Below the pieces are notes generated by a model, which saw nothing but the letters and a program-made list of their open reading frames with translations, was not told where the DNA came from and ran no database searches. Shown here piece by piece: positions 1 through 64,000 of a stretch of DNA of 64,000 bases. How positions within the stretch are numbered: the stretch's first letter is position 1; every line of letters begins with the position of its first letter. The stretch comes from Chitinophagales bacterium (lineage in GTDB: Bacteria; Bacteroidota; Bacteroidia; Chitinophagales; LD1), in the NCBI GenBank assembly GCA_016787045.1, contig JAEUVA010000008.1:425743-489742 (forward strand), given 5' to 3'. The position numbers and the translations under genes were made by a program.

Positions 1-160
1 ATTCTGCCCCAAAGTAGGCGAGTGCGGCTAACAGCGATGCGGCTAACGTGAGTACAATAAAGAAATGACCCAAGTGCCCCAGCCAGAGGTGCTCGTTCAA
101 AAAACCATTGGCGCCAAAGCGTTCGGAGAATATATGGAGAAGGATAGGATGCTGAAACAA
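1..160 (-). CDS. CcmF/CcsA-like cytochrome c biogenesis protein, N-terminal fragment
   Basis: Only the N-terminus is inside the window; the gene runs off the left edge. The minus strand reads a short stretch and then NEHLWLGHLGHFFIVL followed by a hydrophobic run ending in AYFGAE. This is how Bacteroidetes CcmF-type heme-lyase proteins begin: a GxLGHF motif leading into the first membrane helix. An in-frame stop lies just upstream and there is no ATG after it, so the start is probably the TTG at 160, but this is uncertain. It follows the ccmE-like gene by about 32 bp on the same strand, which supports a shared role in delivering heme to apocytochrome c in the periplasm. CcsA or another multispanning protein is possible. 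Confidence 0.6.
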   Translation of the reverse strand, partial: MFQHPILLHIFSERFGANGFLNEHLWLGHLGHFFIVLTLAASLLAALAYFGAE

Positions 161-192
161 TGAATGTTTGTTTTAAGGAATCGGATAATCAA

Positions 193-621
193 TTATGGCG
201 CTGCTTGTATGGTTACGGTACCATCGGCATCGCTTTTTTCTTTGAGAACTATATTGTCGTTTACGTATTTAGAGGGGCACTTCATGCTTATTTCGGAGCA
301 GCGAAAAACTTCGCCATCCATTTTTCCTTTCACCACCAGTTTTTCGCTTCGTTCAAAATCTTGCGGCTTGGCTCCTTTGTACACCACTACACACTCGGTG
401 GCGCTATCATCTACCATAGTAAAAGAAAAAAAGTTGGGGTCGGTTTCGGGGTCATACACCATTTCTTTGTTTTTGACTAAGTAGCCCGAAACATTAACCG
501 CCCGAAAGCGCTCTTTAGACTGGTTGAACGTAGCGTAGGTGGTCCAATCAAAACTCATGGCTATCACCATGCCCACACCGGCAGCAAGCAGTACAAGGAG
601 CAGGATGTGAACTTTTTTCAT
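193..621 (-). CDS. ccmE: CcmE-like cytochrome c maturation heme chaperone
   Basis: This protein of about 142 residues has one N-terminal membrane helix (residues about 4-22) and a small beta-rich periplasmic domain. CcmE carries heme from the CcmABCD export complex to the CcmF ligase. The CPSKY motif near residue 115 is typical of Bacteroidetes CcmE-like proteins. The classical heme-binding His motif of proteobacterial CcmE is not obvious, so the chemistry may differ. The start chosen is the ATG at 621 (MKKVHILL); an upstream ATG at 648 would add nine residues before the helix and is less likely. A ccmF-like gene follows 32 bp downstream, consistent with a ccm operon. Confidence 0.72.
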   Translation of the reverse strand: MKKVHILLLVLLAAGVGMVIAMSFDWTTYATFNQSKERFRAVNVSGYLVKNKEMVYDPETDPNFFSFTMVDDSATECVVVYKGAKPQDFERSEKLVVKGKMDGEVFRCSEISMKCPSKYVNDNIVLKEKSDADGTVTIQAAP

Positions 622-648
622 GTGTAGTACTAATTTACCGGAGCGCAA

Positions 649-780
649 TGTTAGTGCAAAACAATCAGATTGTGGGGGTTATTTGGTGGAGAATATTGGG
701 CTGGGGGGTACAACAACCAACATGCAGAAACAATGGCCTACCGGGCCTGCCGGTGCCCCCCCGGCAGATGTAGTTTTTTT
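649..780. other. Intergenic region upstream of ccmE with a GC-rich hairpin
   Basis: No gene is seen here. A CTGCCGG / CCGGCAG inverted repeat at 747-767 can form a 7-bp hairpin. The segment lies between the ccmE start and the 41-bp tandem array. Confidence 0.5.
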
Positions 781-1205
781 GAATGGGTGATGAAAGTCAT
801 GAACCTGTCGGAAGTTTTTCCGAATGCGTCATGAAAGCCATGAACCTGTCGGAAGTTTTTCCGAATGCGTCATGAAAGCCATGAACCTATCGGAAGTTTT
901 TCCGAATGCATCATGAAAGCCATGAACCTATCGGAAGTTTTTCCGAATGCATCATGAAAGCCATGAACCTGTCGGAAGTTTTTCCGAATGCATCATGAAA
1001 GTCATGAACCTGTCGGAAGTTTTTCCGAATGCATCATGAAAGTCATGAACATGTCGGAAGTTTTTCCGAATGCATCATGAAAGTCATGAACATGTCGGAA
1101 TTTTTTCCGAATACGCCATGAAAGTCATGAACCTGTCGGAAGTTTTTCCGAATGCGTCATGAAAGTCATGAACCTATCGGAAGTTTTTCCGAACGCATAA
1201 AGCTG
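781..1205. repeat. 41-bp tandem repeat (minisatellite), ten full units
   Basis: Ten head-to-tail 41-bp units start at 781, 822, 863, 904, 945, 986, 1027, 1068, 1109 and 1150, followed by a degenerate partial unit. Units differ at only a few positions. Each holds the hairpin TCGGAA-GTTT-TTCCGA and a second near-palindrome, TCATGA-AAG-TCATGA. Because the period is not a multiple of three, there is no long reading frame. However, ATGA overlaps chain 14-codon micro-ORFs through the array. There are no unique spacers, so it is not a CRISPR array. Confidence 0.95.
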
Positions 1206-1298
1206 CGCGTGGGGGCTTCGGAAGTTTTTCCGGGCAACCAATGCAGTAGCTGAGTAGGTATAGTTAAACTTGCCGGGGTGTAAACGGCCACTCACCAC

Positions 1299-1338
1299 AT
1301 AAAAAAAGCCGCCTGATAATCGGGCGGCTTTTTTTTAT
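1299..1338 (-). terminator. Rho-independent terminator of tig
   Basis: The inverted repeat AAAGCCGCC / GGGCGGCTTT is flanked by A and T runs and extended by CCACAT / ATGTGG. It lies just past the trigger factor stop and can act on both strands. Confidence 0.85.
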
Positions 1339-1352
1339 GTGGCAACAAGCAA

Positions 1353-2726
1353 CTATTGGGGTTGTTGTTGCTCTAACAGTGCTTTGAAATCATCTAAACT
1401 AATGGGGGTTTCGTTTAGCTTAACCTTACTTTTGATGTAGCCCAGTACTTTGTCTTCCAGCAATTGCTCGCGGGTTTGTGAGATTACTTTTTTATCGGCC
1501 AGTTGCTTGTTCATAAACTCTTGCACCCACTCATCGCCAATGTTGCGTAAACCGTAGCCGTATAGTTGCTGCACTACATTCATGCGTACGCGCTCTTTCA
1601 CTTCGTCTTCGGTTACTTCTATGTTTTGTTGGGCTACCAGTTTGCGTTGTATCAAACTCCAGCGCAAGCTTTTGGCAAAATTCGGAAAGTCTTTTTCTAA
1701 CTCTTCTTCTGTAATGGGCTTTTCGTTGGTTAGTTTTATCCAGCGCTTTAAAAAATCTTCGGGCAGCGGAAACTCAATATTTTCCATTACGCCTTTGTAC
1801 AAGTCGTTGATGAGCACGGTATCGGTACGGCCATCAAAATAGCTGGCTAAGTCGGTGGCAATGTTTTCGCGCATTTCGGCTTCGGTTTTGGGGCCGTTTT
1901 CGCCATACACTTTCACAAAAAACTCCTCATTAATTTCGGCAGGTACCGAGCGGGTAATGTTGTTGATGGTAAGTTTAAAGCGGTGGCCTATCTCTTCTAC
2001 TTTGCTCAAATCGCTCAGGTTCAAAATATTTTTGGCAATGCCCTCGCGGTCGCGGTCCATCAGTTCAAACACATCGTATTCAAAACTCTCTGTTTTTTTG
2101 AGGGACAATACTACTTTGCGGGCTTCTTCTTTAAGCAGGTCAACCATTATAGAAGATACGGTGTTGATGCCGCCTTCTTTTACCGAGCCATCGGCATTCA
2201 ATTCCTCTAAGCTAACGGTAAGTATATCGGTTTCGCCAATGGTATCGGGGTACTCATACGTAGAAAAACGCTTGCGTATGCGCATCACCTCTTCGTCAAT
2301 CATGGCATCGTCAGCAGCAATTTTATACTTGGTAAAAATAGGTGCGCCTTCTATGTAAGCCAAACTTACCTCCGGGGCATGGCCTACTTCATATGCAAAA
2401 TCAATATCCTGTAGGTTATTGATATCTACACTCAGCTTTTGGCCGTCTGCCGGTATAGGCGAGGCAATTATTTCTAATTTGTTTTCGTCAATAAACTTGT
2501 ACACCTCATCGTTCAGCAGGTTATTCAGCTCCTCGGCCAATACACTGTTGCCGTACATCTTCTTCACCATATCATAAGGTACCATGCCCGGCCTGAAACC
2601 CTTTACTTGTACGGATTTTGCCAACTTCTTGATTTCCTTTTTCACCTTGGGCTCGTAATCTTCAATTTTCAGATTAACCTGAATTTTTGAGCGCAGCGCT
2701 TCTTGTTTTTCGTGTGTAACTGTCAT
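1353..2726 (-). CDS. tig: Trigger factor, ribosome-associated chaperone
   Basis: This 457-residue protein matches the usual length of trigger factor, which binds the ribosome near the exit tunnel and shields nascent chains. The N-terminal ribosome-binding domain carries the GFRPGMVP loop (about residues 45-52, the family GFRxGxxP signature) followed by an SVLAEELNNLLNDEV helix. The middle peptidyl-prolyl isomerase domain is divergent, as is common in Bacteroidetes. The C-terminal part is a helical chaperone arm. The ATG at 2726 (MTVTHEKQ) gives the conserved N-terminus; an upstream ATG at 2774 would add 16 atypical residues. The gene is monocistronic, between tRNA-Leu upstream and a strong terminator downstream. 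Confidence 0.93.
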   Translation of the reverse strand: MTVTHEKQEALRSKIQVNLKIEDYEPKVKKEIKKLAKSVQVKGFRPGMVPYDMVKKMYGNSVLAEELNNLLNDEVYKFIDENKLEIIASPIPADGQKLSVDINNLQDIDFAYEVGHAPEVSLAYIEGAPIFTKYKIAADDAMIDEEVMRIRKRFSTYEYPDTIGETDILTVSLEELNADGSVKEGGINTVSSIMVDLLKEEARKVVLSLKKTESFEYDVFELMDRDREGIAKNILNLSDLSKVEEIGHRFKLTINNITRSVPAEINEEFFVKVYGENGPKTEAEMRENIATDLASYFDGRTDTVLINDLYKGVMENIEFPLPEDFLKRWIKLTNEKPITEEELEKDFPNFAKSLRWSLIQRKLVAQQNIEVTEDEVKERVRMNVVQQLYGYGLRNIGDEWVQEFMNKQLADKKVISQTREQLLEDKVLGYIKSKVKLNETPISLDDFKALLEQQQPQ

Positions 2727-2790
2727 GTGTTGTAAAAAAACGGTGTGTTTGAATGGAGTATTTCTACTTTTCAACCCTTGTTAAAAAAAG

Positions 2791-2872
2791 TGCGGGCGGA
2801 GGGACTTGAACCCCCATGGATTGCTCCGCTAGATCCTAAGTCTAGTGCGTCTGCCAATTTCGCCACGCCCGC
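2791..2872 (-). tRNA. tRNA-Leu (anticodon UAG)
   Basis: Read on the minus strand, the acceptor GCGGGCG pairs with CGCCCGC. The anticodon arm is CTAGA-CTTAGGA-TCTAG, which places TAG at positions 34-36. A variable arm of class II size and a TTCAAGT T-loop follow. It decodes CUA. Confidence 0.95.
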
Positions 2873-2930
2873 AAAAGGGAGCGCGAATGTAAAAGAAATG
2901 CTGTGTTTACAAAAAACTTATGTTTGGTCT

Positions 2931-4094
2931 ATGGATTTATCTTACATCATCAACCACCTGGGCGAAGACCGCGAAAAGTATTTTGGAGCCGTAGCCCCCC
3001 CTATAGTACAAAGCAGCAATTTTGCCTTTGATACGGTAGAAAAACTGCGCGAGGCCTTTACGCAAGAGCAAGAGGTGAACCTGTACACCCGCGGTAATAA
3101 CCCTACGGTAGAAATACTGCGAAAAAAATTAGCCGCCCTTGCCGGTGCCGATGATGCGCTGGTTTTTGCCAGTGGTGCGGCAGCTATTTCGGCTGCTGTG
3201 ATGAGCCACGTAAAAGCCGGAGACCATGTAGTGTGCGTAAACAAACCCTATAGCTGGACCACTAAATTATTGCAAGAGTACCTGCCCCGCTTTGGTGTTA
3301 CCGCTACCCTGATAGATGGCACTAACCCGCAAAACTTTGTGGCAGCCACACAACCCAATACCACACTGTGGTTTTTAGAAACCCCCAACACCTTTACGTT
3401 TGAGTTGCAGGACCTCTCAGCAATTGCCGATTTGGCTAAAGCCAGAGGCATTACCACTGCTGTGGACAACAGCTACTGTACCTCTATAGGCCAGCGATGT
3501 ATAGAAATGGGAATAGATATAGAACTACACTCTGCCAGCAAGTATTATGCAGGCCACAGCGATGTAGTGGCGGGCATACTGCTCGGCAGCAAAAAAACGG
3601 TGAGCCACATTTTTAAAACAGAGTTTCAAAACATGGGTGGAATAATATCGCCCAATGATGCCTGGCTGATGCTGCGCAGCTTGCGTACGCTGCCCGTGCG
3701 GTTAGAAAAAATAGCCGCTAATACGGCTAAAGTGGTAGCGTTTATGCAAAATCATCCGCAGGTAGAAAAGGTGATTTATCCGTTTAGCAAAAATTTTGCG
3801 CAATACGAACTGGCGCAAAAACAAATGAAATGGTGTGGCGGATTGTTTACGGCCACCATCAAAGCAAAAAATGTAGCGCAGGTAGAAACTTTTTGCGATG
3901 GCTTACAAGCGTTTCTGATGGCGGTAAGTTGGGGCGGGCACGAATCACTCCTTATCCCTACTTGTAGTTTTTACCCTAATCATGGTTATCAGCACGAGGT
4001 GTTTCCGTTTAACATGATTCGGTTTTACATTGGCTTAGAAGAACCCGAGTTTTTAATTGCAGACCTAAAGCAAGCATTTCAAAAAATGGTATAA
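2931..4094 (+). CDS. PLP-dependent trans-sulfuration enzyme (cystathionine gamma-synthase / methionine gamma-lyase family)
   Basis: This is a 387-residue fold-type I PLP enzyme of the Cys/Met metabolism family. The N-terminus has APPIVQSSNFAF and LYTRGNNPTVEILRKKLAALAGAD, with the usual Y-x-R phosphate-binding motif. ASGAAAISAA is the PLP phosphate loop. SASKYYAGHSDV carries the Schiff-base lysine at about residue 204. Members make or break C-S bonds in methionine and cysteine metabolism, and the substrate cannot be assigned by eye. The ATG at 2931 is chosen because frame extension upstream runs through the tRNA gene. An LRR protein gene follows 6 bp downstream. Confidence 0.88.
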   Translation: MDLSYIINHLGEDREKYFGAVAPPIVQSSNFAFDTVEKLREAFTQEQEVNLYTRGNNPTVEILRKKLAALAGADDALVFASGAAAISAAVMSHVKAGDHVVCVNKPYSWTTKLLQEYLPRFGVTATLIDGTNPQNFVAATQPNTTLWFLETPNTFTFELQDLSAIADLAKARGITTAVDNSYCTSIGQRCIEMGIDIELHSASKYYAGHSDVVAGILLGSKKTVSHIFKTEFQNMGGIISPNDAWLMLRSLRTLPVRLEKIAANTAKVVAFMQNHPQVEKVIYPFSKNFAQYELAQKQMKWCGGLFTATIKAKNVAQVETFCDGLQAFLMAVSWGGHESLLIPTCSFYPNHGYQHEVFPFNMIRFYIGLEEPEFLIADLKQAFQKMV

Positions 4095-4100
4095 CGAAGT

Positions 4101-4778
4101 ATGGTAAAAGCATTTGTTCTGTTAGCTGCATCTGTCTCCGTTATCGCACTCCATGCCACAGAGTACACCTCGCTGGAAGAAGCACTCAAAAACCCTATTG
4201 CTGTAAAATCACTTAATCTCAGCAACAAAGGGCTTACCTACCTCACCGAAAACATTGGCAAGCTCACCAACTTAGAGCGGCTCAACCTCAGCGGCAACAA
4301 ACTTACCGCTTTACCCAAAGCCCTTTTTACGCTCAAAAAAATAAACTACCTCAACCTTATTAGCAATCAACTAACCTCTTTAGCCGGTATTGGCTCACTC
4401 ACAAATCTTCAAACCTTAGAAGCCGGCTTTAACCGATTTACTGTAGTGCCAAAAGAAATAGGCAACCTGACCAAACTCAAAAAACTGCAACTCAATAAAA
4501 ACGGATTAGCTGTGCTGCCCATAGAGTTCAGCAAGCTAACAGCACTGGAGATAGTAGATTTCTCTTACAATAAATTCAGTACGCTGCCCGAGCCGTTGTT
4601 GGGGGCAAAAAATCTAAAAACAGCCGACTTCAGCTACAACAAAACATTGGCTGCGTTTTCTAAAAACATCAAGCAACTACAATCGCTTCGGCTGCTCAAC
4701 TTAAAAGCCACCAAAATAAACAGCGCGCAGATAGAAGAACTCACCTGGCTTATCCCCGATTGCCAGATTTTGCTGTGA
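4101..4778 (+). CDS. Secreted leucine-rich repeat protein
   Basis: This 225-residue protein has an N-terminal signal peptide (hydrophobic residues about 4-18, cleavage near ALHA). About seven leucine-rich repeats of roughly 23 residues follow, with the pattern LxxLxLxxNxLxxLPxxI, for example LTNLERLNLSGNKLTALPKA. LRR proteins form curved solenoids that bind other proteins. No enzymatic domain or T9SS tail is visible, so the partner is unknown. It starts 6 bp after the trans-sulfuration gene, so the two are probably co-transcribed, though no functional link is evident. Confidence 0.85.
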   Translation: MVKAFVLLAASVSVIALHATEYTSLEEALKNPIAVKSLNLSNKGLTYLTENIGKLTNLERLNLSGNKLTALPKALFTLKKINYLNLISNQLTSLAGIGSLTNLQTLEAGFNRFTVVPKEIGNLTKLKKLQLNKNGLAVLPIEFSKLTALEIVDFSYNKFSTLPEPLLGAKNLKTADFSYNKTLAAFSKNIKQLQSLRLLNLKATKINSAQIEELTWLIPDCQILL

Positions 4779-4833
4779 GTGCGTTTTATTTCTCCGCAAA
4801 AGTTTATTGCTTAGTAAAAATATTTCATTTGTC

Positions 4834-6111
4834 ATGCTCACCGAAGAGTTGCTGCACTTTGTTTGGAAATTTCGGCTGTACCGCAGTACCGGATTGGCAA
4901 CCACCACAGGCGAGAGCATTGAAGTGATAAATCCCGGCACACACAACACCCATGCCGGTGCAGATTTTACCGATGCCAAAATAAAGATAGGTGGCACACT
5001 TTGGGTAGGCAATATTGAAATACACCCAGCAGCAGATGACTGGTTTGCACATGGGCACCATACCGATGCGGGCTACAACAACACTATACTGCATGTGGTA
5101 TATTCGCCCGGCAAAAAAACTGCCCAAAAACAAAATGGCACAACCCTTCCTGTTTTAGTATTAAACAATGCCATACCGCAAGAGTTACTGAGCCGCTATG
5201 CTCAGCTTCTGCTACAAAAAAAATCGGTACCCTGCTCAGCACTCATTAGCCAAGCCGATAAGTTTACCATACAGCAAACCATAGAACGGGCGGTAATTGA
5301 ACGGCTGCAACAAAAAGTGCAGCAAATAGAAACCCGGTTGCAGCGCTACAATAACGACTGGGAGCAAATTCTGTTTATACAGTTGGCACGATACCTTGGT
5401 GCATCTGTTAATAAAGACCCCATGCAATGGTTGGCAGAAAAAATTTTGGTAAAAACAATGGCTAAACATGCCGGTAGTTTATTGCAAATAGAGGCGATGC
5501 TGTTTGGCACAGCCGGGCTATTGCATCCACCATACGATGATGAGTATGCCCGCACCTTGCAAAAAGAATTTATGTACCTCAAGCGTTTGCACCGGCTTGA
5601 TGCCCTGCAAGGTACGGAGTGGAAATACCTGCGCCTGCGGCCGGCCAATTTCCCCACACTTCGCATAGCGCAGTTAGCGGCACTGCTTCAAACACAAAAC
5701 TTTTCTTTTTCAAAAATTTTGGATTGTACATCTGTAGCCGAAATAGAAAACCGATTACAACCACAAGTGAGTGAATATTGGAAAACACACTACCAGTTTG
5801 ATAAACCGAGCAAGCAAGTGCGTTCATCGCTTGGCGAAAGCATGAAACAGGTTATTATCATCAATGCTATTGTGCCGGTGCTTTTTGCTTACGGCAAATA
5901 CAAGCAAAATGACACTTACTGCGACCGGGCACTACAACTTTTAGAAGACTGTACACCCGAAGGCAACAGCATTATCAAACAGTGGAATGCGCTAGGCATA
6001 AGCACCACCAACAGCTACCAAACACAAGGGCTGCTGCAACTCAAAAACGAACATTGCGATAAGTTTCGTTGCCTGCAATGCGGTATTGGCTTAAAAATTT
6101 TGAAACAATAA
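4834..6111 (+). CDS. DUF2851 family protein
   Basis: This protein of about 425 residues matches the Bacteroidetes DUF2851 family from its N-terminus: MLTEELLHFVWKFRLY, then NPGTHNTHAGADFTDAKIKI and VGNIEIHPAADDWFAHGH. The family function is not known. The conserved Asp/Glu/His residues in the first 100 positions recall a PD-(D/E)XK-like nuclease core, but that is only an impression. Four cysteines close the protein (FRCLQCGIGLK near the C-terminus). The ATG at 4834 gives the conserved N-terminus; the TTG 27 bp upstream is not preferred. Confidence 0.82.
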   Translation: MLTEELLHFVWKFRLYRSTGLATTTGESIEVINPGTHNTHAGADFTDAKIKIGGTLWVGNIEIHPAADDWFAHGHHTDAGYNNTILHVVYSPGKKTAQKQNGTTLPVLVLNNAIPQELLSRYAQLLLQKKSVPCSALISQADKFTIQQTIERAVIERLQQKVQQIETRLQRYNNDWEQILFIQLARYLGASVNKDPMQWLAEKILVKTMAKHAGSLLQIEAMLFGTAGLLHPPYDDEYARTLQKEFMYLKRLHRLDALQGTEWKYLRLRPANFPTLRIAQLAALLQTQNFSFSKILDCTSVAEIENRLQPQVSEYWKTHYQFDKPSKQVRSSLGESMKQVIIINAIVPVLFAYGKYKQNDTYCDRALQLLEDCTPEGNSIIKQWNALGISTTNSYQTQGLLQLKNEHCDKFRCLQCGIGLKILKQ

Positions 6112-6117
6112 ATATGT

Positions 6118-6846
6118 TTATTGTGTAAGGTGTTTCAGCATCTCGGCACGTACCATTTCTTTCAGCCGTGGCAAGTCGTCCATCGTCATGCCGGTAGTGG
6201 CTATAGGTTCAGCCCAGTGTACTTCTACAGTTCCCGGCCACAGGTGAATACTGCGCGGGTCATTTAGTTTCCGGGTATGCAGCAACGTTTGCACGGCCAC
6301 AGGCACCTGAGCCATAATGGCTACTTTAAAAGCACCATCTTTAAATTCTTTGAGCGGTGCCTCTGTACGGTTGCGGGTACCTTCGGGGTAGAGGAACAAG
6401 CTCTCCCCTTTTTGCAAAGCAGCCGCCATGTATCGGTAGCTTTTCTCTCTGCTCTCTTTGCTTTTTCTATCTACCAAAATACCCAACATACGCACCATAA
6501 AACCAAAAAACGGAATGTACTTTACTTCTGCTTTGGCCAAAAAGCGAGCCGGCTGCGGTGTGGCACTTGCTCCGCAAATAATGTCTATCTGTGCATTGTG
6601 ATTGGCCACAAAAACATAAGGTTGTGTGGTACTGATTTTTTCTACTCCAAACACTTTCACTTTTAGGAGCATGAGTTTACACAGCAGCGGTGAGGCATAA
6701 TGAAAGTTGCACCACACCAATTGCATAGAGTACTGCTTACCGCCTACAAGCAATATAAGCGCATAAGCAATGGTCAATACAAATACCACTGCCATAAATG
6801 CGCAGAAGCCCCAAAATGCCCACAAGGCGGCTAAGAGTTTTTTCAT
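6118..6846 (-). CDS. plsC: 1-acyl-sn-glycerol-3-phosphate acyltransferase (PlsC family)
   Basis: This 242-residue membrane enzyme makes phosphatidic acid by acylating lysophosphatidic acid. It has a long N-terminal hydrophobic segment (residues about 8-40). The NHxxxxD catalytic motif (NHNAQID) follows, then a KAEVKYIPFFG block, and the substrate-binding LFLYPEGTRNR motif near residue 155. These are motifs I-III of the PlsC/LPLAT family. The ATG at 6846 (MKKLLAAL) is used. The gene is convergent with the DUF2851 gene, with only 6 bp between stops. Other lysophospholipid acyltransferases share these motifs, so the exact acceptor is inferred. Confidence 0.87.
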   Translation of the reverse strand: MKKLLAALWAFWGFCAFMAVVFVLTIAYALILLVGGKQYSMQLVWCNFHYASPLLCKLMLLKVKVFGVEKISTTQPYVFVANHNAQIDIICGASATPQPARFLAKAEVKYIPFFGFMVRMLGILVDRKSKESREKSYRYMAAALQKGESLFLYPEGTRNRTEAPLKEFKDGAFKVAIMAQVPVAVQTLLHTRKLNDPRSIHLWPGTVEVHWAEPIATTGMTMDDLPRLKEMVRAEMLKHLTQ

Positions 6847-6959
6847 AACAAAAAACAACTACCAATACATTGAGCTAACATACATAGAACTCCAGATGAT
6901 ACAACTCTGTTTTACAATTTCAAATAATGTAATTACTTTGTAGCTACAATTAACCTGTT

Positions 6960-7199
6960 ATGGAACTCTCAGTAATCAAAATAGGCAACTCAAAGGGTGT
7001 CCGGCTTCCCAAAAGCATTATTAACAAGTATGCAATCAATGAAACCGTTGAAGTTGTGCTAAAAAAAGACTCTATCGTTTTAAAGCCGGTAAACGAGCCA
7101 AGGAAAGGATGGGAAAAAGCTTTTAAAGAAATGCGAATGAACGGAGAGGATAAGTTGCTTATAAGGGATGTTTTTGAGGATGAAAATATTGAAGAATGA
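6960..7199 (+). CDS. mazE: MazE/AbrB-type antitoxin
   Basis: This 79-residue protein has a swapped-hairpin AbrB/MazE DNA-binding fold: VIKIGNSKGVRLPKSIINKY, then VEVVLKKDSIVLKPV. The acidic C-terminal tail (VFEDENIEE) is the kind of disordered segment that wraps around and blocks a MazF toxin. Its stop overlaps the start of the toxin gene by four bases (ATGA), giving translational coupling. MazE-MazF complexes usually repress their own promoter, so autoregulation is likely, though no operator was identified. Confidence 0.88.
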   Translation: MELSVIKIGNSKGVRLPKSIINKYAINETVEVVLKKDSIVLKPVNEPRKGWEKAFKEMRMNGEDKLLIRDVFEDENIEE

Positions 7200-7522
7200 A
7201 AACGGTATTGCAATACGATATAATGCTTGTAAACCTTGACCCGACTATAGGTAGCGAAATGAAAAAGACCAGGCCTTGTGTGGTGCTATCGCCCAATGAG
7301 ATGAATAAGTTCCTGCAAACCATAGTTATAGCACCAATGACGAGCAGTTCCAAACCATACCCCACCCGAGTAACCGTGAAACATGGCAAAACAAAAGGTT
7401 GGATAGCCATAGATCAAATTCGCACCATTGATAGGCAGAGATTAGTGAAAAAACTAAGCAGTTTAACCGCTGCTGAAATTGCTGCTGTTAAGAGTACACT
7501 TCAAGAAACTTTTGTAGATTGA
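7196..7522 (+). CDS. mazF: MazF/PemK-type mRNA endoribonuclease toxin
   Basis: This 108-residue protein has the PemK/MazF fold: QYDIMLVNLDPTIGSEMKKT with the substrate-binding E-x-x-K-x-RP block, VVLSPNEMN, TIVIAPMTSS and WIAIDQIRTIDRQRL, whose Asp-Gln-Ile-Arg is the family core. MazF toxins cleave mRNA at short sequence-specific sites when the labile antitoxin is lost. It directly overlaps the mazE-like gene in the canonical antitoxin-first order. The ORF is intact, so the module may be active. Confidence 0.92.
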   Translation: MKTVLQYDIMLVNLDPTIGSEMKKTRPCVVLSPNEMNKFLQTIVIAPMTSSSKPYPTRVTVKHGKTKGWIAIDQIRTIDRQRLVKKLSSLTAAEIAAVKSTLQETFVD

Positions 7523-7613
7523 ACAAAAATGCTCTCCCCGCTTATTTAACTTAACGTCAGTTAAATTGAGGATACGACAAACAATGGGCCATTTATTTTG
7601 TTTAGATTTTATC

Positions 7614-7621
7614 TAAATTTG
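7614..7621 (+). promoter_or_regulatory. Bacteroidetes -7 promoter box (TAAATTTG)
   Basis: This is a perfect match to TAnnTTTG, ending four bases before the GTG start of the next gene. Transcription would begin at or next to the start codon. No convincing TTTG -33 box was found at the expected distance. Confidence 0.5.
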
Positions 7622-7625
7622 ACGC

Positions 7626-7949
7626 GTGGGCGAAGTAGCAACAGAAACCGAAATTAAGCAAGGCATTATTGATGCTATAAAAACCGTATTTGACCCGGAG
7701 ATTCCGGTAAACATTTATGACCTTGGTTTGATTTACGAGATAAATGTTTTCCCGACCAATGAAGTAGAAATTGTGATGACGCTAACTTCGCCCAACTGCC
7801 CCGCAGCCGGTACTTTACCGGGCGAGGTGGAGCAAAAAGCAAAATCGGTAGCCGGGGTAAAAGACGTAACTATTGAATTGGTTTTTGACCCCGCTTGGAA
7901 CCAAGAGATGATGAGCGAAGAAGCCAAGTTAGAGTTAGGGTTTATGTAA
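7626..7949 (+). CDS. SufT/MIP18-like (DUF59) Fe-S assembly factor
   Basis: This 107-residue single-domain MIP18/DUF59 protein has the family signature VFDPEIPVNIYDLGLIYEI. MTLTSPNCPAAGTLPGEVE follows, containing the conserved cysteine, and then the FDPAWNQEMMSEEAKLELG tail. In Bacteroidetes this family helps Fe-S cluster maturation alongside the SUF machinery (SufT type); related domains serve the phenylacetate PaaD protein. No suf genes are adjacent. The start must be the GTG at 7626, since the next in-frame ATG lies inside the domain. A promoter box sits immediately upstream. Confidence 0.85.
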   Translation: MGEVATETEIKQGIIDAIKTVFDPEIPVNIYDLGLIYEINVFPTNEVEIVMTLTSPNCPAAGTLPGEVEQKAKSVAGVKDVTIELVFDPAWNQEMMSEEAKLELGFM

Positions 7950-7982
7950 GTTGTATTTATTCAAAAACTAAATAAAAAAATT

Positions 7983-8399
7983 ATGTATCCAGCCGAATTA
8001 GTAGCCCCCATGAAAGCCGACCTGACCAGTGTGGGCTTTGAAGACCTCCTTACCCCTGCCGATGTGGACATTGCCATTACGCAAACACCCGGTACTGTGT
8101 TTTTGGTATTTAACTCTGTGTGCGGTTGCGCTGCAGGCGCTGCCCGCCCGGCCGTAAAAGAAGCCGTACAAACAGCTACCAAACTACCCAACAAATTAGT
8201 AACTGTATTTGCCGGTGTTGACCGCGATGCGGTAAACAAAGCCCGCGAATATACCCTGCCCTATCCTCCATCATCGCCAAGTATGGCCTTGTTTAAAGAT
8301 GGTAAGCTGGTGCATTTTGTAGAGCGCCATCAAATAGAAGGCAACAACGCACAAACTATTTCTGCTCACTTGCAAAAAGTGTTTGAACATTTCTGTTAG
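7983..8399 (+). CDS. BrxA/BrxB family bacilliredoxin
   Basis: This 138-residue protein is full length for the BrxA/BrxB (YphP/YqiW) family. It begins MYPAELVAPM and has the characteristic CGC redox motif at C47-G48-C49 (NSVCGCAAGAARP). The PSSPSMALFKDGKLVHFVERHQIEG block follows, which in this family carries a cis-proline-type region. In Firmicutes these proteins remove bacillithiol from mixed disulfides; Bacteroidetes members are presumed thiol-disulfide oxidoreductases, and some of these bacteria make bacillithiol. It lies 33 bp after the SufT-like gene and ends in a strong terminator, so the two may form a small transcription unit. Confidence 0.9.
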   Translation: MYPAELVAPMKADLTSVGFEDLLTPADVDIAITQTPGTVFLVFNSVCGCAAGAARPAVKEAVQTATKLPNKLVTVFAGVDRDAVNKAREYTLPYPPSSPSMALFKDGKLVHFVERHQIEGNNAQTISAHLQKVFEHFC

Positions 8400-8430
8400 C
8401 ATGATTTTTGGTTAGCAACACAGAGATGTG

Positions 8431-8459
8431 GGGCAGTCCGCAAGGGCTGCCTTTTTTTT
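8431..8459 (+). terminator. Rho-independent terminator after the bacilliredoxin gene
   Basis: The stem GGCAGTCC / GGGCTGCC with a GCAA tetraloop is followed by eight T residues. It ends the SufT-bacilliredoxin unit. Confidence 0.92.
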
Positions 8460-8536
8460 GCAAAAATGGTTTCGTAGCTGCGAAAACAAATCAAGTATAA
8501 AACCCGTTTATATTCGCACGCTAAAATTTTTAGTCC

Positions 8537-9622
8537 ATGTCTAAATTTCATGTATTAACCGTTAAAGAAGTAAAACAAGAAACTGCCGATGCGGTATCGG
8601 TTTCGTTTGATGTTCCCGCACACTTACACAACAACTTTCAGTATAAACCCGGGCAATACACCACGCTCAAAATGCAGGTAAATGGCGAGCAGGTAAACCG
8701 CAGCTATTCATTTTGCAGTTCTGCTTATATGAACGAGCCACTCACTATAGCTGTTAAGCGTGTAGAGGGTGGAAAGGGCTCTAATTTTATCAACGATAAC
8801 TTTAAGCCCGGCACACAGGTGGAGGCCATGGAGCCCATGGGCAATTTTCATAGCGAGTTAAGTGAAAGCAACAGTAAACATTACATTTTGTTTGGCGGTG
8901 GCTCGGGCATTACTCCGGTGCTTTCTATTTTAAAATCGGTATTGGCAAAAGAACCCAACAGTACGGTTACTTTGTTTTACGGTAACCGAAACGAAAACAG
9001 CGTAATTTTTAAAAACCGTATAGAGGAACTAGTACAACAGTTTTCATTGCGGTTAAAAGTAGTTTACATCTACGATGCTCCTTTGCAACCTGCCAAATAC
9101 AGTGGCTTTATTGTAAAAGACCTGGCTCTGCAATTGCTGCGCGAAAACACCAACCTCAATTTTGTGAATGCCGAGTTTTTTATCTGCGGCCCTACACCTA
9201 TGATGAAGAGTGTAGAAGAGGCACTAACACTCTTAGATATTCCAAAATCAAAAATTCACATTGAGTATTTCACTGCAAAAGCAGATGAAGATAAACAAGC
9301 TGCTAACGTGGGCACTACTACAGAAAGTGCCATACCATTTACCGGCAAAACCAAAGTGAAAATTATTTATGATGGTAATGAGCGTGAGTTTGAGGTAAGT
9401 GAAAAGGAAACTATTCTGGAAGCTGCATTAGACGCTGGTTACGACCCTCCGTATAGCTGCATGGTAGCGGCCTGCTGTACTTGCCGCGCCAAATTAGTTG
9501 CGGGCAAAGTAGAAATGGACGACCGCGAAAGTTTAACCGATGCTGAAATAGCCAAAGGTTATGTACTTACTTGCCAAAGCCACCCCAAGAGCCACGGTAT
9601 TGTACTCAACTACGATGTATAG
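8537..9622 (+). CDS. PaaE-like ferredoxin/flavin oxidoreductase with C-terminal 2Fe-2S domain
   Basis: This 361-residue three-domain electron-transfer protein starts with an FAD-binding barrel carrying RSYSFCSS (the RxYS flavin motif). A nucleotide-binding domain follows with GGGSGITPVLS and FFICGPTPMMKSVEEAL. The last domain is a plant-type 2Fe-2S ferredoxin with ligands C308-x4-C313-x2-C316 and a distal Cys near residue 346 (LTCQSH). This is the architecture of PaaE, the reductase of the phenylacetyl-CoA epoxidase, but no other paa genes are nearby. A general NAD(P)H-ferredoxin reductase role is equally possible. Confidence 0.85.
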   Translation: MSKFHVLTVKEVKQETADAVSVSFDVPAHLHNNFQYKPGQYTTLKMQVNGEQVNRSYSFCSSAYMNEPLTIAVKRVEGGKGSNFINDNFKPGTQVEAMEPMGNFHSELSESNSKHYILFGGGSGITPVLSILKSVLAKEPNSTVTLFYGNRNENSVIFKNRIEELVQQFSLRLKVVYIYDAPLQPAKYSGFIVKDLALQLLRENTNLNFVNAEFFICGPTPMMKSVEEALTLLDIPKSKIHIEYFTAKADEDKQAANVGTTTESAIPFTGKTKVKIIYDGNEREFEVSEKETILEAALDAGYDPPYSCMVAACCTCRAKLVAGKVEMDDRESLTDAEIAKGYVLTCQSHPKSHGIVLNYDV

Positions 9623-9623
9623 T

Positions 9624-10745
9624 TTAATGCTTTAATCCGTTAGAGAGGATAGCGGCAACTTTTCGTGCACCACTTTCATTAAAATGGCAATCGTCATAAA
9701 ACACCGAAGTATCTTTAGGTAGTTGAGCGGCCAGATCAATCAATTTTACGTGTTCATAACGAATAAAAAAATTTCTCAACACATCGTTGTATGCTTCTGC
9801 TGCCTCAAGCAAAGCTTTGGGGCTGTAGTAGGCATCTATTTGCTCGTTCATAAAATTTCCTCTGCCGCCCATCCACAGCAACCGAGTTTCAAAATCTGGC
9901 ATACTGTCTTTGTATAGTGTGGCCTGTGTAACCAGTATCAATTGCAGATTTTGCTGTTTACACTGCTGGTAGCAAGAATCAAGAAGTATAGAAAACTCTT
10001 TTAATGCCGAACCGAAATCGGGGAGCGAATCAATGAGTAATGCATTTTGCCTCTTTGCTCGCCAACCTCTGTAATTTTCGCCTGTATCATCTTGCACGCT
10101 TGTCCAGGGCACTTGCTTGTTTTGATGGTACACCTTACTTACTAAGCGAAAAATAGCGCTGCGCCTCCACCACACCTCTTTATGAATAACATCTGACCAA
10201 AAAATTTGCTTCACAACTGAATCTTCTACAGATGTGCTTAATGGAAACTGCTGATCATGCAAAGTACCGTGAGCAAGCCGCTTGTACATATCATTCAAAC
10301 CGGCCATTACAACTATCCCTTTTAGCTCGCTAAACTGCGATACAGCATATTTGAGGTGCAGGTAGTTTTCGTAAAGCGTACAACCGCTTTTGCCCATACT
10401 GGCAATGCCGTAGCCGGTTTGAGTGCTCAAATGATGTTGCCATGTTTCGGTATCATCCAAATACAAACACTCGGTAGTACTGCCACCTAAAGTGATATAA
10501 TTTATTTTTCGTTTATTAAACACCTCGCCTCGCAAACCATCTTTGTTGATCGTGAATTCTGCCGGCCCGCTAATACCATAAAATATGGTAGAGTCTGGTA
10601 AAAAAGTGTGATGCAGGTTGGGTTCCCATACCTGATATTTTGGTTCTATGGGGTAAAAGCAGCGTAACATCACTTCGGATATAGCCACAGCAAAAACACA
10701 AGAAATCACTACCAAAAAAACCCTATGCAACATTACATTAACCAT
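9624..10745 (-). CDS. SGNH/GDSL hydrolase family protein, membrane-anchored or secreted
   Basis: This protein of about 373 residues has an N-terminal hydrophobic helix (MLHRVFLVVISCVFAVAI region). The SGNH motif set follows: TLGGSTTECLY (block I Ser), a Gly block near GMGKSGCT/ENYLHLKY, GLNDMYKR (block III Asn) and YDDCHFNESG (block V Asp/His). SGNH hydrolases remove acyl or acetyl groups from polysaccharides and lipids, and the substrate here is unknown. Starts at 10787, 10745 and 10733 are all possible; 10745 or 10733 places the helix at the N-terminus. The stop lies 1 bp from that of the convergent reductase gene. Confidence 0.75.
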   Translation of the reverse strand: MVNVMLHRVFLVVISCVFAVAISEVMLRCFYPIEPKYQVWEPNLHHTFLPDSTIFYGISGPAEFTINKDGLRGEVFNKRKINYITLGGSTTECLYLDDTETWQHHLSTQTGYGIASMGKSGCTLYENYLHLKYAVSQFSELKGIVVMAGLNDMYKRLAHGTLHDQQFPLSTSVEDSVVKQIFWSDVIHKEVWWRRSAIFRLVSKVYHQNKQVPWTSVQDDTGENYRGWRAKRQNALLIDSLPDFGSALKEFSILLDSCYQQCKQQNLQLILVTQATLYKDSMPDFETRLLWMGGRGNFMNEQIDAYYSPKALLEAAEAYNDVLRNFFIRYEHVKLIDLAAQLPKDTSVFYDDCHFNESGARKVAAILSNGLKH

Positions 10746-10787
10746 CTTACAAATGTACATGGAAACAGCAATGGAAGATACATCCAT

Positions 10788-10819
10788 AAAAAAAGCCGCT
10801 CCAAATTTGAAGCGGCTTT
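10788..10819 (-). terminator. Rho-independent terminator of the lamin-tail protein gene
   Basis: The stem AAAGCCGCT / AGCGGCTTT is followed on the minus strand by seven T residues. It lies between the lamin-tail gene and the SGNH gene on the same strand. Confidence 0.82.
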
Positions 10820-10844
10820 CTGATGTACTGCGTAACTTGACTGG

Positions 10845-12614
10845 CTATTCAACTACTAACTTAGAGCGGAAGGTTTTGCCATTTTGTAAAACGTTTGCAA
10901 AGTAAATGCCCTTAACAGCGAGTAATGATAATTTGTGTTCTGTTTCTAAACTGGTAGTACTATAAACTACCTTACCGGTTACATCAGTAATAGTTACCTG
11001 CATCTCCCCTTGTTCAGATGTACGAATGGTAAAATCTCCGGCACTTGGGTTAGGATAAACCATCGCTTGAAGCGCCATTGATTCTTTGATTCCAACTACA
11101 GCAACAATATCTGTAGTGAAACGAGGAAGTAACTGGTAGCCCGAGTTGTAAGGTGACGATGCGTCAAACTGGCTGCCAATGCCAATCACATCAAATTTGC
11201 CGATTGGTGCCGGCTGGCTGTACAGTGCGCATTGCTCATCTATGCGGAGAGTCCATGTGTTTTGTCCATCGGTAATATCACAGCTAAATCCGCTGCTGCC
11301 GCTGCCGGTCCATTGAGCAGGTGTTACCAAGTTCACATTGTTTAAGCGTACCAATTCCGCTTCTGTGTTTTCACCCAAATCTTGCACTACAGTAGGTACT
11401 GGCACTATACCGGTTCCAATTTTATAGAGTGTGTCTACAAAACGAATTTGCGTAACACCGTTAAAGAAACCCACCTCGCCTTCAACCAAAATAGAATCTC
11501 CCTGAGTTACCGTGTATCCAAAATTGTTGGATGGAGAAAATACCTGTATACCATCTGTAGCGTCATGTATAAAAAATTCTGCTCCGGTAGCTCGGTAATT
11601 AATGCCGAGCACGGTGCCGGTAACACGAACTTTTGCCCCTACAGAATCGGGAACGAATGCGGTGTCTAATGATGTGATTTGAGAAATAGTATAACTAAGT
11701 ACGGGCACATCGCTGGCTCCAATTGTTAAGGTAAAAATACTATCCGCACCAATCAAGAGCGGAGCCGTGGCGTTAGTTAAGCGAAATACAAGAGTTTCAG
11801 TTGGTTCTGCATCGGTATCGTCTGTAATGGTAATAGGTAATGTAGCCGTACTACTGCCGGTTTGAAATGTAACCGTTTGTGTGGTGTAATTGCCAACATC
11901 GGCTGCAGTACCCGTGCCACCTACTAACTCTACATCTACAGTAAAGCTGGTTGTACTGCTGGCAGTATTTAATACTAAATTTAAAGTATATGTACCGGCT
12001 GCCTCAGATACAGCATCTGCAGTTGGATTAAAGCGAACTGTTGTATCCGTAATTGCTCCGCATGGATCCATAGTATGCGATTTAAGGTGCGCGGTATCTC
12101 TTGGAAAAACATTCCACTGTAGGCGCCCAACGCTCCAGTCTTTGGTTCCTTGCTGAATACTTGCTTTACGCACATAAGAGCGATCTAAACCGGTAGTAGT
12201 ATCAAACTGGATGTTAGCGTTCAAGCCAATTTCACCAATACGATCTAAAGTATCTGTACCTTGCATTAATTCAAGTACATCGTTTCCGTTAAATGTCATT
12301 ACCTGATTGGTAGTATTGGTGTCTGCTAATGCCTTGTATTGTGCAGCAGCACCATTGTTTACAATAACATAAGTACCGCCTGCAGCAATAGAACCGTTTA
12401 GGTTAAATGTGTAAGTGGGCGTAACAGAGCCATTGTTGTAGTGCACCACTTTGTACCCGGTTAAATTAACTGTGCCAGAAGTGGGGTTGTAAATCTCCAG
12501 CGCTTTGTTGTTACTGGAACCTTCCATGTACTCCGAGAAAAAAAGATTGGTGCATTGCGCATGCAGCCCTGCTGAAACCAATAGAGCCAGCAACGAGGAT
12601 AAAATTTTATTCAT
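10845..12614 (-). CDS. T9SS-exported protein with lamin-tail, Calx-beta and OB-fold domains
   Basis: This 589-residue protein has a signal peptide (MNKILSSLLALLVSAGLHAQ) and an LTD-type lamin-tail domain (FFSEYMEGSSNNKALEIYN, ending near residue 180). A Calx-beta-like domain with the TDDTDAEPTETLVFRL motif follows (about 190-300), then an OB-fold-like region (VTGTVLGINYRATGAEFFI onward, about 310-490). The C-terminal T9SS sorting domain starts at YPNPSAGDF. LTD plus OB domains often accompany extracellular nucleases and bind nucleic acid, but no nuclease domain is visible here. The adjacent upstream gene encodes an endonuclease I, so the two probably act together outside the cell. ATG at 12614 chosen from the signal peptide. 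Confidence 0.85.
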   Translation of the reverse strand: MNKILSSLLALLVSAGLHAQCTNLFFSEYMEGSSNNKALEIYNPTSGTVNLTGYKVVHYNNGSVTPTYTFNLNGSIAAGGTYVIVNNGAAAQYKALADTNTTNQVMTFNGNDVLELMQGTDTLDRIGEIGLNANIQFDTTTGLDRSYVRKASIQQGTKDWSVGRLQWNVFPRDTAHLKSHTMDPCGAITDTTVRFNPTADAVSEAAGTYTLNLVLNTASSTTSFTVDVELVGGTGTAADVGNYTTQTVTFQTGSSTATLPITITDDTDAEPTETLVFRLTNATAPLLIGADSIFTLTIGASDVPVLSYTISQITSLDTAFVPDSVGAKVRVTGTVLGINYRATGAEFFIHDATDGIQVFSPSNNFGYTVTQGDSILVEGEVGFFNGVTQIRFVDTLYKIGTGIVPVPTVVQDLGENTEAELVRLNNVNLVTPAQWTGSGSSGFSCDITDGQNTWTLRIDEQCALYSQPAPIGKFDVIGIGSQFDASSPYNSGYQLLPRFTTDIVAVVGIKESMALQAMVYPNPSAGDFTIRTSEQGEMQVTITDVTGKVVYSTTSLETEHKLSLLAVKGIYFANVLQNGKTFRSKLVVE

Positions 12615-12667
12615 GTAGATTAATTGTGGGTGCAAATGTAATGCACAAAATGTTATGAAATAGTTAA

Positions 12668-14089
12668 TCATTCATTCCGGTGAATAAGAATACTTCTTCG
12701 CAGAGTTTGTTTGCCCAGCGTATCGGTAACAGTCAACAAGTACATCCCGGTGCTTAAGGCAGGTAACTCAACCTGTAGATTTGCTGATGCTAAATGGGTT
12801 GCAAAAACTTCCACTCCGTATGTATTTATTACCCTTAAGTAGTTAAGGTCAAGGTTAGCCACCTGTATGTGCAATGTGCCTGAAGTAGGATTGGGAAACA
12901 CATTCCACTCGGTTTCTTCCAGTTCTTCTACATTGGTCATAAAACCACACTGTGCAGTTTTTATCAAGCTATCAAAATTGATGCAGTTGACCCAACCCGG
13001 ATGGTCTATAAATGGATTTCGATTGTTCTGCAGAGAGTAAAAGAGTTCATTTTTAGTTCGCTCAAACTTATCGGGCGGGTCTTGCTGATGCCACAGTTTT
13101 AAAATGTTTACATCTTGCTGCGTACCTTGGGCCAATAAGTAATCTAAACCCCAACTACCATTTTTGCCGTCATAACATATCATTTCATAAAACATAGCTC
13201 TGGCAGCATCGCCTTTACGAATGTTTTGCGGCTCAAAAACTGTATTGCCAAAGTTATCGGTACCGTACTTGGCCAGTCCAAAAGTTTGCGATGCGTTCAA
13301 TACTATTCCGAGTGGGTTGTTGGAGCGCACTTGGTTGGGGGTTGCTTTAGTAAGCAACAGGTTGAAATAATCTGCCCCCTCCGGTTGGTTAGTGATATTT
13401 GCTCCGTAAGTAGGGTATGTTTTCATCCAGCTTTTGCAAAGCACATGCTCGCGATTGTATTGCTGAGAACTAAAGCTGAATGGTGGCACATACAGGGTAG
13501 TTTCGTTAGTGTATTCGCAATTGATTACTTTTTGGTTACCGGTGGTATCGCGCTCAAAAAGATTGGGAATAACATTGTTGGCATAGCCCGGAGTGTAGCT
13601 TTGCAGCGAGTGTGGGTTAATCAAAGCCGTTAGTGCTGCCACCAAATTTCCTGATGCAGAATCTATAGCGCTGTAATAATTCCCTGCATCTGCAGCCGGA
13701 GTGCTAAGTGTACCGGTAAGGGGATTTGTTTGTTTGTAATTAATATTTGCTCCATTCCCATTGTATGCAAATACTGCAAAATGGTATGTGCTATTCTCAA
13801 GCATTTCTTTAACCGGTACAAAAGTGGCCGCACCGTTGTAAATTACCTTTGAGGCGGTAAGCCCCTGTCCTTTTTCGTAAGTTATGCCATCTGCCGGTAG
13901 GTCTGTAATGGGGGCATTTCCTTTTAACACCAAATATCCTGCATCGATTTGAGCAGGGGTAAAACTCAGCACTGCTGTCCACTGCTTCACTCCCCCAAAT
14001 TGCAAATTGGTAGGGTTTGCAAAGGGTTCTTGGGCTTTACAGAATGTAAAACTTATTGTAAATACTGTAAGAAACAGAAGTCTAAACAT
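12668..14089 (-). CDS. T9SS-exported endonuclease I family protein
   Basis: This 473-residue protein has a signal peptide (MFRLLFLTVFTISFTFCKAQ) and a fibronectin-like N-terminal region to about residue 120. The endonuclease I domain contains YNREHVLCKSWMKTYP, with the EH catalytic pair of the NREHxxPxSW motif, and the DYFNLLLTKATPNQVRSNN block. The C-terminal T9SS signal starts at VFPNPTSGTL. Endonuclease I enzymes cut DNA non-specifically. The usual W and P of the signature are L and C here, which may alter activity. The ATG at 14089 starts the signal peptide; an upstream TTG is not needed. The lamin-tail gene follows 53 bp downstream. Confidence 0.85.
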   Translation of the reverse strand: MFRLLFLTVFTISFTFCKAQEPFANPTNLQFGGVKQWTAVLSFTPAQIDAGYLVLKGNAPITDLPADGITYEKGQGLTASKVIYNGAATFVPVKEMLENSTYHFAVFAYNGNGANINYKQTNPLTGTLSTPAADAGNYYSAIDSASGNLVAALTALINPHSLQSYTPGYANNVIPNLFERDTTGNQKVINCEYTNETTLYVPPFSFSSQQYNREHVLCKSWMKTYPTYGANITNQPEGADYFNLLLTKATPNQVRSNNPLGIVLNASQTFGLAKYGTDNFGNTVFEPQNIRKGDAARAMFYEMICYDGKNGSWGLDYLLAQGTQQDVNILKLWHQQDPPDKFERTKNELFYSLQNNRNPFIDHPGWVNCINFDSLIKTAQCGFMTNVEELEETEWNVFPNPTSGTLHIQVANLDLNYLRVINTYGVEVFATHLASANLQVELPALSTGMYLLTVTDTLGKQTLRRSILIHRNE

Positions 14090-14249
14090 ACGGGCGAATA
14101 AAGCCAAAAAACTGTGGAAAAGGTGTGGATACCTGTGGACTACTTCCTCTGATTGAGCAGGGCTGTTTTTCTATTTTCGGCTCCCTTTTGGCTATGGACA
14201 CACCGCCAACATCGGAATTGATTGACCAGAAAATTTGTAAGGAGAAATT

Positions 14250-17200
14250 ATGCAGTTAACTACATTAGAAATTAAGGGTTTCAAAAGTTTTGCCGAAAAA
14301 ACGACCATTCACTTCAACAATAAAATAACCGGTGTAGTAGGGCCAAACGGATGCGGAAAAAGCAACGTGGTGGACAGCATACGCTGGGTCTTGGGTGAGC
14401 AGAAAACATCGCAACTCAGGTTAGAAAAAATGGAGAACCTGATTTTTAACGGAACTAAAAGCCGCAAACCATCTGGCATGGCCGAGGTATCGCTCACCTT
14501 TGAGAACACCAAAAACGTCTTATCGTCTGATTACAAAAACATCACCATCACCCGCAGATTGTTTCGCGATGGAGAAAGCGAATACTTGCTCAACGGGGTG
14601 CAGTGCCGCTTAAAAGACATTACGTCCTTATTTTTAGATACCGGAGTTAGTGCCGATAGCTACGCCATTATTGAGTTGGGCATGATGGACGAAATCCTCA
14701 ACGACCGCGATAACAGCCGCAGAAAACTGTTTGAACAGGCAGCGGGCGTAGCCAAATACAAAAAGCGCAAAAAAGAAACCATAGATAAACTTAAAGGCAC
14801 CGATGCCGACCTTGAGCGTGTAAAAGATTTGTTATTTGAAATTGAAAACAACCTCAAAACGCTGGAAGCACAAGCCAAAAAAACAAAGCGCTACTACGAG
14901 CTTAAGGAGGAGTACAAAGAACTGAGTTTGCTACTGGCCCGATACAATTTACAGAGCTATAAAGAAACCTTCAAAAACTTAGAGGAGCAAAAAGTAAAAG
15001 AAGAAGACCGCAAGTTAGAGTTAGAAACTTCTATCACTCAGGCAGAAGCAGCACTGGAAAAAGAAAAATTAGACAACGTAGAAAAAGAAAAAACGCTTTT
15101 TGATATTCAAAAAAAGCTAAACACGTTGGTGGCCGGTGTGGGCGAAAAAGAAAACGAACGAAACCTGCTTACCCAACAAATCAAATATGCCTTAGACAAG
15201 CGCGATACAGCCGAAAAGCAAATTGTAGAAGCCAGCGACTCGGTAGAAAAACTGAAGTTATCTATTGAGAAACTATCTATAGATAAAGAGACCGAAGAGC
15301 AAGTACTGGAAGGTAAAAAAAGTGAACTGAGCATACTGGAAAGCGAGCTGAACGGAATACGTACACAACACGGTGGCATAAAAGATACACTTACTAACGA
15401 GCAAAAGATTTTTAGCGAAAAAGAGCGACAAATTTTTGAGTTAGAGAAAAAATTAGCGGTTAACCGTAGTAGCAACGAGGCGCTACAGCGCGACCTTGGA
15501 CAAAGCGATGAAGATGTAAGAAAGAAGCGAGTTGAGTTAGAGCAATTGCAAACCAATTTTGAAACACTCAAAAATGAAAATGAACAGGCACAACAAAAGC
15601 TCAACCAACTAATTGCCGATGAAGAGGCGCGCAGAAAAGAGATTACCGAATTGGAATCTTCTATAGAAAAAACCCGCCAAGAACTTACGCAGGAGACCCG
15701 TACTTTAGATGCTAAAAAGAACGAATACGATTTAACCAAAAGTTTAGTAGAAAACCTGGAAGGATTTCCGGAGAGCATCAAATTTTTAAAGAAAAATGCC
15801 AAGTGGAGCAAAGAGCCCCCTCTATTGTCAGACATTATTTACTGTGCCGAAGAATACCGTGTAGCCATTGAAAACTACTTAGAGCCCTATCTAAATTACT
15901 ATGTAGTACAAAACATGCAAGATGCTGTTATGGCCGTTAACCTGCTCAACGATTCGTCTATGGGTCGGGCTAATTTTTTCATACTTGATGAGTTTGAAAA
16001 GTATGAAACCAAAAATTTGGCTGCCACAAACGGAGCAAAGGCGGTAAGCGAGTTAGTAGAGTTAGATGCCGCTTACAAAAAGCTTGGCGCTTACCTGTTA
16101 GACCGCGTGTTTATGGTGGACGACAGTGGCGCATTTGACCCTGCTACACTGCATACCGGTACAGACAAAGTAGTGCTGTTGACTAAGAGCGGTAAGTACA
16201 TCCGCAAAGACTTTTCGCTAAGTGGTGGTGCGGTAGGTTTGTTTGAAGGCAAAAAAATTGGCCGTGCAAAAAATTTAGAGAAACTACAAGAAGAGATAAA
16301 AACACTTGAAGTTTCTACCTACAAACTTCACCAGCAGGTAGCCAATGCGCAGGTAAAAATCAACCAACTTAAATCATCAAGTGTTTCGCGCGATATTGAT
16401 ATGCAACGTAACTTGTTGGCGCAATACACCGGCAAGGTTTCTGCGGCACAGGCCAACATACAGAGCTTAATCAAGTTTTTAGAAGGTGCCGATGAAAAGA
16501 GCAAAAACATTGCCGGCAGGCTAGAGCAACTAGATAAAGAAGTGGATGCCCTGCAAACTGAACTCACCACCATCCGCGAGTCGCAAACCAGTGCCCGCCA
16601 GGTGTTAGAGCAAACCGATAAAGAGTTTATTGAACTGACCAACAAACTGAGTGAGGCCTCATCACGTTACAACCAAAAAAACATTGAGTTTCATCAACAG
16701 CAAAACCGTGTAAATTCCATCAACCAGGAACTCGGTTTTAAAAAATCGCAGATAGAAACACTTACCCTACAACTCACCCGCAACAATGAGGTGATTACCG
16801 AAAGCGGTATGCAGGTAGAAGAAAACCAAAAGAAACTAAAAGATTTGGAGACCGTTTTGTTAGGTAGCTATGCGGATAAAGAAAGTTATCAAAACGAAGT
16901 AAGCGAGGCAGAAAAGGGCTACTACGACTCTCGTGGATTTATTAATGAGTTAGATGGTAAAGTGCGCGAACTACAACGCAGCCGCGATAATGTGGCTTCT
17001 GTGCTGCAAGGCGTGCACGACAAATTTAATGAGTTGAAACTATCACTCGCCTCTATGAAAGAACGGCTAAGTGTAGAGTTTAATATTGACATCAATCAAC
17101 TACTCAACGAGGAGTTTGAAATGGTGCAACCACTTGAAGAGGTACAAACCGAAGTTGAAAAAGTAAAAAAACGCATTGATAATTTTGGCGAGATAAACCC

Positions 17201-17789
17201 AATGGCGCTAGAGGCATTTGAAGAAATGAAGCAACGCTACGATTTCATTATTGCACAACGTAAAGATTTAGAAGACGCCAAAAACTCTCTCTTAGAAACT
17301 ATCAAAGAAATAGAAGATACCGCCAAAACGCAGTTTATGGATGCGTTTATGAAAGTACGCGAAAGTTTTATTCGTGTGTTTCATACCCTATTTAGCGAAG
17401 ACGACCAATGCGACTTGTACCTCCTCAATCCCGAAGATCCATTAGAGAGTAAAATTGAAATTGTGGCTAAGCCAAAAGGTAAACGCCCTACTGTTATAGA
17501 CCAACTTTCGGGTGGTGAAAAAACATTAACAGCAACAGCATTGCTCTTTTCGCTGTACCTATTGAAGCCCGCACCGTTCTGCATTTTTGATGAAGTGGAT
17601 GCTCCGTTAGATGACAACAACATCTCTAAGTTCAACAAAATTATTCAAGAGTTTTCAAAAGAATCGCAGTTCATCATCGTAACCCACAACAAAATGACCA
17701 TGAGCGCTGTAGATGCTATTTACGGAGTAACTATGGCAGAGCAGGGGGTAAGCCGTGTAGTGCCGGTTGATTTCAGAAGTTTGAATTGA
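14250..17789 (+). CDS. smc: SMC chromosome-segregation ATPase
   Basis: This 1179-residue protein is full length for bacterial SMC. The N-terminal head has Walker A GPNGCGKS (residues 31-38) and the Q-loop VLGEQK. Coiled coil spans about 170-500, a hinge about 510-650 (SGGAVGLFEGKKIG), and the returning coil about 660-1020. The C-terminal head has LSGGEKTLTATALLFSLY (about 1085) and Walker B FDEVDAPLD (about 1113). SMC dimers with ScpA/ScpB extrude DNA loops and separate sister chromosomes. scpA and scpB are not adjacent. The ATG at 14250 is preceded by GGAGAAATT, a rare near-Shine-Dalgarno sequence for this window. Confidence 0.97.
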   Translation: MQLTTLEIKGFKSFAEKTTIHFNNKITGVVGPNGCGKSNVVDSIRWVLGEQKTSQLRLEKMENLIFNGTKSRKPSGMAEVSLTFENTKNVLSSDYKNITITRRLFRDGESEYLLNGVQCRLKDITSLFLDTGVSADSYAIIELGMMDEILNDRDNSRRKLFEQAAGVAKYKKRKKETIDKLKGTDADLERVKDLLFEIENNLKTLEAQAKKTKRYYELKEEYKELSLLLARYNLQSYKETFKNLEEQKVKEEDRKLELETSITQAEAALEKEKLDNVEKEKTLFDIQKKLNTLVAGVGEKENERNLLTQQIKYALDKRDTAEKQIVEASDSVEKLKLSIEKLSIDKETEEQVLEGKKSELSILESELNGIRTQHGGIKDTLTNEQKIFSEKERQIFELEKKLAVNRSSNEALQRDLGQSDEDVRKKRVELEQLQTNFETLKNENEQAQQKLNQLIADEEARRKEITELESSIEKTRQELTQETRTLDAKKNEYDLTKSLVENLEGFPESIKFLKKNAKWSKEPPLLSDIIYCAEEYRVAIENYLEPYLNYYVVQNMQDAVMAVNLLNDSSMGRANFFILDEFEKYETKNLAATNGAKAVSELVELDAAYKKLGAYLLDRVFMVDDSGAFDPATLHTGTDKVVLLTKSGKYIRKDFSLSGGAVGLFEGKKIGRAKNLEKLQEEIKTLEVSTYKLHQQVANAQVKINQLKSSSVSRDIDMQRNLLAQYTGKVSAAQANIQSLIKFLEGADEKSKNIAGRLEQLDKEVDALQTELTTIRESQTSARQVLEQTDKEFIELTNKLSEASSRYNQKNIEFHQQQNRVNSINQELGFKKSQIETLTLQLTRNNEVITESGMQVEENQKKLKDLETVLLGSYADKESYQNEVSEAEKGYYDSRGFINELDGKVRELQRSRDNVASVLQGVHDKFNELKLSLASMKERLSVEFNIDINQLLNEEFEMVQPLEEVQTEVEKVKKRIDNFGEINPMALEAFEEMKQRYDFIIAQRKDLEDAKNSLLETIKEIEDTAKTQFMDAFMKVRESFIRVFHTLFSEDDQCDLYLLNPEDPLESKIEIVAKPKGKRPTVIDQLSGGEKTLTATALLFSLYLLKPAPFCIFDEVDAPLDDNNISKFNKIIQEFSKESQFIIVTHNKMTMSAVDAIYGVTMAEQGVSRVVPVDFRSLN

Positions 17790-17807
17790 TATCCATAACA
17801 CTCTGTT

Positions 17808-18524
17808 TTGAGCAGCGTTCGCATACTTAACCACCCACATTTAACTGTTGTACTGCCTTGTTACAACCCTTCACCGGAATGGGCGCAAGAGGTATTAAAG
17901 CATTACTCAGTGATTGAGAGTGAAATCTACGATGTGGACTTAATCATAGTTAACGATGGCAGCACCATCAATTACTCGCTCGATGATTTTCGCCTGTTAT
18001 ATGACATGTTTTCTGATATAGAAATAATATCATATGCCGAAAATAAAGGCAAAGGCCACGCACTTCGCATGGGTGTACAAAAAGCTGTGGGCGATTATGT
18101 AATTTATACGGATGTAGATTTTCCATATACACACACAAGTTTCCTGCAAATTTACAATACACTAAATACAGGTGCCGATGTGGCAATAGGTGTAAGAGAT
18201 GATAACTCTATGAGTGCCATACCCGCTTCGCGCAAAATTCAATCGCGTATGCTGCAATGGATAAACAAAAACATATTGGGCTTGCCTGTCAACGATACAC
18301 AATGCGGCTTGAAAGGTTTTAATCAAAAAGGTAGAGAAGTTTTTCTAAAAACCACTATCAACACTTTTTTGTTTGATGCCGAATTTATCAAACTGGCTCA
18401 TCGCAAACATTTAAACATTCAAACTGTTGTGGTAACATTGCGAGCAGGCATAAAACTTCCGGAAGCAAAAATCAAGACCATTTGGGGGGAATTAAAAAAC
18501 ATGTTTACCATTTTTAAACTATAA
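17808..18524 (+). CDS. Family 2 glycosyltransferase (polyprenol-phosphate sugar transferase-like)
   Basis: This 238-residue GT-A glycosyltransferase has LTVVLPCYNPSPEW, a VNDGST nucleotide-sugar motif, KGKGHALRMGVQKAVGDYVIYTDVDFPY (the DxD-equivalent) and NDTQCGLKGFN. The last block resembles dolichol/undecaprenol-phosphate sugar transferases. There are no membrane helices after the catalytic domain. No ATG precedes the conserved beta-strand, so the start is probably the TTG at 17808, 18 bp after smc. The next gene begins two bases after its stop. The donor sugar and acceptor are unknown. Confidence 0.82.
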   Translation: MSSVRILNHPHLTVVLPCYNPSPEWAQEVLKHYSVIESEIYDVDLIIVNDGSTINYSLDDFRLLYDMFSDIEIISYAENKGKGHALRMGVQKAVGDYVIYTDVDFPYTHTSFLQIYNTLNTGADVAIGVRDDNSMSAIPASRKIQSRMLQWINKNILGLPVNDTQCGLKGFNQKGREVFLKTTINTFLFDAEFIKLAHRKHLNIQTVVVTLRAGIKLPEAKIKTIWGELKNMFTIFKL

Positions 18525-18526
18525 CC

Positions 18527-19195
18527 ATGGCAGAACACATTGTAAAGATTATTGAAGCACAATACATTAACCCAACGGTAAAAAGATTTGTAGTTCAAAA
18601 ACCTGCCGGCTATACATTTAATCCGGGCCAAGCTACAGATGTAAGCATTAACCTGCCGGAGTGGAAAGACAGAAAACGCAAATTCACATTTACATCGCTC
18701 AACAAATGGGAACACTTAGAGTTTGTTATACGCATTCACAAACAGCACGATGGCGTTACCGAAATGCTCGGCAAACTAAATGCAGGCACTGAATTGATAA
18801 TTAACGAGCCGTATGGCGTGATTGATTACAAAGGCCCCGGTGTTTTTATTGCGGGCGGAACAGGCATAACTCCGTTTATAGCCATCTTTCGTGAGTTACA
18901 CAAAAACAAGCAGATTGGCAGCAACAAACTAATTGTATCTGAACGCACATCATACGACTTGATTTTAGATAGCGAACTGCAAACTATGCTCGGCAACAAC
19001 TACATCAAGACATTTACCCGAGAAAATGTAATTGGCTTTATTGATAAGCACATCAACGAAGACTTCCTGTTTAAAAATATCAGCGATTTTGGGCAACGGT
19101 TCTACGTGTGTGGTCCAGAAAGCTTTGTTACCAATATCTGCAAAATGCTAATTGACTTAGGGGCTAAACCTGATTCGTTAGTTATTGATAAGTAG
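18527..19195 (+). CDS. Ferredoxin-NADP reductase-like flavoprotein
   Basis: This 222-residue two-domain oxidoreductase has an FAD-binding barrel (KRKFTFTS in place of the RxYS motif) and a nucleotide-binding domain with VFIAGGTGITPFIAIFRELHK and FYVCGPESFVTNICKML. It lacks the 2Fe-2S domain seen in the PaaE-like gene at 8.5 kb, so it resembles flavodoxin/ferredoxin reductases. It starts two bases after the glycosyltransferase stop, suggesting an operon. Its last 18 bases overlap the 3' end of the convergent pabB-like gene. The electron partner is unknown. Confidence 0.82.
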   Translation: MAEHIVKIIEAQYINPTVKRFVVQKPAGYTFNPGQATDVSINLPEWKDRKRKFTFTSLNKWEHLEFVIRIHKQHDGVTEMLGKLNAGTELIINEPYGVIDYKGPGVFIAGGTGITPFIAIFRELHKNKQIGSNKLIVSERTSYDLILDSELQTMLGNNYIKTFTRENVIGFIDKHINEDFLFKNISDFGQRFYVCGPESFVTNICKMLIDLGAKPDSLVIDK

Positions 19196-20482
19196 CTCAG
19201 CCCCTAACACACTAAACATAGCTTGTGCTTTGAGCAGCACCTCCTCATACTCTTGCACCGGCACCGAATCGTAAGTAATAGCACCACCTACCGGTACGTT
19301 GATGGTACGAGTAGTTTGATTGTACAAGATACTGCGGATTACTACATTAAAATCAAAATCACCATTTTTAAAATAACCTACACTACCACTATACAATCCA
19401 CGTTTAAAACTTTCGTAATGTTCAATGTTTTTCATTACCTCTACTTTTGGGGCACCGGTCATGCTTCCCATAGGGAAAGCATTTTTAATGGCCTCTACAG
19501 GTTCTACATCACTGCTTAGTTGTGCAGAAACGGTTGAAATCATTTGGTTGACTGTTTCAAAAGTATATATACCAAAAAGTTCTTCTACATGTACAGTTCC
19601 TGAAATGGCACTTTTGCTCAAGTCATTGCGAACCAAATCCACAATCATCACATTCTCCGCTTGCTCTTTGTTACTATTCAGCAGCGCTTCCCGTTGCAAT
19701 TCATTTAGCTGTTTAGTGCCTGCCTTTCGGTTTGTGCCTTTTATAGGTTGGGCAATGAGTGTTCTTCCGCTTTTTTTCAAAAATCGCTCAGGGCTGGCAC
19801 ACATTAAGTATCTATCGTGCCACTTTACGTAACAACTAAAAGGTGCTTTAGCGCACTCATTTAACTTTAAAAACGTTTGCCAAGTATTTAGCTCCACATT
19901 TTCAGCCGAAAAATTGATGCAGTAGTTCAATTCATAAAAATCACCTTCTTCTATCTGCTGCCGAATGGTCTGCACTTTGCTTACGTACTCATTTTTAGAA
20001 ACATTGCATCTCAACCGCGCTGTTGCAGAGTACACATCAGTTGGTTTACATTTGGAGATAACTTCTATCAATTCAAATGTTTCGGGATAATTGCGATTAA
20101 CAGTAAGCTTACTACCGCGCAACTCAAACAGAAATCGCGGTTCAAAAAAGTACATAGCCGGAAAACCAATATTATCCGCATGATTGCTACTCAGCGATTC
20201 TAATTCATTTTTTAAATCATACGTAAAAAAGCCAAACAAGTGCTTCCCTGCAATTACTTGCTTGTTCAATTCGCTAAAGGATTGCGCAGATTTTTCTTGA
20301 CCATAAGTCAAATCGTTACTTAACTCGTCAACGGCTAAAACCCACTCACATGAGCTATACCTATCGTTTGAATATCCATTTGAATCTAATAAGCAAACAA
20401 CATTAAACGCATTTGCCCATACTAACGCTTGCTGTTTAAACTGCTCTACATTATCAATAGAAACTGTAGTCGTATCAGCCAT
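19178..20482 (-). CDS. pabB: Aminodeoxychorismate synthase component I
   Basis: This 434-residue chorismate-utilising enzyme makes 4-amino-4-deoxychorismate, a precursor of p-aminobenzoate and folate. The conserved C-terminal half has IEEGDFYELNYCINF, SPERFL, PIKGT (246-250), VDLVRNDLS, FGSMTGAPKV-like FPMGSMTGAPKVEVM and SGSVGYF. The lysine in PIKGT (K248) is the residue that distinguishes PabB from anthranilate synthase (PIAGT), which supports the PabB call. It is the last gene of a tightly spaced four-gene operon, 9 bp after DAHP synthase. A PabA amidotransferase is not in the window. Confidence 0.9.
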   Translation of the reverse strand: MADTTTVSIDNVEQFKQQALVWANAFNVVCLLDSNGYSNDRYSSCEWVLAVDELSNDLTYGQEKSAQSFSELNKQVIAGKHLFGFFTYDLKNELESLSSNHADNIGFPAMYFFEPRFLFELRGSKLTVNRNYPETFELIEVISKCKPTDVYSATARLRCNVSKNEYVSKVQTIRQQIEEGDFYELNYCINFSAENVELNTWQTFLKLNECAKAPFSCYVKWHDRYLMCASPERFLKKSGRTLIAQPIKGTNRKAGTKQLNELQREALLNSNKEQAENVMIVDLVRNDLSKSAISGTVHVEELFGIYTFETVNQMISTVSAQLSSDVEPVEAIKNAFPMGSMTGAPKVEVMKNIEHYESFKRGLYSGSVGYFKNGDFDFNVVIRSILYNQTTRTINVPVGGAITYDSVPVQEYEEVLLKAQAMFSVLGAELLINN

Positions 20483-20491
20483 TTCAAAGTA

Positions 20492-21487
20492 TTACACTAC
20501 TTGATGACCGGCACAAGCCGCTGCTGATTTAAGTGTTGGGTAGAGCGCTCTGAATTCGTCAAAGTTAAGTTGCTGCTCTGCATCGCTCTTAGCCACCTTA
20601 GGGTTCGGGTGCGATTCTATCAATACTCCATCTATGCCCATGGCCATGCAGGCGCGTGCTAAATCGGGTACTCCATAACTGTAACCAATGGCGTGGCTAG
20701 GGTCAAGTATCACCGGTAGATTTGTGTTTTGTTTTAGCCAAGCTACACCGCATAAATCAAGTGTAAACCTTGTTTTAGTTTCAAACGTGCGGATTCCGCG
20801 CTCGCACAAAATGACATTCGGATTTCCTCCACTTAAAATAAATTCTGCACTTTGCACAAACTCCTGAAGCGTAGTACCAAAGCCGCGTTTAAGCAAAACA
20901 GGTTTTGTTGTTTTGCCGCACTGGCGGAGTATGCCATGGTCGTACATAGACTTGGCTCCTATCTGAATAACATCAGCGTATTCAATCACTTCGTTGATAT
21001 GCGTACTGTCGCGTACTTCAGTAATTATTTGCAGGCCATACTTACTGCGCATTTTGTCTAACAACTTTAGCCCCTCCAAGCCCATGCCCTGAAAGGTGTA
21101 AGGAGAAGTTCGTGGCTTATAGCACCCTGCCCTTAATATTCTTACACCAAGTTCTACACACAGTTGTGCTGCGCTCTCTATTTGCTCTTCGCTTTCTACA
21201 CTGCAAGGTCCGGTAATCACAATAGAGTTAGCAGAACTTCCTCCAATAGATAAGTCTTTCAATTTTATTTCTCGCTTGGTAGCAATGTATTGCTTACCGG
21301 CCAACTGAATATCGGTATCGGTAACAAATATGTCACTGGCTACAAGTTGTAGCCCTTCATCGGCTTGCTTTAGTTTAGATGTAGTAACCAACACTAACGG
21401 ATTCCCTTCTATCAATACCGCTTGATATTTAGCCGCTAATGATTGTGCTTCCGTGATAGATATGTTATTTTTTAAATGTATAATCAT
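20492..21487 (-). CDS. aroF: 3-deoxy-7-phosphoheptulonate (DAHP) synthase
   Basis: This 331-residue enzyme condenses erythrose-4-phosphate with PEP to start the shikimate pathway. A small ferredoxin-like N-terminal domain (about 1-65) precedes a TIM barrel. Motifs are VITGPCSVES, LRAGCYKPRTSPYTFQG, ITEVRDSTHI, QIGAKSMYDHGILRQ, VLLKRGFGTT, VILCERGIRTF and LPVILDPSHAIG. This is the type I-beta (AroF/KDO8PS-like) group. Its start overlaps the stop of the Rpe-CBS gene by one base (TAATG), so the two are translationally coupled. It supplies chorismate for the PabB encoded just downstream. Confidence 0.95.
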   Translation of the reverse strand: MIIHLKNNISITEAQSLAAKYQAVLIEGNPLVLVTTSKLKQADEGLQLVASDIFVTDTDIQLAGKQYIATKREIKLKDLSIGGSSANSIVITGPCSVESEEQIESAAQLCVELGVRILRAGCYKPRTSPYTFQGMGLEGLKLLDKMRSKYGLQIITEVRDSTHINEVIEYADVIQIGAKSMYDHGILRQCGKTTKPVLLKRGFGTTLQEFVQSAEFILSGGNPNVILCERGIRTFETKTRFTLDLCGVAWLKQNTNLPVILDPSHAIGYSYGVPDLARACMAMGIDGVLIESHPNPKVAKSDAEQQLNFDEFRALYPTLKSAAACAGHQVV

Positions 21488-22491
21488 TAAACTCTGGTTA
21501 AATGGTTTAATAAAATGGCTCCTACCAGTTTATTGTTAGTGTCTACTACCGGTAAAAATAGGATGATAAAATTCAGCTCATTAATCAATTGAATCATTTG
21601 GCTCAATGTTGCGCTTTGCTGTAAAGTGGTGGGCTGGCGATTAATCAGTGTATCAACAGTAACTTCTCTCAAATTATTTTTTGCCCCTAGCAATGCTCTT
21701 CGTATATCGGCATTGGTCACCACACCGGTTAATTCGCTCTGTTGGTTGGTGATTAGCACAAAACCCTTGCGGTGTACTTCTATGGTTTGAAGTATAGTGC
21801 TAAAAGTACATTCACTTTCTTTAAGTACCGGTAAAAATTTAGCCGGAAAACAAAAGTCAACCAATGGTAAATCAGAATTGGTGTTACCCGATTTGTATAA
21901 ACTCATTAACCCAACACCCAGTGAGGGTTGGTTCATCAGGTAACTCCCGGATACTACAGCACGAACCCCCATCAGCCGCAGTACAAATGCAATTTCGTTA
22001 GTTACTCCGCCATCTACATGAATCTGCATTTTTGGAAAATTGCCGAGTAACTGGTTAACAGCACTAAAATTTTCTTTTTGAAACACGCCACCGCTTATTC
22101 CGGGTGAGGTGCTCATAAATAGCAGAAATGAAAAATCGCTTACCCAAGATTCGTAGTCAGAAATTGAAGTATCTGCCTGCACGCACAAACCCCATTTTGT
22201 ACCGTACAAATGTGGCAGCTCCGGTTTTGCACTAAGTTGCTCAAACTGCAAACTGACATATTCAATTTTAAGTTCTTCTATTAGAGGTAGATATTTTTCT
22301 GGCGTAGCCGAAATGATATGTAAATCGATAGGTGTAGATGAGTACTGCCGAATACTTCGGATGTCGTCAAACACTCGCATATCATCTACACAATCAACAT
22401 GCAACATATCTATGTGCAGCGCATCCAATTCTTCCACTATTTGTTGCAGTGGTTTTAATTGGTTGGCATAAATAGAGGCAGATATTTTCAC
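21487..22491 (-). CDS. Ribulose-phosphate 3-epimerase-like domain fused to a CBS pair
   Basis: This 334-residue fusion has an Rpe-like TIM barrel at residues about 1-210: HIDMLHVDCVDDMRVF (catalytic-type Asp near 33), MSTSPGISGGVFQ in place of the usual NPGFxGQ phosphate loop, and IHVDGGVTNE with the second Asp. A tandem CBS module follows (about 220-334): GFVLITNQQSELTGVVTNADIRRAL and FLPVVDTNNKLVGAILLNHL. CBS pairs usually sense adenine nucleotides. The start is GTG at 22491, overlapping the ABC gene stop by one base (TAGTG), and its stop overlaps the DAHP synthase start. An allosterically controlled pentose-phosphate enzyme is the inference; substrate and ligand are unproven. Confidence 0.8.
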   Translation of the reverse strand: MKISASIYANQLKPLQQIVEELDALHIDMLHVDCVDDMRVFDDIRSIRQYSSTPIDLHIISATPEKYLPLIEELKIEYVSLQFEQLSAKPELPHLYGTKWGLCVQADTSISDYESWVSDFSFLLFMSTSPGISGGVFQKENFSAVNQLLGNFPKMQIHVDGGVTNEIAFVLRLMGVRAVVSGSYLMNQPSLGVGLMSLYKSGNTNSDLPLVDFCFPAKFLPVLKESECTFSTILQTIEVHRKGFVLITNQQSELTGVVTNADIRRALLGAKNNLREVTVDTLINRQPTTLQQSATLSQMIQLINELNFIILFLPVVDTNNKLVGAILLNHLTRV

Positions 22492-24362
22492 TATTCTTCG
22501 TATTGAAGTTTTAGCAAGTTAGCATAAAGCCCATTGGTAAGTTGACTCAATTCTTCGTGCGTACCTTGTTCCACTATTTTACCTTTGTTAATAACCAGTA
22601 TTCTATCCGCTTTGCGAATGGTGCTTAACCGATGAGCAATGATAAATGTGGTGCGGTTGTGCATCAGTTTATCTAATGCCTCTTTCACCAACTTTTCGCT
22701 TTCGCTATCTAAGGCAGAGGTGGCCTCATCTAAAATTAAAATTTTAGGGTTTCGTAAAATTGCTCTTGCTATTGCTATGCGTTGCTTTTGTCCGCCACTT
22801 AGTTTTACTCCCCTTTCTCCTACAAGTGTATTCAACCCCTCCGGAAAATTTTGAATGAAAGACAGTGCATTGGCCTGCTCTGCTGCGCTCCTTATTTCCG
22901 CATCGGTGGCAGTGGGTTTGCCATAGGCAATATTTTCACGAATGCTGCCGCCAAACAAAATAGTATCTTGTGGAACGGTGCCAAAATTTTTACGCAACGC
23001 GGTAATGTTGTATTGCTTTATGCTTTTGCCGTCAATCAAAATATCGCCTTCATTAAAGGCATACATACCGCTTAATAACTTAACGATAGTTGACTTACCC
23101 GCACCGCTTGGTCCTACCAATGCAATCTTGCTGCCCGGCTGTACAGTAAAAGACAAGCCATTAAACAGTTGCACGTCTTTGCGTGATGGGTAGGCAAAAT
23201 GTACTCCCTTAAATTCTACCGCTCCATTGATGGGTTCAATACGGTTGGTGTCAGTAATATGTGTTTCCGAAACTTCGCCAAGTATTTCGTTAATGCGCTC
23301 AGAGGCGCCAATTGTTTTTTGTAACACAGTGTAGCTTTCACTCAACCCAGCTAGTGAACTGCCAACAAAAATGGTGAGGAAAAAAAACTCAATGAGTTGA
23401 CCCATCTTGAGCGCTCCGGTGGCCACCTCATTCATGCCCGCATATACTAAACCCACTATGGCACCAAACATGATGAAGATGATAAACGACACAAAACCCG
23501 CGCGGTACTTTGCGGCATTCATACCAATAGCTACAACGCGCTGATTGATTTTGCCATACCGGAGTGTTTCATACGCTTCGTTGGTAAATGCCTTTACTAC
23601 ATCAATAGCGGTAAATGTTTCTTCCACTATCGTGTTGCTCTCTGCCAGTTCATCTTGTGCCTGTCGCGAAATCTTGCGGATAAATCTTCCAAACAAAACA
23701 GCCGATACCACCAGCACCGGCAACACGGCAATAATAATAGCGGCCAACTTCCACGACAAAGCAACTAGCAGCGGAATGCAGACAATGGGCAAAACCAACT
23801 GCCGCACAAAAAATGCCAACTGATTACTCAACGCATCTTGCAATTGCGATACATCACTACTGATGCGAGAAGTGAGGTTACCCACTCTGTTTTCTTCAAA
23901 AAAATGGATAGGTAGGGTAACTATTTTTTCATAGAGCGTTCTGCGTATAGCCGCCATGGCATGCTGGCTCACATACTCAAAAAGATAAATTCTAAAAAAA
24001 GATAACACCGCCTGTATCAGCAAAATGACCCCGAGCAAAATTCCCGTATCTTTCAGGTGTTGAGGATTCATCTGGTTTTTGTACTGCAACACCAACTGCT
24101 CTACTTGTTTCAATTTTTCATCGGGTGGTAGCGTAGAGTTAAGTGCGGTGTATGCTTTCTCAATAGTTTCTTTAGCCGGCAATCCGGCATCTATCAACTG
24201 GCCAAAACCACCAGGAATAAAAGACACTACCCCGGTAGAAACCACCAAACATATCATACCCACCATAAACTGCCATTTGTATGGGATAATAAAGCGGTAA
24301 ATGCGCAGTGAGGTAGAAATCTGCTTAAACGAAAAATTGTTGCGTGGTGAGTTGGTGGCCAT
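22491..24362 (-). CDS. MsbA-like ABC transporter (fused permease and ATPase)
   Basis: This 623-residue half-transporter has about six membrane helices in residues 25-350. An ATPase domain follows with Walker A GPSGAGKST, Q-loop TVPQDTILFGGSI, signature LSGGQKQRIAIARAIL and Walker B ILILDEATSALD, with H-loop IIAHRLS. Such homodimeric exporters flip lipids, lipid A precursors or small molecules; B. fragilis-type and MsbA-like proteins share this layout. It is the first gene of the four-gene operon with Rpe-CBS, DAHP synthase and PabB. The substrate is not evident. ATG at 24362. Confidence 0.93.
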   Translation of the reverse strand: MATNSPRNNFSFKQISTSLRIYRFIIPYKWQFMVGMICLVVSTGVVSFIPGGFGQLIDAGLPAKETIEKAYTALNSTLPPDEKLKQVEQLVLQYKNQMNPQHLKDTGILLGVILLIQAVLSFFRIYLFEYVSQHAMAAIRRTLYEKIVTLPIHFFEENRVGNLTSRISSDVSQLQDALSNQLAFFVRQLVLPIVCIPLLVALSWKLAAIIIAVLPVLVVSAVLFGRFIRKISRQAQDELAESNTIVEETFTAIDVVKAFTNEAYETLRYGKINQRVVAIGMNAAKYRAGFVSFIIFIMFGAIVGLVYAGMNEVATGALKMGQLIEFFFLTIFVGSSLAGLSESYTVLQKTIGASERINEILGEVSETHITDTNRIEPINGAVEFKGVHFAYPSRKDVQLFNGLSFTVQPGSKIALVGPSGAGKSTIVKLLSGMYAFNEGDILIDGKSIKQYNITALRKNFGTVPQDTILFGGSIRENIAYGKPTATDAEIRSAAEQANALSFIQNFPEGLNTLVGERGVKLSGGQKQRIAIARAILRNPKILILDEATSALDSESEKLVKEALDKLMHNRTTFIIAHRLSTIRKADRILVINKGKIVEQGTHEELSQLTNGLYANLLKLQYEE

Positions 24363-24477
24363 AAATAGCGGGTGCTAAAATAGAATTTGCAGGTAGAGTA
24401 CTTCTAAGAACTGTAAGGAATTCAAAACAATCAGAAAAGAAAAAACCGAACGAATGTCGTCCGGTTTTGTCTGGCAG

Positions 24478-24560
24478 TGCCCCAGGAGGGAATCGAACCC
24501 CCACGCCTTTTGGACACACGATTTTGAGTCGTGCGCGTCTACCAATTCCGCCACTAGGGC
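24478..24560 (-). tRNA. tRNA-Leu (anticodon CAA)
   Basis: On the minus strand, acceptor GCCCTAG pairs with CTGGGGC (one G-T pair), with discriminator A. The anticodon loop CTCAAAA sits in a CACGA/TCGTG stem and gives CAA. The long variable arm and GTTCGATTC T-loop fit class II tRNA-Leu. It decodes UUG. Confidence 0.95.
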
Positions 24561-24687
24561 TTTTTTAGAGAGCCGCAAATGTAAACCGAAATTCAAACTA
24601 TGCAACACTAACCACGCTTATATAACGAGCTGTTTTCACTTGCAAACAAATTGTTGGAAACACGGTTTTATTTGTGCGTGGCAGGTT

Positions 24688-24695
24688 TATTTTTG
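24688..24695 (+). promoter_or_regulatory. Bacteroidetes -7 box upstream of nuoA (TATTTTTG)
   Basis: This is a perfect TAnnTTTG match 17 bp before the nuoA ATG, implying a 5' leader of about 10 nt. A TTTG lies at 24671-24674, only 13 bp upstream, which is short for a -33 box. Confidence 0.5.
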
Positions 24696-24712
24696 CCGTA
24701 CAGCATTTCCTT

Positions 24713-25078
24713 ATGAACGAAACATATATCAGTTATTTTCCTATACTCATGCAAGTGTTGTTTGCTGCAGGGTTTGTAGCTTTCACTATAGCAGTATCGC
24801 ACTACATAGGCCCCAAAAGAAGCTCCAAAAACAAAGATGCCAACTTTGAGTGTGGCATTCCCCAACATGGTAATGCGCGTATTCCTTTTTCGGTAAAATA
24901 TTTTTTAGTGGCTATTTTGTTTGTATTGTTTGATGTAGAAGTCATCTTCATGTACCCGTGGGCTGTCAATTTTAGAAGCATGGGTATGGAAGGTTTGTTA
25001 AAGATGATGCTTTTTATGGGCTTACTTTTGATTGGCTTTTATTACATTATTAAAAAAGGTGCCTTAGAATGGGAGTAG
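24713..25078 (+). CDS. nuoA: NADH-quinone oxidoreductase subunit A
   Basis: This 121-residue membrane subunit of complex I has three helices. The conserved loop is YIGPKRSSKNKDANFECGIPQHGNARIPFSVKYFLVAILFVLFDVEVIFMYPWA, with the characteristic ECG and FDVE motifs. NuoA sits beside NuoJ/K/H at the quinone channel. The ATG at 24713 (MNETYISYF) is preferred to an earlier non-ATG start. nuoB follows after 54 bp. Only nuoA, B and C are present here. Confidence 0.95.
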   Translation: MNETYISYFPILMQVLFAAGFVAFTIAVSHYIGPKRSSKNKDANFECGIPQHGNARIPFSVKYFLVAILFVLFDVEVIFMYPWAVNFRSMGMEGLLKMMLFMGLLLIGFYYIIKKGALEWE

Positions 25079-25132
25079 TTTGCAGAACACCAGTTTCTGC
25101 TAACATAAAACCCGCAATTCATAACTTAGTAT

Positions 25133-25684
25133 ATGGCTAACGAACTGTTATTAAAACAAACCGCAGAGGGCTATCATGGCGAGGGGTTTCAGCTCACCAC
25201 TCTAGATAAATTTGTGGGATTAGCCCGCAGTAAGAGCTTGTGGCCGTTGCCATTTGCCACCTCTTGTTGTGGAATAGAATTTATGGCTACCATGGCATCT
25301 ACTTACGACTTGGCTCGTTTTGGCTCAGAGCGTCCTAGTTTTTCTCCACGTCAGGCCGATATGCTGTTGGTAATGGGCACCATTGCCAAAAAAATGGGAC
25401 CCGTTCTACGGCAGGTTTACGAACAAATGGCAGAACCACGTTGGGTAATTGCAGTAGGTGCTTGCGCTTGTTCGGGCGGTGTGTTTGATACTTACAGTGT
25501 ATTGCAAGGAATTGACAAAGTAATACCCGTAGATGTGTATGTGCCGGGTTGCCCTCCGCGCCCCGAGCAAATTTTAGATGGCATTATGAAGTTGCAAGAC
25601 CTGGTAAAAAACGAAAGTTTCAGCCGTAGAAATTCGCCCGAGTACAAGGCCATGTTGGCTACTTATGGCATTAATGTAAACTAA
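25133..25684 (+). CDS. nuoB: NADH-quinone oxidoreductase subunit B
   Basis: This 183-residue peripheral-arm subunit holds the terminal N2 4Fe-4S cluster, which hands electrons to quinone. The tandem cysteines are C45-C46 ([11 protein letters not shown]); the other ligands lie in [11 protein letters not shown] and [15 protein letters not shown]. All four expected cysteines are present. It lies 54 bp after nuoA and 6 bp before nuoC. Confidence 0.96.
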
Positions 25685-25690
25685 CAACCA

Positions 25691-26218
25691 ATGGCTTTAG
25701 ATACTACTACCGTTCAAGAAAAACTAACCGAAAAGTTTGGCGAAAGCGTAACCGCTTTCAGCACAGAGTTTGGCATGTTTCACTTTGAAGCAACCCGGGA
25801 TAAGAATGTGGAAATAGTGCAATACCTGCGCGATTCACTTGGCTTCAATTTTTTGACCGATGTGTGTGGTGTGCATTTTCCGGATAACGAAATAGAAAAA
25901 CAGTTTGCCGTAGTTTATCATTTACACAACTGGGCAGAGAATGTTCGGGTTCGTTTTAAGGTTTTTTTAAACGGAGAAAATCCGGAAGTAGAAAGTTTGT
26001 CTTCCCTTTTCAACTCTGCCAACTGGCAGGAGAGAGAAACGTATGATTTTTATGGTATCATATTTACCGGCCATCCCGACCTCAAACGTATTTTGAATAT
26101 GGACGAAATGGTCTCTTTTCCTATGCGTAAAGAATTTCCGATGGAAGATGCCAACCGCACCGATAAAGACGACCGCTACTTTGGTCGCATTCCGCAAAAT
26201 GCCGGAAATCTCAATTAG
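25691..26218 (+). CDS. nuoC: NADH-quinone oxidoreductase subunit C
   Basis: This 175-residue 30-kDa subunit of the complex I peripheral arm carries the family signature ERETYDFYGIIFTGHPDLKRIL followed by PMRKEFPMED. It is a stand-alone NuoC, not the NuoCD fusion of enterobacteria. In most genomes nuoD follows directly, but here the next gene is an L,D-transpeptidase, so the complex I genes are split at this point. Confidence 0.94.
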   Translation: MALDTTTVQEKLTEKFGESVTAFSTEFGMFHFEATRDKNVEIVQYLRDSLGFNFLTDVCGVHFPDNEIEKQFAVVYHLHNWAENVRVRFKVFLNGENPEVESLSSLFNSANWQERETYDFYGIIFTGHPDLKRILNMDEMVSFPMRKEFPMEDANRTDKDDRYFGRIPQNAGNLN

Positions 26219-26291
26219 CGTTAAAATCTGTTGGGCTCTGTTGGCCACATACTAAACCGAAACGAACAAACGTTGTAAAAAAAACAACGGT

Positions 26292-26876
26292 ATGTTTCGC
26301 CCCACATCATCAACCTACTTCATGCTGTTGGTCTTTTACCTCAGCAGTTGCCACAGCACTACCACTAAAGCAAAAGACGATGCCACATCGGTAGATGCAC
26401 ACATTAAAGACAGCATCTATTTCAATGCCGTTTTACCTGCACAAATTGTAATAGATAGTATAGTACTAGAAAAGAAAAGCCACATCCTGATGGTGTTTAA
26501 CCAAGGAGTATTATTGAAAAAATACCGCGTTGCACTGGGCACACAACCCATAGGCCACAAACAATTTGAAGGCGACCGCAAAACTCCGGAGGGCATGTAT
26601 TACATCAATGGAAAAAACCCCAACAGCAGCTATTACAAAAACCTCGGCATATCCTACCCCAATGCAAACGATTTGGCGTACGCCAAAAAACACGGCAAAA
26701 GTGCCGGTGGTGATGTAAAAATACATGGGCTACCCCCATCATGGGCAGATATAGGCAAAGCACAATGCGAAAGCGACTGGACATGGGGCTGCATTGCACT
26801 CAGCAATGAAGAAATGGAGGAACTATACACTCATGTAAATATTGGTGCTCCAATTTTCATCTATTATCAAAAGTAG
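26292..26876 (+). CDS. L,D-transpeptidase (YkuD family) lipoprotein
   Basis: This 194-residue protein has a lipoprotein signal peptide (lipobox-like YLSSC, Cys20). The YkuD catalytic domain has GDRKTPEGMYYI, then VKIHGLPPSWAD and TWGCIALSNEEMEEL; the Cys in WGC is the nucleophile and the upstream His is the partner. The usual SHGC is WTWGC here, as in the ErfK/YafK-like subgroup. Such enzymes form 3-3 peptidoglycan cross-links or attach proteins to the wall from the periplasmic side. It lies 73 bp after nuoC and probably has its own promoter. Confidence 0.88.
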   Translation: MFRPTSSTYFMLLVFYLSSCHSTTTKAKDDATSVDAHIKDSIYFNAVLPAQIVIDSIVLEKKSHILMVFNQGVLLKKYRVALGTQPIGHKQFEGDRKTPEGMYYINGKNPNSSYYKNLGISYPNANDLAYAKKHGKSAGGDVKIHGLPPSWADIGKAQCESDWTWGCIALSNEEMEELYTHVNIGAPIFIYYQK

Positions 26877-26936
26877 TTTGTTGCTTTAGCGCAAATTGAT
26901 TTTAATTGTAGTATTCCTCACTACAAAAAATATTAG

Positions 26937-27749
26937 ATGAAATACATTTACACTTTAGTACTTTTTACCATTCATTTTATGGCCATGGCCGGTGGTGGAT
27001 GCACCATCGATTCTACTAACGTTAACTTTTTCAACCCAAGCCCCGATACGATGGCCTGCGTTGAACGCAACAAGCAATACGATCAGATTATTCAGATATA
27101 TGTACCCGGTGATTTTGATTTACAGACCATAGCGCCCAACCTTCCGTTTCCGGTACCGGTTACTATTGATAGTCTGGTTATTACTAACGTAAACGGACTA
27201 CCAACCGGACTTAGCTATTACTTAAACCCTTCGAGCGGAGTATTGTATGGAGATAGCTGGGCTTGTGTACAACTATTGGGTACCACCAACGACACTACAG
27301 GCCGTTATACCTTAAATCTCAGTGGCTTCATTTCGCTGAGCAACTTGCCCATTTTTCCGGGTGTGAATGCCAACCCAGACACCACACTAAGTTTAGCCAC
27401 TGTTCAATCTATTAACCCTACATCTTTTTCGCTATTTGTAGATGTGATAGAGCAAGGCGACCAATGCCGCGTAGGTACAGCAGTACCACAAATAGCAGAA
27501 AGCGTTAGTAGCTTGCACGTTTACCCTAATCCGGCTAAAGACCAATTAATAGCCACCTGGACAAGCTCTGCCAAAGAGGGTGTCATGGCGCTATCTAACG
27601 CCTTTGGCCAAGTAGTTTACCAACAAAACTACACCGGAGCCGGATTTCATCTGCAACAAATTGCCACCGATGGGTTAGCTGCAGGTGTTTACACACTAGG
27701 CGTGAATAATACATTGGGTAGCAGCTACAAAAAAGTGATTATCAAATAA
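26937..27749 (+). CDS. Secreted protein with T9SS sorting domain, unknown function
   Basis: This 270-residue protein has a signal peptide (MKYIYTLVLFTIHFMAMAGG). The central beta-rich region of about 170 residues contains IQIYVPGDFDLQTIAPNLPFPV and LSYYLNPSSGVLYGDSWACVQLLGTT, and resembles other uncharacterised Bacteroidetes surface proteins. The C-terminal T9SS sorting domain begins at VYPNPAKDQL and ends YKKVIIK. I do not recognise the middle domain. It stands alone between the L,D-transpeptidase and hpf. Confidence 0.82.
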   Translation: MKYIYTLVLFTIHFMAMAGGGCTIDSTNVNFFNPSPDTMACVERNKQYDQIIQIYVPGDFDLQTIAPNLPFPVPVTIDSLVITNVNGLPTGLSYYLNPSSGVLYGDSWACVQLLGTTNDTTGRYTLNLSGFISLSNLPIFPGVNANPDTTLSLATVQSINPTSFSLFVDVIEQGDQCRVGTAVPQIAESVSSLHVYPNPAKDQLIATWTSSAKEGVMALSNAFGQVVYQQNYTGAGFHLQQIATDGLAAGVYTLGVNNTLGSSYKKVIIK

Positions 27750-27919
27750 GTATGGCATTACTCCACCGAGCTATGCCGGCAATCATTAAAAAAGCATTAA
27801 TCCCTAAAAACGGGTAAAACATTTTTTGGGGTGTTTCGTTAACTTTAGTGTGGTTTTGTGGTAACAATTTTATTACTTAGAACCGCGAACCGATTTATTC
27901 ACCCTAAAAATTGTTCTTT

Positions 27920-28219
27920 ATGAATGTGGTCATCCGTCCGGTGCACTTTGATGCATCAACCCAGCTCGTGGATTTTATTAACCGCAAGCTCAAAAAATTA
28001 GAAACATTTTTTGACAGGATAGTAGAAGCCGAAGTATTTCTAAAATTAGGAACTAAACAAAGTATCAAAGACAAAACGGTAGAAATCAAACTACATGTAC
28101 CCGGCAAAACGCTCTTTGTGAGCAAAACAGCCAAAACGTTTGAAGAAGGTACGGACCTTGCCATGCACACCATAGCCGGTCAGTTAAAAAAAACGAAAGA
28201 GAAACAACAAGAACATTAA
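27920..28219 (+). CDS. hpf: Ribosome hibernation-promoting factor (short HPF/RaiA)
   Basis: This 99-residue protein is the single-domain short HPF form: MNVVIRPVHFDASTQLVDFINRK, then LETFFDRIVEAEVFLK, VEIKLHVPGKTLFVSKTAKTFEEGTDLAMHTIAGQLKKTKEK. It binds the 30S decoding region and inactivates ribosomes in stationary phase. The ATG at 27920 is used rather than the TTG nine bases upstream. A strong bidirectional terminator follows. Confidence 0.92.
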   Translation: MNVVIRPVHFDASTQLVDFINRKLKKLETFFDRIVEAEVFLKLGTKQSIKDKTVEIKLHVPGKTLFVSKTAKTFEEGTDLAMHTIAGQLKKTKEKQQEH

Positions 28220-28233
28220 ACATTTTCTAAAAC

Positions 28234-28262
28234 AAAAAAGCCACCGCAACGGTGGCTTTTTT
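28234..28262. terminator. Bidirectional terminator between hpf and a convergent gene
   Basis: The stem GCCACCG-CAA-CGGTGGC has an A run on the left and six T residues on the right, so it serves hpf and the minus-strand lipoprotein gene. Confidence 0.9.
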
Positions 28263-28265
28263 GTT

Positions 28266-29273
28266 TTAATACTTATTCAAATACTGTTCTGATATCCCTT
28301 TCAGTTTATCGGTACCGGCATCCAATATTTTTTGAGAATTGTCGGTAACCAGCTTGGTAATAAATTTTTGCTTGCCGCTCTCCTTCACTTTTACACTTAC
28401 CGAATACTTGCCTTGACTATACACATCTTTCAAATTGTAATCTTTGTTTACAGCATGGCCATACGAGCGGGGTATAAGCATGGCGTAGCCGCCAATGCGC
28501 TTATCTAACAAACCATTGTAAGCAGTTTGCTTGGCCGGGTCATCGGGCTTTAGCGGAAAATCGCGCAGCGAAAACATAAACTTACCTACCGGACTATCGT
28601 AAAAGTAGCTGCCCCCTTTGGTTACATAACTGCTCGCAAAGTTGATTTCCAAATCTAAGTTCAGTTTATCGTCTTTCTTTTTGTTGCCCCAACTCCAGGG
28701 TATATACCAGCGCGTAGTGGGCACTTTGGCTTTGGCATACTGCACATCCAACTCTTTTAGTTTCAGATAAAACACCGAGCCGTTTATCATATCATATACG
28801 TTTGTGGTGTCAATTTCAAAATAGGCATAAAACACCGTGTCCTGAACCTTCTTCTTTACATCGGCAATGCGGTATAGTTTGAATCCTTTAAACTGAATGC
28901 CGGTAGGGTCAAACGGATTGCTTTCAGAAATCTGGTCATAGAAATAAAGCTCATTCATGCTTTGCTGCCATTCGGCTGTGTACTTGGCTTTTTCTACTTC
29001 TATGAGTTTAGCTACACCCTGTGCCGCCAAACTAATAGCTTGCCCAATAAGTGGGAACAAGAAGCCGCGCGTGCTGCTGCGCTGCGCCAGCAATGGAGCA
29101 TCTTGTTCTTTTAATAAATGTAGAGCCACTGCATTGGTTTGTTCCACTACCTGCATCACCACTTTTTCGTTTTTCTGCTTGTACGAATATTTAGAGCCCA
29201 CACAAGAAGTGGCAATTATTGTTGCACAAACACAAAGTGCTAGCAACCTGATTAATTCAAGATTTTTTTGCAT
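28266..29273 (-). CDS. Putative lipoprotein, unknown function
   Basis: This 335-residue protein has a type II signal peptide (hydrophobic stretch then ATSC, Cys near residue 24). An amphipathic segment at about 75-95 (IGQAISLAAQGVAKLIEVEKAK) precedes a mixed region containing FELKGFKLYRI-like and tryptophan-rich YIPWSWGNKKKDDKL parts. No family is recognised. The upstream gene on the same strand ends 2 bp before this start, and both have export signals, so they probably form a two-gene envelope operon. A surface or outer-membrane location is inferred only from the signal. Confidence 0.65.
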   Translation of the reverse strand: MQKNLELIRLLALCVCATIIATSCVGSKYSYKQKNEKVVMQVVEQTNAVALHLLKEQDAPLLAQRSSTRGFLFPLIGQAISLAAQGVAKLIEVEKAKYTAEWQQSMNELYFYDQISESNPFDPTGIQFKGFKLYRIADVKKKVQDTVFYAYFEIDTTNVYDMINGSVFYLKLKELDVQYAKAKVPTTRWYIPWSWGNKKKDDKLNLDLEINFASSYVTKGGSYFYDSPVGKFMFSLRDFPLKPDDPAKQTAYNGLLDKRIGGYAMLIPRSYGHAVNKDYNLKDVYSQGKYSVSVKVKESGKQKFITKLVTDNSQKILDAGTDKLKGISEQYLNKY

Positions 29274-29275
29274 AG

Positions 29276-30232
29276 TTAAAATTGTACGGGTTGCATACTT
29301 AGCCGGATGGTAAAGTTTTCAGGAAGTAGTTTTTTGTTATCCCAACTGGCACCAATATCTAACTGTGCGGGGCCTAAGGAAATATAGCCCGTGCCGGTAA
29401 TCAAAATCATGTTATTGGTTCGTCTGTCCACATCATTACGAGCCGAGTAGCGGGCATTAAATAAGTTAAACAATGTGCGTCCGCGTATGCCTATCTTGCA
29501 AAAATTACCCACTTGGTTGCTTTCTCTACGGCTAAAAATCCAATCGCGGGTATTGGCAAAAAGTTGTAAGTCAAAGTCCACGCTTGGCTGAAAAGCAAAG
29601 CCGGGGTTATATATTTTTTGATCCATTTTGGGCACATCAAAACTGGCATTGGTGGCCACATTCAAATTCAAAAACCCGTTTTTGCTTTTGTAAAACGGTA
29701 CAAAAACCACTGGGCGGTTAAACTGCAAAATCATACTACCACCGCCATTCATTATTTTTTGCAGCGAAAGATTTTCCAAATTGGCGGTAGTATCGCCTAC
29801 ACCATTGCTGTAGGCCACTTGCAAGCCAAGTGCCACACGCCCAACACTAATTTTGGGCAAAAAAGAAAGAATATCTACATAAGTACCTATAGCATTAAGG
29901 TCGCCAAAAGGCAACCCAAGACCTGCTGTTTGCAGAGCATTGAACGAAGAGTTTTTTTTGCCAAAAAAGTTACCGCTAAACACTTCCTTCAGCTCACATT
30001 TGTTGCGAAAGGGGATAAAGCCAATTTTGTACGACTCCCCCTCTCCATCGCAAAAGTTGGTATTTGCACCTCGTTTTTTAATCTCCTTTTCTCCGCCCCG
30101 GCTAATTACAGTATCATATACATAGTTAGGGGTGGTGAGTGGTTTTTCTTTGAATTTAAAGTTGGGAGCCAGCGTTTGAGCACCGGCCAGCATGGCATAG
30201 AGCAGCATGGCTGGTAGTAATAATTTCTGCAT
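29276..30232 (-). CDS. Putative exported outer-membrane-like protein, unknown function
   Basis: This 318-residue protein has a signal peptide (MQKLLLPAMLLYAMLAGAQT). The mature part is rich in alternating hydrophobic strands, such as VGRVALGLQVAYSNGVGDTT, FLNLNVATNASFDVP and ILITGTGYISLGPAQLDIGAS, and ends in an aromatic residue (LSMQPVQF). That pattern suggests a beta-barrel or a barrel-associated protein. A KKRGANTNFCDGEGESYKIG stretch near residue 55 contains one of several cysteines. No family is recognised. It is coupled to the downstream lipoprotein gene. Confidence 0.62.
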   Translation of the reverse strand: MQKLLLPAMLLYAMLAGAQTLAPNFKFKEKPLTTPNYVYDTVISRGGEKEIKKRGANTNFCDGEGESYKIGFIPFRNKCELKEVFSGNFFGKKNSSFNALQTAGLGLPFGDLNAIGTYVDILSFLPKISVGRVALGLQVAYSNGVGDTTANLENLSLQKIMNGGGSMILQFNRPVVFVPFYKSKNGFLNLNVATNASFDVPKMDQKIYNPGFAFQPSVDFDLQLFANTRDWIFSRRESNQVGNFCKIGIRGRTLFNLFNARYSARNDVDRRTNNMILITGTGYISLGPAQLDIGASWDNKKLLPENFTIRLSMQPVQF

Positions 30233-30350
30233 AGTTTGATTTTTGGGTTAGCAGCATAAATCTACAAGCCGCTTACACAAATGCAAAACATTGTGCAGGC
30301 AGTGCTGTTAAAAGCGCTTGTTAATTAACACGTTGTGTAATAGGAAATAA

Positions 30351-30380
30351 AAAAAGCCGCTCTTTGCGGAGCGGCTTTTT
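30351..30380 (-). terminator. Rho-independent terminator of rplL
   Basis: The stem AGCCGCTC / GAGCGGCT is flanked by A and T runs. On the minus strand, seven T residues follow, 23 bp after the rplL stop. Confidence 0.88.
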
Positions 30381-30402
30381 ATGTATTGAAAGCTGAGGTA
30401 AA

Positions 30403-30777
30403 TTACTTTACTTCTACTTCGGCACCTGCTTCTTCCAATTTCTTTTTCAAATCTTCGGCAGTTGCTTTGTCTACTTTCTCTTTTACTGGTTTTGGAGCAC
30501 CATCTACCAGGTCTTTTGCTTCTTTCAAGCCCAAGCCGGTAAGGTCTTTTACAATTTTCACTACGTTCAGTTTCTGAGCGCCAGCGCTTTTCAGAATTAC
30601 ATCAAACTCTGTTTTTTCAGCTACAGCAGCAGCACCTGCAGCAGGACCTGCAGCAACTGCAACAGCAGCAGCAGCCGGCTCAATACCGTAGTCAGCTTTA
30701 AGGATGTTTGCTAATTCTTGTACGTCTTTTACAGTTAAGTTTACTAACTGATCAGCTAATGCTTTTAAATCGGCCAT
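30403..30777 (-). CDS. rplL: 50S ribosomal protein L7/L12
   Basis: This 124-residue protein has the L7/L12 layout: N-terminal dimerisation helices ([26 protein letters not shown]), an Ala/Gly-rich hinge (about 35-52), and the C-terminal factor-binding domain [39 protein letters not shown], ending in VEVK. It recruits elongation factors to the ribosome. Neither rplJ upstream nor rpoB downstream is present, which is unusual. A perfect -7 box lies about 140 bp upstream, giving a long 5' leader. Confidence 0.96.
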
Positions 30778-30917
30778 GTTATTTTGTTTTTTGTTGTTTA
30801 ACCATTTTGCACCTTGGCCTTCTGCTCGTAAAATCTCACAAATTTCACAAAGCAAATCAGCGGTAGTGCGTTTGCCCAATTCCGGAAAAGTTGGAAGCGG
30901 TTCCGAAATCGGGGCTG

Positions 30918-30925
30918 CAAATATA
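30918..30925 (-). promoter_or_regulatory. Bacteroidetes -7 box upstream of rplL (TATATTTG)
   Basis: This is a perfect TAnnTTTG match on the minus strand. It would give a leader of about 130 nt before the rplL ATG. No clear TTTG box sits 19 bp further upstream. Confidence 0.5.
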
Positions 30926-31046
30926 ATTTCTTGTCTGAAATTTAAAAGCCCCCAAAGAATATTTTTACAATGAACACTTACCTAATATTCGGTATGGCAA
31001 AGGTCTGTAAATGCTATGCTAAAATAAGTAGCTTGCAGCCGCACAA

Positions 31047-32939
31047 ATGAGCCCCCAAATTAGCGAACTCAGCGAGAAAATAGCTTCAACTGCCGTGGTC
31101 AACAGGCAGTTAATAGATAATCTGCTGGAGTTATCTACCCTGCAAATGGAGCACTCGCTGGCCGATAGTTTAGCGACCGCACAACGAGCTTCCACCGAAG
31201 CAAATACCATAAGATACGATGAGGGCGAGGCCGCTGCTGCTTTTCAGGCCGGCAACTGTGCTGCACAACTGCGCGATTATCATAAAGCAAGAGGGTACTA
31301 CCGCAGAGCGGTACAGCTTTTCAACCGGCTAAAACTACCCGAAAAAGAATCGGCTGCTTTGGCCAAACTGGGCAATGCTAACCTGCACGATAGTAAGTTT
31401 GCTGATGCCTTGCATTGCTACGAAGCGGCTATAGATATTCGCGAAAAACTCAACGACCTTTCTGGCGCGGCAGACCTGTTTACTAACTCAGGAATCATCC
31501 ATGGCTTTCAGGGTAATTATGCACAGGCGCTTCAATTGCACCTCAAAGCACAAAAAATATATGAAGAGCTTCATCTCTCTTCGCGGTTAGCCAGCTCAGC
31601 TACCAATGTAGGCGTAATCTATTTAGAGCAAAATAACTATGAAGAGGCACTTAAGGTATTTAAAACCGCGCTGGAAATTAGAGAGCAGGAACAAAACAAT
31701 GCCGAAGTCAGCAAATTGCTCAATAACATAGGCAATGTGTATCACGCCATGAGCAACTACACCGAGGCCATAACCACCCATCACCGGGCGTTAGAAATCA
31801 ACCGGCAAATTGGCGATGACGTGCGCATAGCTACGTCTTTCACCAATATGGGGAACTCCTACAGAGCTACAGGGCAGTTAGAAACAGCTTTAAAAAACTA
31901 CAACGAGGCCAAACATCTGTTTACCAAAGCAAAAGACAAACGTGGCTTGGTACAATCTTATTTGAACTTAGGTGAGTTGAGCGAGCAATTGCTACGAAAC
32001 GAAGAAGCTCATGCACACTTTGCCAAGGCAATGGTACTGGCCGAAGAAACCGGTCTAAAAAACCAATTGGCAAATGCAATGGAATTTTCTGCCCGATTGC
32101 ACGCTGCAGACGGTAATTTTGCTGAAGCATATCAACTTCAAACCAACTTTATGAAGTTGGAAAAGGAATTGAACAATACAGAGACTAAGCGATTGATGGC
32201 GCAAATGACCGTGCGACATGAGATGGAGCAAAAAGAGCGCGAGGCACAATTAGAAAAACAGAAAAACGAAGAACTGACCAAGGCATACCATGCGTTGGAT
32301 GCAGAGAAAAAAAGGTCAGATGATTTACTGCTCAATATTCTACCCTTTGAAATAAGCGAAGAGTTAAAAACCTATGGCAAAACATCGCCCCGCAGTTATG
32401 CAGCCACCTCTGTTCTGTTTGCCGATATCAAGGGCTTCACCATCATTAGCGAGCAACTCACAGCCGAAGAAATAGTGAGTGGTATAGATGAGTACTTTGA
32501 GGCATTTGACTTAATCATGGAAAAACATGGCATTGAAAAAATAAAAACTATTGGAGATGCATATTTATGTGTGAGCGGCATACCCATACCCGATGAGCAA
32601 CACGCCACAAAAATGGTGCGCGCTGCAAAAGACATGCAGCAAGTGTTGCTGCAACTAAAACAAAAACGCGAGTCAGCGGGCAAGCCCGGTTTCGCGTTCC
32701 GTATTGGAATTCACTCCGGACCGCTGGTAGCGGGCGTGGTTGGCATCAAAAAATTTGCCTATGATATTTGGGGCGATTCGGTAAACACCGCAGCCCGAAT
32801 GGAGCAAAACAGCGAGGCATGGAAAATTAATATTTCAGAAAGTACTTATCAATTAGTTAAAGATGAGTTTAATTGCATATATCGTGGCGAGATAAGCGCC
32901 AAAAATAAAGGCGCGTTGAAAATGTATTTTGTAGAATAA
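31047..32939 (+). CDS. TPR-domain class III adenylate cyclase
   Basis: This 630-residue signalling protein has about eight TPR repeats (residues 55-370, for example EEALKVFKTALEIREQEQNNAEVSKLLNNIGNVYHAMSNY region), a coiled linker (375-430) and a catalytic domain (455-630). The metal-binding aspartates are D460 (FADIKGFT) and D504 (IGDAY). The purine-specifying pair K500 and D573 (YDIWG) fits ATP rather than GTP, and the Asn and Arg of SVNTAARM are present. It has no membrane helix or signal peptide, so it should be a cytoplasmic enzyme controlled through TPR interactions. No cAMP receptor gene is in the window. Confidence 0.92.
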   Translation: MSPQISELSEKIASTAVVNRQLIDNLLELSTLQMEHSLADSLATAQRASTEANTIRYDEGEAAAAFQAGNCAAQLRDYHKARGYYRRAVQLFNRLKLPEKESAALAKLGNANLHDSKFADALHCYEAAIDIREKLNDLSGAADLFTNSGIIHGFQGNYAQALQLHLKAQKIYEELHLSSRLASSATNVGVIYLEQNNYEEALKVFKTALEIREQEQNNAEVSKLLNNIGNVYHAMSNYTEAITTHHRALEINRQIGDDVRIATSFTNMGNSYRATGQLETALKNYNEAKHLFTKAKDKRGLVQSYLNLGELSEQLLRNEEAHAHFAKAMVLAEETGLKNQLANAMEFSARLHAADGNFAEAYQLQTNFMKLEKELNNTETKRLMAQMTVRHEMEQKEREAQLEKQKNEELTKAYHALDAEKKRSDDLLLNILPFEISEELKTYGKTSPRSYAATSVLFADIKGFTIISEQLTAEEIVSGIDEYFEAFDLIMEKHGIEKIKTIGDAYLCVSGIPIPDEQHATKMVRAAKDMQQVLLQLKQKRESAGKPGFAFRIGIHSGPLVAGVVGIKKFAYDIWGDSVNTAARMEQNSEAWKINISESTYQLVKDEFNCIYRGEISAKNKGALKMYFVE

Positions 32940-32986
32940 ACTTTTGTTAACTTTTTGAGTCATCATTAAACCAAAACACAACCCCA

Positions 32987-34240
32987 ATGAAAAAATACGC
33001 ATTAACTCCTCTCCTGCTTATTTTATTGGTTACACACACATTCAGTCAAAAAGTTCGCAGCACTCAAGGCATTGGGCTAAACGAAGTAAGCGTAATAGAA
33101 CTGGCGGCTAATGGCGATATATGGGCCGGTTCATTTGGGCAAGGCATAGCTTTTTACAATGCCGCACAACAACAATGGACCTATTTCGACAAAACCAATA
33201 CACCTGTACTGCGCAGCGATACCATTTACGACTTGCAAGTAGCCGTTTTTAATAATCAGCAACGAACCATAGCCGGCACTGCCGATGGTGCATTTTTTAC
33301 AATGGCCGGTGGTTGGGATTCGTTAGATAACCTGACAACGAAAAAGGTATGGGGTGTTACCTACAAACCCGATACAATATGGACTGTAGGCCCTGCCGGT
33401 TTAGTTACTTTTGATTCTACTTCTACTTTTCGCCAAACATACCCATCGCCTTTTTTACCTATCAGCTGCATACAGCGAAGAAACTTGTGTAGCGGAGTAT
33501 GGGTGGGTACAGCTACCAAGGGTTTGTTTTACACCGACAACGGCACCAACTTTGTATATATAGATACCACTCCGGCCAATCAAAGCTTGGTAGATATGCG
33601 CGTAAACGCCATCACATTAGATATGAATTGCAACGCAAAAATGGTAGGCACCAAAGGAGGTTTTTCCATTTGCCCCAACGGTTTGCCCTGCCAAAACTTT
33701 ACCACTGCCAATAGCAATTTGCCGCAAAATGATGTAACTGATGTAGTAATAGATTGTAAAAACAGAGTTTGGTTAGCCACTCGCGATTCGGGCATTGCTG
33801 TATTTACTCCCCCCGCTAACTTTTCCCGCATTACCAAGGCAGATGGGCTACCTGATAACAGAATATCTACCTTGAGCGTAAACGAAATGACCTGCGAGGT
33901 AGTAGCCGGTTCTATAGACGGAAATGTAACGGTCATTGACACTGCCAAGAGCGTAAAAGAGGTACTATCGGGCTTCTATGGGCTTGGCAAAAACGATTTA
34001 GCAGCGCAAGTTTTCCCACAACCGGCAAGCCACTCTGTTACGCTTAGTTTCGGTACCGATTATGTAACAGGCACCCTGCAAGTTTTTGATTTGCTTGGCA
34101 CTTTACTGCAATCGCATACAGTACTCAACCGGCAAAGTTTTACGGTATCTACTTCGGCCCTCACATCTGGGGCTTACTTTATTTCTGTAAACACAGATGA
34201 AGGCACCAGATATACAGCACGACTAACGGTGGTACATTAG
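32987..34240 (+). CDS. T9SS-exported beta-propeller protein
   Basis: This 417-residue protein has a signal peptide (MKKYALTPLLLILLVTHTFS) and repeated propeller-type motifs such as ELAANGDIWAGSFGQGIAFYN, CSGVWVGTATKGLFYTDNGTNF and CKNRVWLATRDSGIAVF. These resemble the Reg_prop repeats of sensor propellers. The C-terminal T9SS domain starts at VFPQPASHSV. It has no kinase or DNA-binding domain, so it is probably a surface binding protein. It follows the cyclase by 47 bp, but a shared role is not evident. Confidence 0.82.
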   Translation: MKKYALTPLLLILLVTHTFSQKVRSTQGIGLNEVSVIELAANGDIWAGSFGQGIAFYNAAQQQWTYFDKTNTPVLRSDTIYDLQVAVFNNQQRTIAGTADGAFFTMAGGWDSLDNLTTKKVWGVTYKPDTIWTVGPAGLVTFDSTSTFRQTYPSPFLPISCIQRRNLCSGVWVGTATKGLFYTDNGTNFVYIDTTPANQSLVDMRVNAITLDMNCNAKMVGTKGGFSICPNGLPCQNFTTANSNLPQNDVTDVVIDCKNRVWLATRDSGIAVFTPPANFSRITKADGLPDNRISTLSVNEMTCEVVAGSIDGNVTVIDTAKSVKEVLSGFYGLGKNDLAAQVFPQPASHSVTLSFGTDYVTGTLQVFDLLGTLLQSHTVLNRQSFTVSTSALTSGAYFISVNTDEGTRYTARLTVVH

Positions 34241-34328
34241 TATTTTTAACCTTCCGGGGTAGAATTTGGCACGAGCTTTGGCATAATGGCTGCGATTAAT
34301 AATTTCGCCAACACAAACCTTACTTATC

Positions 34329-34739
34329 ATGAAAAAGATTCACTTGTACCTTACCCTAATTTTTGCCTCCGTATTTTTTGCTGCTCATGCTGCCGACCCC
34401 GAAATTGCTGTGTATTTTTGTGCCGGTAAAGGCGAAAACTGCGAACCCATTGGCCACAAAGGCACCTGGGATGTGGACGATGCCAACAAATGCAAAGTAC
34501 TTATTGAGGGTAAAAACCTAAAGGGAAAAAAACTGACCGTTAAAATTTTTCGCGAAGGACGTGCCGCTACCAAATCAAAAATAGACGACATGTTTACCAT
34601 TGATATTGAAGGCAGCAAAGTATGCCAGATATTGCCTTTCAAATTTGAAGCCCGTGGCGATTACTATGTAAAAGTATTTGATGAAGATGGTGAAGAAATA
34701 GGCAAAGGCCATGTGGATATGGAAGAGGACATGTTCTAA
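34329..34739 (+). CDS. Small exported protein, unknown function
   Basis: This 136-residue protein has a signal peptide (MKKIHLYLTLIFASVFFAAHA). The mature domain of about 115 residues is acidic at its end (DEDGEEIGKGHVDMEEDMF) and has three cysteines (YFCAGKGENCEP and ANKCKV). It reads as one small beta-sandwich. No family is recognised. The following oxygenase gene starts 3 bp after its stop, so the two are very likely co-transcribed. Confidence 0.72.
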   Translation: MKKIHLYLTLIFASVFFAAHAADPEIAVYFCAGKGENCEPIGHKGTWDVDDANKCKVLIEGKNLKGKKLTVKIFREGRAATKSKIDDMFTIDIEGSKVCQILPFKFEARGDYYVKVFDEDGEEIGKGHVDMEEDMF

Positions 34740-34742
34740 CCC

Positions 34743-35774
34743 ATGCAGTCAGCAAATCAGTTTCCACTCATCATACAACCCGAGGGCAGTTCATCCAAAG
34801 CTGCCCTCGCTCAGTTTTTATCGGCCAATAAGCAGCAGATACAAAATCAACTTTTGCAGCACGGTGCCATTCTCTTTAGAGGGTTTAATTTGCCAACCCC
34901 AAAAGACTTTGAAGAAGTAGCTTTGCTTATTGACCATCGCTTGCGCGATGATTACTATGGCACCTCACCGCGAAACATTGTAAAAAACACCAAATACATC
35001 TACACAGCCAGCGAGTTGCCGGGCTACTACCCTATTCCGCAACACTGCGAGATGAGTTATGTAGAGCAGCCGCCCATCAACATCTTTTTTTACTGCCATA
35101 TACAGCCGCAGTATGGTGGCGAAACTCCACTCTGCGATTTCCGAAAAGTATATGCACAGATGGACAACGGCATACGAAATGAATTTGATACCAAAGGCGT
35201 AACCACCGTCCGAAACTACTCTGGTCTATCAAACGCATCGCGCTTCAATCTTTTTGAACTAAAAAAGTGGAACGAAATTTTTCACACCACTGACAAAACC
35301 GAAGTAGAGCGCCAATGCCGCGAACAGCACATAGATTTTGAATGGACAGGCAACGACCAACTTCGTTTGCTGCACCGCACACCTGCAGCTAAAGCCCATC
35401 CGGTTACTGGCGAAAAAGTTTGGTTCAACCACCTACAGGTTTTTCATCCATATAGCGCAAAAGTGGAATACAACTTTATACACCAGCGCCAGCAACGCGC
35501 AAAAACATTTTTTTGGAAAAACCTGATTGCTCTTATGGTGGCTGTAAAACAAAAAGCCAAAACACCCATTGAACAAAGTATGAATGTACTGTTTGGCGAT
35601 GGCAGCCCGGTACCTAACGAATACGTGCAACACATTCAAGAAATTATTTGGCAAAACATGGTCATTATTCCGTGGCAACACCGCGATGTGATTGCGATTG
35701 ATAATTTCAGTACCGCTCATGGCCGCTTGCCTTATGAGGGAGAGCGGGATATTCTGGCTTGTTGGAGCGCTTAA
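34743..35774 (+). CDS. TauD/TfdA-like Fe(II)/2-oxoglutarate-dependent oxygenase
   Basis: This 343-residue member of the TauD/TfdA family resembles the SyrP-like branch. Motifs are AILFRGFNLPTPKDFEE near residue 40, YPIPQHCEMSYVEQPP with the first metal ligands (H-x-E), YGGETPLCDFRKVY, and STAHGRLPYEGERDILACW, which supplies the distal His and the 2-oxoglutarate-binding Arg. Such enzymes hydroxylate amino acids or other small molecules. There is no peptide-synthetase or other biosynthetic gene nearby, so the substrate is unknown. It starts 3 bp after the small exported protein gene. Confidence 0.87.
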   Translation: MQSANQFPLIIQPEGSSSKAALAQFLSANKQQIQNQLLQHGAILFRGFNLPTPKDFEEVALLIDHRLRDDYYGTSPRNIVKNTKYIYTASELPGYYPIPQHCEMSYVEQPPINIFFYCHIQPQYGGETPLCDFRKVYAQMDNGIRNEFDTKGVTTVRNYSGLSNASRFNLFELKKWNEIFHTTDKTEVERQCREQHIDFEWTGNDQLRLLHRTPAAKAHPVTGEKVWFNHLQVFHPYSAKVEYNFIHQRQQRAKTFFWKNLIALMVAVKQKAKTPIEQSMNVLFGDGSPVPNEYVQHIQEIIWQNMVIIPWQHRDVIAIDNFSTAHGRLPYEGERDILACWSA

Positions 35775-35839
35775 TTTCAATGCGCAGGTGTGTATAAACC
35801 GGGTTTGTACTTTTTTGTTAGCTTGTACCCCGCTTTTGC

Positions 35840-36397
35840 ATGGCTTCAAAAATTACTCTAAAACTTATTGCCGTATTCTTCTTGCTGCTACTGGTTTTTC
35901 AATCTGTACTAAGCATTTTTTTTTATGACTATGAACTCAAAAAATACAAGCGAAAGTTTAAGTGGGATACTCTGCTTAGTTTACCAAACGAAAAACTGAC
36001 ACTGGTTAAGGTAGCCAAATATTTAGAGCAAAAATCCAATCCTTATTTCATCCGCATACACGGAAAAGAATTTAGATTCATGGATGAAATGTACGATATA
36101 GTCCGCAAGAAAGAAGTTGGCGATACCACTTACTATTTTTGCTTTCACGACCACGCAGAAAACGAGATTCTCCAGGATATTCACCGGTGGATGCACGATA
36201 ATTTTGGAGATAAGAAAAATCAAAAATCAACAACAACAGCGTTTTACGATATTTTTAAACAACTGTATGTAACCGATAATGGTTGCTTTTCTAACGGTCA
36301 TTTCATCATAGACATTGTATATTCGCCAACATCGGCATTCTTCTATTCCAACAACTCTCCTGTGGTATTTTCTCCTCCCCCTGAGTTACAAGTGTAG
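35840..36397 (+). CDS. Single-pass membrane-anchored protein, unknown function
   Basis: This 185-residue protein has an N-terminal membrane helix (residues about 5-28, LKLIAVFFLLLLVFQSVLSI), then a charged soluble domain with HDHAENEILQDIHRWMHDNFGDKK and a hydrophobic end (FIIDIVYSPTSAFFYSNNS). The topology implies a periplasmic domain. No family is recognised. It stands alone, with a terminator-like hairpin downstream. Confidence 0.65.
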   Translation: MASKITLKLIAVFFLLLLVFQSVLSIFFYDYELKKYKRKFKWDTLLSLPNEKLTLVKVAKYLEQKSNPYFIRIHGKEFRFMDEMYDIVRKKEVGDTTYYFCFHDHAENEILQDIHRWMHDNFGDKKNQKSTTTAFYDIFKQLYVTDNGCFSNGHFIIDIVYSPTSAFFYSNNSPVVFSPPPELQV

Positions 36398-36416
36398 CCC
36401 TCGCAGTTATTTGGCT

Positions 36417-36443
36417 AAAAGGCCATTGCTGGCACGGCCTTTT
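36417..36443 (+). terminator. Terminator-like hairpin
   Basis: The inverted repeat AAAAGGCC / GGCCTTTT has an 11-nt loop and ends in four T residues. It is weaker than the other terminators in the window. Confidence 0.55.
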
Positions 36444-36533
36444 ATGGCAATACTTTCACTTGTCTGCTTAAGATAAAGCATGTGAGAATTGTGCCATGAA
36501 TGTGGCTATACTTTTTTACGAACAATAACGAAT

Positions 36534-38963
36534 ATGAAAAAAAACATAGTTGTTGCATTGCTTTGCATTGCAGTAACGCACCTAAGTGCTCAAACAGTAA
36601 CCGTATTAGATAAGGTTACACAGCAGTTGGTTAGTGGCGTTTTGGTATATTCCAATAACCCATACCATGCCGCTCAGACCAATGCCCGTGGGCAATTTGA
36701 GTTTGCTCCATTTGCAGAAGCCGATAGCATTTTCATTAAATCTATCGGATACGAAACTATTGTAATACAGCCAACTGAAATAGCTACACGCAAGTACAAA
36801 ATAGAGTTGGTTGAAGCCATGTTTCAATTGACAGATGTTGTTGTTTCTTCTACTCGTTTTGCAGAAAGCAAATTAGATGCTGCCACTCGTGTAGAAAAAA
36901 TAAGCATGAAAGAAGCGGCTTTTCAAAACCCGCAAACCGCTGCCGATTTGCTGGGGATGAGTGGTTATGCGTTTATTCAAAAAAGTCAAATGGGTGGCGG
37001 CTCGCCCATGCTGCGCGGTATGGCAACCAATCGGGTGCTGCTGGTGGTAGATGGTGTGCGGATGAACACCGCCATTTTTCGTTCTGGGAATTTGCAAAAT
37101 GTAATTTCTCTGGATGCTAATGCGATGGAAGGAACAGAAATACTTTTTGGCCCCGGTTCGGTAATGTATGGTAGCGATGCGGTGGGTGGTGTAATGAGTT
37201 TTCAAACTTTGCAGCCCAAACTATCGGGAGCCAGCAACAACAAACCCTTGGTTACGGGCAATGCAATGGCGCGTTTTTCTTCCGCTAACATGGAGGGCAC
37301 CGGCCATTTAGATTTTAATATCGGGTTGAAAAAACTGGCGTTTACCAGCAGTGTTACCTTTTCTAACTACAACGATTTGCGCTCCGGTTTGCAGGGTGGT
37401 GTGCATCATTTCTATCGGCCAAGCTATGTAATGACCATTGACAATAAAGATTACATGGTGCCCAATTCAGATTCTACATTACAGGTAGGTTCCAAATACA
37501 GCCAGTGGAATTTTATGCAAAAAGTGCGTTACCGGCCGCTAAGTTTTCTTGAACTGGAATACGGTTTTCATTTTTCGCAAACCTCCAAGTACAACCGTTA
37601 CGACCGATTGTATGTAATGCGTTTTGATGGGCCTTACAAAGACAAACTGCGCTGGGCAGAGTGGTATTACGGTCCGCAGAAATGGCAAATGCACCGCCTG
37701 GGTATAAACTATACAAAGGGAAACATTGTGTTTGATAATATGCGCTTAGTGGCGGCTTATCAGTTTTTTGAAGAAAGCCGTTACGACCGCGAATTTATGT
37801 ATCGCGAGTTGATGATGCAGAAAGAAAGAGTAAGAGCCGTTTCGGTAAATCTGGATTTTGAAAAAAAGATAACGGAAAAAATTTCGGTGTCTTATGGGTT
37901 TGAATCGGTTTACAACAAAGTGCATTCGGTAGCCGACCTCACGCATGTGGTTACTAAAAAAGTAGATTCCACCGTTACACGCTATCCCGATGGCTCCACT
38001 TGGCAATCGTATGGTGTGTATATGAGTGTAAAGTATAAGCCGCATCCAAAATGGACGATGAGTGCCGGTGTGCGCTACAATCATTTTCTGATTGATGCGG
38101 TGTTTGATACTACTTTCTTTCCGTTTCCATACACCACTGCAAAAATGCGCAGCGGCTCTGCCAGCGGAAGCGTGGGCTTGGTGTATTCGCCTTTTAAATC
38201 GTGGCAGATTTATGTAAACGGCTCTACGGGTTTTCGCGCACCAAACATTGACGACATGGGCAAAGTATTTGAATCGGTGCCGGGTTATCTGGTAGTGCCG
38301 AATCCTAAACTGAAACCCGAACAGGTTTACAATGCAGAAATCGGAACAGTAAAAACCTTCGGCAGCTTTGTAAAAATAGATGCCACCTTTTACTACACCT
38401 GGTTGTTTGATGCTATGGTGCGTAAGGATTTTACACTAAATGGCGATACCACTATTCGTTTTTTGGGAAATAAAAGCCGCATACAAGCAGTACAAAACGT
38501 AACACGAATACAAGTGTATGGTGTGCAGGCGGGCATTGAGTTTTACTACAAAGGCGTTGGTCTGCGCAGCAATATTTCGTATCAAAACGGAAGAGAGCAA
38601 GCGCCCGACAGTTTGGTTTACTATCCGCTGCGCCATGCTGCGCCTACTTTCGGAAGCACGCATTTAACCTACGAACATCGCAAGTTCAAGTTTGACTTCA
38701 ATATTGTTTACAACCTGAAAATGGACTACAAAGATTTGGCATTAACCGAGCGCACCAATGCTTCTTATGCGCGCGATTCGCTGGGTAGAGCGTATGTAGC
38801 AAGTTGGTTTACCCTCAACTTTAAAGCAGCGTACTACCCCAGCCAGTATGTAGCCATTACCGCAGGTGTTGAAAATATTTTGGACAAAATGTATCGCCCA
38901 TATTCATCGGGCATTAATGCTCCCGGGCGCAATTTTATTGTATCGGTAAGAGCAAGATTTTAA
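36534..38963 (+). CDS. TonB-dependent outer-membrane receptor (heme-receptor-like)
   Basis: This 809-residue receptor has a signal peptide (MKKNIVVALLCIAVTHLSAQ), a carboxypeptidase-regulatory-like beta-sandwich (about 20-95), a plug and a C-terminal barrel ending in an aromatic residue (FIVSVRARF). The plug contains SPMLRGMATNRVLLVVDGVR and NLQNVISLDANAMEGTEILF, a pattern seen in heme/hemoglobin and related TonB receptors. No SusD partner follows, so glycan uptake by a Sus system is unlikely. The ATG at 36534 fits the signal peptide. Two RCC1-propeller genes follow at 22 and 31 bp spacing, suggesting one surface operon. Confidence 0.9.
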   Translation: MKKNIVVALLCIAVTHLSAQTVTVLDKVTQQLVSGVLVYSNNPYHAAQTNARGQFEFAPFAEADSIFIKSIGYETIVIQPTEIATRKYKIELVEAMFQLTDVVVSSTRFAESKLDAATRVEKISMKEAAFQNPQTAADLLGMSGYAFIQKSQMGGGSPMLRGMATNRVLLVVDGVRMNTAIFRSGNLQNVISLDANAMEGTEILFGPGSVMYGSDAVGGVMSFQTLQPKLSGASNNKPLVTGNAMARFSSANMEGTGHLDFNIGLKKLAFTSSVTFSNYNDLRSGLQGGVHHFYRPSYVMTIDNKDYMVPNSDSTLQVGSKYSQWNFMQKVRYRPLSFLELEYGFHFSQTSKYNRYDRLYVMRFDGPYKDKLRWAEWYYGPQKWQMHRLGINYTKGNIVFDNMRLVAAYQFFEESRYDREFMYRELMMQKERVRAVSVNLDFEKKITEKISVSYGFESVYNKVHSVADLTHVVTKKVDSTVTRYPDGSTWQSYGVYMSVKYKPHPKWTMSAGVRYNHFLIDAVFDTTFFPFPYTTAKMRSGSASGSVGLVYSPFKSWQIYVNGSTGFRAPNIDDMGKVFESVPGYLVVPNPKLKPEQVYNAEIGTVKTFGSFVKIDATFYYTWLFDAMVRKDFTLNGDTTIRFLGNKSRIQAVQNVTRIQVYGVQAGIEFYYKGVGLRSNISYQNGREQAPDSLVYYPLRHAAPTFGSTHLTYEHRKFKFDFNIVYNLKMDYKDLALTERTNASYARDSLGRAYVASWFTLNFKAAYYPSQYVAITAGVENILDKMYRPYSSGINAPGRNFIVSVRARF

Positions 38964-38985
38964 ACCATTTAAAAACAACAATTGA

Positions 38986-40428
38986 ATGAAAACAATTTAC
39001 ACAAAAACAGTTTGCAGTTTTTTGCTGGCGTTGGGTTTACACGCCACCGTAAATGCGCAACGTATTGCCTGTGGCGGCTGGCACTCGGCAGTAATTTGTG
39101 CTGATAGCACCGTTAAGTGCTTTGGCGAAAATGCTACCGGTCAGTTGGGCAATAGCGACAATACTTATACCGACAGCAATGTGCCTGTAGCTGCCGGAAC
39201 ACTCACCAACATTGTTGCCGTTTCTGCCGGAGGCGACCAGTTAGAAGCGCACACCATGGCATTGAAAGCCGATGGCACGGTGTGGGCTTGGGGCAGCAAT
39301 TTGTATGGCGGGCTTGGCAACGGAAGCACCAACAGCACCACAGCGCCCGTGCAGTCTATTTTACTTTCAAACATGGTTGCCATATCAGCCGGTGGTTGGC
39401 ATTCGGTGGCGTTAAAGAGCGATAGCACCGTGTGGACATGGGGCTGGAACACCGATGGACAATTAGGCGATGGCACCACTACCGACAGAACCATTGCGGC
39501 ACAGGTTCCCAACCTAACAGGAGTGGTGGCTATTGCAGCAGGAACTTACCATGTACTGGCGCTAAAAGCCGATGGCACGGTGTGGGCTTGGGGCGATAAT
39601 GTAAAAGGGCAAATTGGTAACGGCACAGTAACTACCGATTTATTAGCACCTGTGCAGGTTTCGGGGTTAACCGATGTAGTGAAAATTAAATCCGGAAGGT
39701 TTTTCTCGCTGGCTGTAAAAAGCGATAGCACGGTTTGGACCTGGGGCGAAAACCTGTACGGACAACTCGGTGACGGCACTACCACCGACCGCTACACACC
39801 GGTGCAGGTTCCAAATTTAACCGGAGTTACCGATGTAACCTGTGGTGCATTTGAAGTGCACGTAACCAAAAGCGATAACACCGTTTGGGCATGGGGCAGA
39901 AACACCTACGGAAACATTGGCGATAATACATTAACACACCGCTCATCGCCTGTGCAAATGCTGGGGATAGCTGATGTAGCTGGCATGGCTGCGGGAACCA
40001 ACTTCTGCATTGTTTACAAAACCGATGGCACCCTTTGGGGCTGCGGAAGAAATTTGAGCGGGCAGTTGGGCGATGGAAGTTTTACGCAACACAATGTGCT
40101 TACCAAATCAAACGGAGTTTGCCCTATTGTAACACAACCGATAAGTGGAATAAACGAGGCAGATTTTTTTGCCACCGTTTCTACTTTTCCTAATCCATCG
40201 GCAAGCGGAAAATTTAATGTGCAGTTCAGCGACATTTCTTTTTCCTATGCAAATACACTTTTAGAAGTGTTTGATGTGGTGGGCAAAAAAATAGCTCAAT
40301 TAAACGTAGTAGTAAGCGCTTTGAACACTACCCTTTCTGTTGACCTTGCTGACCAAGCCAATGGAATTTATTTCATGACAATTTCAGCAGACGGCCAGCG
40401 CATTTCTCAAAAACTCATTAAACAATAA
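38986..40428 (+). CDS. T9SS-exported RCC1-repeat beta-propeller protein (single propeller)
   Basis: This 480-residue protein has a signal peptide (ending NAQ) and about seven RCC1 repeats of roughly 52 residues. Repeats read like LKADGTVWAWGSNLYGGLGN, with the W-x-W-G-x-N-xx-GQLG core. They form one seven-bladed propeller up to about residue 375. The C-terminal T9SS domain follows (STFPNPSASGKF). RCC1-type propellers bind proteins and, in bacteria, are mostly uncharacterised surface proteins. It sits 22 bp after the TonB receptor and is paralogous to the next gene. Confidence 0.87.
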   Translation: MKTIYTKTVCSFLLALGLHATVNAQRIACGGWHSAVICADSTVKCFGENATGQLGNSDNTYTDSNVPVAAGTLTNIVAVSAGGDQLEAHTMALKADGTVWAWGSNLYGGLGNGSTNSTTAPVQSILLSNMVAISAGGWHSVALKSDSTVWTWGWNTDGQLGDGTTTDRTIAAQVPNLTGVVAIAAGTYHVLALKADGTVWAWGDNVKGQIGNGTVTTDLLAPVQVSGLTDVVKIKSGRFFSLAVKSDSTVWTWGENLYGQLGDGTTTDRYTPVQVPNLTGVTDVTCGAFEVHVTKSDNTVWAWGRNTYGNIGDNTLTHRSSPVQMLGIADVAGMAAGTNFCIVYKTDGTLWGCGRNLSGQLGDGSFTQHNVLTKSNGVCPIVTQPISGINEADFFATVSTFPNPSASGKFNVQFSDISFSYANTLLEVFDVVGKKIAQLNVVVSALNTTLSVDLADQANGIYFMTISADGQRISQKLIKQ

Positions 40429-40459
40429 TTCAACACGAATAATTAAAAAAACTCAATCA

Positions 40460-43330
40460 ATGAAAAATTCAAATTCTATACATCACAAAATAAGGAGCAA
40501 GTTCAAAGCAATCTTGCTGGTCCTGATTTCGTTTAGCGCCATCACAACTTATGCTCAAAAAATTGCAGCCGGTTGGTCGCACTCTTATTATTTGTGCAAC
40601 AACGGCAACACCGTAAACGCGTGGGGAGCCGATACCTTAGGGCAACTTGGTAACGGGCAAGTGGATATGAATCCTCATCCTGTTCCCGGAACGGTAAACA
40701 ACCTTACCGGAGTTTGGAAAATACGTTCGGGATACGAGCACGGTATTGCCTTGAAAAAAGACAGCATGGTGTGGACCTGGGGCAGCAACCAATTTGGGCA
40801 ATTAGGCAATGGAAGTTTCATCAGCACCTCAGCACCTGTAAAAGTAAACGGGCTTTCAGGAATTATTGCTGTTACCGGTGGACAAGCGGGCAATCATACA
40901 CTCGCACTTAAAGAGGATGGCACTGTATGGGCTTGGGGAAAAAATACCGAAGGACAATTAGGTGATGGAACACTCATCAACTCAAACGTGCCGGTGCAGG
41001 TAAGCGGGCTTACCGATGTAGTTGCTATTTCGGGCGGTGAATTTCATTCACTTGCGGTAAAGAGCGATGGCACTGCCTGGGCTTGGGGAAGAAACAGTAA
41101 TGGTCAACTTGGCGATAGCACAACCACACTTAGCAATGTGCCGGTGCAGGTAAAAAATATAACCACCGCTATAGATATTAAAGGTGGAAGATATTGGTCT
41201 ATGGTATTGTTGAGCGATAGCACAGTTTGGGCTTGGGGGCAAAATGGCGATGGACAATTGGGTAACGGAAACAACACGCAGCAACTCATTCCGGTGCAAG
41301 TAAGCGGACTGAACAATGTAGTTGCTATTACAGGTGCTGCATTTCACGGTTTGGCTTTAAAAAGCGATGGCACTATTCGTGCATGGGGTCGCGGTAGTGA
41401 TGGGCAGTTGGGTGATGGGCTTATTGCCGCTTCCAATGTTCCGGTGCAGGTTTCAGGAATAAACAATGCGGTGGAAATTGTTTCGGGCACTAATTATTCT
41501 TTTGCGCTTACAGCTACCGATTCTATTTACGCATGGGGAAGAAATATTTACGGTCAATTAGGCGATGGCACTTCGGGTAACTATCGTTACACACCTGTAG
41601 CAACAATTGGTTTGTGTGCCACAAGTTTAGTACCCCCAGCGGTGTTTAAGATTTCTGCCGGTTGGTCACACACTTTGTATTTATGCAACAGCGGTGCTTC
41701 TGTAAACTCGTGGGGAGCGAACTTGTTTGGGCAATTGGGTAATGGAGCAACCAGTCAAAATCCTAACCCGACACCTTCCGTAATTTCGGGAGTTACCAAC
41801 GTAAAATCTATTGCAGCGGGCTACCAGAACACCCTGGTATTGGCTAACGATAGTACCGTGTGGGCTTGGGGCGATAATGCAAGCGGACAATTAGGCAATG
41901 GAACTTTCAATAGCGATTCAACTCCAGCACAAGTACCCGGATTAACTCAAGTAGTATCAGTATCGGGTGGCACTGCTGCCTACCATTCATTGGCGCTAAA
42001 AGCGGATGGTACAGTATGGGCTTGGGGTAGAAATACTGACGGACAGTTAGGCATAGGAACAACCGTAAACAGCAATGTGCCAATGCAGGTTCAAGGGCTT
42101 AGTCACATTGTAGCCATTTCGGGTGGCGAGTATCATTCTCTGGCTATAAGAAAAGACGGCACCGTATGGGCTTGGGGAAGAAACGGAAACGGTCAGTTGG
42201 GCGATAATACTGTAGCTAACAGCAATGTGCCGGTGCAGGTAATTGGTATGACGGGTGCTATTGAAGTGGCAGCCGGAAGATTTTACTCCATTGCGTTGCG
42301 CTCCGACAGCACCGTGTGGACTTGGGGCGAAAACCTATACGGACAGTTAGGAAACGGAGCAACAGTTGATGCACACACTCCTGTGCAGGTAACCGGACTA
42401 ACCGATGCCACAGCCATTGCCGGTGGTGCATTTCATGGCCTTGCCATTAAGAGCAACCAAACAGTAGTTTCATGGGGCAGAAACTCTTATGGTAACTTAG
42501 GCAACGGAACACTTACCAACAGTTCAACTATTGTTCCTGTTTCATCACTCACCAATGTAATAGCTATTGATGGCGGAACCAACTATTCTATTGCACTCCG
42601 CAGCGATGATTCATTGTTTGCTTTTGGCAGAAACACCTTCGGGCAAATTGGCGATGGAACGGTTACCGACCCGCAAGTGCCTAAAGCAGTTATAGGTTTA
42701 TGCCCTACCTGTTCAAATACTACAAGCACTATTTCTATAACCGCATGTAAAACCTACACCACACCAAGCGGAACACAAACTTTCACCGCTTCCGGCACTT
42801 ATACCGATGTAATTCCTAATGCCGGTGGCTGCGATAGCATCATTACCATCAGCCTTACCATTGATACCGTAAACAAAACTGTAACCCAAAGCGGAGCTAC
42901 TTTAACTGCTGCCGCAACGGGCTCTACTTTCCAATGGATAAATTGTGGAAACAACAGTCAGGTTCAGGGTGCTACAAGTGCAACCTTTACTGCTACTGCT
43001 AATGGAAGCTATGCCGTGGTGGTTACAAAAAACAATTGTAGCGATACATCGGCTTGCTTTAGTGTAACCGGTGTGGGTATTGATGAAGTTGCTGGCCTAA
43101 AAGTTTCAGTATATCCAAATCCTTCAAACGGAATATTTACGATAGAAATGCCAACATACACACCTGAAAAAATAGTACTGGTACAAGCAAAAAATTTACT
43201 GGGACAAGTTGTTTTCAATACCACACAAGCTGTTTCTACGGTAGATCTATCTACTTACCCTAATGGGCACTACATCCTTACCATCAAAACCGGCAATCTT
43301 ACATACACCCGGTTATTGCAAAAAAGGTAA
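40460..43330 (+). CDS. T9SS-exported double RCC1-propeller protein
   Basis: This 956-residue protein has a signal peptide (cleavage near TTYAQ). Two consecutive RCC1 propellers follow, about residues 35-395 and 395-755. Each opens with a matching segment (KIAAGWSHSYYLCNNG and KISAGWSHTLYLCNSG). The two halves align repeat by repeat, so the propeller was duplicated whole. Two small beta domains follow: a CKTYTTPSGTQTFTASGTY region and an Ig-like region (FQWINCGNN). The T9SS sorting domain (VYPNPSNGIF) closes the protein. It probably forms a long surface stalk or adhesin. A strong terminator lies after the stop. Confidence 0.87.
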   Translation: MKNSNSIHHKIRSKFKAILLVLISFSAITTYAQKIAAGWSHSYYLCNNGNTVNAWGADTLGQLGNGQVDMNPHPVPGTVNNLTGVWKIRSGYEHGIALKKDSMVWTWGSNQFGQLGNGSFISTSAPVKVNGLSGIIAVTGGQAGNHTLALKEDGTVWAWGKNTEGQLGDGTLINSNVPVQVSGLTDVVAISGGEFHSLAVKSDGTAWAWGRNSNGQLGDSTTTLSNVPVQVKNITTAIDIKGGRYWSMVLLSDSTVWAWGQNGDGQLGNGNNTQQLIPVQVSGLNNVVAITGAAFHGLALKSDGTIRAWGRGSDGQLGDGLIAASNVPVQVSGINNAVEIVSGTNYSFALTATDSIYAWGRNIYGQLGDGTSGNYRYTPVATIGLCATSLVPPAVFKISAGWSHTLYLCNSGASVNSWGANLFGQLGNGATSQNPNPTPSVISGVTNVKSIAAGYQNTLVLANDSTVWAWGDNASGQLGNGTFNSDSTPAQVPGLTQVVSVSGGTAAYHSLALKADGTVWAWGRNTDGQLGIGTTVNSNVPMQVQGLSHIVAISGGEYHSLAIRKDGTVWAWGRNGNGQLGDNTVANSNVPVQVIGMTGAIEVAAGRFYSIALRSDSTVWTWGENLYGQLGNGATVDAHTPVQVTGLTDATAIAGGAFHGLAIKSNQTVVSWGRNSYGNLGNGTLTNSSTIVPVSSLTNVIAIDGGTNYSIALRSDDSLFAFGRNTFGQIGDGTVTDPQVPKAVIGLCPTCSNTTSTISITACKTYTTPSGTQTFTASGTYTDVIPNAGGCDSIITISLTIDTVNKTVTQSGATLTAAATGSTFQWINCGNNSQVQGATSATFTATANGSYAVVVTKNNCSDTSACFSVTGVGIDEVAGLKVSVYPNPSNGIFTIEMPTYTPEKIVLVQAKNLLGQVVFNTTQAVSTVDLSTYPNGHYILTIKTGNLTYTRLLQKR

Positions 43331-43352
43331 GCCAATTACACCATATCTTTCT

Positions 43353-43392
43353 AGCACTTCTGAGGTACATTTGCATCAGAAGTGCTTTTTTT
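43353..43392 (+). terminator. Rho-independent terminator of the receptor/RCC1 operon
   Basis: A perfect 11-bp stem AGCACTTCTGA / TCAGAAGTGCT with a 12-nt loop is followed by seven T residues, starting 22 bp after the RCC1 gene. Confidence 0.92.
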
Positions 43393-43494
43393 ATGCTAAA
43401 AACATGACTCGCCAAAAACTGCCAATTGTGAAAATTTGAAAACAAATTTTACGTTGGCAACAAAATTGGTCTTACTCGCATAAAATAAATAGTC

Positions 43495-44013
43495 ATGAAA
43501 AAGTTAATCGTACTTGCCTTTGCATTGGTTACCGGCTTTGCCACCTATGCACAAAAATTTGCCTTTGTAGATATGGAGTACATGCTCAACCAAATGCCTA
43601 CCTATACAGAAGCCCAAAAACAATTAGACAAAATAGCTGAGGGCTGGCAAAAAGAAGTAGAGGCCAAAATGAAAAACGTGGATGATTTGTACAAACAGTT
43701 TCAGGCCGAGCAGGTACTGATGACCGAAGCCATGAAACAGCAAAAAATAAAACAGATAGAAGACAAAGAAAAAGAAGTAAAAGAGTTTCAGAAAGCCAAG
43801 TTTGGCCCTAATGGCGAACTGTTTAAAAAACGGCAGGAACTCATTAAACCCATTCAAGAAAAAATTTACAACGAGATTCAAAAGTTTGCCGTGGCCAAGG
43901 GGTTTGATTTCATTTTTGACCGCAGCAGCGGAGCAAGCATGTTGTATGCAAACGAAAAAATGAACAAGAGCGCAGAGCTGCTTCAAAGCATGGGTATTAC
44001 CCCCAAACAGTAG
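43495..44013 (+). CDS. Skp/OmpH family periplasmic chaperone, paralog 1
   Basis: This 172-residue protein has a signal peptide (ending TYAQ), the opening FAFVDMEYMLNQMPTYTEAQKQL and a long charged helical hairpin (about 45-130). The C-terminal beta segment is AVAKGFDFIFDRSSGASMLYAN. Skp trimers hold unfolded outer-membrane proteins on the way to the BAM complex. It is the first of three paralogs; bamA, often upstream in Bacteroidetes, is absent here. Confidence 0.9.
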   Translation: MKKLIVLAFALVTGFATYAQKFAFVDMEYMLNQMPTYTEAQKQLDKIAEGWQKEVEAKMKNVDDLYKQFQAEQVLMTEAMKQQKIKQIEDKEKEVKEFQKAKFGPNGELFKKRQELIKPIQEKIYNEIQKFAVAKGFDFIFDRSSGASMLYANEKMNKSAELLQSMGITPKQ

Positions 44014-44060
44014 CGTTTTCTGTTCTTCAAGCTCCTGAACTGAACTTACCTCTAAAAAAC

Positions 44061-44068
44061 TATATTTG
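44061..44068 (+). promoter_or_regulatory. Bacteroidetes -7 box upstream of Skp paralog 2 (TATATTTG)
   Basis: This perfect TAnnTTTG match ends eight bases before the GTG start, suggesting a separate promoter and a very short leader. No -33 TTTG was found at the right distance. Confidence 0.48.
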
Positions 44069-44076
44069 CGCCCGCT

Positions 44077-44586
44077 GTGAAAAAAACGCTGACGCTTGTA
44101 TTTCTATCGTTCTTTGTATTAGCAAACCCTGTGTGGGCACAGCAAAAGTACGGGCATATTGACTCCGATGAAATTCGCGATGCCATGCCCGAGTACAAAC
44201 AACTGGTGGCCACCATGCAAAAAGCAAGGCAACAAAAAGAAGCCAAGCTCAAAAGCATGTATGCCGATTACCAAAAGCGTACAGTTGAGCTAAGCGAGCA
44301 CCAGTACACACTCATGGAAGCCGTGTTGGAAGAAAAGAGCATGGAACTAGCCAAACTACAAGAAGACATTCAAGTGTATGAGCAAAGTATTGAGTCTGAC
44401 TTGGCCGAAATGCAAATGAAACGGCTGAAACCACTCAACGATAAGTATTTGAAAATAGTGAACCAGGTGGCGAGTGAAAATGGCTACGACTTTGTGTTTG
44501 ACATTGCTACCGGCTCTTTAGCATATTACCCGGACAATGAAGGCGACATTACAACGTTAGTGAAAAAGAAAATGGGAATACAATAG
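44077..44586 (+). CDS. Skp/OmpH family periplasmic chaperone, paralog 2
   Basis: This 169-residue OmpH-type protein has a signal peptide (KKTLTLVFLSFFVLANPVWAQ), the YGHIDSDEIRDAMPEYKQL strand, a coiled hairpin (about 45-125) and the VASENGYDFVFDIATGSLAYYPD terminal strand. The start is GTG at 44077, as no suitable ATG precedes the signal peptide. It is closer to paralog 3 (KPLNDKYLK / KPINDKYLK, AYYP) than to paralog 1. Confidence 0.9.
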   Translation: MKKTLTLVFLSFFVLANPVWAQQKYGHIDSDEIRDAMPEYKQLVATMQKARQQKEAKLKSMYADYQKRTVELSEHQYTLMEAVLEEKSMELAKLQEDIQVYEQSIESDLAEMQMKRLKPLNDKYLKIVNQVASENGYDFVFDIATGSLAYYPDNEGDITTLVKKKMGIQ

Positions 44587-44616
44587 TGGTGAGTGGGAGA
44601 TTTCCTGTATTTATCC

Positions 44617-44673
44617 CCTCTTGAGGGGGAATAAGCAGGGTGAAGCGGAGCAGGGGTGTGTTGGGTTTATTTA
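44617..44673 (+). repeat. Dispersed palindromic element, single copy
   Basis: This holds a TATCCCCTCTTGAGGGGG core and a GCAGGGGTGTGTTGG end. It is the same type of element found in tandem between cas1 and cas2, here with an internal variation (AAGCGG for TAGCTA). It lies between two Skp paralogs. Confidence 0.7.
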
Positions 44674-44741
44674 AACACCTCAAATTTTGAAATTTAGCAT
44701 TTGATATTTTTTAAACATAAACAGTAAGTAAAAACAAACAG

Positions 44742-45299
44742 ATGAAAAAAGCAATCATTCTCTTAGCGTGTGTAGTAGGGTTAACTGCGGGTGTAAACGC
44801 ACAACAAAAAGTAGGGCATCTTAACTCCTTGGATATCCTGCAATCTATGCCCGAGTTTAAAACCATGCAAACCGACCTGCAAAAACAAAAAGATGCCTTT
44901 ACTAAAGTGCTTGAAGGCCTCTATGGCGACTACGACAAAAAACAAAAAGAACTGCAAGGTATGGCCAACGACAAAAGCACACCAGATGCCATTTTAGATA
45001 TGAAAGTGAAAGAACTGCAAGACCTGCAAACCCGTATTGGCGATTTTGAAGACAAAGTGAATAACGACTTGCAAAAAATGCAGCAAGACAAGTTAAAACC
45101 CATCAACGACAAGTACCTCAAAGCCGTAAAAGAAGTAGCAGTTGCCAACGGATACTCTTACATTATTGATGTAGTATCAGGCGCAGTAGCTTATTACCCA
45201 GAGGCACAAAACGATGTAACCAACCTGGTGGCCAAACAACTGGGCATTACCATTACCCCAGCTGCTCCGGCAGAAGCGCCAAAAACTCCCGGTAAATAA
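44742..45299 (+). CDS. Skp/OmpH family periplasmic chaperone, paralog 3
   Basis: This 185-residue OmpH-type protein has a signal peptide (ending VNAQ), VGHLNSLDILQSMPEFKTM, a helical hairpin (about 45-125) and VANGYSYIIDVVSGAVAYYPE. A Pro/Ala-rich tail (ITPAAPAEAPKTPGK) follows, which the other two paralogs lack. It lies 12 bp before murI, so both may be expressed together. Confidence 0.9.
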   Translation: MKKAIILLACVVGLTAGVNAQQKVGHLNSLDILQSMPEFKTMQTDLQKQKDAFTKVLEGLYGDYDKKQKELQGMANDKSTPDAILDMKVKELQDLQTRIGDFEDKVNNDLQKMQQDKLKPINDKYLKAVKEVAVANGYSYIIDVVSGAVAYYPEAQNDVTNLVAKQLGITITPAAPAEAPKTPGK

Positions 45300-45311
45300 T
45301 ACATTAGCAAG

Positions 45312-46124
45312 GTGCAACGCCACCAGCAACCCATTGGAATTTTTGATTCCGGCATTGGCGGCCTTACGGTCGCCAATGCTGTTTCTAAGCTACTCCCCAG
45401 CGAGCAACTGATCTATTTTGGCGATACTGCCCATATGCCTTATGGCGATAAATCAAAAGAACTTGTAAGCAGCTACGCCACGCGCATCACCGAATTTTTG
45501 CTGCACGAAAAAAAATGCAAGGCCGTCATCATTGCCTGCAACACGGCATCGGCAGCTGGCTACGAAACCCTGCGCGATAAGTTTAAAGGTATAGTGCCTG
45601 TTATTAATGTAATTGACCCTATGATAGAGGCCGTTATTACCGATGAGCAGGTAAAACACGTAGGCATTATTGCCACCAAAACCACCATTGGCTCCGGAGT
45701 TTATCAAGAAAAATTAACCCGCAGAAAACCTGAGCTAAAATTTAGCGCATTGGCTACTCCCCTGCTTGCCGGTATGATTGAAGAAGGATTTTACAACAAC
45801 AACATCAGCCATGCCGTGCTGGAGAAATACTTTACTGACAAAACACTGCAAGGCATAGATTCTTTGGTACTGGCTTGTACGCATTATCCGCTAATTAAAA
45901 ATGAAATTGATGCCTACTATGGTGGCAAAGTGAAAATTTTTGACTCAGCAGAAGTAGTGGCTCTTAAATTAAAAAGTATTCTAGAAAAAGAAAATCTGTT
46001 AGCCACAGAGCGCAAGGGTGCTGACTCGTTTTTAGTTTCTGACTACACACAATCGTTTGAAATAGCCACACAAATTTTCTATGGCCAAGAGGTACACTTA
46101 TCACTCACTAATATTTGGCAATAG
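45312..46124 (+). CDS. murI: Glutamate racemase
   Basis: This 270-residue cofactor-independent racemase makes D-glutamate for peptidoglycan. The two catalytic cysteines are C76 (VIACNTASA) and C189 (LACTHYPLI), with the substrate loop GIFDSGIGGLTVANA at the N-terminus. The start is the GTG at 45312. It follows the third Skp gene closely, and the next gene begins at the base after its stop. Confidence 0.96.
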   Translation: MQRHQQPIGIFDSGIGGLTVANAVSKLLPSEQLIYFGDTAHMPYGDKSKELVSSYATRITEFLLHEKKCKAVIIACNTASAAGYETLRDKFKGIVPVINVIDPMIEAVITDEQVKHVGIIATKTTIGSGVYQEKLTRRKPELKFSALATPLLAGMIEEGFYNNNISHAVLEKYFTDKTLQGIDSLVLACTHYPLIKNEIDAYYGGKVKIFDSAEVVALKLKSILEKENLLATERKGADSFLVSDYTQSFEIATQIFYGQEVHLSLTNIWQ

Positions 46125-46667
46125 ATGACCACCATACCCACCGCAGATGGAGTAAGAATACCCGCCAGCAAATGGAAAGGAGCCGGCATATTTATCCTTG
46201 CATTGCTATTTATGGCACTCTCCACTTGGTTAGCAGTTTTTGCCAACGAAGTTTGGGAACTTAAACTGGTGGGCTACATAGGCATGGCATTCAGTTTGCT
46301 GGGTATTGGAGCGGTGGGGTCTGCTTTTTTTTCTAACCGAGTGCACATAGAAATAACCCCGGCAAATTTTACCGTGTCGGGTGCCTGGGGAAAGCCCATT
46401 ACAATAGAGTGGGCAGATGTAACCGGTTTCAGCGAATTTGAAGTTAACCGCAACAAAATGCTGGTCGTGCATTTGGCCGATAATGAAAAGTACATTGAGC
46501 AACTTAGCCCAATCCTGCAAAAAATTGCAAAAGCCAATATCGGGTTAACCGGTTCACCGGTATCGGTTAGTGCCGGTATTTACCAATGTACACATGCAGA
46601 GCTAAAGGAATTTATGCTCGCTTGCTTTGAAAAGTACGGAAACCACTCCGCCACTTTGGCACAATAA
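46125..46667 (+). CDS. STM3941-like membrane protein with PH-like domain
   Basis: This 180-residue protein has two hydrophobic helices (about 20-42 and 48-70) and then a small beta-rich domain with VHIEITPANFTVSGAWGKPITIEWADVTGFSEFEV. This resembles the bacterial PH-like STM3941 family, whose function is unknown. Its ATG begins at the base after the murI stop, so it is almost certainly co-transcribed with murI. Confidence 0.7.
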   Translation: MTTIPTADGVRIPASKWKGAGIFILALLFMALSTWLAVFANEVWELKLVGYIGMAFSLLGIGAVGSAFFSNRVHIEITPANFTVSGAWGKPITIEWADVTGFSEFEVNRNKMLVVHLADNEKYIEQLSPILQKIAKANIGLTGSPVSVSAGIYQCTHAELKEFMLACFEKYGNHSATLAQ

Positions 46668-46703
46668 TTATATGTTTATTTGCACCTCAATAATCACCAA
46701 AAA

Positions 46704-47891
46704 ATGTTTCAAAAAATCGCACTGTTTTTCGCACTGTCCATATTTACTTCTACTGCATTTGCCGGGGGTATAGAGTTTGAACACGATAAAACCTTTGCAC
46801 AACTATTGGCCGATGCCAAAAAGCAAAACAAACTCATCTTTATGGATTGCTACACCACTTGGTGTGGGCCATGCAAACGCTTAGCCGCTGTTGTTTTTCC
46901 CGACTCTGCGGTGGGCGAATACTACAACGCCAACTTCATCAACACCAAGTTTGATATGGAAAAGGGCGAAGGCATTGAACTGGCCAACAAATATGCCATC
47001 CGCGCTTACCCCACCTTGCTGTGGATAGATGGTGACGGAAACGTGAAACACAAGTTAGTAGGCGGTACCGATGCAGCCGGACTAATAGCACAAGGCAAAA
47101 AAGCGCTTGACCCCACACCCGGTATTCTTACCGGCTACAAAAAACAATACAACGAAGGCAACCGCGAAGTGGGTTTCTTAAATGATTTTATCAATGCCAT
47201 GAACAATGCCAACGAAAACTACGATGCCTACTTTAAAGAGTATTTGGAAAAAGTAACCGAAAAAGATTTGGCCGATAAAAAACATACGCAAACTATTTTT
47301 AATCTCACCAAAGACATTAAATCGCCCGGCATTGCCTACATCAGCAAAAACAAAGAGTACTACACCAATACATTTGGAGCTGAAGTAGTGAACAAAAAGA
47401 TAAATCAGTTGGCCGCCAAAGCCGTAACCGATGCCCACAAAACCAACGATGCTGCATTGTTTGATGCCGCTATGGATATGCTCAAGGCCTTTAAATTTGC
47501 CGATGCCCCCGAGCAAAGTATGAAGCTGAGTTTAGACTACTACTCGCATACCAACAACTGGGTAAAGTATGATGATGTAGCCACTCAATACATTAAAAAA
47601 TATGCTGCCAAAAACGCTGCCGCCATCAACGATATTTGTTGGAATTACTATTTAAACATCAACGACAAAACGCTGCTCATCAAAGCCAACAAATGGGCTT
47701 ACAGCGCCATCAACATAGATCAAAAATACACCTACTGCCTTACTTACGCTTATCTGGTTTATAAGCTAGAAGATTACAAAGAAGCTGAAAAGGCCTGCGA
47801 CTACGCCATCCTTCGCGCTAAAGAAGAAGCCGTGAGCGATAACTCTGCCACTATGCTCAAAGAAGCCATCAAAAAATCGGTAAAAAACTGA
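46704..47891 (+). CDS. Periplasmic thioredoxin-fold protein with C-terminal helical repeats
   Basis: This 395-residue protein has a signal peptide (MFQKIALFFALSIFTSTAFA). A thioredoxin domain follows (about 25-135) with an intact WCGPC active site (C54, C57) and the cis-Pro AYPTLLWID. The remaining 260 residues are helical and TPR-like (ALFDAAMDMLKAFKFADAPEQ, KTLLIKANKWAYSAINI). Bacteroidetes proteins of this type reduce or isomerise disulfides in the periplasm. The ATG at 46704 fits the signal peptide. Confidence 0.87.
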   Translation: MFQKIALFFALSIFTSTAFAGGIEFEHDKTFAQLLADAKKQNKLIFMDCYTTWCGPCKRLAAVVFPDSAVGEYYNANFINTKFDMEKGEGIELANKYAIRAYPTLLWIDGDGNVKHKLVGGTDAAGLIAQGKKALDPTPGILTGYKKQYNEGNREVGFLNDFINAMNNANENYDAYFKEYLEKVTEKDLADKKHTQTIFNLTKDIKSPGIAYISKNKEYYTNTFGAEVVNKKINQLAAKAVTDAHKTNDAALFDAAMDMLKAFKFADAPEQSMKLSLDYYSHTNNWVKYDDVATQYIKKYAAKNAAAINDICWNYYLNINDKTLLIKANKWAYSAINIDQKYTYCLTYAYLVYKLEDYKEAEKACDYAILRAKEEAVSDNSATMLKEAIKKSVKN

Positions 47892-47973
47892 TTTAACAAA
47901 CCCTGCACTTTTTCCGGTGGGTGAGACACCCACCGGTAAATACAAACTGATTTAACATACGCTGCACTTTTAA
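47885..47973. repeat. Direct repeat flanking a perfect hairpin
   Basis: Two copies of AAACTGATTTAACA...CTGCACTTTT start at 47885 and 47944, 59 bp apart. Between them is a perfect 10-bp hairpin CCGGTGGGTG-AGA-CACCCACCGG (47914-47936). The first copy contains the stop codon of the thioredoxin-fold gene. The hairpin could terminate transcription but lacks a long T run. Confidence 0.75.
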
Positions 47974-48028
47974 CATTCCAATTGCCAGTTGTTTTGTTTT
48001 TTCACTCACACAAACCACGAGTGATAAA

Positions 48029-48325
48029 ATGAACCAATACATGATAACCGTAATGCTTCCCGCGTTTTTGAGCGGTGAGTTTATGGAGCTAATCCCCCAA
48101 CAGCGCAAATACATCAGCCAAATGTTTGATACCGGTATTATCAACGGCTATTCGCTATCTACCGACCGCTCTAAACTTTGGGTTGTGATGCTTTGCAAAA
48201 ACGAAGCCGAGGTACACGCCACTATGGATAAGTTTCCTATTCGCGAATACGTGGAGTACACCGTTAACGAACTCATGTTTCACGAGTCTGCCAAGGTAAT
48301 TGTACCGGCTATTTCTATGAATTAG
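48029..48325 (+). CDS. Small YCII/muconolactone isomerase-like protein
   Basis: This 98-residue protein is predicted to form a dimeric alpha+beta barrel: MNQYMITVMLPAFLSGEFMEL, GIINGYSLSTDRSKLWVVMLCKNEAEVHATMDKFP, EYTVNELMF. The layout matches YCII and muconolactone isomerase-like domains, but no catalytic residue can be assigned. It is convergent with yajC, with 6 bp between stops. Confidence 0.6.
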   Translation: MNQYMITVMLPAFLSGEFMELIPQQRKYISQMFDTGIINGYSLSTDRSKLWVVMLCKNEAEVHATMDKFPIREYVEYTVNELMFHESAKVIVPAISMN

Positions 48326-48331
48326 AAAAAG

Positions 48332-48640
48332 CTATTTCGCTTCTTCCTTCTTCTCCTCTGCCAAGCCGTAAGCGGCCTTGGTCAAATCCATAGATATGGC
48401 AGAGCGCTCTATGCGAATGCGGGTGTTGCTGTCTATCTCTAAAGTAACGGCAGAGCCATCTTCATCGGCTTTTACTACTTTGCCGTGTATGCCACCGCTG
48501 GTTACTACCTTAGCGCCTTTAGCCAACTGTTTTTGGAAGCCCGCTTGCTCTTTGGCTTGCTTGCTCTGCGGGCGAATAATAAATAACCAAAATACTAAAA
48601 GCATACCTCCTAAAAGGAGCATGGTAATTGGATCGCCCAT
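48332..48640 (-). CDS. yajC: Preprotein translocase subunit YajC
   Basis: This 102-residue protein has one N-terminal membrane helix (about 5-25, LLLGGMLLVFWLFIIRPQ) with the RPQSKQAKE motif. The conserved GAKVVTSGGIHGKVVKADEDG block follows, then a charged tail (EEKKEEAK). YajC associates with SecDF-SecYEG during protein export. It follows the DUF1573 gene by two bases on the same strand, an arrangement common in Bacteroidetes. Confidence 0.95.
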   Translation of the reverse strand: MGDPITMLLLGGMLLVFWLFIIRPQSKQAKEQAGFQKQLAKGAKVVTSGGIHGKVVKADEDGSAVTLEIDSNTRIRIERSAISMDLTKAAYGLAEEKKEEAK

Positions 48641-48642
48641 AT

Positions 48643-49095
48643 CTATTTGTTTTCTTGTTTTTGTTTAGGAATGACGTACCCCTTAAGGTACAACGTTTCG
48701 TTGCGCTTGGCCGTGTTGCAAAACAGGGTAACGGTTTTGGTTTGCTCGCCTTGCTTGTTGGCGCTATTAAATTCCACATCTAAATTGTAAGTACCCCCCG
48801 GCTTTAATGGCTCTTTGCTGTAGGTAGGTACCGTGCAGCCACAGCTTCCGCGTGCATCGGCAATAATAAAGTTGGTGGTGCCCACATTCTTAATCATAAA
48901 CGTATGCTTCACCACATCACCTTCGTTAATCGTATCAAATTCAAAAACCATACTATCTGAAAACTGCACCACTGCAGTATCTTGCAGCATGGTGGTGGCT
49001 ATTTTGTATTCCTCGGGTTGCTCACCGGGCTTGCGGCAACTGTAAGCAGCCACCAAAATGGTAATAGTGGTAAGGATTAAAAACGGGTTTCTCAT
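48643..49095 (-). CDS. DUF1573 lipoprotein
   Basis: This 150-residue protein has a lipoprotein-type signal (VAAYSC, Cys near 20) and a DUF1573 beta-sandwich with FEFDTINEGDVVKHTFMIKNVGTTNFIIADARGSCGCTVPTYSKEPLKPG, including the CGCT motif. The fold resembles immunoglobulin/ASH-type domains. Its function is unknown, but in Bacteroidetes it often precedes yajC, as here. Confidence 0.9.
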   Translation of the reverse strand: MRNPFLILTTITILVAAYSCRKPGEQPEEYKIATTMLQDTAVVQFSDSMVFEFDTINEGDVVKHTFMIKNVGTTNFIIADARGSCGCTVPTYSKEPLKPGGTYNLDVEFNSANKQGEQTKTVTLFCNTAKRNETLYLKGYVIPKQKQENK

Positions 49096-49207
49096 AGCGG
49101 GCGCAAATATATTTTTTAAAAACTAAGGTGCTAATCTCCCACAAATACTACTGCGCAACCCCGTATTGGGTTATTATAGTATTGTTATATATTGCGGTAT
49201 GGAAATG

Positions 49208-49231
49208 AAAAAAGCCGAGTTGCCCCGGCTT
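49208..49231 (-). terminator. Second minus-strand terminator downstream of tracrRNA
   Basis: An AAGCCG / CGGCTT hairpin is followed on the minus strand by six T residues. It lies about 60 bp beyond the first tracrRNA terminator and could end a longer tracrRNA of about 165 nt. Confidence 0.65.
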
Positions 49232-49289
49232 AAAAGTTTTATTCATCTATAATTTTTAGTAAAGTGGAATTCATGAAACATTTAGCAAT

Positions 49290-49372
49290 AAAAAAGCCCC
49301 GCAGATAGGCGAGGCGCTAAATGTTTTCACAACGGAATAATCCTTATTGTGATTTGCTTTCAAAAACGAATA
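49290..49372 (-). ncRNA. tracrRNA of the type II-C CRISPR system
   Basis: On the minus strand, TTTTGAAAGCAAATCACAA (49365 down to 49347) is the perfect 19-nt complement of repeat positions 2-20 in crRNA orientation. The tail continues TAAGGATTATTCCGTTGTG, a linker like that of other Bacteroidetes tracrRNAs. It then ends in a GCCTCGC / GCGGGGC hairpin with six T residues (49290-49315). The tracrRNA would pair with crRNA in Cas9 and, with RNase III, process it. Start near 49372 is inferred from the promoter box at 49379-49386. An outer 11-bp inverted repeat AAACATTTAGC / GCTAAATGTTT (49276-49286, 49316-49326) encloses the terminator. Confidence 0.9.
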
Positions 49373-49378
49373 TAAAAA

Positions 49379-49386
49379 CAAAAATA
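49379..49386 (-). promoter_or_regulatory. Predicted tracrRNA -7 box (TATTTTTG)
   Basis: This perfect TAnnTTTG match on the minus strand ends 14 bp before the anti-repeat. It lies inside the short cas9 leader, so tracrRNA and cas9 are divergent with overlapping control regions. Confidence 0.55.
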
Positions 49387-49393
49387 ATACACT

Positions 49394-52300
49394 ATGAAAA
49401 AAAATATCCTTGGACTTGACCTCGGCACAACCAGCATTGGTTTTGCCCATGTTATTGAAGGTGAAACAGCAGAACAATCTACTGTAGAGCGAATTGGGGT
49501 ACGGGTAAATCCGCTTACAACAGACGAGCAAACAAATTTTGAAAAAGGTAAACCTGTTTCGGTTAATGCCGATAGAACACTAAAACGAGGTGCAAGAAGA
49601 AACCTTGACCGCTGCCAACTGCGCAGAGAAAACCTGATTGAGTTGCTGAAAGATGCTAAACTAATAACAGAAGAAAGCATACTCAACGAAGATGGCAAAC
49701 AAACTACTTTTCAAACTTGGTATCTAAGAGCAAAAGCCGTTACCGAAAGAATTGAAAAAGAAGAGTTGGCACGAGTGTTTTTATCCATCAACAAAAAACG
49801 CGGTTACAAAAGCAGTCGCAAGGCAAAAAATGAGGAAGAAGGAAAAGCCATAGATGGAATGGGTATTGCTAAACGCTTATATGAACAAAACCTTACACCC
49901 GGGCAATTAGCTTATCAACTATTGCAAGAAGGGAAAAAGTACATCCCTGATTTTTACCGGTCTGACTTGCAAGCCGAGTTTGATAAAGTGTGGAACACAC
50001 AAAAGCAGTTTTACCCCGAAATTTTTACAGATGAATTTTACAAAGAACTACAAGGGAAAGGACAACGGGCAACTGCTACTTCATTTTGGGGAAAATACCA
50101 ATTCAATATTGCCGAGATAAAAGATTTAGAAACTAAGCTAAAGAATGAGAATACCATAAAACTGCACCTCCGCGATAAAAAGAAACTGCAAGCATATAGC
50201 TGGCGCAGCCGAGCTGTTTCGGAGCAATTAGAAAAAGAGCAAGCGGCATATGTGCTGACTGAAATCAATAACAACCTCCACAACTCAAGCGGTTATTTGG
50301 GCAATATTTCTGACCGCAGCAAGGCGCTATACTTTAATAAAGAAACCGTAGGGCAAAATCAATACGCGCAATTAAAAAAGAATCCGCACGCACGTTTAAA
50401 AAAACAAGTGTTTTACCGGCAAGATTATCTGGATGAGTTTGAGGCAATATGGAGTGAACAAGCGAAACACCATAAGGAGTTGACGGATGAGTTAAAAACT
50501 GAGATTAGAGATATTGTAATCTTTTATCAACGCAAACTGAAATCGCAAAAGAGTTTGATTAGCTTTTGTGAGTTTGAAAACCGCGAGATTGAAGTAAACG
50601 GCAAAAAGAAAACTGTTGGATTAAAAGTAGCTCCAAAATCCTCGCCTTTGTTTCAGGAGTTTAAAATTTGGCAAATGCTGAACAATGTGTTGGTGAAGAA
50701 AAAAGGAAGTAAAAAACGAGTAGCCAAAGCCAGTGTTTCGGAAAACGATGAAGCAGAAATTTTATCGCTTGATTTAGATGCCAAACAAACTTTGTTTAAT
50801 GAACTAAACCTGAAAGGGAATATAAAAGCTAGCAGAGCCATAGAGTTGTTAGGTTACAAAGCCAACGAATGGGAATTGAATTATGAAGAGTTGGAAGGCA
50901 ACAGAACAAATGCAGCATTATATAACGCCTACTTAAAAATATTAGAAATAGAGGGCTACGATGAAGATTTATTGAAACTAACCGATAAAGACGATATAAA
51001 TATTGCCGAATTAAAAACACCTGCCGCTGAAATTAGGCAGATGGTTAAACAGATTTTTGACGTATTGGGCATCAACACCGAAATTTTAGAGTTTAACGCT
51101 GAGTTGGATGGAAAAGAATTTGAACAACAGGCATATTACCGGCTTTGGCATTTGCTGTATGCTGCCGAAGACGACACAAAGAAATATGACGAACAGGATA
51201 AACTATTATACGGCAACGACAACATCGGACTAAAAAAACAACTCTGTTCAAAATTTGGGTTCAAACCGGAACATGCTAAAGTGCTGGCCAATGTTGTTTT
51301 CTCTGGCGACTATGGAAGTTTAAGCGCAAAAGCCATTCGAAAAATTTACCCTTACCTAAAAGAAAATAAATACAGCGAAGCGTGTGAACATGCCGGTTAC
51401 CGTCATTCTGCTTCATCACTTGCAAAAGAGGAAATTGAAAACCGCCCTTTAAAAGACAAACTGGAACTGCTCAAGAAAAACAGTTTACGCAACCCGGTGG
51501 TAGAGAAAATTCTCAATCAGGTGGTGAATGTGGTAAACACATTGATTGAAACGAACCGCAAAACAGACCCGAATTTTAGGTTTGATGAGGTAAGAATTGA
51601 ATTAGCCCGTGAGCTAAAGAAAAATGCTAAAGAGCGGGCGGAGATGACCACAAACATCAACACGGCCAGAACAAAACACGAAAAGATAGTAAAGGTTTTG
51701 CAAAGCGAATTTGGTGTGCCTAACCCAAGCAGAAACGACATTATCAGATACAAGTTGTATGAGGAACTGAAAAGCAACGGCTATAAAGATTTATACACTA
51801 ACCAATACATTCAAAAGGAAATACTGTTTAGTAAGCAGATAGATATAGACCACATTATTCCGCAGGCACGTTTGTTTGATGATAGCTTTTCTAACAAAAC
51901 ATTGTGCTTTAGAGATATTAACCTCAAAAAGGGAAACCGCACCGCTATTGATTACATAGAAAGCGAGTTTGGAAAGGACAGAGCAGAAGAGTTTTTGCAA
52001 CGTTGTGAATCGCTCTGGGAAGTGAACAAAAAAAATCCTGAAGAAGGAATAAGCAAAGCCAAACTGAAAAAACTACAAAAGCACGAAAGCGAAATTGGCG
52101 ATGGGTTTATTGAACGCGATTTGCGCGACAGCCAATACATAGCCAAGAAAGCAAAGAACATGCTGTTTGACATTACCCGCTCGGTAGTTTCAACATCGGG
52201 TAGCATAACTGACCGCCTGCGCGAAGATTGGGGCTTAATCAATATTATGCAGGAGTTGAATTTTGAAAAATTTAAGGCGCTTGGCTTAATCGAGAAAGTA

Positions 52301-53740
52301 GAAAAGAAAGACGGAACATTCAAAGAACGTATTGTGGACTGGAGCAAACGTAACGACCACCGTCATCATGCTATGGATGCTCTAACAGTAGCATTTACCA
52401 AGCACAATCATATTCAATACCTGAACCACCTCAATGCCCGCTACAACGAAGCAGATAAGCACCACAAAATCATCAAAGCGATTGAAGGCAAAGAAACACA
52501 CGTAGTGAAGGATGACAAAGGGAATAGCAATCGTGTATTTAATCTGCCTATCCCAAACTTCCGTGTAGTAGCTAAAGAGCATTTAGAAAATGTGCTGGTA
52601 TCGCATAAAGCGAAAAATAAAGTAGTTACCAAAAACAAGAACAGGATTAAAGTCAAAAATGGCGAGAGAGTAAAAACGGAGCTTACTCCGCGCGGACAAC
52701 TGCACAAAGAAACCGTTTACGGAAGAATAAAAGTGCCTGTAGTTAAGGAAGAAAAAGTAGGTGCAAAGTTTGATTTGGAAACAATTAACCTGATTGCTAA
52801 TCTACAATTCAAACAATTGCTTTTACAACGCTTAACAGAAAACGACAACGACCCCAAAAAAGCATTCACGGGAAAAAACAGCTTGCCTAAAAATCCTATT
52901 TATCTCAATGACGAGAAAACTGAAGTATTACCTGAAAAAGTGAAACTGCTTTGGTATGAAGACGGCTATACCATTCGTAAAGATGTAACACCTGATTTGA
53001 AGGTTGATAAAGTAATTGATGGCGCTCTAAAAACAGCTTTAGAAAATCGCTTGAAAGAATTTGGTAACGACCCCAAAAAAGCGTTTGTGGATTTAGAAAA
53101 AAATCCAATCTGGCTAAACCAAGCAAAAGGTATTTCCATCAAGCGGGTTACCATAAGTGGGGTAAGCAATGCCGAACCGCTGCACTATAAAAAAGACCAT
53201 TTTGGCAAACAGATATTAGATGAAAATGGGAACAAGATTCCGGTAGATTTCATAAGCACCGGCAACAACCACCACGTAGCCATTTACAGAGACGCAAACG
53301 GTAATCTGCAAGACCGGGTTGTTTCGTTGTTTGAAGCTGTTCAATTGGTAAATGCCGGAGAACCTGTAATAGACAAAACCTACAATCAGGGTTTGGGATG
53401 GCAGTTTTTATTTACTATGAAACAGAACGAATACTTTGTATTTCCGAATGAAAAAACTGGTTTCAATCCTAAGGGGATTGATTTGTTAGATCCCAAAAAC
53501 AGCAAGTTAATTAGTCCCAATTTGTTTAGAGTTCAAACGCTTTCCAAAGTATCATACGGTAATGCTGTTGTAAGAGACTTTTTATTTAGGCATCATCTGG
53601 ATGCCACTAAAGCATCAGACTTAAATAAAACGTTACAAGGTATCTCTTACCATCAATACAAAAGTTTGCCGCCCTTGGAACACATAGTTAAAGTTCGTAT
53701 CAATCACATTGGGAAAATTGTAAAAGTTGGTGAATACTAA
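49394..53740 (+). CDS. cas9: Cas9, type II-C CRISPR effector nuclease
   Basis: This is a 1448-residue RNA-guided DNA endonuclease, in the large Bacteroidetes class of type II-C Cas9 (well above the roughly 1000-1100 of compact II-C forms). RuvC-I has GLDLGTTSIG with D9. The Arg-rich bridge helix is at about 55-75 (RGARRNLDRCQLRREN). RuvC-II has IELARE with E736. HNH has DIDHIIPQ with H820 and N834 (SNKTL), then NLKKGNRTA. RuvC-III has HHAMD with H991, H992 and D995. All catalytic residues are present, so it should cut both strands. The last 450 residues are the PAM-interacting region. cas1 follows 14 bp later. Confidence 0.98.
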   Translation: MKKNILGLDLGTTSIGFAHVIEGETAEQSTVERIGVRVNPLTTDEQTNFEKGKPVSVNADRTLKRGARRNLDRCQLRRENLIELLKDAKLITEESILNEDGKQTTFQTWYLRAKAVTERIEKEELARVFLSINKKRGYKSSRKAKNEEEGKAIDGMGIAKRLYEQNLTPGQLAYQLLQEGKKYIPDFYRSDLQAEFDKVWNTQKQFYPEIFTDEFYKELQGKGQRATATSFWGKYQFNIAEIKDLETKLKNENTIKLHLRDKKKLQAYSWRSRAVSEQLEKEQAAYVLTEINNNLHNSSGYLGNISDRSKALYFNKETVGQNQYAQLKKNPHARLKKQVFYRQDYLDEFEAIWSEQAKHHKELTDELKTEIRDIVIFYQRKLKSQKSLISFCEFENREIEVNGKKKTVGLKVAPKSSPLFQEFKIWQMLNNVLVKKKGSKKRVAKASVSENDEAEILSLDLDAKQTLFNELNLKGNIKASRAIELLGYKANEWELNYEELEGNRTNAALYNAYLKILEIEGYDEDLLKLTDKDDINIAELKTPAAEIRQMVKQIFDVLGINTEILEFNAELDGKEFEQQAYYRLWHLLYAAEDDTKKYDEQDKLLYGNDNIGLKKQLCSKFGFKPEHAKVLANVVFSGDYGSLSAKAIRKIYPYLKENKYSEACEHAGYRHSASSLAKEEIENRPLKDKLELLKKNSLRNPVVEKILNQVVNVVNTLIETNRKTDPNFRFDEVRIELARELKKNAKERAEMTTNINTARTKHEKIVKVLQSEFGVPNPSRNDIIRYKLYEELKSNGYKDLYTNQYIQKEILFSKQIDIDHIIPQARLFDDSFSNKTLCFRDINLKKGNRTAIDYIESEFGKDRAEEFLQRCESLWEVNKKNPEEGISKAKLKKLQKHESEIGDGFIERDLRDSQYIAKKAKNMLFDITRSVVSTSGSITDRLREDWGLINIMQELNFEKFKALGLIEKVEKKDGTFKERIVDWSKRNDHRHHAMDALTVAFTKHNHIQYLNHLNARYNEADKHHKIIKAIEGKETHVVKDDKGNSNRVFNLPIPNFRVVAKEHLENVLVSHKAKNKVVTKNKNRIKVKNGERVKTELTPRGQLHKETVYGRIKVPVVKEEKVGAKFDLETINLIANLQFKQLLLQRLTENDNDPKKAFTGKNSLPKNPIYLNDEKTEVLPEKVKLLWYEDGYTIRKDVTPDLKVDKVIDGALKTALENRLKEFGNDPKKAFVDLEKNPIWLNQAKGISIKRVTISGVSNAEPLHYKKDHFGKQILDENGNKIPVDFISTGNNHHVAIYRDANGNLQDRVVSLFEAVQLVNAGEPVIDKTYNQGLGWQFLFTMKQNEYFVFPNEKTGFNPKGIDLLDPKNSKLISPNLFRVQTLSKVSYGNAVVRDFLFRHHLDATKASDLNKTLQGISYHQYKSLPPLEHIVKVRINHIGKIVKVGEY

Positions 53741-53754
53741 AAGCTAGCTGCTTT

Positions 53755-54720
53755 ATGATTAAGCGCACCCTCTTCTTCAGCAACCCCACGCACATTTACA
53801 AAAAAAATGAGCAGTTGTGCTTTTCTGTAAACCGAAAGGGCGAAACTGAGAATGAGGAGAAAGTGATAACTATACCTATAGAAGATATAGGGGTGGTGGT
53901 GCTTGACAATAAGCAAATTACCCTTAGCCATGCGGTAATGGATGCGCTGCTGCAAAACAATGCGGCCATTATTACCTGCAATGACCAGCACATGCCGAGC
54001 GGTATGTACCTGAACCTTGACGGACACCATACCCAAACCGAAAAGTTTAAAGCACAGTTAGAGGCCAGTGAGCCGCTAAAAAAGCAGCTTTGGCAGCAGA
54101 CGGTAAGTGCTAAGTTGAGGAACCAAGGGAAGTTGTTGCACCTGTTGGCCACCTCACCCCCAACCCCTCTCCTTAAAAAGGAGAGGGGGGAAAGAATGCT
54201 TGATGCTGCCGATTGGCTACTCTCCTTTTCGCGCGAAGTAAAAAGTGGAGATACCGATAACCATGAAGCACGTGGTGCTGCCATTTACTGGCAAAGTTTG
54301 TTTCCGGTTGAAATGAATTTTAGGCGAGAGCGGTTTGGTGAGCCGCCCAATAATCTGCTGAATTATGGCTACTCTATTTTGCGCGGGGTTGTAGCACGCG
54401 GGTTAGTAGCCAGTGGGGCATTGCCTACTTTAGGGATTTTTCACCGCAATAAATACAACGCTTACTGCTTAGCAGATGATATAATGGAGCCATACCGCCC
54501 TTATGTTGACCAAATTGTTTGCCGCATAATAAACAGTGGAGAGGACTGGAGGGAATTAACCCCTTCTATTAAAAAACAGTTTCTTGAAATTCCTGCTTTA
54601 GATATAGTAATTGATAATGAGCAAAGCCCATTAATGGTAGGTATGCAGCGCACGACCTCTTCACTGATGAAATGCTATGAAGGTGAGTTGAGAAAAATAT
54701 TGTATCCGGTATTAGAATAA
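53755..54720 (+). CDS. cas1: Cas1 integrase with an in-frame palindromic insert
   Basis: This 321-residue protein, with Cas2, inserts new spacers. The N-terminal beta domain (1-95) has IPIEDIGVVVLDNKQITLSH. The catalytic helical domain has E171 (NHEARGAAIYW), H230 (GIFHRNKYN) and D241/E245 (LADDIMEPYRPY), all intact. Residues about 133-147 (TSPPTPLLKKERGER) are encoded by a palindromic repeat (54164-54188) and interrupt the stretch between the KLRNQGKLLHLL helix and the DAADWLLSFSREVKSGD helix. The reading frame is preserved, so the protein may still work if the loop is tolerated. It is 14 bp from cas9, in the same operon. Confidence 0.95.
   Translation: MIKRTLFFSNPTHIYKKNEQLCFSVNRKGETENEEKVITIPIEDIGVVVLDNKQITLSHAVMDALLQNNAAIITCNDQHMPSGMYLNLDGHHTQTEKFKAQLEASEPLKKQLWQQTVSAKLRNQGKLLHLLATSPPTPLLKKERGERMLDAADWLLSFSREVKSGDTDNHEARGAAIYWQSLFPVEMNFRRERFGEPPNNLLNYGYSILRGVVARGLVASGALPTLGIFHRNKYNAYCLADDIMEPYRPYVDQIVCRIINSGEDWRELTPSIKKQFLEIPALDIVIDNEQSPLMVGMQRTTSSLMKCYEGELRKILYPVLE
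54164..54188. repeat. Palindromic repeat element inside cas1
   Basis: The perfect 11-bp inverted repeat CCCCTCTCCTT-AAA-AAGGAGAGGGG lies within codons 137-145 of cas1. It has the same CCCCTCT...AGAGGGG signature as the intergenic elements at 44.6, 54.7 and 55.4 kb, although the central bases differ. Confidence 0.85.
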
Positions 54721-55073
54721 ATACAACACACCCCTACCCCTCTCAAGAGGGGATAAATACACTATACAGCAGTGAAATAGTGTCGGTGTGTGGCTGTTCA
54801 TCCCCTCTTGAGAGGGGCGACACGAAGTGACGGGGTGTGTGGCTGTTTATCCCCTCTTGAGAGGGGCGACACGAAGTGACGGGGTGTGTGGCTGTTCATC
54901 CCCTCTTGAGAGGGGCGACACGAAGTGACGGGGTGTGTGGCTGTTTATCCCCTCTTGAGAGGGGAGTGCGCAGCATGTAGCTAAGCAGGGGTGTGTGGCT
55001 GTTTATCCCCTCTTGAGAGGGGAGTGCGCAGCATGTAGCTAAGCAGGGGTGTGTGGCTGTTAAATCAACACAA
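54721..55073 (+). repeat. Tandem palindromic elements between cas1 and cas2
   Basis: After an inverted element copy (CCCCTCTCAAGAGGGG at about 54734), three 49-bp units start at 54792, 54841 and 54890. Two 58-bp units start at 54939 and 54997. Every unit begins GGCTGTT(C/T)ATCCCCTCTTGA and contains the CCCCTCTTGAGAGGGG palindrome, and ends with GGGGTGTGT. The two unit types differ in the segment after the palindrome (CGACACGAAGTGACG against AGTGCGCAGCATGTAGC). No gene fits in this 366-bp gap. Confidence 0.95.
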
Positions 55074-55086
55074 TAAATATTACCTA

Positions 55087-55422
55087 ATGGCTATCCGACT
55101 AAACCAATACCGTATTATGTGGATACTCGTATTTTTTGACCTGCCCACCGAAACCAAGCAAGACAAAAAGAACTATACCAAATTTAGAGATGGTATGCTT
55201 GACGATGGTTTTACCATGTTTCAATACAGCATATATGTACGCCATTGCGCCAGCCGCGAAAACACCGAAGTACACCTTAAGCGCATCCGCTCCATACTAC
55301 CACCAAAAGGCAAAGTGGTTATTATGAACATCACCGATAAGCAGTTTGGCATGATGGAGATATTTGACGGGAAGGCAGAAGCCCCGCGACAAAAGTTGCC
55401 ACAGCAGTTGGAGATGTTTTAA
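55087..55422 (+). CDS. cas2: Cas2, spacer-acquisition subunit
   Basis: This 111-residue Cas2 begins MAIRLNQYRIMWILVFFDLPTET, where the strand ending FFDLP carries the conserved Asp. DGFTMFQYSIYVRHCAS and HLKRIRSILPPKGKVVIMNITDKQFG follow. Cas2 forms the central dimer of the Cas1-Cas2 integrase. The ATG at 55087 gives the conserved N-terminus; a longer start at 55051 would be encoded by the repeat tract. It is separated from cas1 by the 366-bp repeat tract and followed by a bidirectional terminator. No csn2 or cas4 is present, which fits type II-C. Confidence 0.95.
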   Translation: MAIRLNQYRIMWILVFFDLPTETKQDKKNYTKFRDGMLDDGFTMFQYSIYVRHCASRENTEVHLKRIRSILPPKGKVVIMNITDKQFGMMEIFDGKAEAPRQKLPQQLEMF

Positions 55423-55458
55423 CCGAGCAGGTAGTCTGATAGACGCTTTTCATGAATT

Positions 55459-55490
55459 GCAACACACCCCTACCCCTCTCAAGAGGGGAT
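55459..55490. repeat. Palindromic element downstream of cas2
   Basis: CAACACACCCCTACCCCTCT followed by CAAGAGGGGATAA repeats the element that starts the cas1-cas2 tract at 54722, in the same orientation. Confidence 0.8.
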
Positions 55491-55525
55491 AAAAAAAGCC
55501 CCGCCTTATGTTAAGCGGGGCTTTT
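55491..55525. terminator. Bidirectional terminator between cas2 and the CRISPR array
   Basis: The stem AAAAGCCCCGC / GCGGGGCTTTT has a 10-nt loop. It can stop cas operon transcripts on the plus strand and pre-crRNA on the minus strand, where seven T residues follow. Confidence 0.87.
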
Positions 55526-55594
55526 AAATCTCGTTTTTTGCTATCCTATTTTTGGCATAGAACCCGCACCAGTGCTACGTTTTAGTGGGGGTAT
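55526..55594. other. Cas-proximal array flank (possible leader)
   Basis: This 69-bp AT-rich stretch lies between the terminator and the first repeat. It contains a perfect TATTTTTG box at 55547-55554 on the plus strand, pointing into the array, but no matching -33 box. Whether spacers are added at this end cannot be told from sequence alone. Confidence 0.45.
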
Positions 55595-58500
55595 GTTGTG
55601 TAGCAAAGAACGAGAAATACATTTTGAAAGCAAATCACAACAAACTTATGTGTCTAAAGATAATACATCAAGTTGTGTAGCAAAGAACGAGAAATACATT
55701 TTGAAAGCAAATCACAACTAAAATGTTCCATTTCCATTTCTGGATGAGTTGTGTAGCAAAGAACGAGAAATACATTTTGAAAGCAAATCACAACGATTAA
55801 TTGGTTTAAAAAAACGTATGATTTGTTGTGTAGCAAAGAACGAGAAATACATTTTGAAAGCAAATCACAACGGATGCAATAGGTAATAGATATACATGCA
55901 GTTGTGTAGCAAAGAACGAGAAATACATTTTGAAAGCAAATCACAACCTATAACTACTCTCAGCAAACTCTCGGTCTGTTGTGTAGCAAAGAACGAGAAA
56001 TACATTTTGAAAGCAAATCACAACAATTTTCATTGTTCATAATTATTTGTTTAAGTTGTGTAGCAAAGAACGAGAAATACATTTTGAAAGCAAATCACAA
56101 CCCAATTTAGGAGTTTCAAAATTTACACTTGGTTGTGTAGCAAAGAACGAGAAATACATTTTGAAAGCAAATCACAACACGAATTGTACTTTACAACCAA
56201 TGCTGATAGTTGTGTAGCAAAGAACGAGAAATACATTTTGAAAGCAAATCACAACCTCTTCCAAACGCTCATCAACAATCTTTGGGTTGTGTAGCAAAGA
56301 ACGAGAAATACATTTTGAAAGCAAATCACAACAAATGGCAGATTGCGTAGATTTATTATCCGGTTGTGTAGCAAAGAACGAGAAATACATTTTGAAAGCA
56401 AATCACAACTTATTTAAAATTTCCCCACGCTTCGCATTTGTTGTGTAGCAAAGAACGAGAAATACATTTTGAAAGCAAATCACAACACCGCTGATAATGT
56501 TGACTTTTCGGGGATTGTTGTGTAGCAAAGAACGAGAAATACATTTTGAAAGCAAATCACAACCTACCCTGCATTTAGTGGGTTGAAAATTACGTTGTGT
56601 AGCAAAGAACGAGAAATACATTTTGAAAGCAAATCACAACATCGTTAACGAGATAGCCGCCACATCTAAAGTTGTGTAGCAAAGAACGAGAAATACATTT
56701 TGAAAGCAAATCACAACACATAAAGCAAGCGGGACGTTATAGGTAAGGTTGTGTAGCAAAGAACGAGAAATACATTTTGAAAGCAAATCACAACAAGTGT
56801 GGATTTGGACTGAGGCATTGTATGGTTGTGTAGCAAAGAACGAGAAATACATTTTGAAAGCAAATCACAACCCGCTCAACCTAACAACACTAAACAACTT
56901 GGTTGTGTAGCAAAGAACGAGAAATACATTTTGAAAGCAAATCACAACATAATGTATCTGCTGTGTACATTTATCGCCGTTGTGTAGCAAAGAACGAGAA
57001 ATACATTTTGAAAGCAAATCACAACCATACCCTGATGATAGGGTAACTGTTGAAGTTGTGTAGCAAAGAACGAGAAATACATTTTGAAAGCAAATCACAA
57101 CCTGTATTTAGATTTTTACCCAGCTATACCAGTTGTGTAGCAAAGAACGAGAAATACATTTTGAAAGCAAATCACAACTATCATACAAATGATAAGCAGT
57201 TTCTTCATGTTGTGTAGCAAAGAACGAGAAATACATTTTGAAAGCAAATCACAACTTGCCGTGTCAACAGTGGCGTTGACGGGGGGTTGTGTAGCAAAGA
57301 ACGAGAAATACATTTTGAAAGCAAATCACAACAAGCCGAGCGAAAGGCCGCGCGTAAGAAGTGTTGTGTAGCAAAGAACGAGAAATACATTTTGAAAGCA
57401 AATCACAACGTCCAATGTTTTGTTGCTTGAAGTAGTTTTGTTGTGTAGCAAAGAACGAGAAATACATTTTGAAAGCAAATCACAACGGAAATTTAATCAC
57501 CAACATACCGGCACAGTTGTGTAGCAAAGAACGAGAAATACATTTTGAAAGCAAATCACAACGAGTAGGCGTTAATCCGGCTTCAATGCTTTGTTGTGTA
57601 GCAAAGAACGAGAAATACATTTTGAAAGCAAATCACAACACAGGCATAAACGAATTAGACAAGGATTATGTTGTGTAGCAAAGAACGAGAAATACATTTT
57701 GAAAGCAAATCACAACAATTGACCAAAAAGCAAATAGGGATGCTGGGTTGTGTAGCAAAGAACGAGAAATACATTTTGAAAGCAAATCACAACCCCACAG
57801 TATAGTGGCAATGTGGCGTACAAGTTGTGTAGCAAAGAACGAGAAATACATTTTGAAAGCAAATCACAACAGTACCCATACAATGAAAAAGCAAAAACTC
57901 GTTGTGTAGCAAAGAACGAGAAATACATTTTGAAAGCAAATCACAACCAATTTTTAAAAGCTATACCATTGAAGTAGGTTGTGTAGCAAAGAACGAGAAA
58001 TACATTTTGAAAGCAAATCACAACTAGGTAGTTGTTTACTGCTTACGGAAAAAGGTTGTGTAGCAAAGAACGAGAAATACATTTTGAAAGCAAATCACAA
58101 CCCCCGCAAGTGTAGATATTTCAGAGAGCTAGTTGTGTAGCAAAGAACGAGAAATACATTTTGAAAGCAAATCACAACCTTCAGCTTCTTGCTTGGCCGC
58201 TTGTGCTTGTTGTGTAGCAAAGAACGAGAAATACATTTTGAAAGCAAATCACAACCTCAATTAAGTAAATACATATAATATTTAAGTTGTGTAGCAAAGA
58301 ACGAGAAATACATTTTGAAAGCAAATCACAACTATAGCAACGCGACAAAGCGGTAGAACTGAGTTGTGTAGCAAAGAACGAGAAATACATTTTGAAAGCA
58401 AATCACAACCAACCTGCGTTGTCGTTTTTGTTGGGCGTTGTTGTGTAGCAAAGAACGAGAAATACATTTTGAAAGCAAATCACAACGCACCTGCACCGCA

Positions 58501-59390
58501 GCCACAAACAGCTACTGTTGTGTAGCAAAGAACGAGAAATACATTTTGAAAGCAAATCACAACGCGTTTCGTTTTATTCAGTATCTCGTCTATGTTGTGT
58601 AGCAAAGAACGAGAAATACATTTTGAAAGCAAATCACAACAAAGCACCGGCAACGGCCAACGCGCCCAAAGTTGTGTAGCAAAGAACGAGAAATACATTT
58701 TGAAAGCAAATCACAACGGCTTGTGCTTGTACATGGTATGGTTTCCAGTTGTGTAGCAAAGAACGAGAAATACATTTTGAAAGCAAATCACAACGGTGGT
58801 AAATTGATGTTTTTGTTTTCATAGTTGTGTAGCAAAGAACGAGAAATACATTTTGAAAGCAAATCACAACCTTCTCAAATCTGCTATGCCGGTTATCCAT
58901 GTTGTGTAGCAAAGAACGAGAAATACATTTTGAAAGCAAATCACAACTCTGCAATACAGAGGCAAATGAGAGTGTAAGTTGTGTAGCAAAGAACGAGAAA
59001 TACATTTTGAAAGCAAATCACAACGGACGCAAAGGAATAGGTTTTGAATTAAAAGTTGTGTAGCAAAGAACGAGAAATACATTTTGAAAGCAAATCACAA
59101 CGAACACTATAAACACGTTGATAGATGCGTTGTTGTGTAGCAAAGAACGAGAAATACATTTTGAAAGCAAATCACAACTACATAGATAATACACACCGCG
59201 CTATTGAGTTGTGTAGCAAAGAACGAGAAATACATTTTGAAAGCAAATCACAACGCTACTGCGGCCAAGGCAATCCAAGGCAAGTTGTGTAGCAAAGAAC
59301 GAGAAATACATTTTGAAAGCAAATCACAACAACCTTGCCGCAGGCGCAACACAAGGCTGGTTGTGTAGCAAAGAACGAGAAATACATTTT
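55595..59390 (-). CRISPR. Type II-C CRISPR array, 50 repeats and 49 spacers
   Basis: Forty-nine full repeats of 47 bp appear identical and are followed by a truncated fiftieth (59360-59390). On the plus strand repeats start GTTGTGTAGCAAAGAACGAG and end GCAAATCACAAC. Forty-one spacers are 30 bp and eight are 29 bp, giving a 76-77 bp period. No two spacers appear alike. The crRNA strand is minus: read that way the repeat starts GTTGTGATTTGC, the form complementary to the tracrRNA anti-repeat. Transcription thus runs toward cas2, opposite to the cas genes. Each repeat contains TTTG-N19-GTTCTTTG on the minus strand, near the Bacteroidetes promoter consensus. Confidence 0.99.
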
Positions 59391-59463
59391 TAAACCGACC
59401 AACGGGAGGTTCGCGAATACCGCTTAAAATAAATTAGACCAAATGAGCAAAGCAAATCACACC
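59360..59463. repeat. Terminal CRISPR repeat split by a 58-bp insert
   Basis: The first 31 bases of the plus-strand repeat are at 59360-59390. The sequence then diverges for 58 bp. AAAGCAAATCACA, the matching 3' part of the repeat, reappears at 59449-59461, followed by two bases matching less well. The two halves together account for nearly a whole repeat. Confidence 0.75.
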
Positions 59464-59538
59464 TTGGGTTGCCCGGGTTGTTATTGCGGAGACTGCTTTA
59501 ATGAGATTTCTGAAGTTTTTGAAACTTTGAAAATCTAG
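59443..59538 (+). CDS. Possible 31-residue cysteine-rich microprotein
   Basis: An ATG at 59443 opens a 31-codon frame containing LGCPGCYCGDCFNEI and ending at TAG (59538). Four cysteines in CxxCxCxxC spacing could bind a metal ion or cluster. Its first codons coincide with the displaced CRISPR repeat half, so the start would be array-derived. No clear promoter or ribosome-binding site is seen, so it may not be expressed. Confidence 0.3.
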   Translation: MSKANHTLGCPGCYCGDCFNEISEVFETLKI

Positions 59539-59716
59539 CTTCTGTACTTAGCCGCTCTGGCGCCAGCGGCTTAGGGATAGTAGCGGAAAGCCCGCAGTAC
59601 CGATATAATCGGGACGAGGACTTGCAGCGGATAGCCCGACCTACCGATGCGAAGCACAGCCGGTAGCTGAGCGGATCGGGAGGTAAGCCCATTACAAAAA
59701 TGCAACTATCCACATC
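59539..59716. other. Intergenic region with hairpins upstream of pckA
   Basis: A strong hairpin AGCCGCT-CTGGCGCC-AGCGGCT lies at 59550-59571. It is followed by a GC-rich stretch with GCAGCGGATAGCCCGAC and GATCGGGAGG segments. These look like dispersed Bacteroidetes intergenic repeats, but no second copy is present in this window. No gene is seen. Confidence 0.45.
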
Positions 59717-59762
59717 TTGCTTACCGCTGTAAAATCTGCCTTTTTTTTTCGGGTCAATACCC

Positions 59763-59770
59763 TATGTTTG
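59763..59770 (+). promoter_or_regulatory. Bacteroidetes -7 box upstream of pckA (TATGTTTG)
   Basis: This perfect TAnnTTTG match lies 18 bp before the pckA ATG. A run of nine T residues sits about 12-22 bp upstream, where a -33 box would be. Confidence 0.55.
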
Positions 59771-59788
59771 CCCACCTTTAGCGAAAAA

Positions 59789-61414
59789 ATGAATAGCACC
59801 ATGAATGTAGTTGGTCCCAAGAACCCCTCCGCAACACTTGAAACACTAGGCATAAAAAACACCGCCACCCAATACTGGAACCTCAGCGCAGACGAACTCA
59901 TCAACGAAACCATCAACCGGGGGCAAGGCACCATTACCGATACCGGTGCTTTAGCCGTAGATACCGGTGAGTTTACCGGCCGCGCACCCAAAGACAAATT
60001 CATTGTTAAAGACGAAAGCACTAAAGATAGTGTGGACTGGGGCAACTTCAACAACCCCTGCACCCCCGAAACTTTTGACCTGCTCTACAACAAAGTAGTG
60101 AACTACTTTGCCGGTAAAGAAATTTTTGTGCGCGATTGCTACGCCTGTGCCGATGATGCCTACCGGCTCAATGTACGCGTAGTAACCGAATACCCCTGGG
60201 CAAACCTCTTTGCCTACAACATGTTCCTCCGCCCCGAGCCAAGCGAACTAAGCAGCATAACACCCGACTGGGTGGTACTGCAAGCCCCCGGCTTGAAATG
60301 CGATGGCCCTGCCGATGGTGTACGCCAGGGCAACTTTGCCATCCTCAACTTTACCAAAAAAATTGCCATTATAGGCGGAAGCGCATACACCGGAGAAATT
60401 AAAAAAGGCATTTTTACCGTGTTGAATTATGTACTGCCCCACGAAAAAAATGTACTCAGCATGCACTGCTCTGCCAACACCGGCAAAGATGGCGATACCG
60501 CCCTCTTTTTTGGCTTGAGTGGCACCGGCAAAACCACCCTTAGTGCAGACCCTAACCGCCCACTCATTGGTGATGATGAGCACGGCTGGACCAACCATGG
60601 CGTATTTAATTTTGAAGGTGGCTGCTACGCCAAAGTAATAGACCTAAGTGCCGAAAAAGAACCCGATATCTACAAAGCCATTCGCCACGGTGCCATCTTA
60701 GAAAACATCGGTTACCTGCCCGGCACCAATACGGTGGACTTTGCCTACAAAGCCAAAACCGAAAATACCCGCGTTAGCTACCCTATTCATTTTATTGATA
60801 ATGCCTTGCCCAAGTCGGTAGGTGGCGAACCAAAAAACATTTTCTTCCTCACGTACGATGCCTTTGGTGTGCTGCCTCCCATTTCTAAACTTAGTGTAGG
60901 CCAGGCCATGTACTTTTTCTTATCGGGCTTTACTTCAAAAGTAGCCGGTACCGAGGCCGGAGTTACCGAGCCGCAAACTACTTTCAGTACTTGTTTTGGC
61001 GCTCCGTTTTTACCCTTACACCCAACTAAGTACGCCTCTTTATTGGGCGAAAAACTACGCTCTAAAAACATTAACGTATGGTTGCTTAACACCGGCTACA
61101 CCGGTGGAGTATATGGCGTAGGCAAGCGCATGAGTTTGCCACACACCCGCGCACTCATTACCGAGGCATTAAATGGCAACCTTGAAAAAGTAAACTACGA
61201 AACACACCCCGTATTTGGTGTGGCTATGCCTACCGCTTGCCCCAACGTGCCCGCAGAAATACTAAACCCCCGCAATACCTGGGCCGATAAAGATGCCTAC
61301 GATGCCAAAGCCAATGAACTGGCCCTAGCGTTCAACAAAAACTTTGAAAAATTTGCTGCCAAATCTGAACAAGACATCTTAGACGCAGCACCCAGAGCTA
61401 CACAAAGCGTTTAA
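59789..61414 (+). CDS. pckA: ATP-dependent phosphoenolpyruvate carboxykinase
   Basis: This 541-residue enzyme converts oxaloacetate and ATP to PEP, CO2 and ADP for gluconeogenesis, and is full length. Motifs are TGEFTGRAPKDKFIV (substrate Arg), GGSAYTGEIKKG with the metal-binding Lys, and the kinase-1a P-loop GLSGTGKTTLSADP near residue 242. IGDDEHGW is the kinase-2 metal site, and NTGYTGGVYGVGKRMSLPHTRALI the adenine-binding region. The P-loop sequence marks the ATP-type rather than GTP-type enzyme. The ATG at 59789 (MNSTMNVVG) is used; 59801 is an alternative. Confidence 0.96.
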   Translation: MNSTMNVVGPKNPSATLETLGIKNTATQYWNLSADELINETINRGQGTITDTGALAVDTGEFTGRAPKDKFIVKDESTKDSVDWGNFNNPCTPETFDLLYNKVVNYFAGKEIFVRDCYACADDAYRLNVRVVTEYPWANLFAYNMFLRPEPSELSSITPDWVVLQAPGLKCDGPADGVRQGNFAILNFTKKIAIIGGSAYTGEIKKGIFTVLNYVLPHEKNVLSMHCSANTGKDGDTALFFGLSGTGKTTLSADPNRPLIGDDEHGWTNHGVFNFEGGCYAKVIDLSAEKEPDIYKAIRHGAILENIGYLPGTNTVDFAYKAKTENTRVSYPIHFIDNALPKSVGGEPKNIFFLTYDAFGVLPPISKLSVGQAMYFFLSGFTSKVAGTEAGVTEPQTTFSTCFGAPFLPLHPTKYASLLGEKLRSKNINVWLLNTGYTGGVYGVGKRMSLPHTRALITEALNGNLEKVNYETHPVFGVAMPTACPNVPAEILNPRNTWADKDAYDAKANELALAFNKNFEKFAAKSEQDILDAAPRATQSV

Positions 61415-61433
61415 TAACACAAGCACCACATAC

Positions 61434-61475
61434 AAAACCCCGCAAAGTTTTAAAAAAAAATCTTGCGGGTTTTTT
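61434..61475 (+). terminator. Rho-independent terminator of pckA
   Basis: The stem CCCGCAA / TTGCGGG has an A-rich loop and a T6 tail, starting 20 bp after the pckA stop. Confidence 0.85.
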
Positions 61476-61498
61476 GTTACATTTTTACTTGCGGCCTC

Positions 61499-61545
61499 AC
61501 CACTGCCCCCTCTCCACCCATGGATAGGGGCCGGGGGTGAGGCAA
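61499..61545. repeat. Possible C/G-rich dispersed repeat next to the rhomboid gene
   Basis: A CCCCCTCTCC...GGATAGGGGCCGGGGGTGAG block resembles the palindromic elements near cas1/cas2 in composition, but the inverted repeat is imperfect. It abuts the rhomboid stop codon. Confidence 0.4.
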
Positions 61546-61546
61546 C

Positions 61547-62185
61547 TCACCGCGGCAACTGACTATTCCCTACCTCCTCAAAAAAGCGTTTGTCTTTTTC
61601 GGGCACAGTATTAACCGGCAGGTATTCTCTATCCATCCTACCAAACAAAAACGCTGCTGCTACTCCGCATAGCGCACCATACAAATGCGATTGCCACGAT
61701 ATGCCCTGCTTAGGCAAAAAACCCTCGGCCATGGTGCCGTATAGCACTACCACAAACACCGCTATCAACACCGGCACTCTGTGCCGCGTAAACAATGCTG
61801 AGCCCAATAAAAAAAAAGCCAAACCATAAATAACCCCGCTCATGCCAATATGCCGCGAGCCCTCTACGCCCAATAACCAAACGGCCGTGCCGCTACCCAA
61901 CCATACTGTAAGTAATACCCAAAACGATGCCTTGGGGTAAGCGTTAATCACCACCGTAAGCAGCACCATAAACGGCAAAGTGTTAGACATAATATGCTCC
62001 CAACTGCCATGTATAAATGGGGAAAAGAAAATGCCTTTTAACCCTTCTATCCGATGTGGCGCATTGGCTAAAAACGTAAAGTCTGTACCGGCCAGCTCCT
62101 GAAACAAAAACACCACCCACATCACCGCTAAAAACAGCAGCACAATCCAAACACTACTCCAAAATCTTTTTTGCTCGGTTGGCAT
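61547..62185 (-). CDS. Rhomboid family intramembrane serine protease
   Basis: This 212-residue protein has six predicted membrane helices. The catalytic dyad is S116 (HIGMSGVIYG, the GxSG motif) and H167 (SWQSHLYGALCG). HGSWEHIMSNTLPF (about 59-72) is the conserved loop-helix 2 region. Rhomboids cleave membrane proteins within the bilayer; no substrate is evident. The gene is divergent from the penicillin acylase gene, with 47 bp between starts, and convergent with pckA. Confidence 0.92.
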   Translation of the reverse strand: MPTEQKRFWSSVWIVLLFLAVMWVVFLFQELAGTDFTFLANAPHRIEGLKGIFFSPFIHGSWEHIMSNTLPFMVLLTVVINAYPKASFWVLLTVWLGSGTAVWLLGVEGSRHIGMSGVIYGLAFFLLGSALFTRHRVPVLIAVFVVVLYGTMAEGFLPKQGISWQSHLYGALCGVAAAFLFGRMDREYLPVNTVPEKDKRFFEEVGNSQLPR

Positions 62186-62232
62186 GAAGCGAATGAAGCA
62201 ATTTCTATCTTCACCTCCACTAAATTTATTGC

Positions 62233-64000
62233 GTGAAATACTTTAAACTGCTCCTTCCGCTGAGCATTACCGTTGCCTTAGTTTTTATCCTCAACCACAA
62301 GCAAGGCAAAATACCCCCCATCGGCAAATTCATCAACCCGTTTACCGGTTTTTGGCAAAATGCCGAACCCATGAAATGGAACGATGCCACCGAAAACCTC
62401 TGCCGGCTGCAGCAAGAAGCTACCGTGGTTTTTGACGACCGCTTAGTGCCGCACGTATTTGCAAAAACCGATGAAGACATGTACTACCTGCAAGGGTACA
62501 TCACGGCCAAATACCGCTTGTTTCAAATGGAAATTTCTACCTATGTGGCAGGCGGAAGATTAACTGAAATAGTAGGAGAGGCCGGTTTAGAAAGCGACCG
62601 CCTGATGCGCAGAACCGGCATGGTGTATGGCGCAGAAAAAGCACAGGAGTTTATAGAGCAAGATACCGCCAGCAGCAAACTTATCAATGCCTATTGCAAA
62701 GGGGTGAACGATTACATCAGCTCGCTTTCCGCAAAAGATTACCCCATTGAGTACAAACTCTTAGACTTTAAGCCCGAAGAATGGAAACCCATCAAAGTAG
62801 CATTGCTACTCAAGTACATGGCCAACATGCTCTCTATTTTTGAGTACGATATAGAGAACACCAACTTTACAAACAAATACGGCATGGAGGCATTCCACAA
62901 ACTCTATCCCGATTTTATTAAAGACGAAGACCCTATTGTACCTAAAGGAACAGAGTGGAATTTCAAAACCCAAAACTCGAAATCTGAGGTTTCTCTCGTC
63001 CCTCGCCCCTCGTCCCTCGCCCCTCATCACCTATCCCTCGCAACTCACAACCCACAACTCACAACAAATTTATACCCCAACGCCCTTCCCAAACCCGATG
63101 AAATAACCGGCTCTAACAACTGGGCCGTAAGCGGCACCAAAACTAAAAGCGGCAAACCCATACTCTGCAACGACCCACACTTACGGCTCACCCTTCCTTC
63201 CATTTGGTACGAAATGCAATTGGTATCGCCAAACATGAATGTGTATGGTGCCACACTGCCCGGCTCACCGGCTGTCATCATCGGCTTCAACGATTCTATT
63301 GCCTGGGGGGTAACCAATGCCGGCCGCGATGTGCGCGACTGGGTACAGGTAAGCGAAGTACAATTGCAGCAAGCCACCAAACGCAAAGAAGTGTACAAAA
63401 TGAAAGGTGGCAAAGACTTTACCGAAGAAGTAAACTACACCGAGTTTGGCCCCATAGTGTTTGACGAAAACTTTGGCAAAGCCAAGAGCAAACAATACTT
63501 AGCCATGCGCTGGATTGCCCATTTGCCTTCCAACGAATTCAAAACATTTTACCAAATGAACAAGGGCAAAAACCATGAAGATTATTTAGCCGCGCTAAAC
63601 GAATACACCTGCCCCGGCCAAAACTTTGTATTTGCTTCACGCAGTGGCGATATTGCTATTAAAGAGCAAGGCAAGTTTCCTATCATGACGGAGCAAAACC
63701 GCTTTGTACGCAGCAGCGAAAACAAGTTACCGTGGAGCGAATACATCCCCAGCGAGCATAACCCGCATGTAAAAAATCCAGCTCGCGGCTTTGTGAGTTC
63801 CGCCAACCAACACCCTACCGATAGCACCTACCCTTACTACTACCCCGGCTTGGGTGTGTATGAAAATTACCGCAACCGCAGAATCAACCAACTACTTACC
63901 GAAGCCAACGGGATAGATGCTGAGTTCATGAAAAAAATGCACAGCGATAATTACAACCTGCACGCCAAAGAAGCAGTGCCGGTGTTGCTGACATTGTTAG
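62233..64000 (+). CDS. Penicillin acylase family N-terminal-nucleophile hydrolase, partial
   Basis: At least 589 residues are present; the gene continues past the window. An N-terminal membrane segment (residues about 2-20) precedes the alpha part (ENLCRLQQEATVVFDDRLVPHVFAKTDEDMYYLQGYITAKYRLFQME). The autocatalytic Ser is S294 in GSNNWAVSG, which becomes the beta-subunit nucleophile. Residues about 249-279 are encoded by a low-complexity CTCGTCCCTCGCCCC tract inserted in frame just before the cleavage site, in the normally excised spacer region. Family members hydrolyse amides such as beta-lactam side chains or acyl-homoserine lactones; the substrate is unknown. Start is GTG at 62233. Confidence 0.88.
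   Translation, partial: MKYFKLLLPLSITVALVFILNHKQGKIPPIGKFINPFTGFWQNAEPMKWNDATENLCRLQQEATVVFDDRLVPHVFAKTDEDMYYLQGYITAKYRLFQMEISTYVAGGRLTEIVGEAGLESDRLMRRTGMVYGAEKAQEFIEQDTASSKLINAYCKGVNDYISSLSAKDYPIEYKLLDFKPEEWKPIKVALLLKYMANMLSIFEYDIENTNFTNKYGMEAFHKLYPDFIKDEDPIVPKGTEWNFKTQNSKSEVSLVPRPSSLAPHHLSLATHNPQLTTNLYPNALPKPDEITGSNNWAVSGTKTKSGKPILCNDPHLRLTLPSIWYEMQLVSPNMNVYGATLPGSPAVIIGFNDSIAWGVTNAGRDVRDWVQVSEVQLQQATKRKEVYKMKGGKDFTEEVNYTEFGPIVFDENFGKAKSKQYLAMRWIAHLPSNEFKTFYQMNKGKNHEDYLAALNEYTCPGQNFVFASRSGDIAIKEQGKFPIMTEQNRFVRSSENKLPWSEYIPSEHNPHVKNPARGFVSSANQHPTDSTYPYYYPGLGVYENYRNRRINQLLTEANGIDAEFMKKMHSDNYNLHAKEAVPVLLTLL
62977..63069. repeat. Low-complexity repeat inserted in the penicillin acylase gene
   Basis: Short tandem CTCGTCCCTCGCCCC units are followed by repeated CAACTCACAACCCACAAC units. 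The tract stays in frame, encoding a Ser/Pro/His/Thr-rich segment. Its composition is unlike the flanking coding sequence and resembles intergenic simple repeats. Confidence 0.72.

Follow-up and report, generated by a model that had tools for sequence, protein, structure and literature searches.

The window, a stretch of 64,000 nucleotides from the genome of a Chitinophagales bacterium, contains a complete type II-C CRISPR-Cas locus, in which cas9, cas1 and cas2 follow each other on the plus strand, the array comes next, and a tracrRNA gene is located upstream of cas9 (Table 1). The cas genes were called with NCBIfam profiles. Type II-C membership is indicated by cas9, a type II cas1 and cas2 together with a tracrRNA that carries an anti-repeat and a terminator, and by the polarity of the array, which is transcribed toward its acquisition end, against the direction of the cas genes. 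Among the proteins scanned, which comprise part of the ORFs of the window, neither csn2 nor cas4 was found. Between cas2 and the array, a GC-rich, palindromic hairpin flanked by A/T runs (55486–55536; terminator-like near 55513–55536) could act as terminator for the cas and the array transcripts alike. Tandem copies of DNA containing ATCCCCTCTTGAGAGGGG lie between cas1 and cas2 (54800–54945), and similar sequence occurs again after cas2, near 55473. Elsewhere in the window, the 30-bp sequence CATGAACCTGTCGGAAGTTTTTCCGAATGC is present five times at 798–1155, spaced by about 82 bp, and a small ORF on the minus strand (48643–49095) resembles the OS_HP2 (seleno)protein family NF041425 with 61.9 bits, below the cut-off of 100.

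Table 1. Features of the type II-C locus (window coordinates)
Feature	Position	Strand	Remarks
Probable -7 box of the tracrRNA promoter, TATTTTTG	49379..49386	-	sequence read directly
tracrRNA	49289..49361	-	anti-repeat 49361-49346 with a hairpin and a GC-rich terminator after it; points away from cas9
cas9, 1448 aa	49394..53740	+	TIGR01865, 462.8 bits (cut-off 100)
cas1, type II	53755..54720	+	TIGR03639
cas2	55051..55422	+	TIGR01573
cas2-array interval	55423..55594	.	acquisition (leader) side, downstream of crRNA transcription; spacer entry point after PMC6008519 (Riemerella)
CRISPR array	55595..59390	- (crRNA sense)	identical 47-nt repeats; 49 exact repeats 55595..59330; includes damaged copy at 59360
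Candidate -7 box GTTCTTTG, repeat positions 31-38	55604..55611 (first copy)	-	TA of TAnnTTTG absent
TATTTCTC, repeat positions 23-30	55612..55619	-	site of TATCTTTG in most relatives; TA kept, TTTG lost
Candidate -33 box TTTG, repeat positions 8-11	55631..55634 (first copy)	-	read directly; recurs in every exact repeat
TTG, repeat positions 2-4	55638..55640	-	-33 box of the relatives' commoner register
Terminal repeat (the oldest, at the transcription-upstream end), in two parts about 57 bp apart	59360..59463	-	part with the promoter (59360-59390) intact; part that pairs with the tracrRNA (59448-59463) displaced, 14/16 bases kept

The exact repeat, which reads GTTGTGATTTGCTTTCAAAATGTATTTCTCGTTCTTTGCTACACAAC on the minus strand, has 49 matches in the genome, all on the reverse strand, all within the array and none elsewhere; the 49 spacers are 29–30 nt long. 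The anti-repeat of the tracrRNA forms Watson-Crick pairs with the 5' end of the minus-sense repeat at 15 of 16 positions and is the only good anti-repeat, and the plus-sense repeat has no good anti-repeat partner anywhere in the window. Since the tracrRNA pairs with the minus-strand repeat and nothing pairs well with the plus-strand repeat, the crRNA sense is minus, as had been assumed in a preceding sequence-only reading of this DNA. The sequence AAAGCAAATCACACC at 59449–59463, also considered as tracrRNA, turned out to be the displaced end of the terminal repeat; the actual tracrRNA is the one at 49361. At about 100 loci, for example L160, L162 and that of the window, the tracrRNA promoter directly abuts the anti-repeat, so that the predicted start fixes the length of the crRNA duplex. 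No spacers common to the array of the window and arrays of the same genus were found. The repeat differs from that of a same-genus array (L063, genome G399) at 2 of 47 positions, yet the Cas9 proteins belong to distant clades and the tracrRNAs are unlike, so that reshuffling of arrays and cas genes has taken place in this genus.

In all 49 exact repeats, the minus strand carries TTTG at positions 8–11 and GTTCTTTG at positions 31–38, separated by the 19 bp of positions 12–30, exactly as the sequence-only reading had stated, and its description of a -7 box that retains TTTG and lacks TA is likewise accurate. Compared with a sigma-ABfr promoter, the repeat has the -33 element, i.e. TTTG/TTG some 19 bp ahead of the -7 box, but lacks a full TAnnTTTG, because GTTCTTTG and TATTTCTC represent half a box each. 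When positions 18–42 of the repeat were shuffled, TTTG-N18-21-nnnnTTTG arose in 5.1% of the sequences and TTG-N18-21-nnnnTTTG in 10.3%; the complete two-box motif appeared in 1.2% of them. Scored with the motif of the tracrRNA promoters (see below), GTTCTTTG is the best -7 site of the repeat, yet it reaches only 1.5 bits (p ~0.5 versus shuffles). Judged on the window alone, the two-box motif is weak and not compelling.

The forms of the box were counted in 210 upstream regions from 400 kb of the same genome. TAnnTTTG is about threefold enriched (48 versus 15.8 in shuffled sequences), and TTG-N18-21-TAnnTTTG occurs 10 times (1.2 shuffled). GTnnTTTG, the form present in the array, is hardly enriched in these regions (18 versus 12.4 shuffled; the other strand has 19), and its two-box form, TTG-N18-21-GTnnTTTG, shows no enrichment (1 versus 1.0). 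A search of the whole genome, with the array set aside, for TTTG-N18-20 followed by TAnnTTTG or GTnnTTTG gave no excess over the reversed pattern, but these counts are uninformative, since promoters are swamped by coding sequence. E. coli-type promoters in the array number 9, as against 10.3 expected. Among arrays of the same genus, one (L058, genome G409) has a perfect TATCTTTG at position 23, another (L062, G401) has TATTTTCG, and that of G399 shows the same form as the window.

Type II-C loci gathered from two genome sets yielded 101 distinct Bacteroidota repeats, which were oriented by their tracrRNA-pairing 5' ends. The -7 motif was learned independently of the repeats, by unsupervised search of 107 tracrRNA-upstream sequences from the same loci, and proved to be TATaTTTGca, that is, the known Bacteroidota -7 box; an exact box is present in 67 of the tracrRNA promoters, and in these the frequency of TTG is highest 18–21 bp upstream of the box. 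Exact TAnnTTTG is present on the crRNA strand of 42 of the 101 repeats and on the antisense strand of none (3.1 in shuffled repeats). Scores at least equal to those of the lowest tenth of the tracrRNA promoters were reached by 79 repeats in sense, 3 in antisense and 21 after shuffling. The complete TTG-N18-21-TAnnTTTG was found in 35 of the 101 repeats in sense and in none in antisense, well above chance (1.3 in shuffled repeats, with a maximum of 6 in 500 shuffles), and a TTG lies at this distance from 35 of the 44 exact boxes, compared with 40% in shuffles (p = 1e-7). The excess of boxes persists when one array is kept per Cas9 cluster, at 80% identity (25.5 of 60 versus 1.7 shuffled) as well as at 65% identity (8.6 of 32 versus 0.8). 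No box is present on either strand of 30 repeats that belong to other CRISPR types of the phylum, although many of these repeats are GC-rich.

The box is perfect in nearly all Bacteroidales arrays, among them that of Caecibacteroides pullorum (L194), while Massilibacteroides vaginae (L165) has a near or degraded box, TACCTTAG. In the clade of the window, one-mismatch boxes prevail, and 13 of 18 distinct repeats reach the threshold, versus 4.4 by shuffling. About one fifth of the relatives have no good box of any kind, which means that not all systems depend on the promoter. The spacing noted in the window is thus conserved in related II-C repeats, and the embedded two-box promoter design is well supported for the Bacteroidota II-C family. 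The proposal of a repeat-embedded Bacteroidetes-type promoter, made from the window alone, accordingly holds for the family far beyond chance, but is weaker for the very array from which it was derived, where TA is missing and the remaining GTnnTTTG is unenriched.

The starts of the boxes span repeat positions 21–35 and cluster at 21–28, with a peak at 23–26, and at 31–32; none occurs at 29–30. Boxes of the first cluster are mostly located 18–21 bp from the TTG at positions 2–4. Those starting at 31–32 are 26–27 bp from this triplet, but 19–20 bp from the TTG at positions 9–11, which is part of TTTG 8–11. This second register is the one recognized in the window (TTTG 8–11, box at 31), and it occurs with an intact TA in relatives (TATCTTTG at 32 in L141, TAATTTTG at 32 in L140, TAAGTTTG at 31 in L107); it is, however, a minority arrangement, since most relatives have the box at 23–26 in combination with TTG 2–4. 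The Cas9 tree calls for at least 16 gains or losses of the exact box, and closely related arrays can use different registers (L141 at 32 versus L142 and L145 at 26; L107 at 31 versus L105 and L106 at 22). Six 36-nt repeats (L085, L087, L091, L095, L097, L109) have GATATT at positions 31–36, in several cases 19 bp after TTTG 8–11, and four 46-nt relatives (L136, L144, L128, L130) have GATATTTG/A at 32; these are possibly a variant -7 box that runs into the spacer. A clear preference for TG in the first two spacer bases, as would be expected if the 36-nt GATATT repeats borrowed the end of the box from the spacer, was not observed.

The pairing between repeat and tracrRNA separates the two elements. 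Across 84 loci, positions 1–15 of the repeat, which include TTG 2–4 and TTTG 8–11, are paired in 88–100% of cases, whereas from position 26 onward pairing is at background level (31–58% at positions 26–40). Complementarity to the tracrRNA thus suffices to explain the -33 part. It leaves the TTTG of the -7 box, which lies outside the duplex, unexplained, and it is very improbable that both TTTG elements are by-products of this pairing.

The TAnnTTTG of the relatives might also be maintained for another function of the repeat, such as Cas1-Cas2 integration or RNase III processing, and resemble a promoter incidentally. The repeat is under several constraints, and in type II systems its sequence is read by Cas1-Cas2. 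An integration signal should, however, keep its distance to the repeat end, whereas the distance of the box to both ends of the repeat varies (starts at 21–35) and that to TTG is fixed at N18-21, as in promoters. Besides, the box matches a motif learned from other promoters, occurs on a single strand and is positioned beyond the tracrRNA duplex. We therefore regard such an incidental resemblance as improbable.

A decayed repeat marks the transcription-upstream end of 32 arrays and the opposite end of 3. Transcription consequently runs toward the acquisition end, and a promoter in the leader cannot serve the array. The transcription-upstream flanks do not show an excess of -7 boxes over shuffles, neither in arrays with strong nor in arrays with weak repeat boxes. 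Mismatches in the decayed terminal repeats amount to 48% at positions 1–17 and 3.7% in the -7 box; the remainder of the 3' half is preserved equally well (likewise 3.7%), so that the decay pattern, while consistent with that in PMC12080349, does not single out the -7 box. The -33 TTG was lost in 15 of 27 terminal repeats, and one was present in 8; rescue of this element, considered for terminal repeats, is mostly absent. In the window, the splitting of the terminal repeat would block formation of a spurious crRNA from the extra repeat.

For the array of the window, the boxes may alternatively be a leftover or a coincidence, with the crRNAs derived from one long transcript that starts at the right end (59391–59716, minus strand) and is cut by RNase III with the tracrRNA. 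The lack of a good -7 site in the repeat, the lack of enrichment of GTnnTTTG upstream of host genes, the occurrence of the relaxed box pair in 5–10% of shuffles, and a divergent intergenic stretch of 325 bp upstream of the array all agree with such a transcript. That stretch, however, contains no convincing -7 box, the best candidate, TTGCTTTG, scoring 5.2 bits and lacking a TTG at the right spacing; the upstream flanks of weak-box arrays in general are no richer in -7 boxes than shuffles; and the identity of all 49 repeats, together with intact cas9, cas1 and cas2, makes the array look active. We give the single external transcript somewhat less than an even chance.

Promoters within the repeats are the reading that we prefer. 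The motif, its strand, spacing and conservation, and its position outside the duplex are computational results; that RNA polymerase uses the repeat promoter is our inference. Probably, each Bacteroidota II-C repeat doubles as a promoter of the sigma-ABfr type on the crRNA strand, the copy in the window being degraded. The primary (sigma-ABfr-type) sigma factor would recognize, as -33 box, one of the two TTG triplets at positions 2–4 or 9–11, which are fixed anyway by tracrRNA pairing, and as -7 box a TAnnTTTG situated 18–21 bp further on, beyond the duplex, at 23–27 or 31–32. The start is predicted about 5 bp past the -7 box, at or just before the spacer, and each spacer would thus be read from the adjoining repeat. 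Such promoters would suit the reversed polarity of the array, as new spacers are added next to cas2, where the transcript ends; the entry point of new spacers was described for Riemerella (PMC6008519, He 2018). We moderately favor the broader view that II-C repeats are two-box promoters for the sigma factor of the phylum, whose -7 box shifts between two registers, each in phase with a TTG fixed by pairing, and that every new spacer hence lands beside a promoter already in place, even though transcription does not proceed from the end that holds the leader.

In the window, the promoter appears degraded in both registers: the commoner site has lost its TTTG (TATTTCTC), and the site of the second register retains TTTG without TA (GTTCTTTG). 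If used, GTTCTTTG would be weak at best, with a start near repeat position 43 when the -7 site is placed at -12 to -5 (PMC9723704). In our judgement, useful internal promoter activity is very probable for relatives with perfect boxes and somewhat less likely than not for the array of the window.

If correct, the proposal explains how the newest spacers are expressed in many Cas9 systems of gut and environmental Bacteroidetes in which the leader lies where the transcript ends, and leader-promoter annotations of such arrays would merit a second look. It points to a second making of the repeat-promoter design, under another sigma-factor code, and to a single repeat sequence that serves tracrRNA pairing and promotion together. 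It further predicts which arrays, that of the window among them, would be expressed weakly.

CRISPR1 of Riemerella anatipestifer, a II-C system with a 47-nt repeat, resembles the present locus in gene order, in the anti-repeat upstream of cas9 and in repeat length. In contrast to the design proposed here, its authors report no repeat promoter and put forward putative leader promoters instead (PMC5006608); the comparison follows their statement, and for promoter prediction they cite the BDGP neural network. For Flavobacterium columnare (PMC8092290) and F. psychrophilum (PMC10309648), which belong to the same phylum, a -33 TTG at the start of every II-C repeat has already been proposed, with thin transcript support (eight reads in PMC8092290; PMC10309648), and TAnnTTTG was named for cas9, not for the repeat (PMC10309648). 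These proposals comprise TTG only, whereas the full two-box form occurs in other families, mainly in repeats of 46–47 nt; TAnnTTTG is absent from the 36-nt GATATT-ending repeats of a genus of the same class (L085, L091, L097, L098), which are possibly of the Flavobacterium kind. A repeat promoter consisting of TTG is thus not new. What appears to be new is the presence of a conserved -7 box in the repeats, together with its two registers and its location beyond the tracrRNA duplex, as no report of these features was found in the literature searched, which included few subscription papers. Repeat-embedded promoters as such are established for Neisseria and Campylobacter: in work cited in PMC12080349 and PMC7038990, the II-C systems of Neisseria meningitidis and Campylobacter jejuni are described as having a promoter in every repeat and as reading crRNA toward the acquisition end, as proposed here. 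The promoter of Neisseria is an extended -10 element within the final nine bases of the repeat, whereas the Bacteroidota repeats carry a -7/-33 pair, mostly at positions 23–31 of a 46–47-nt repeat.
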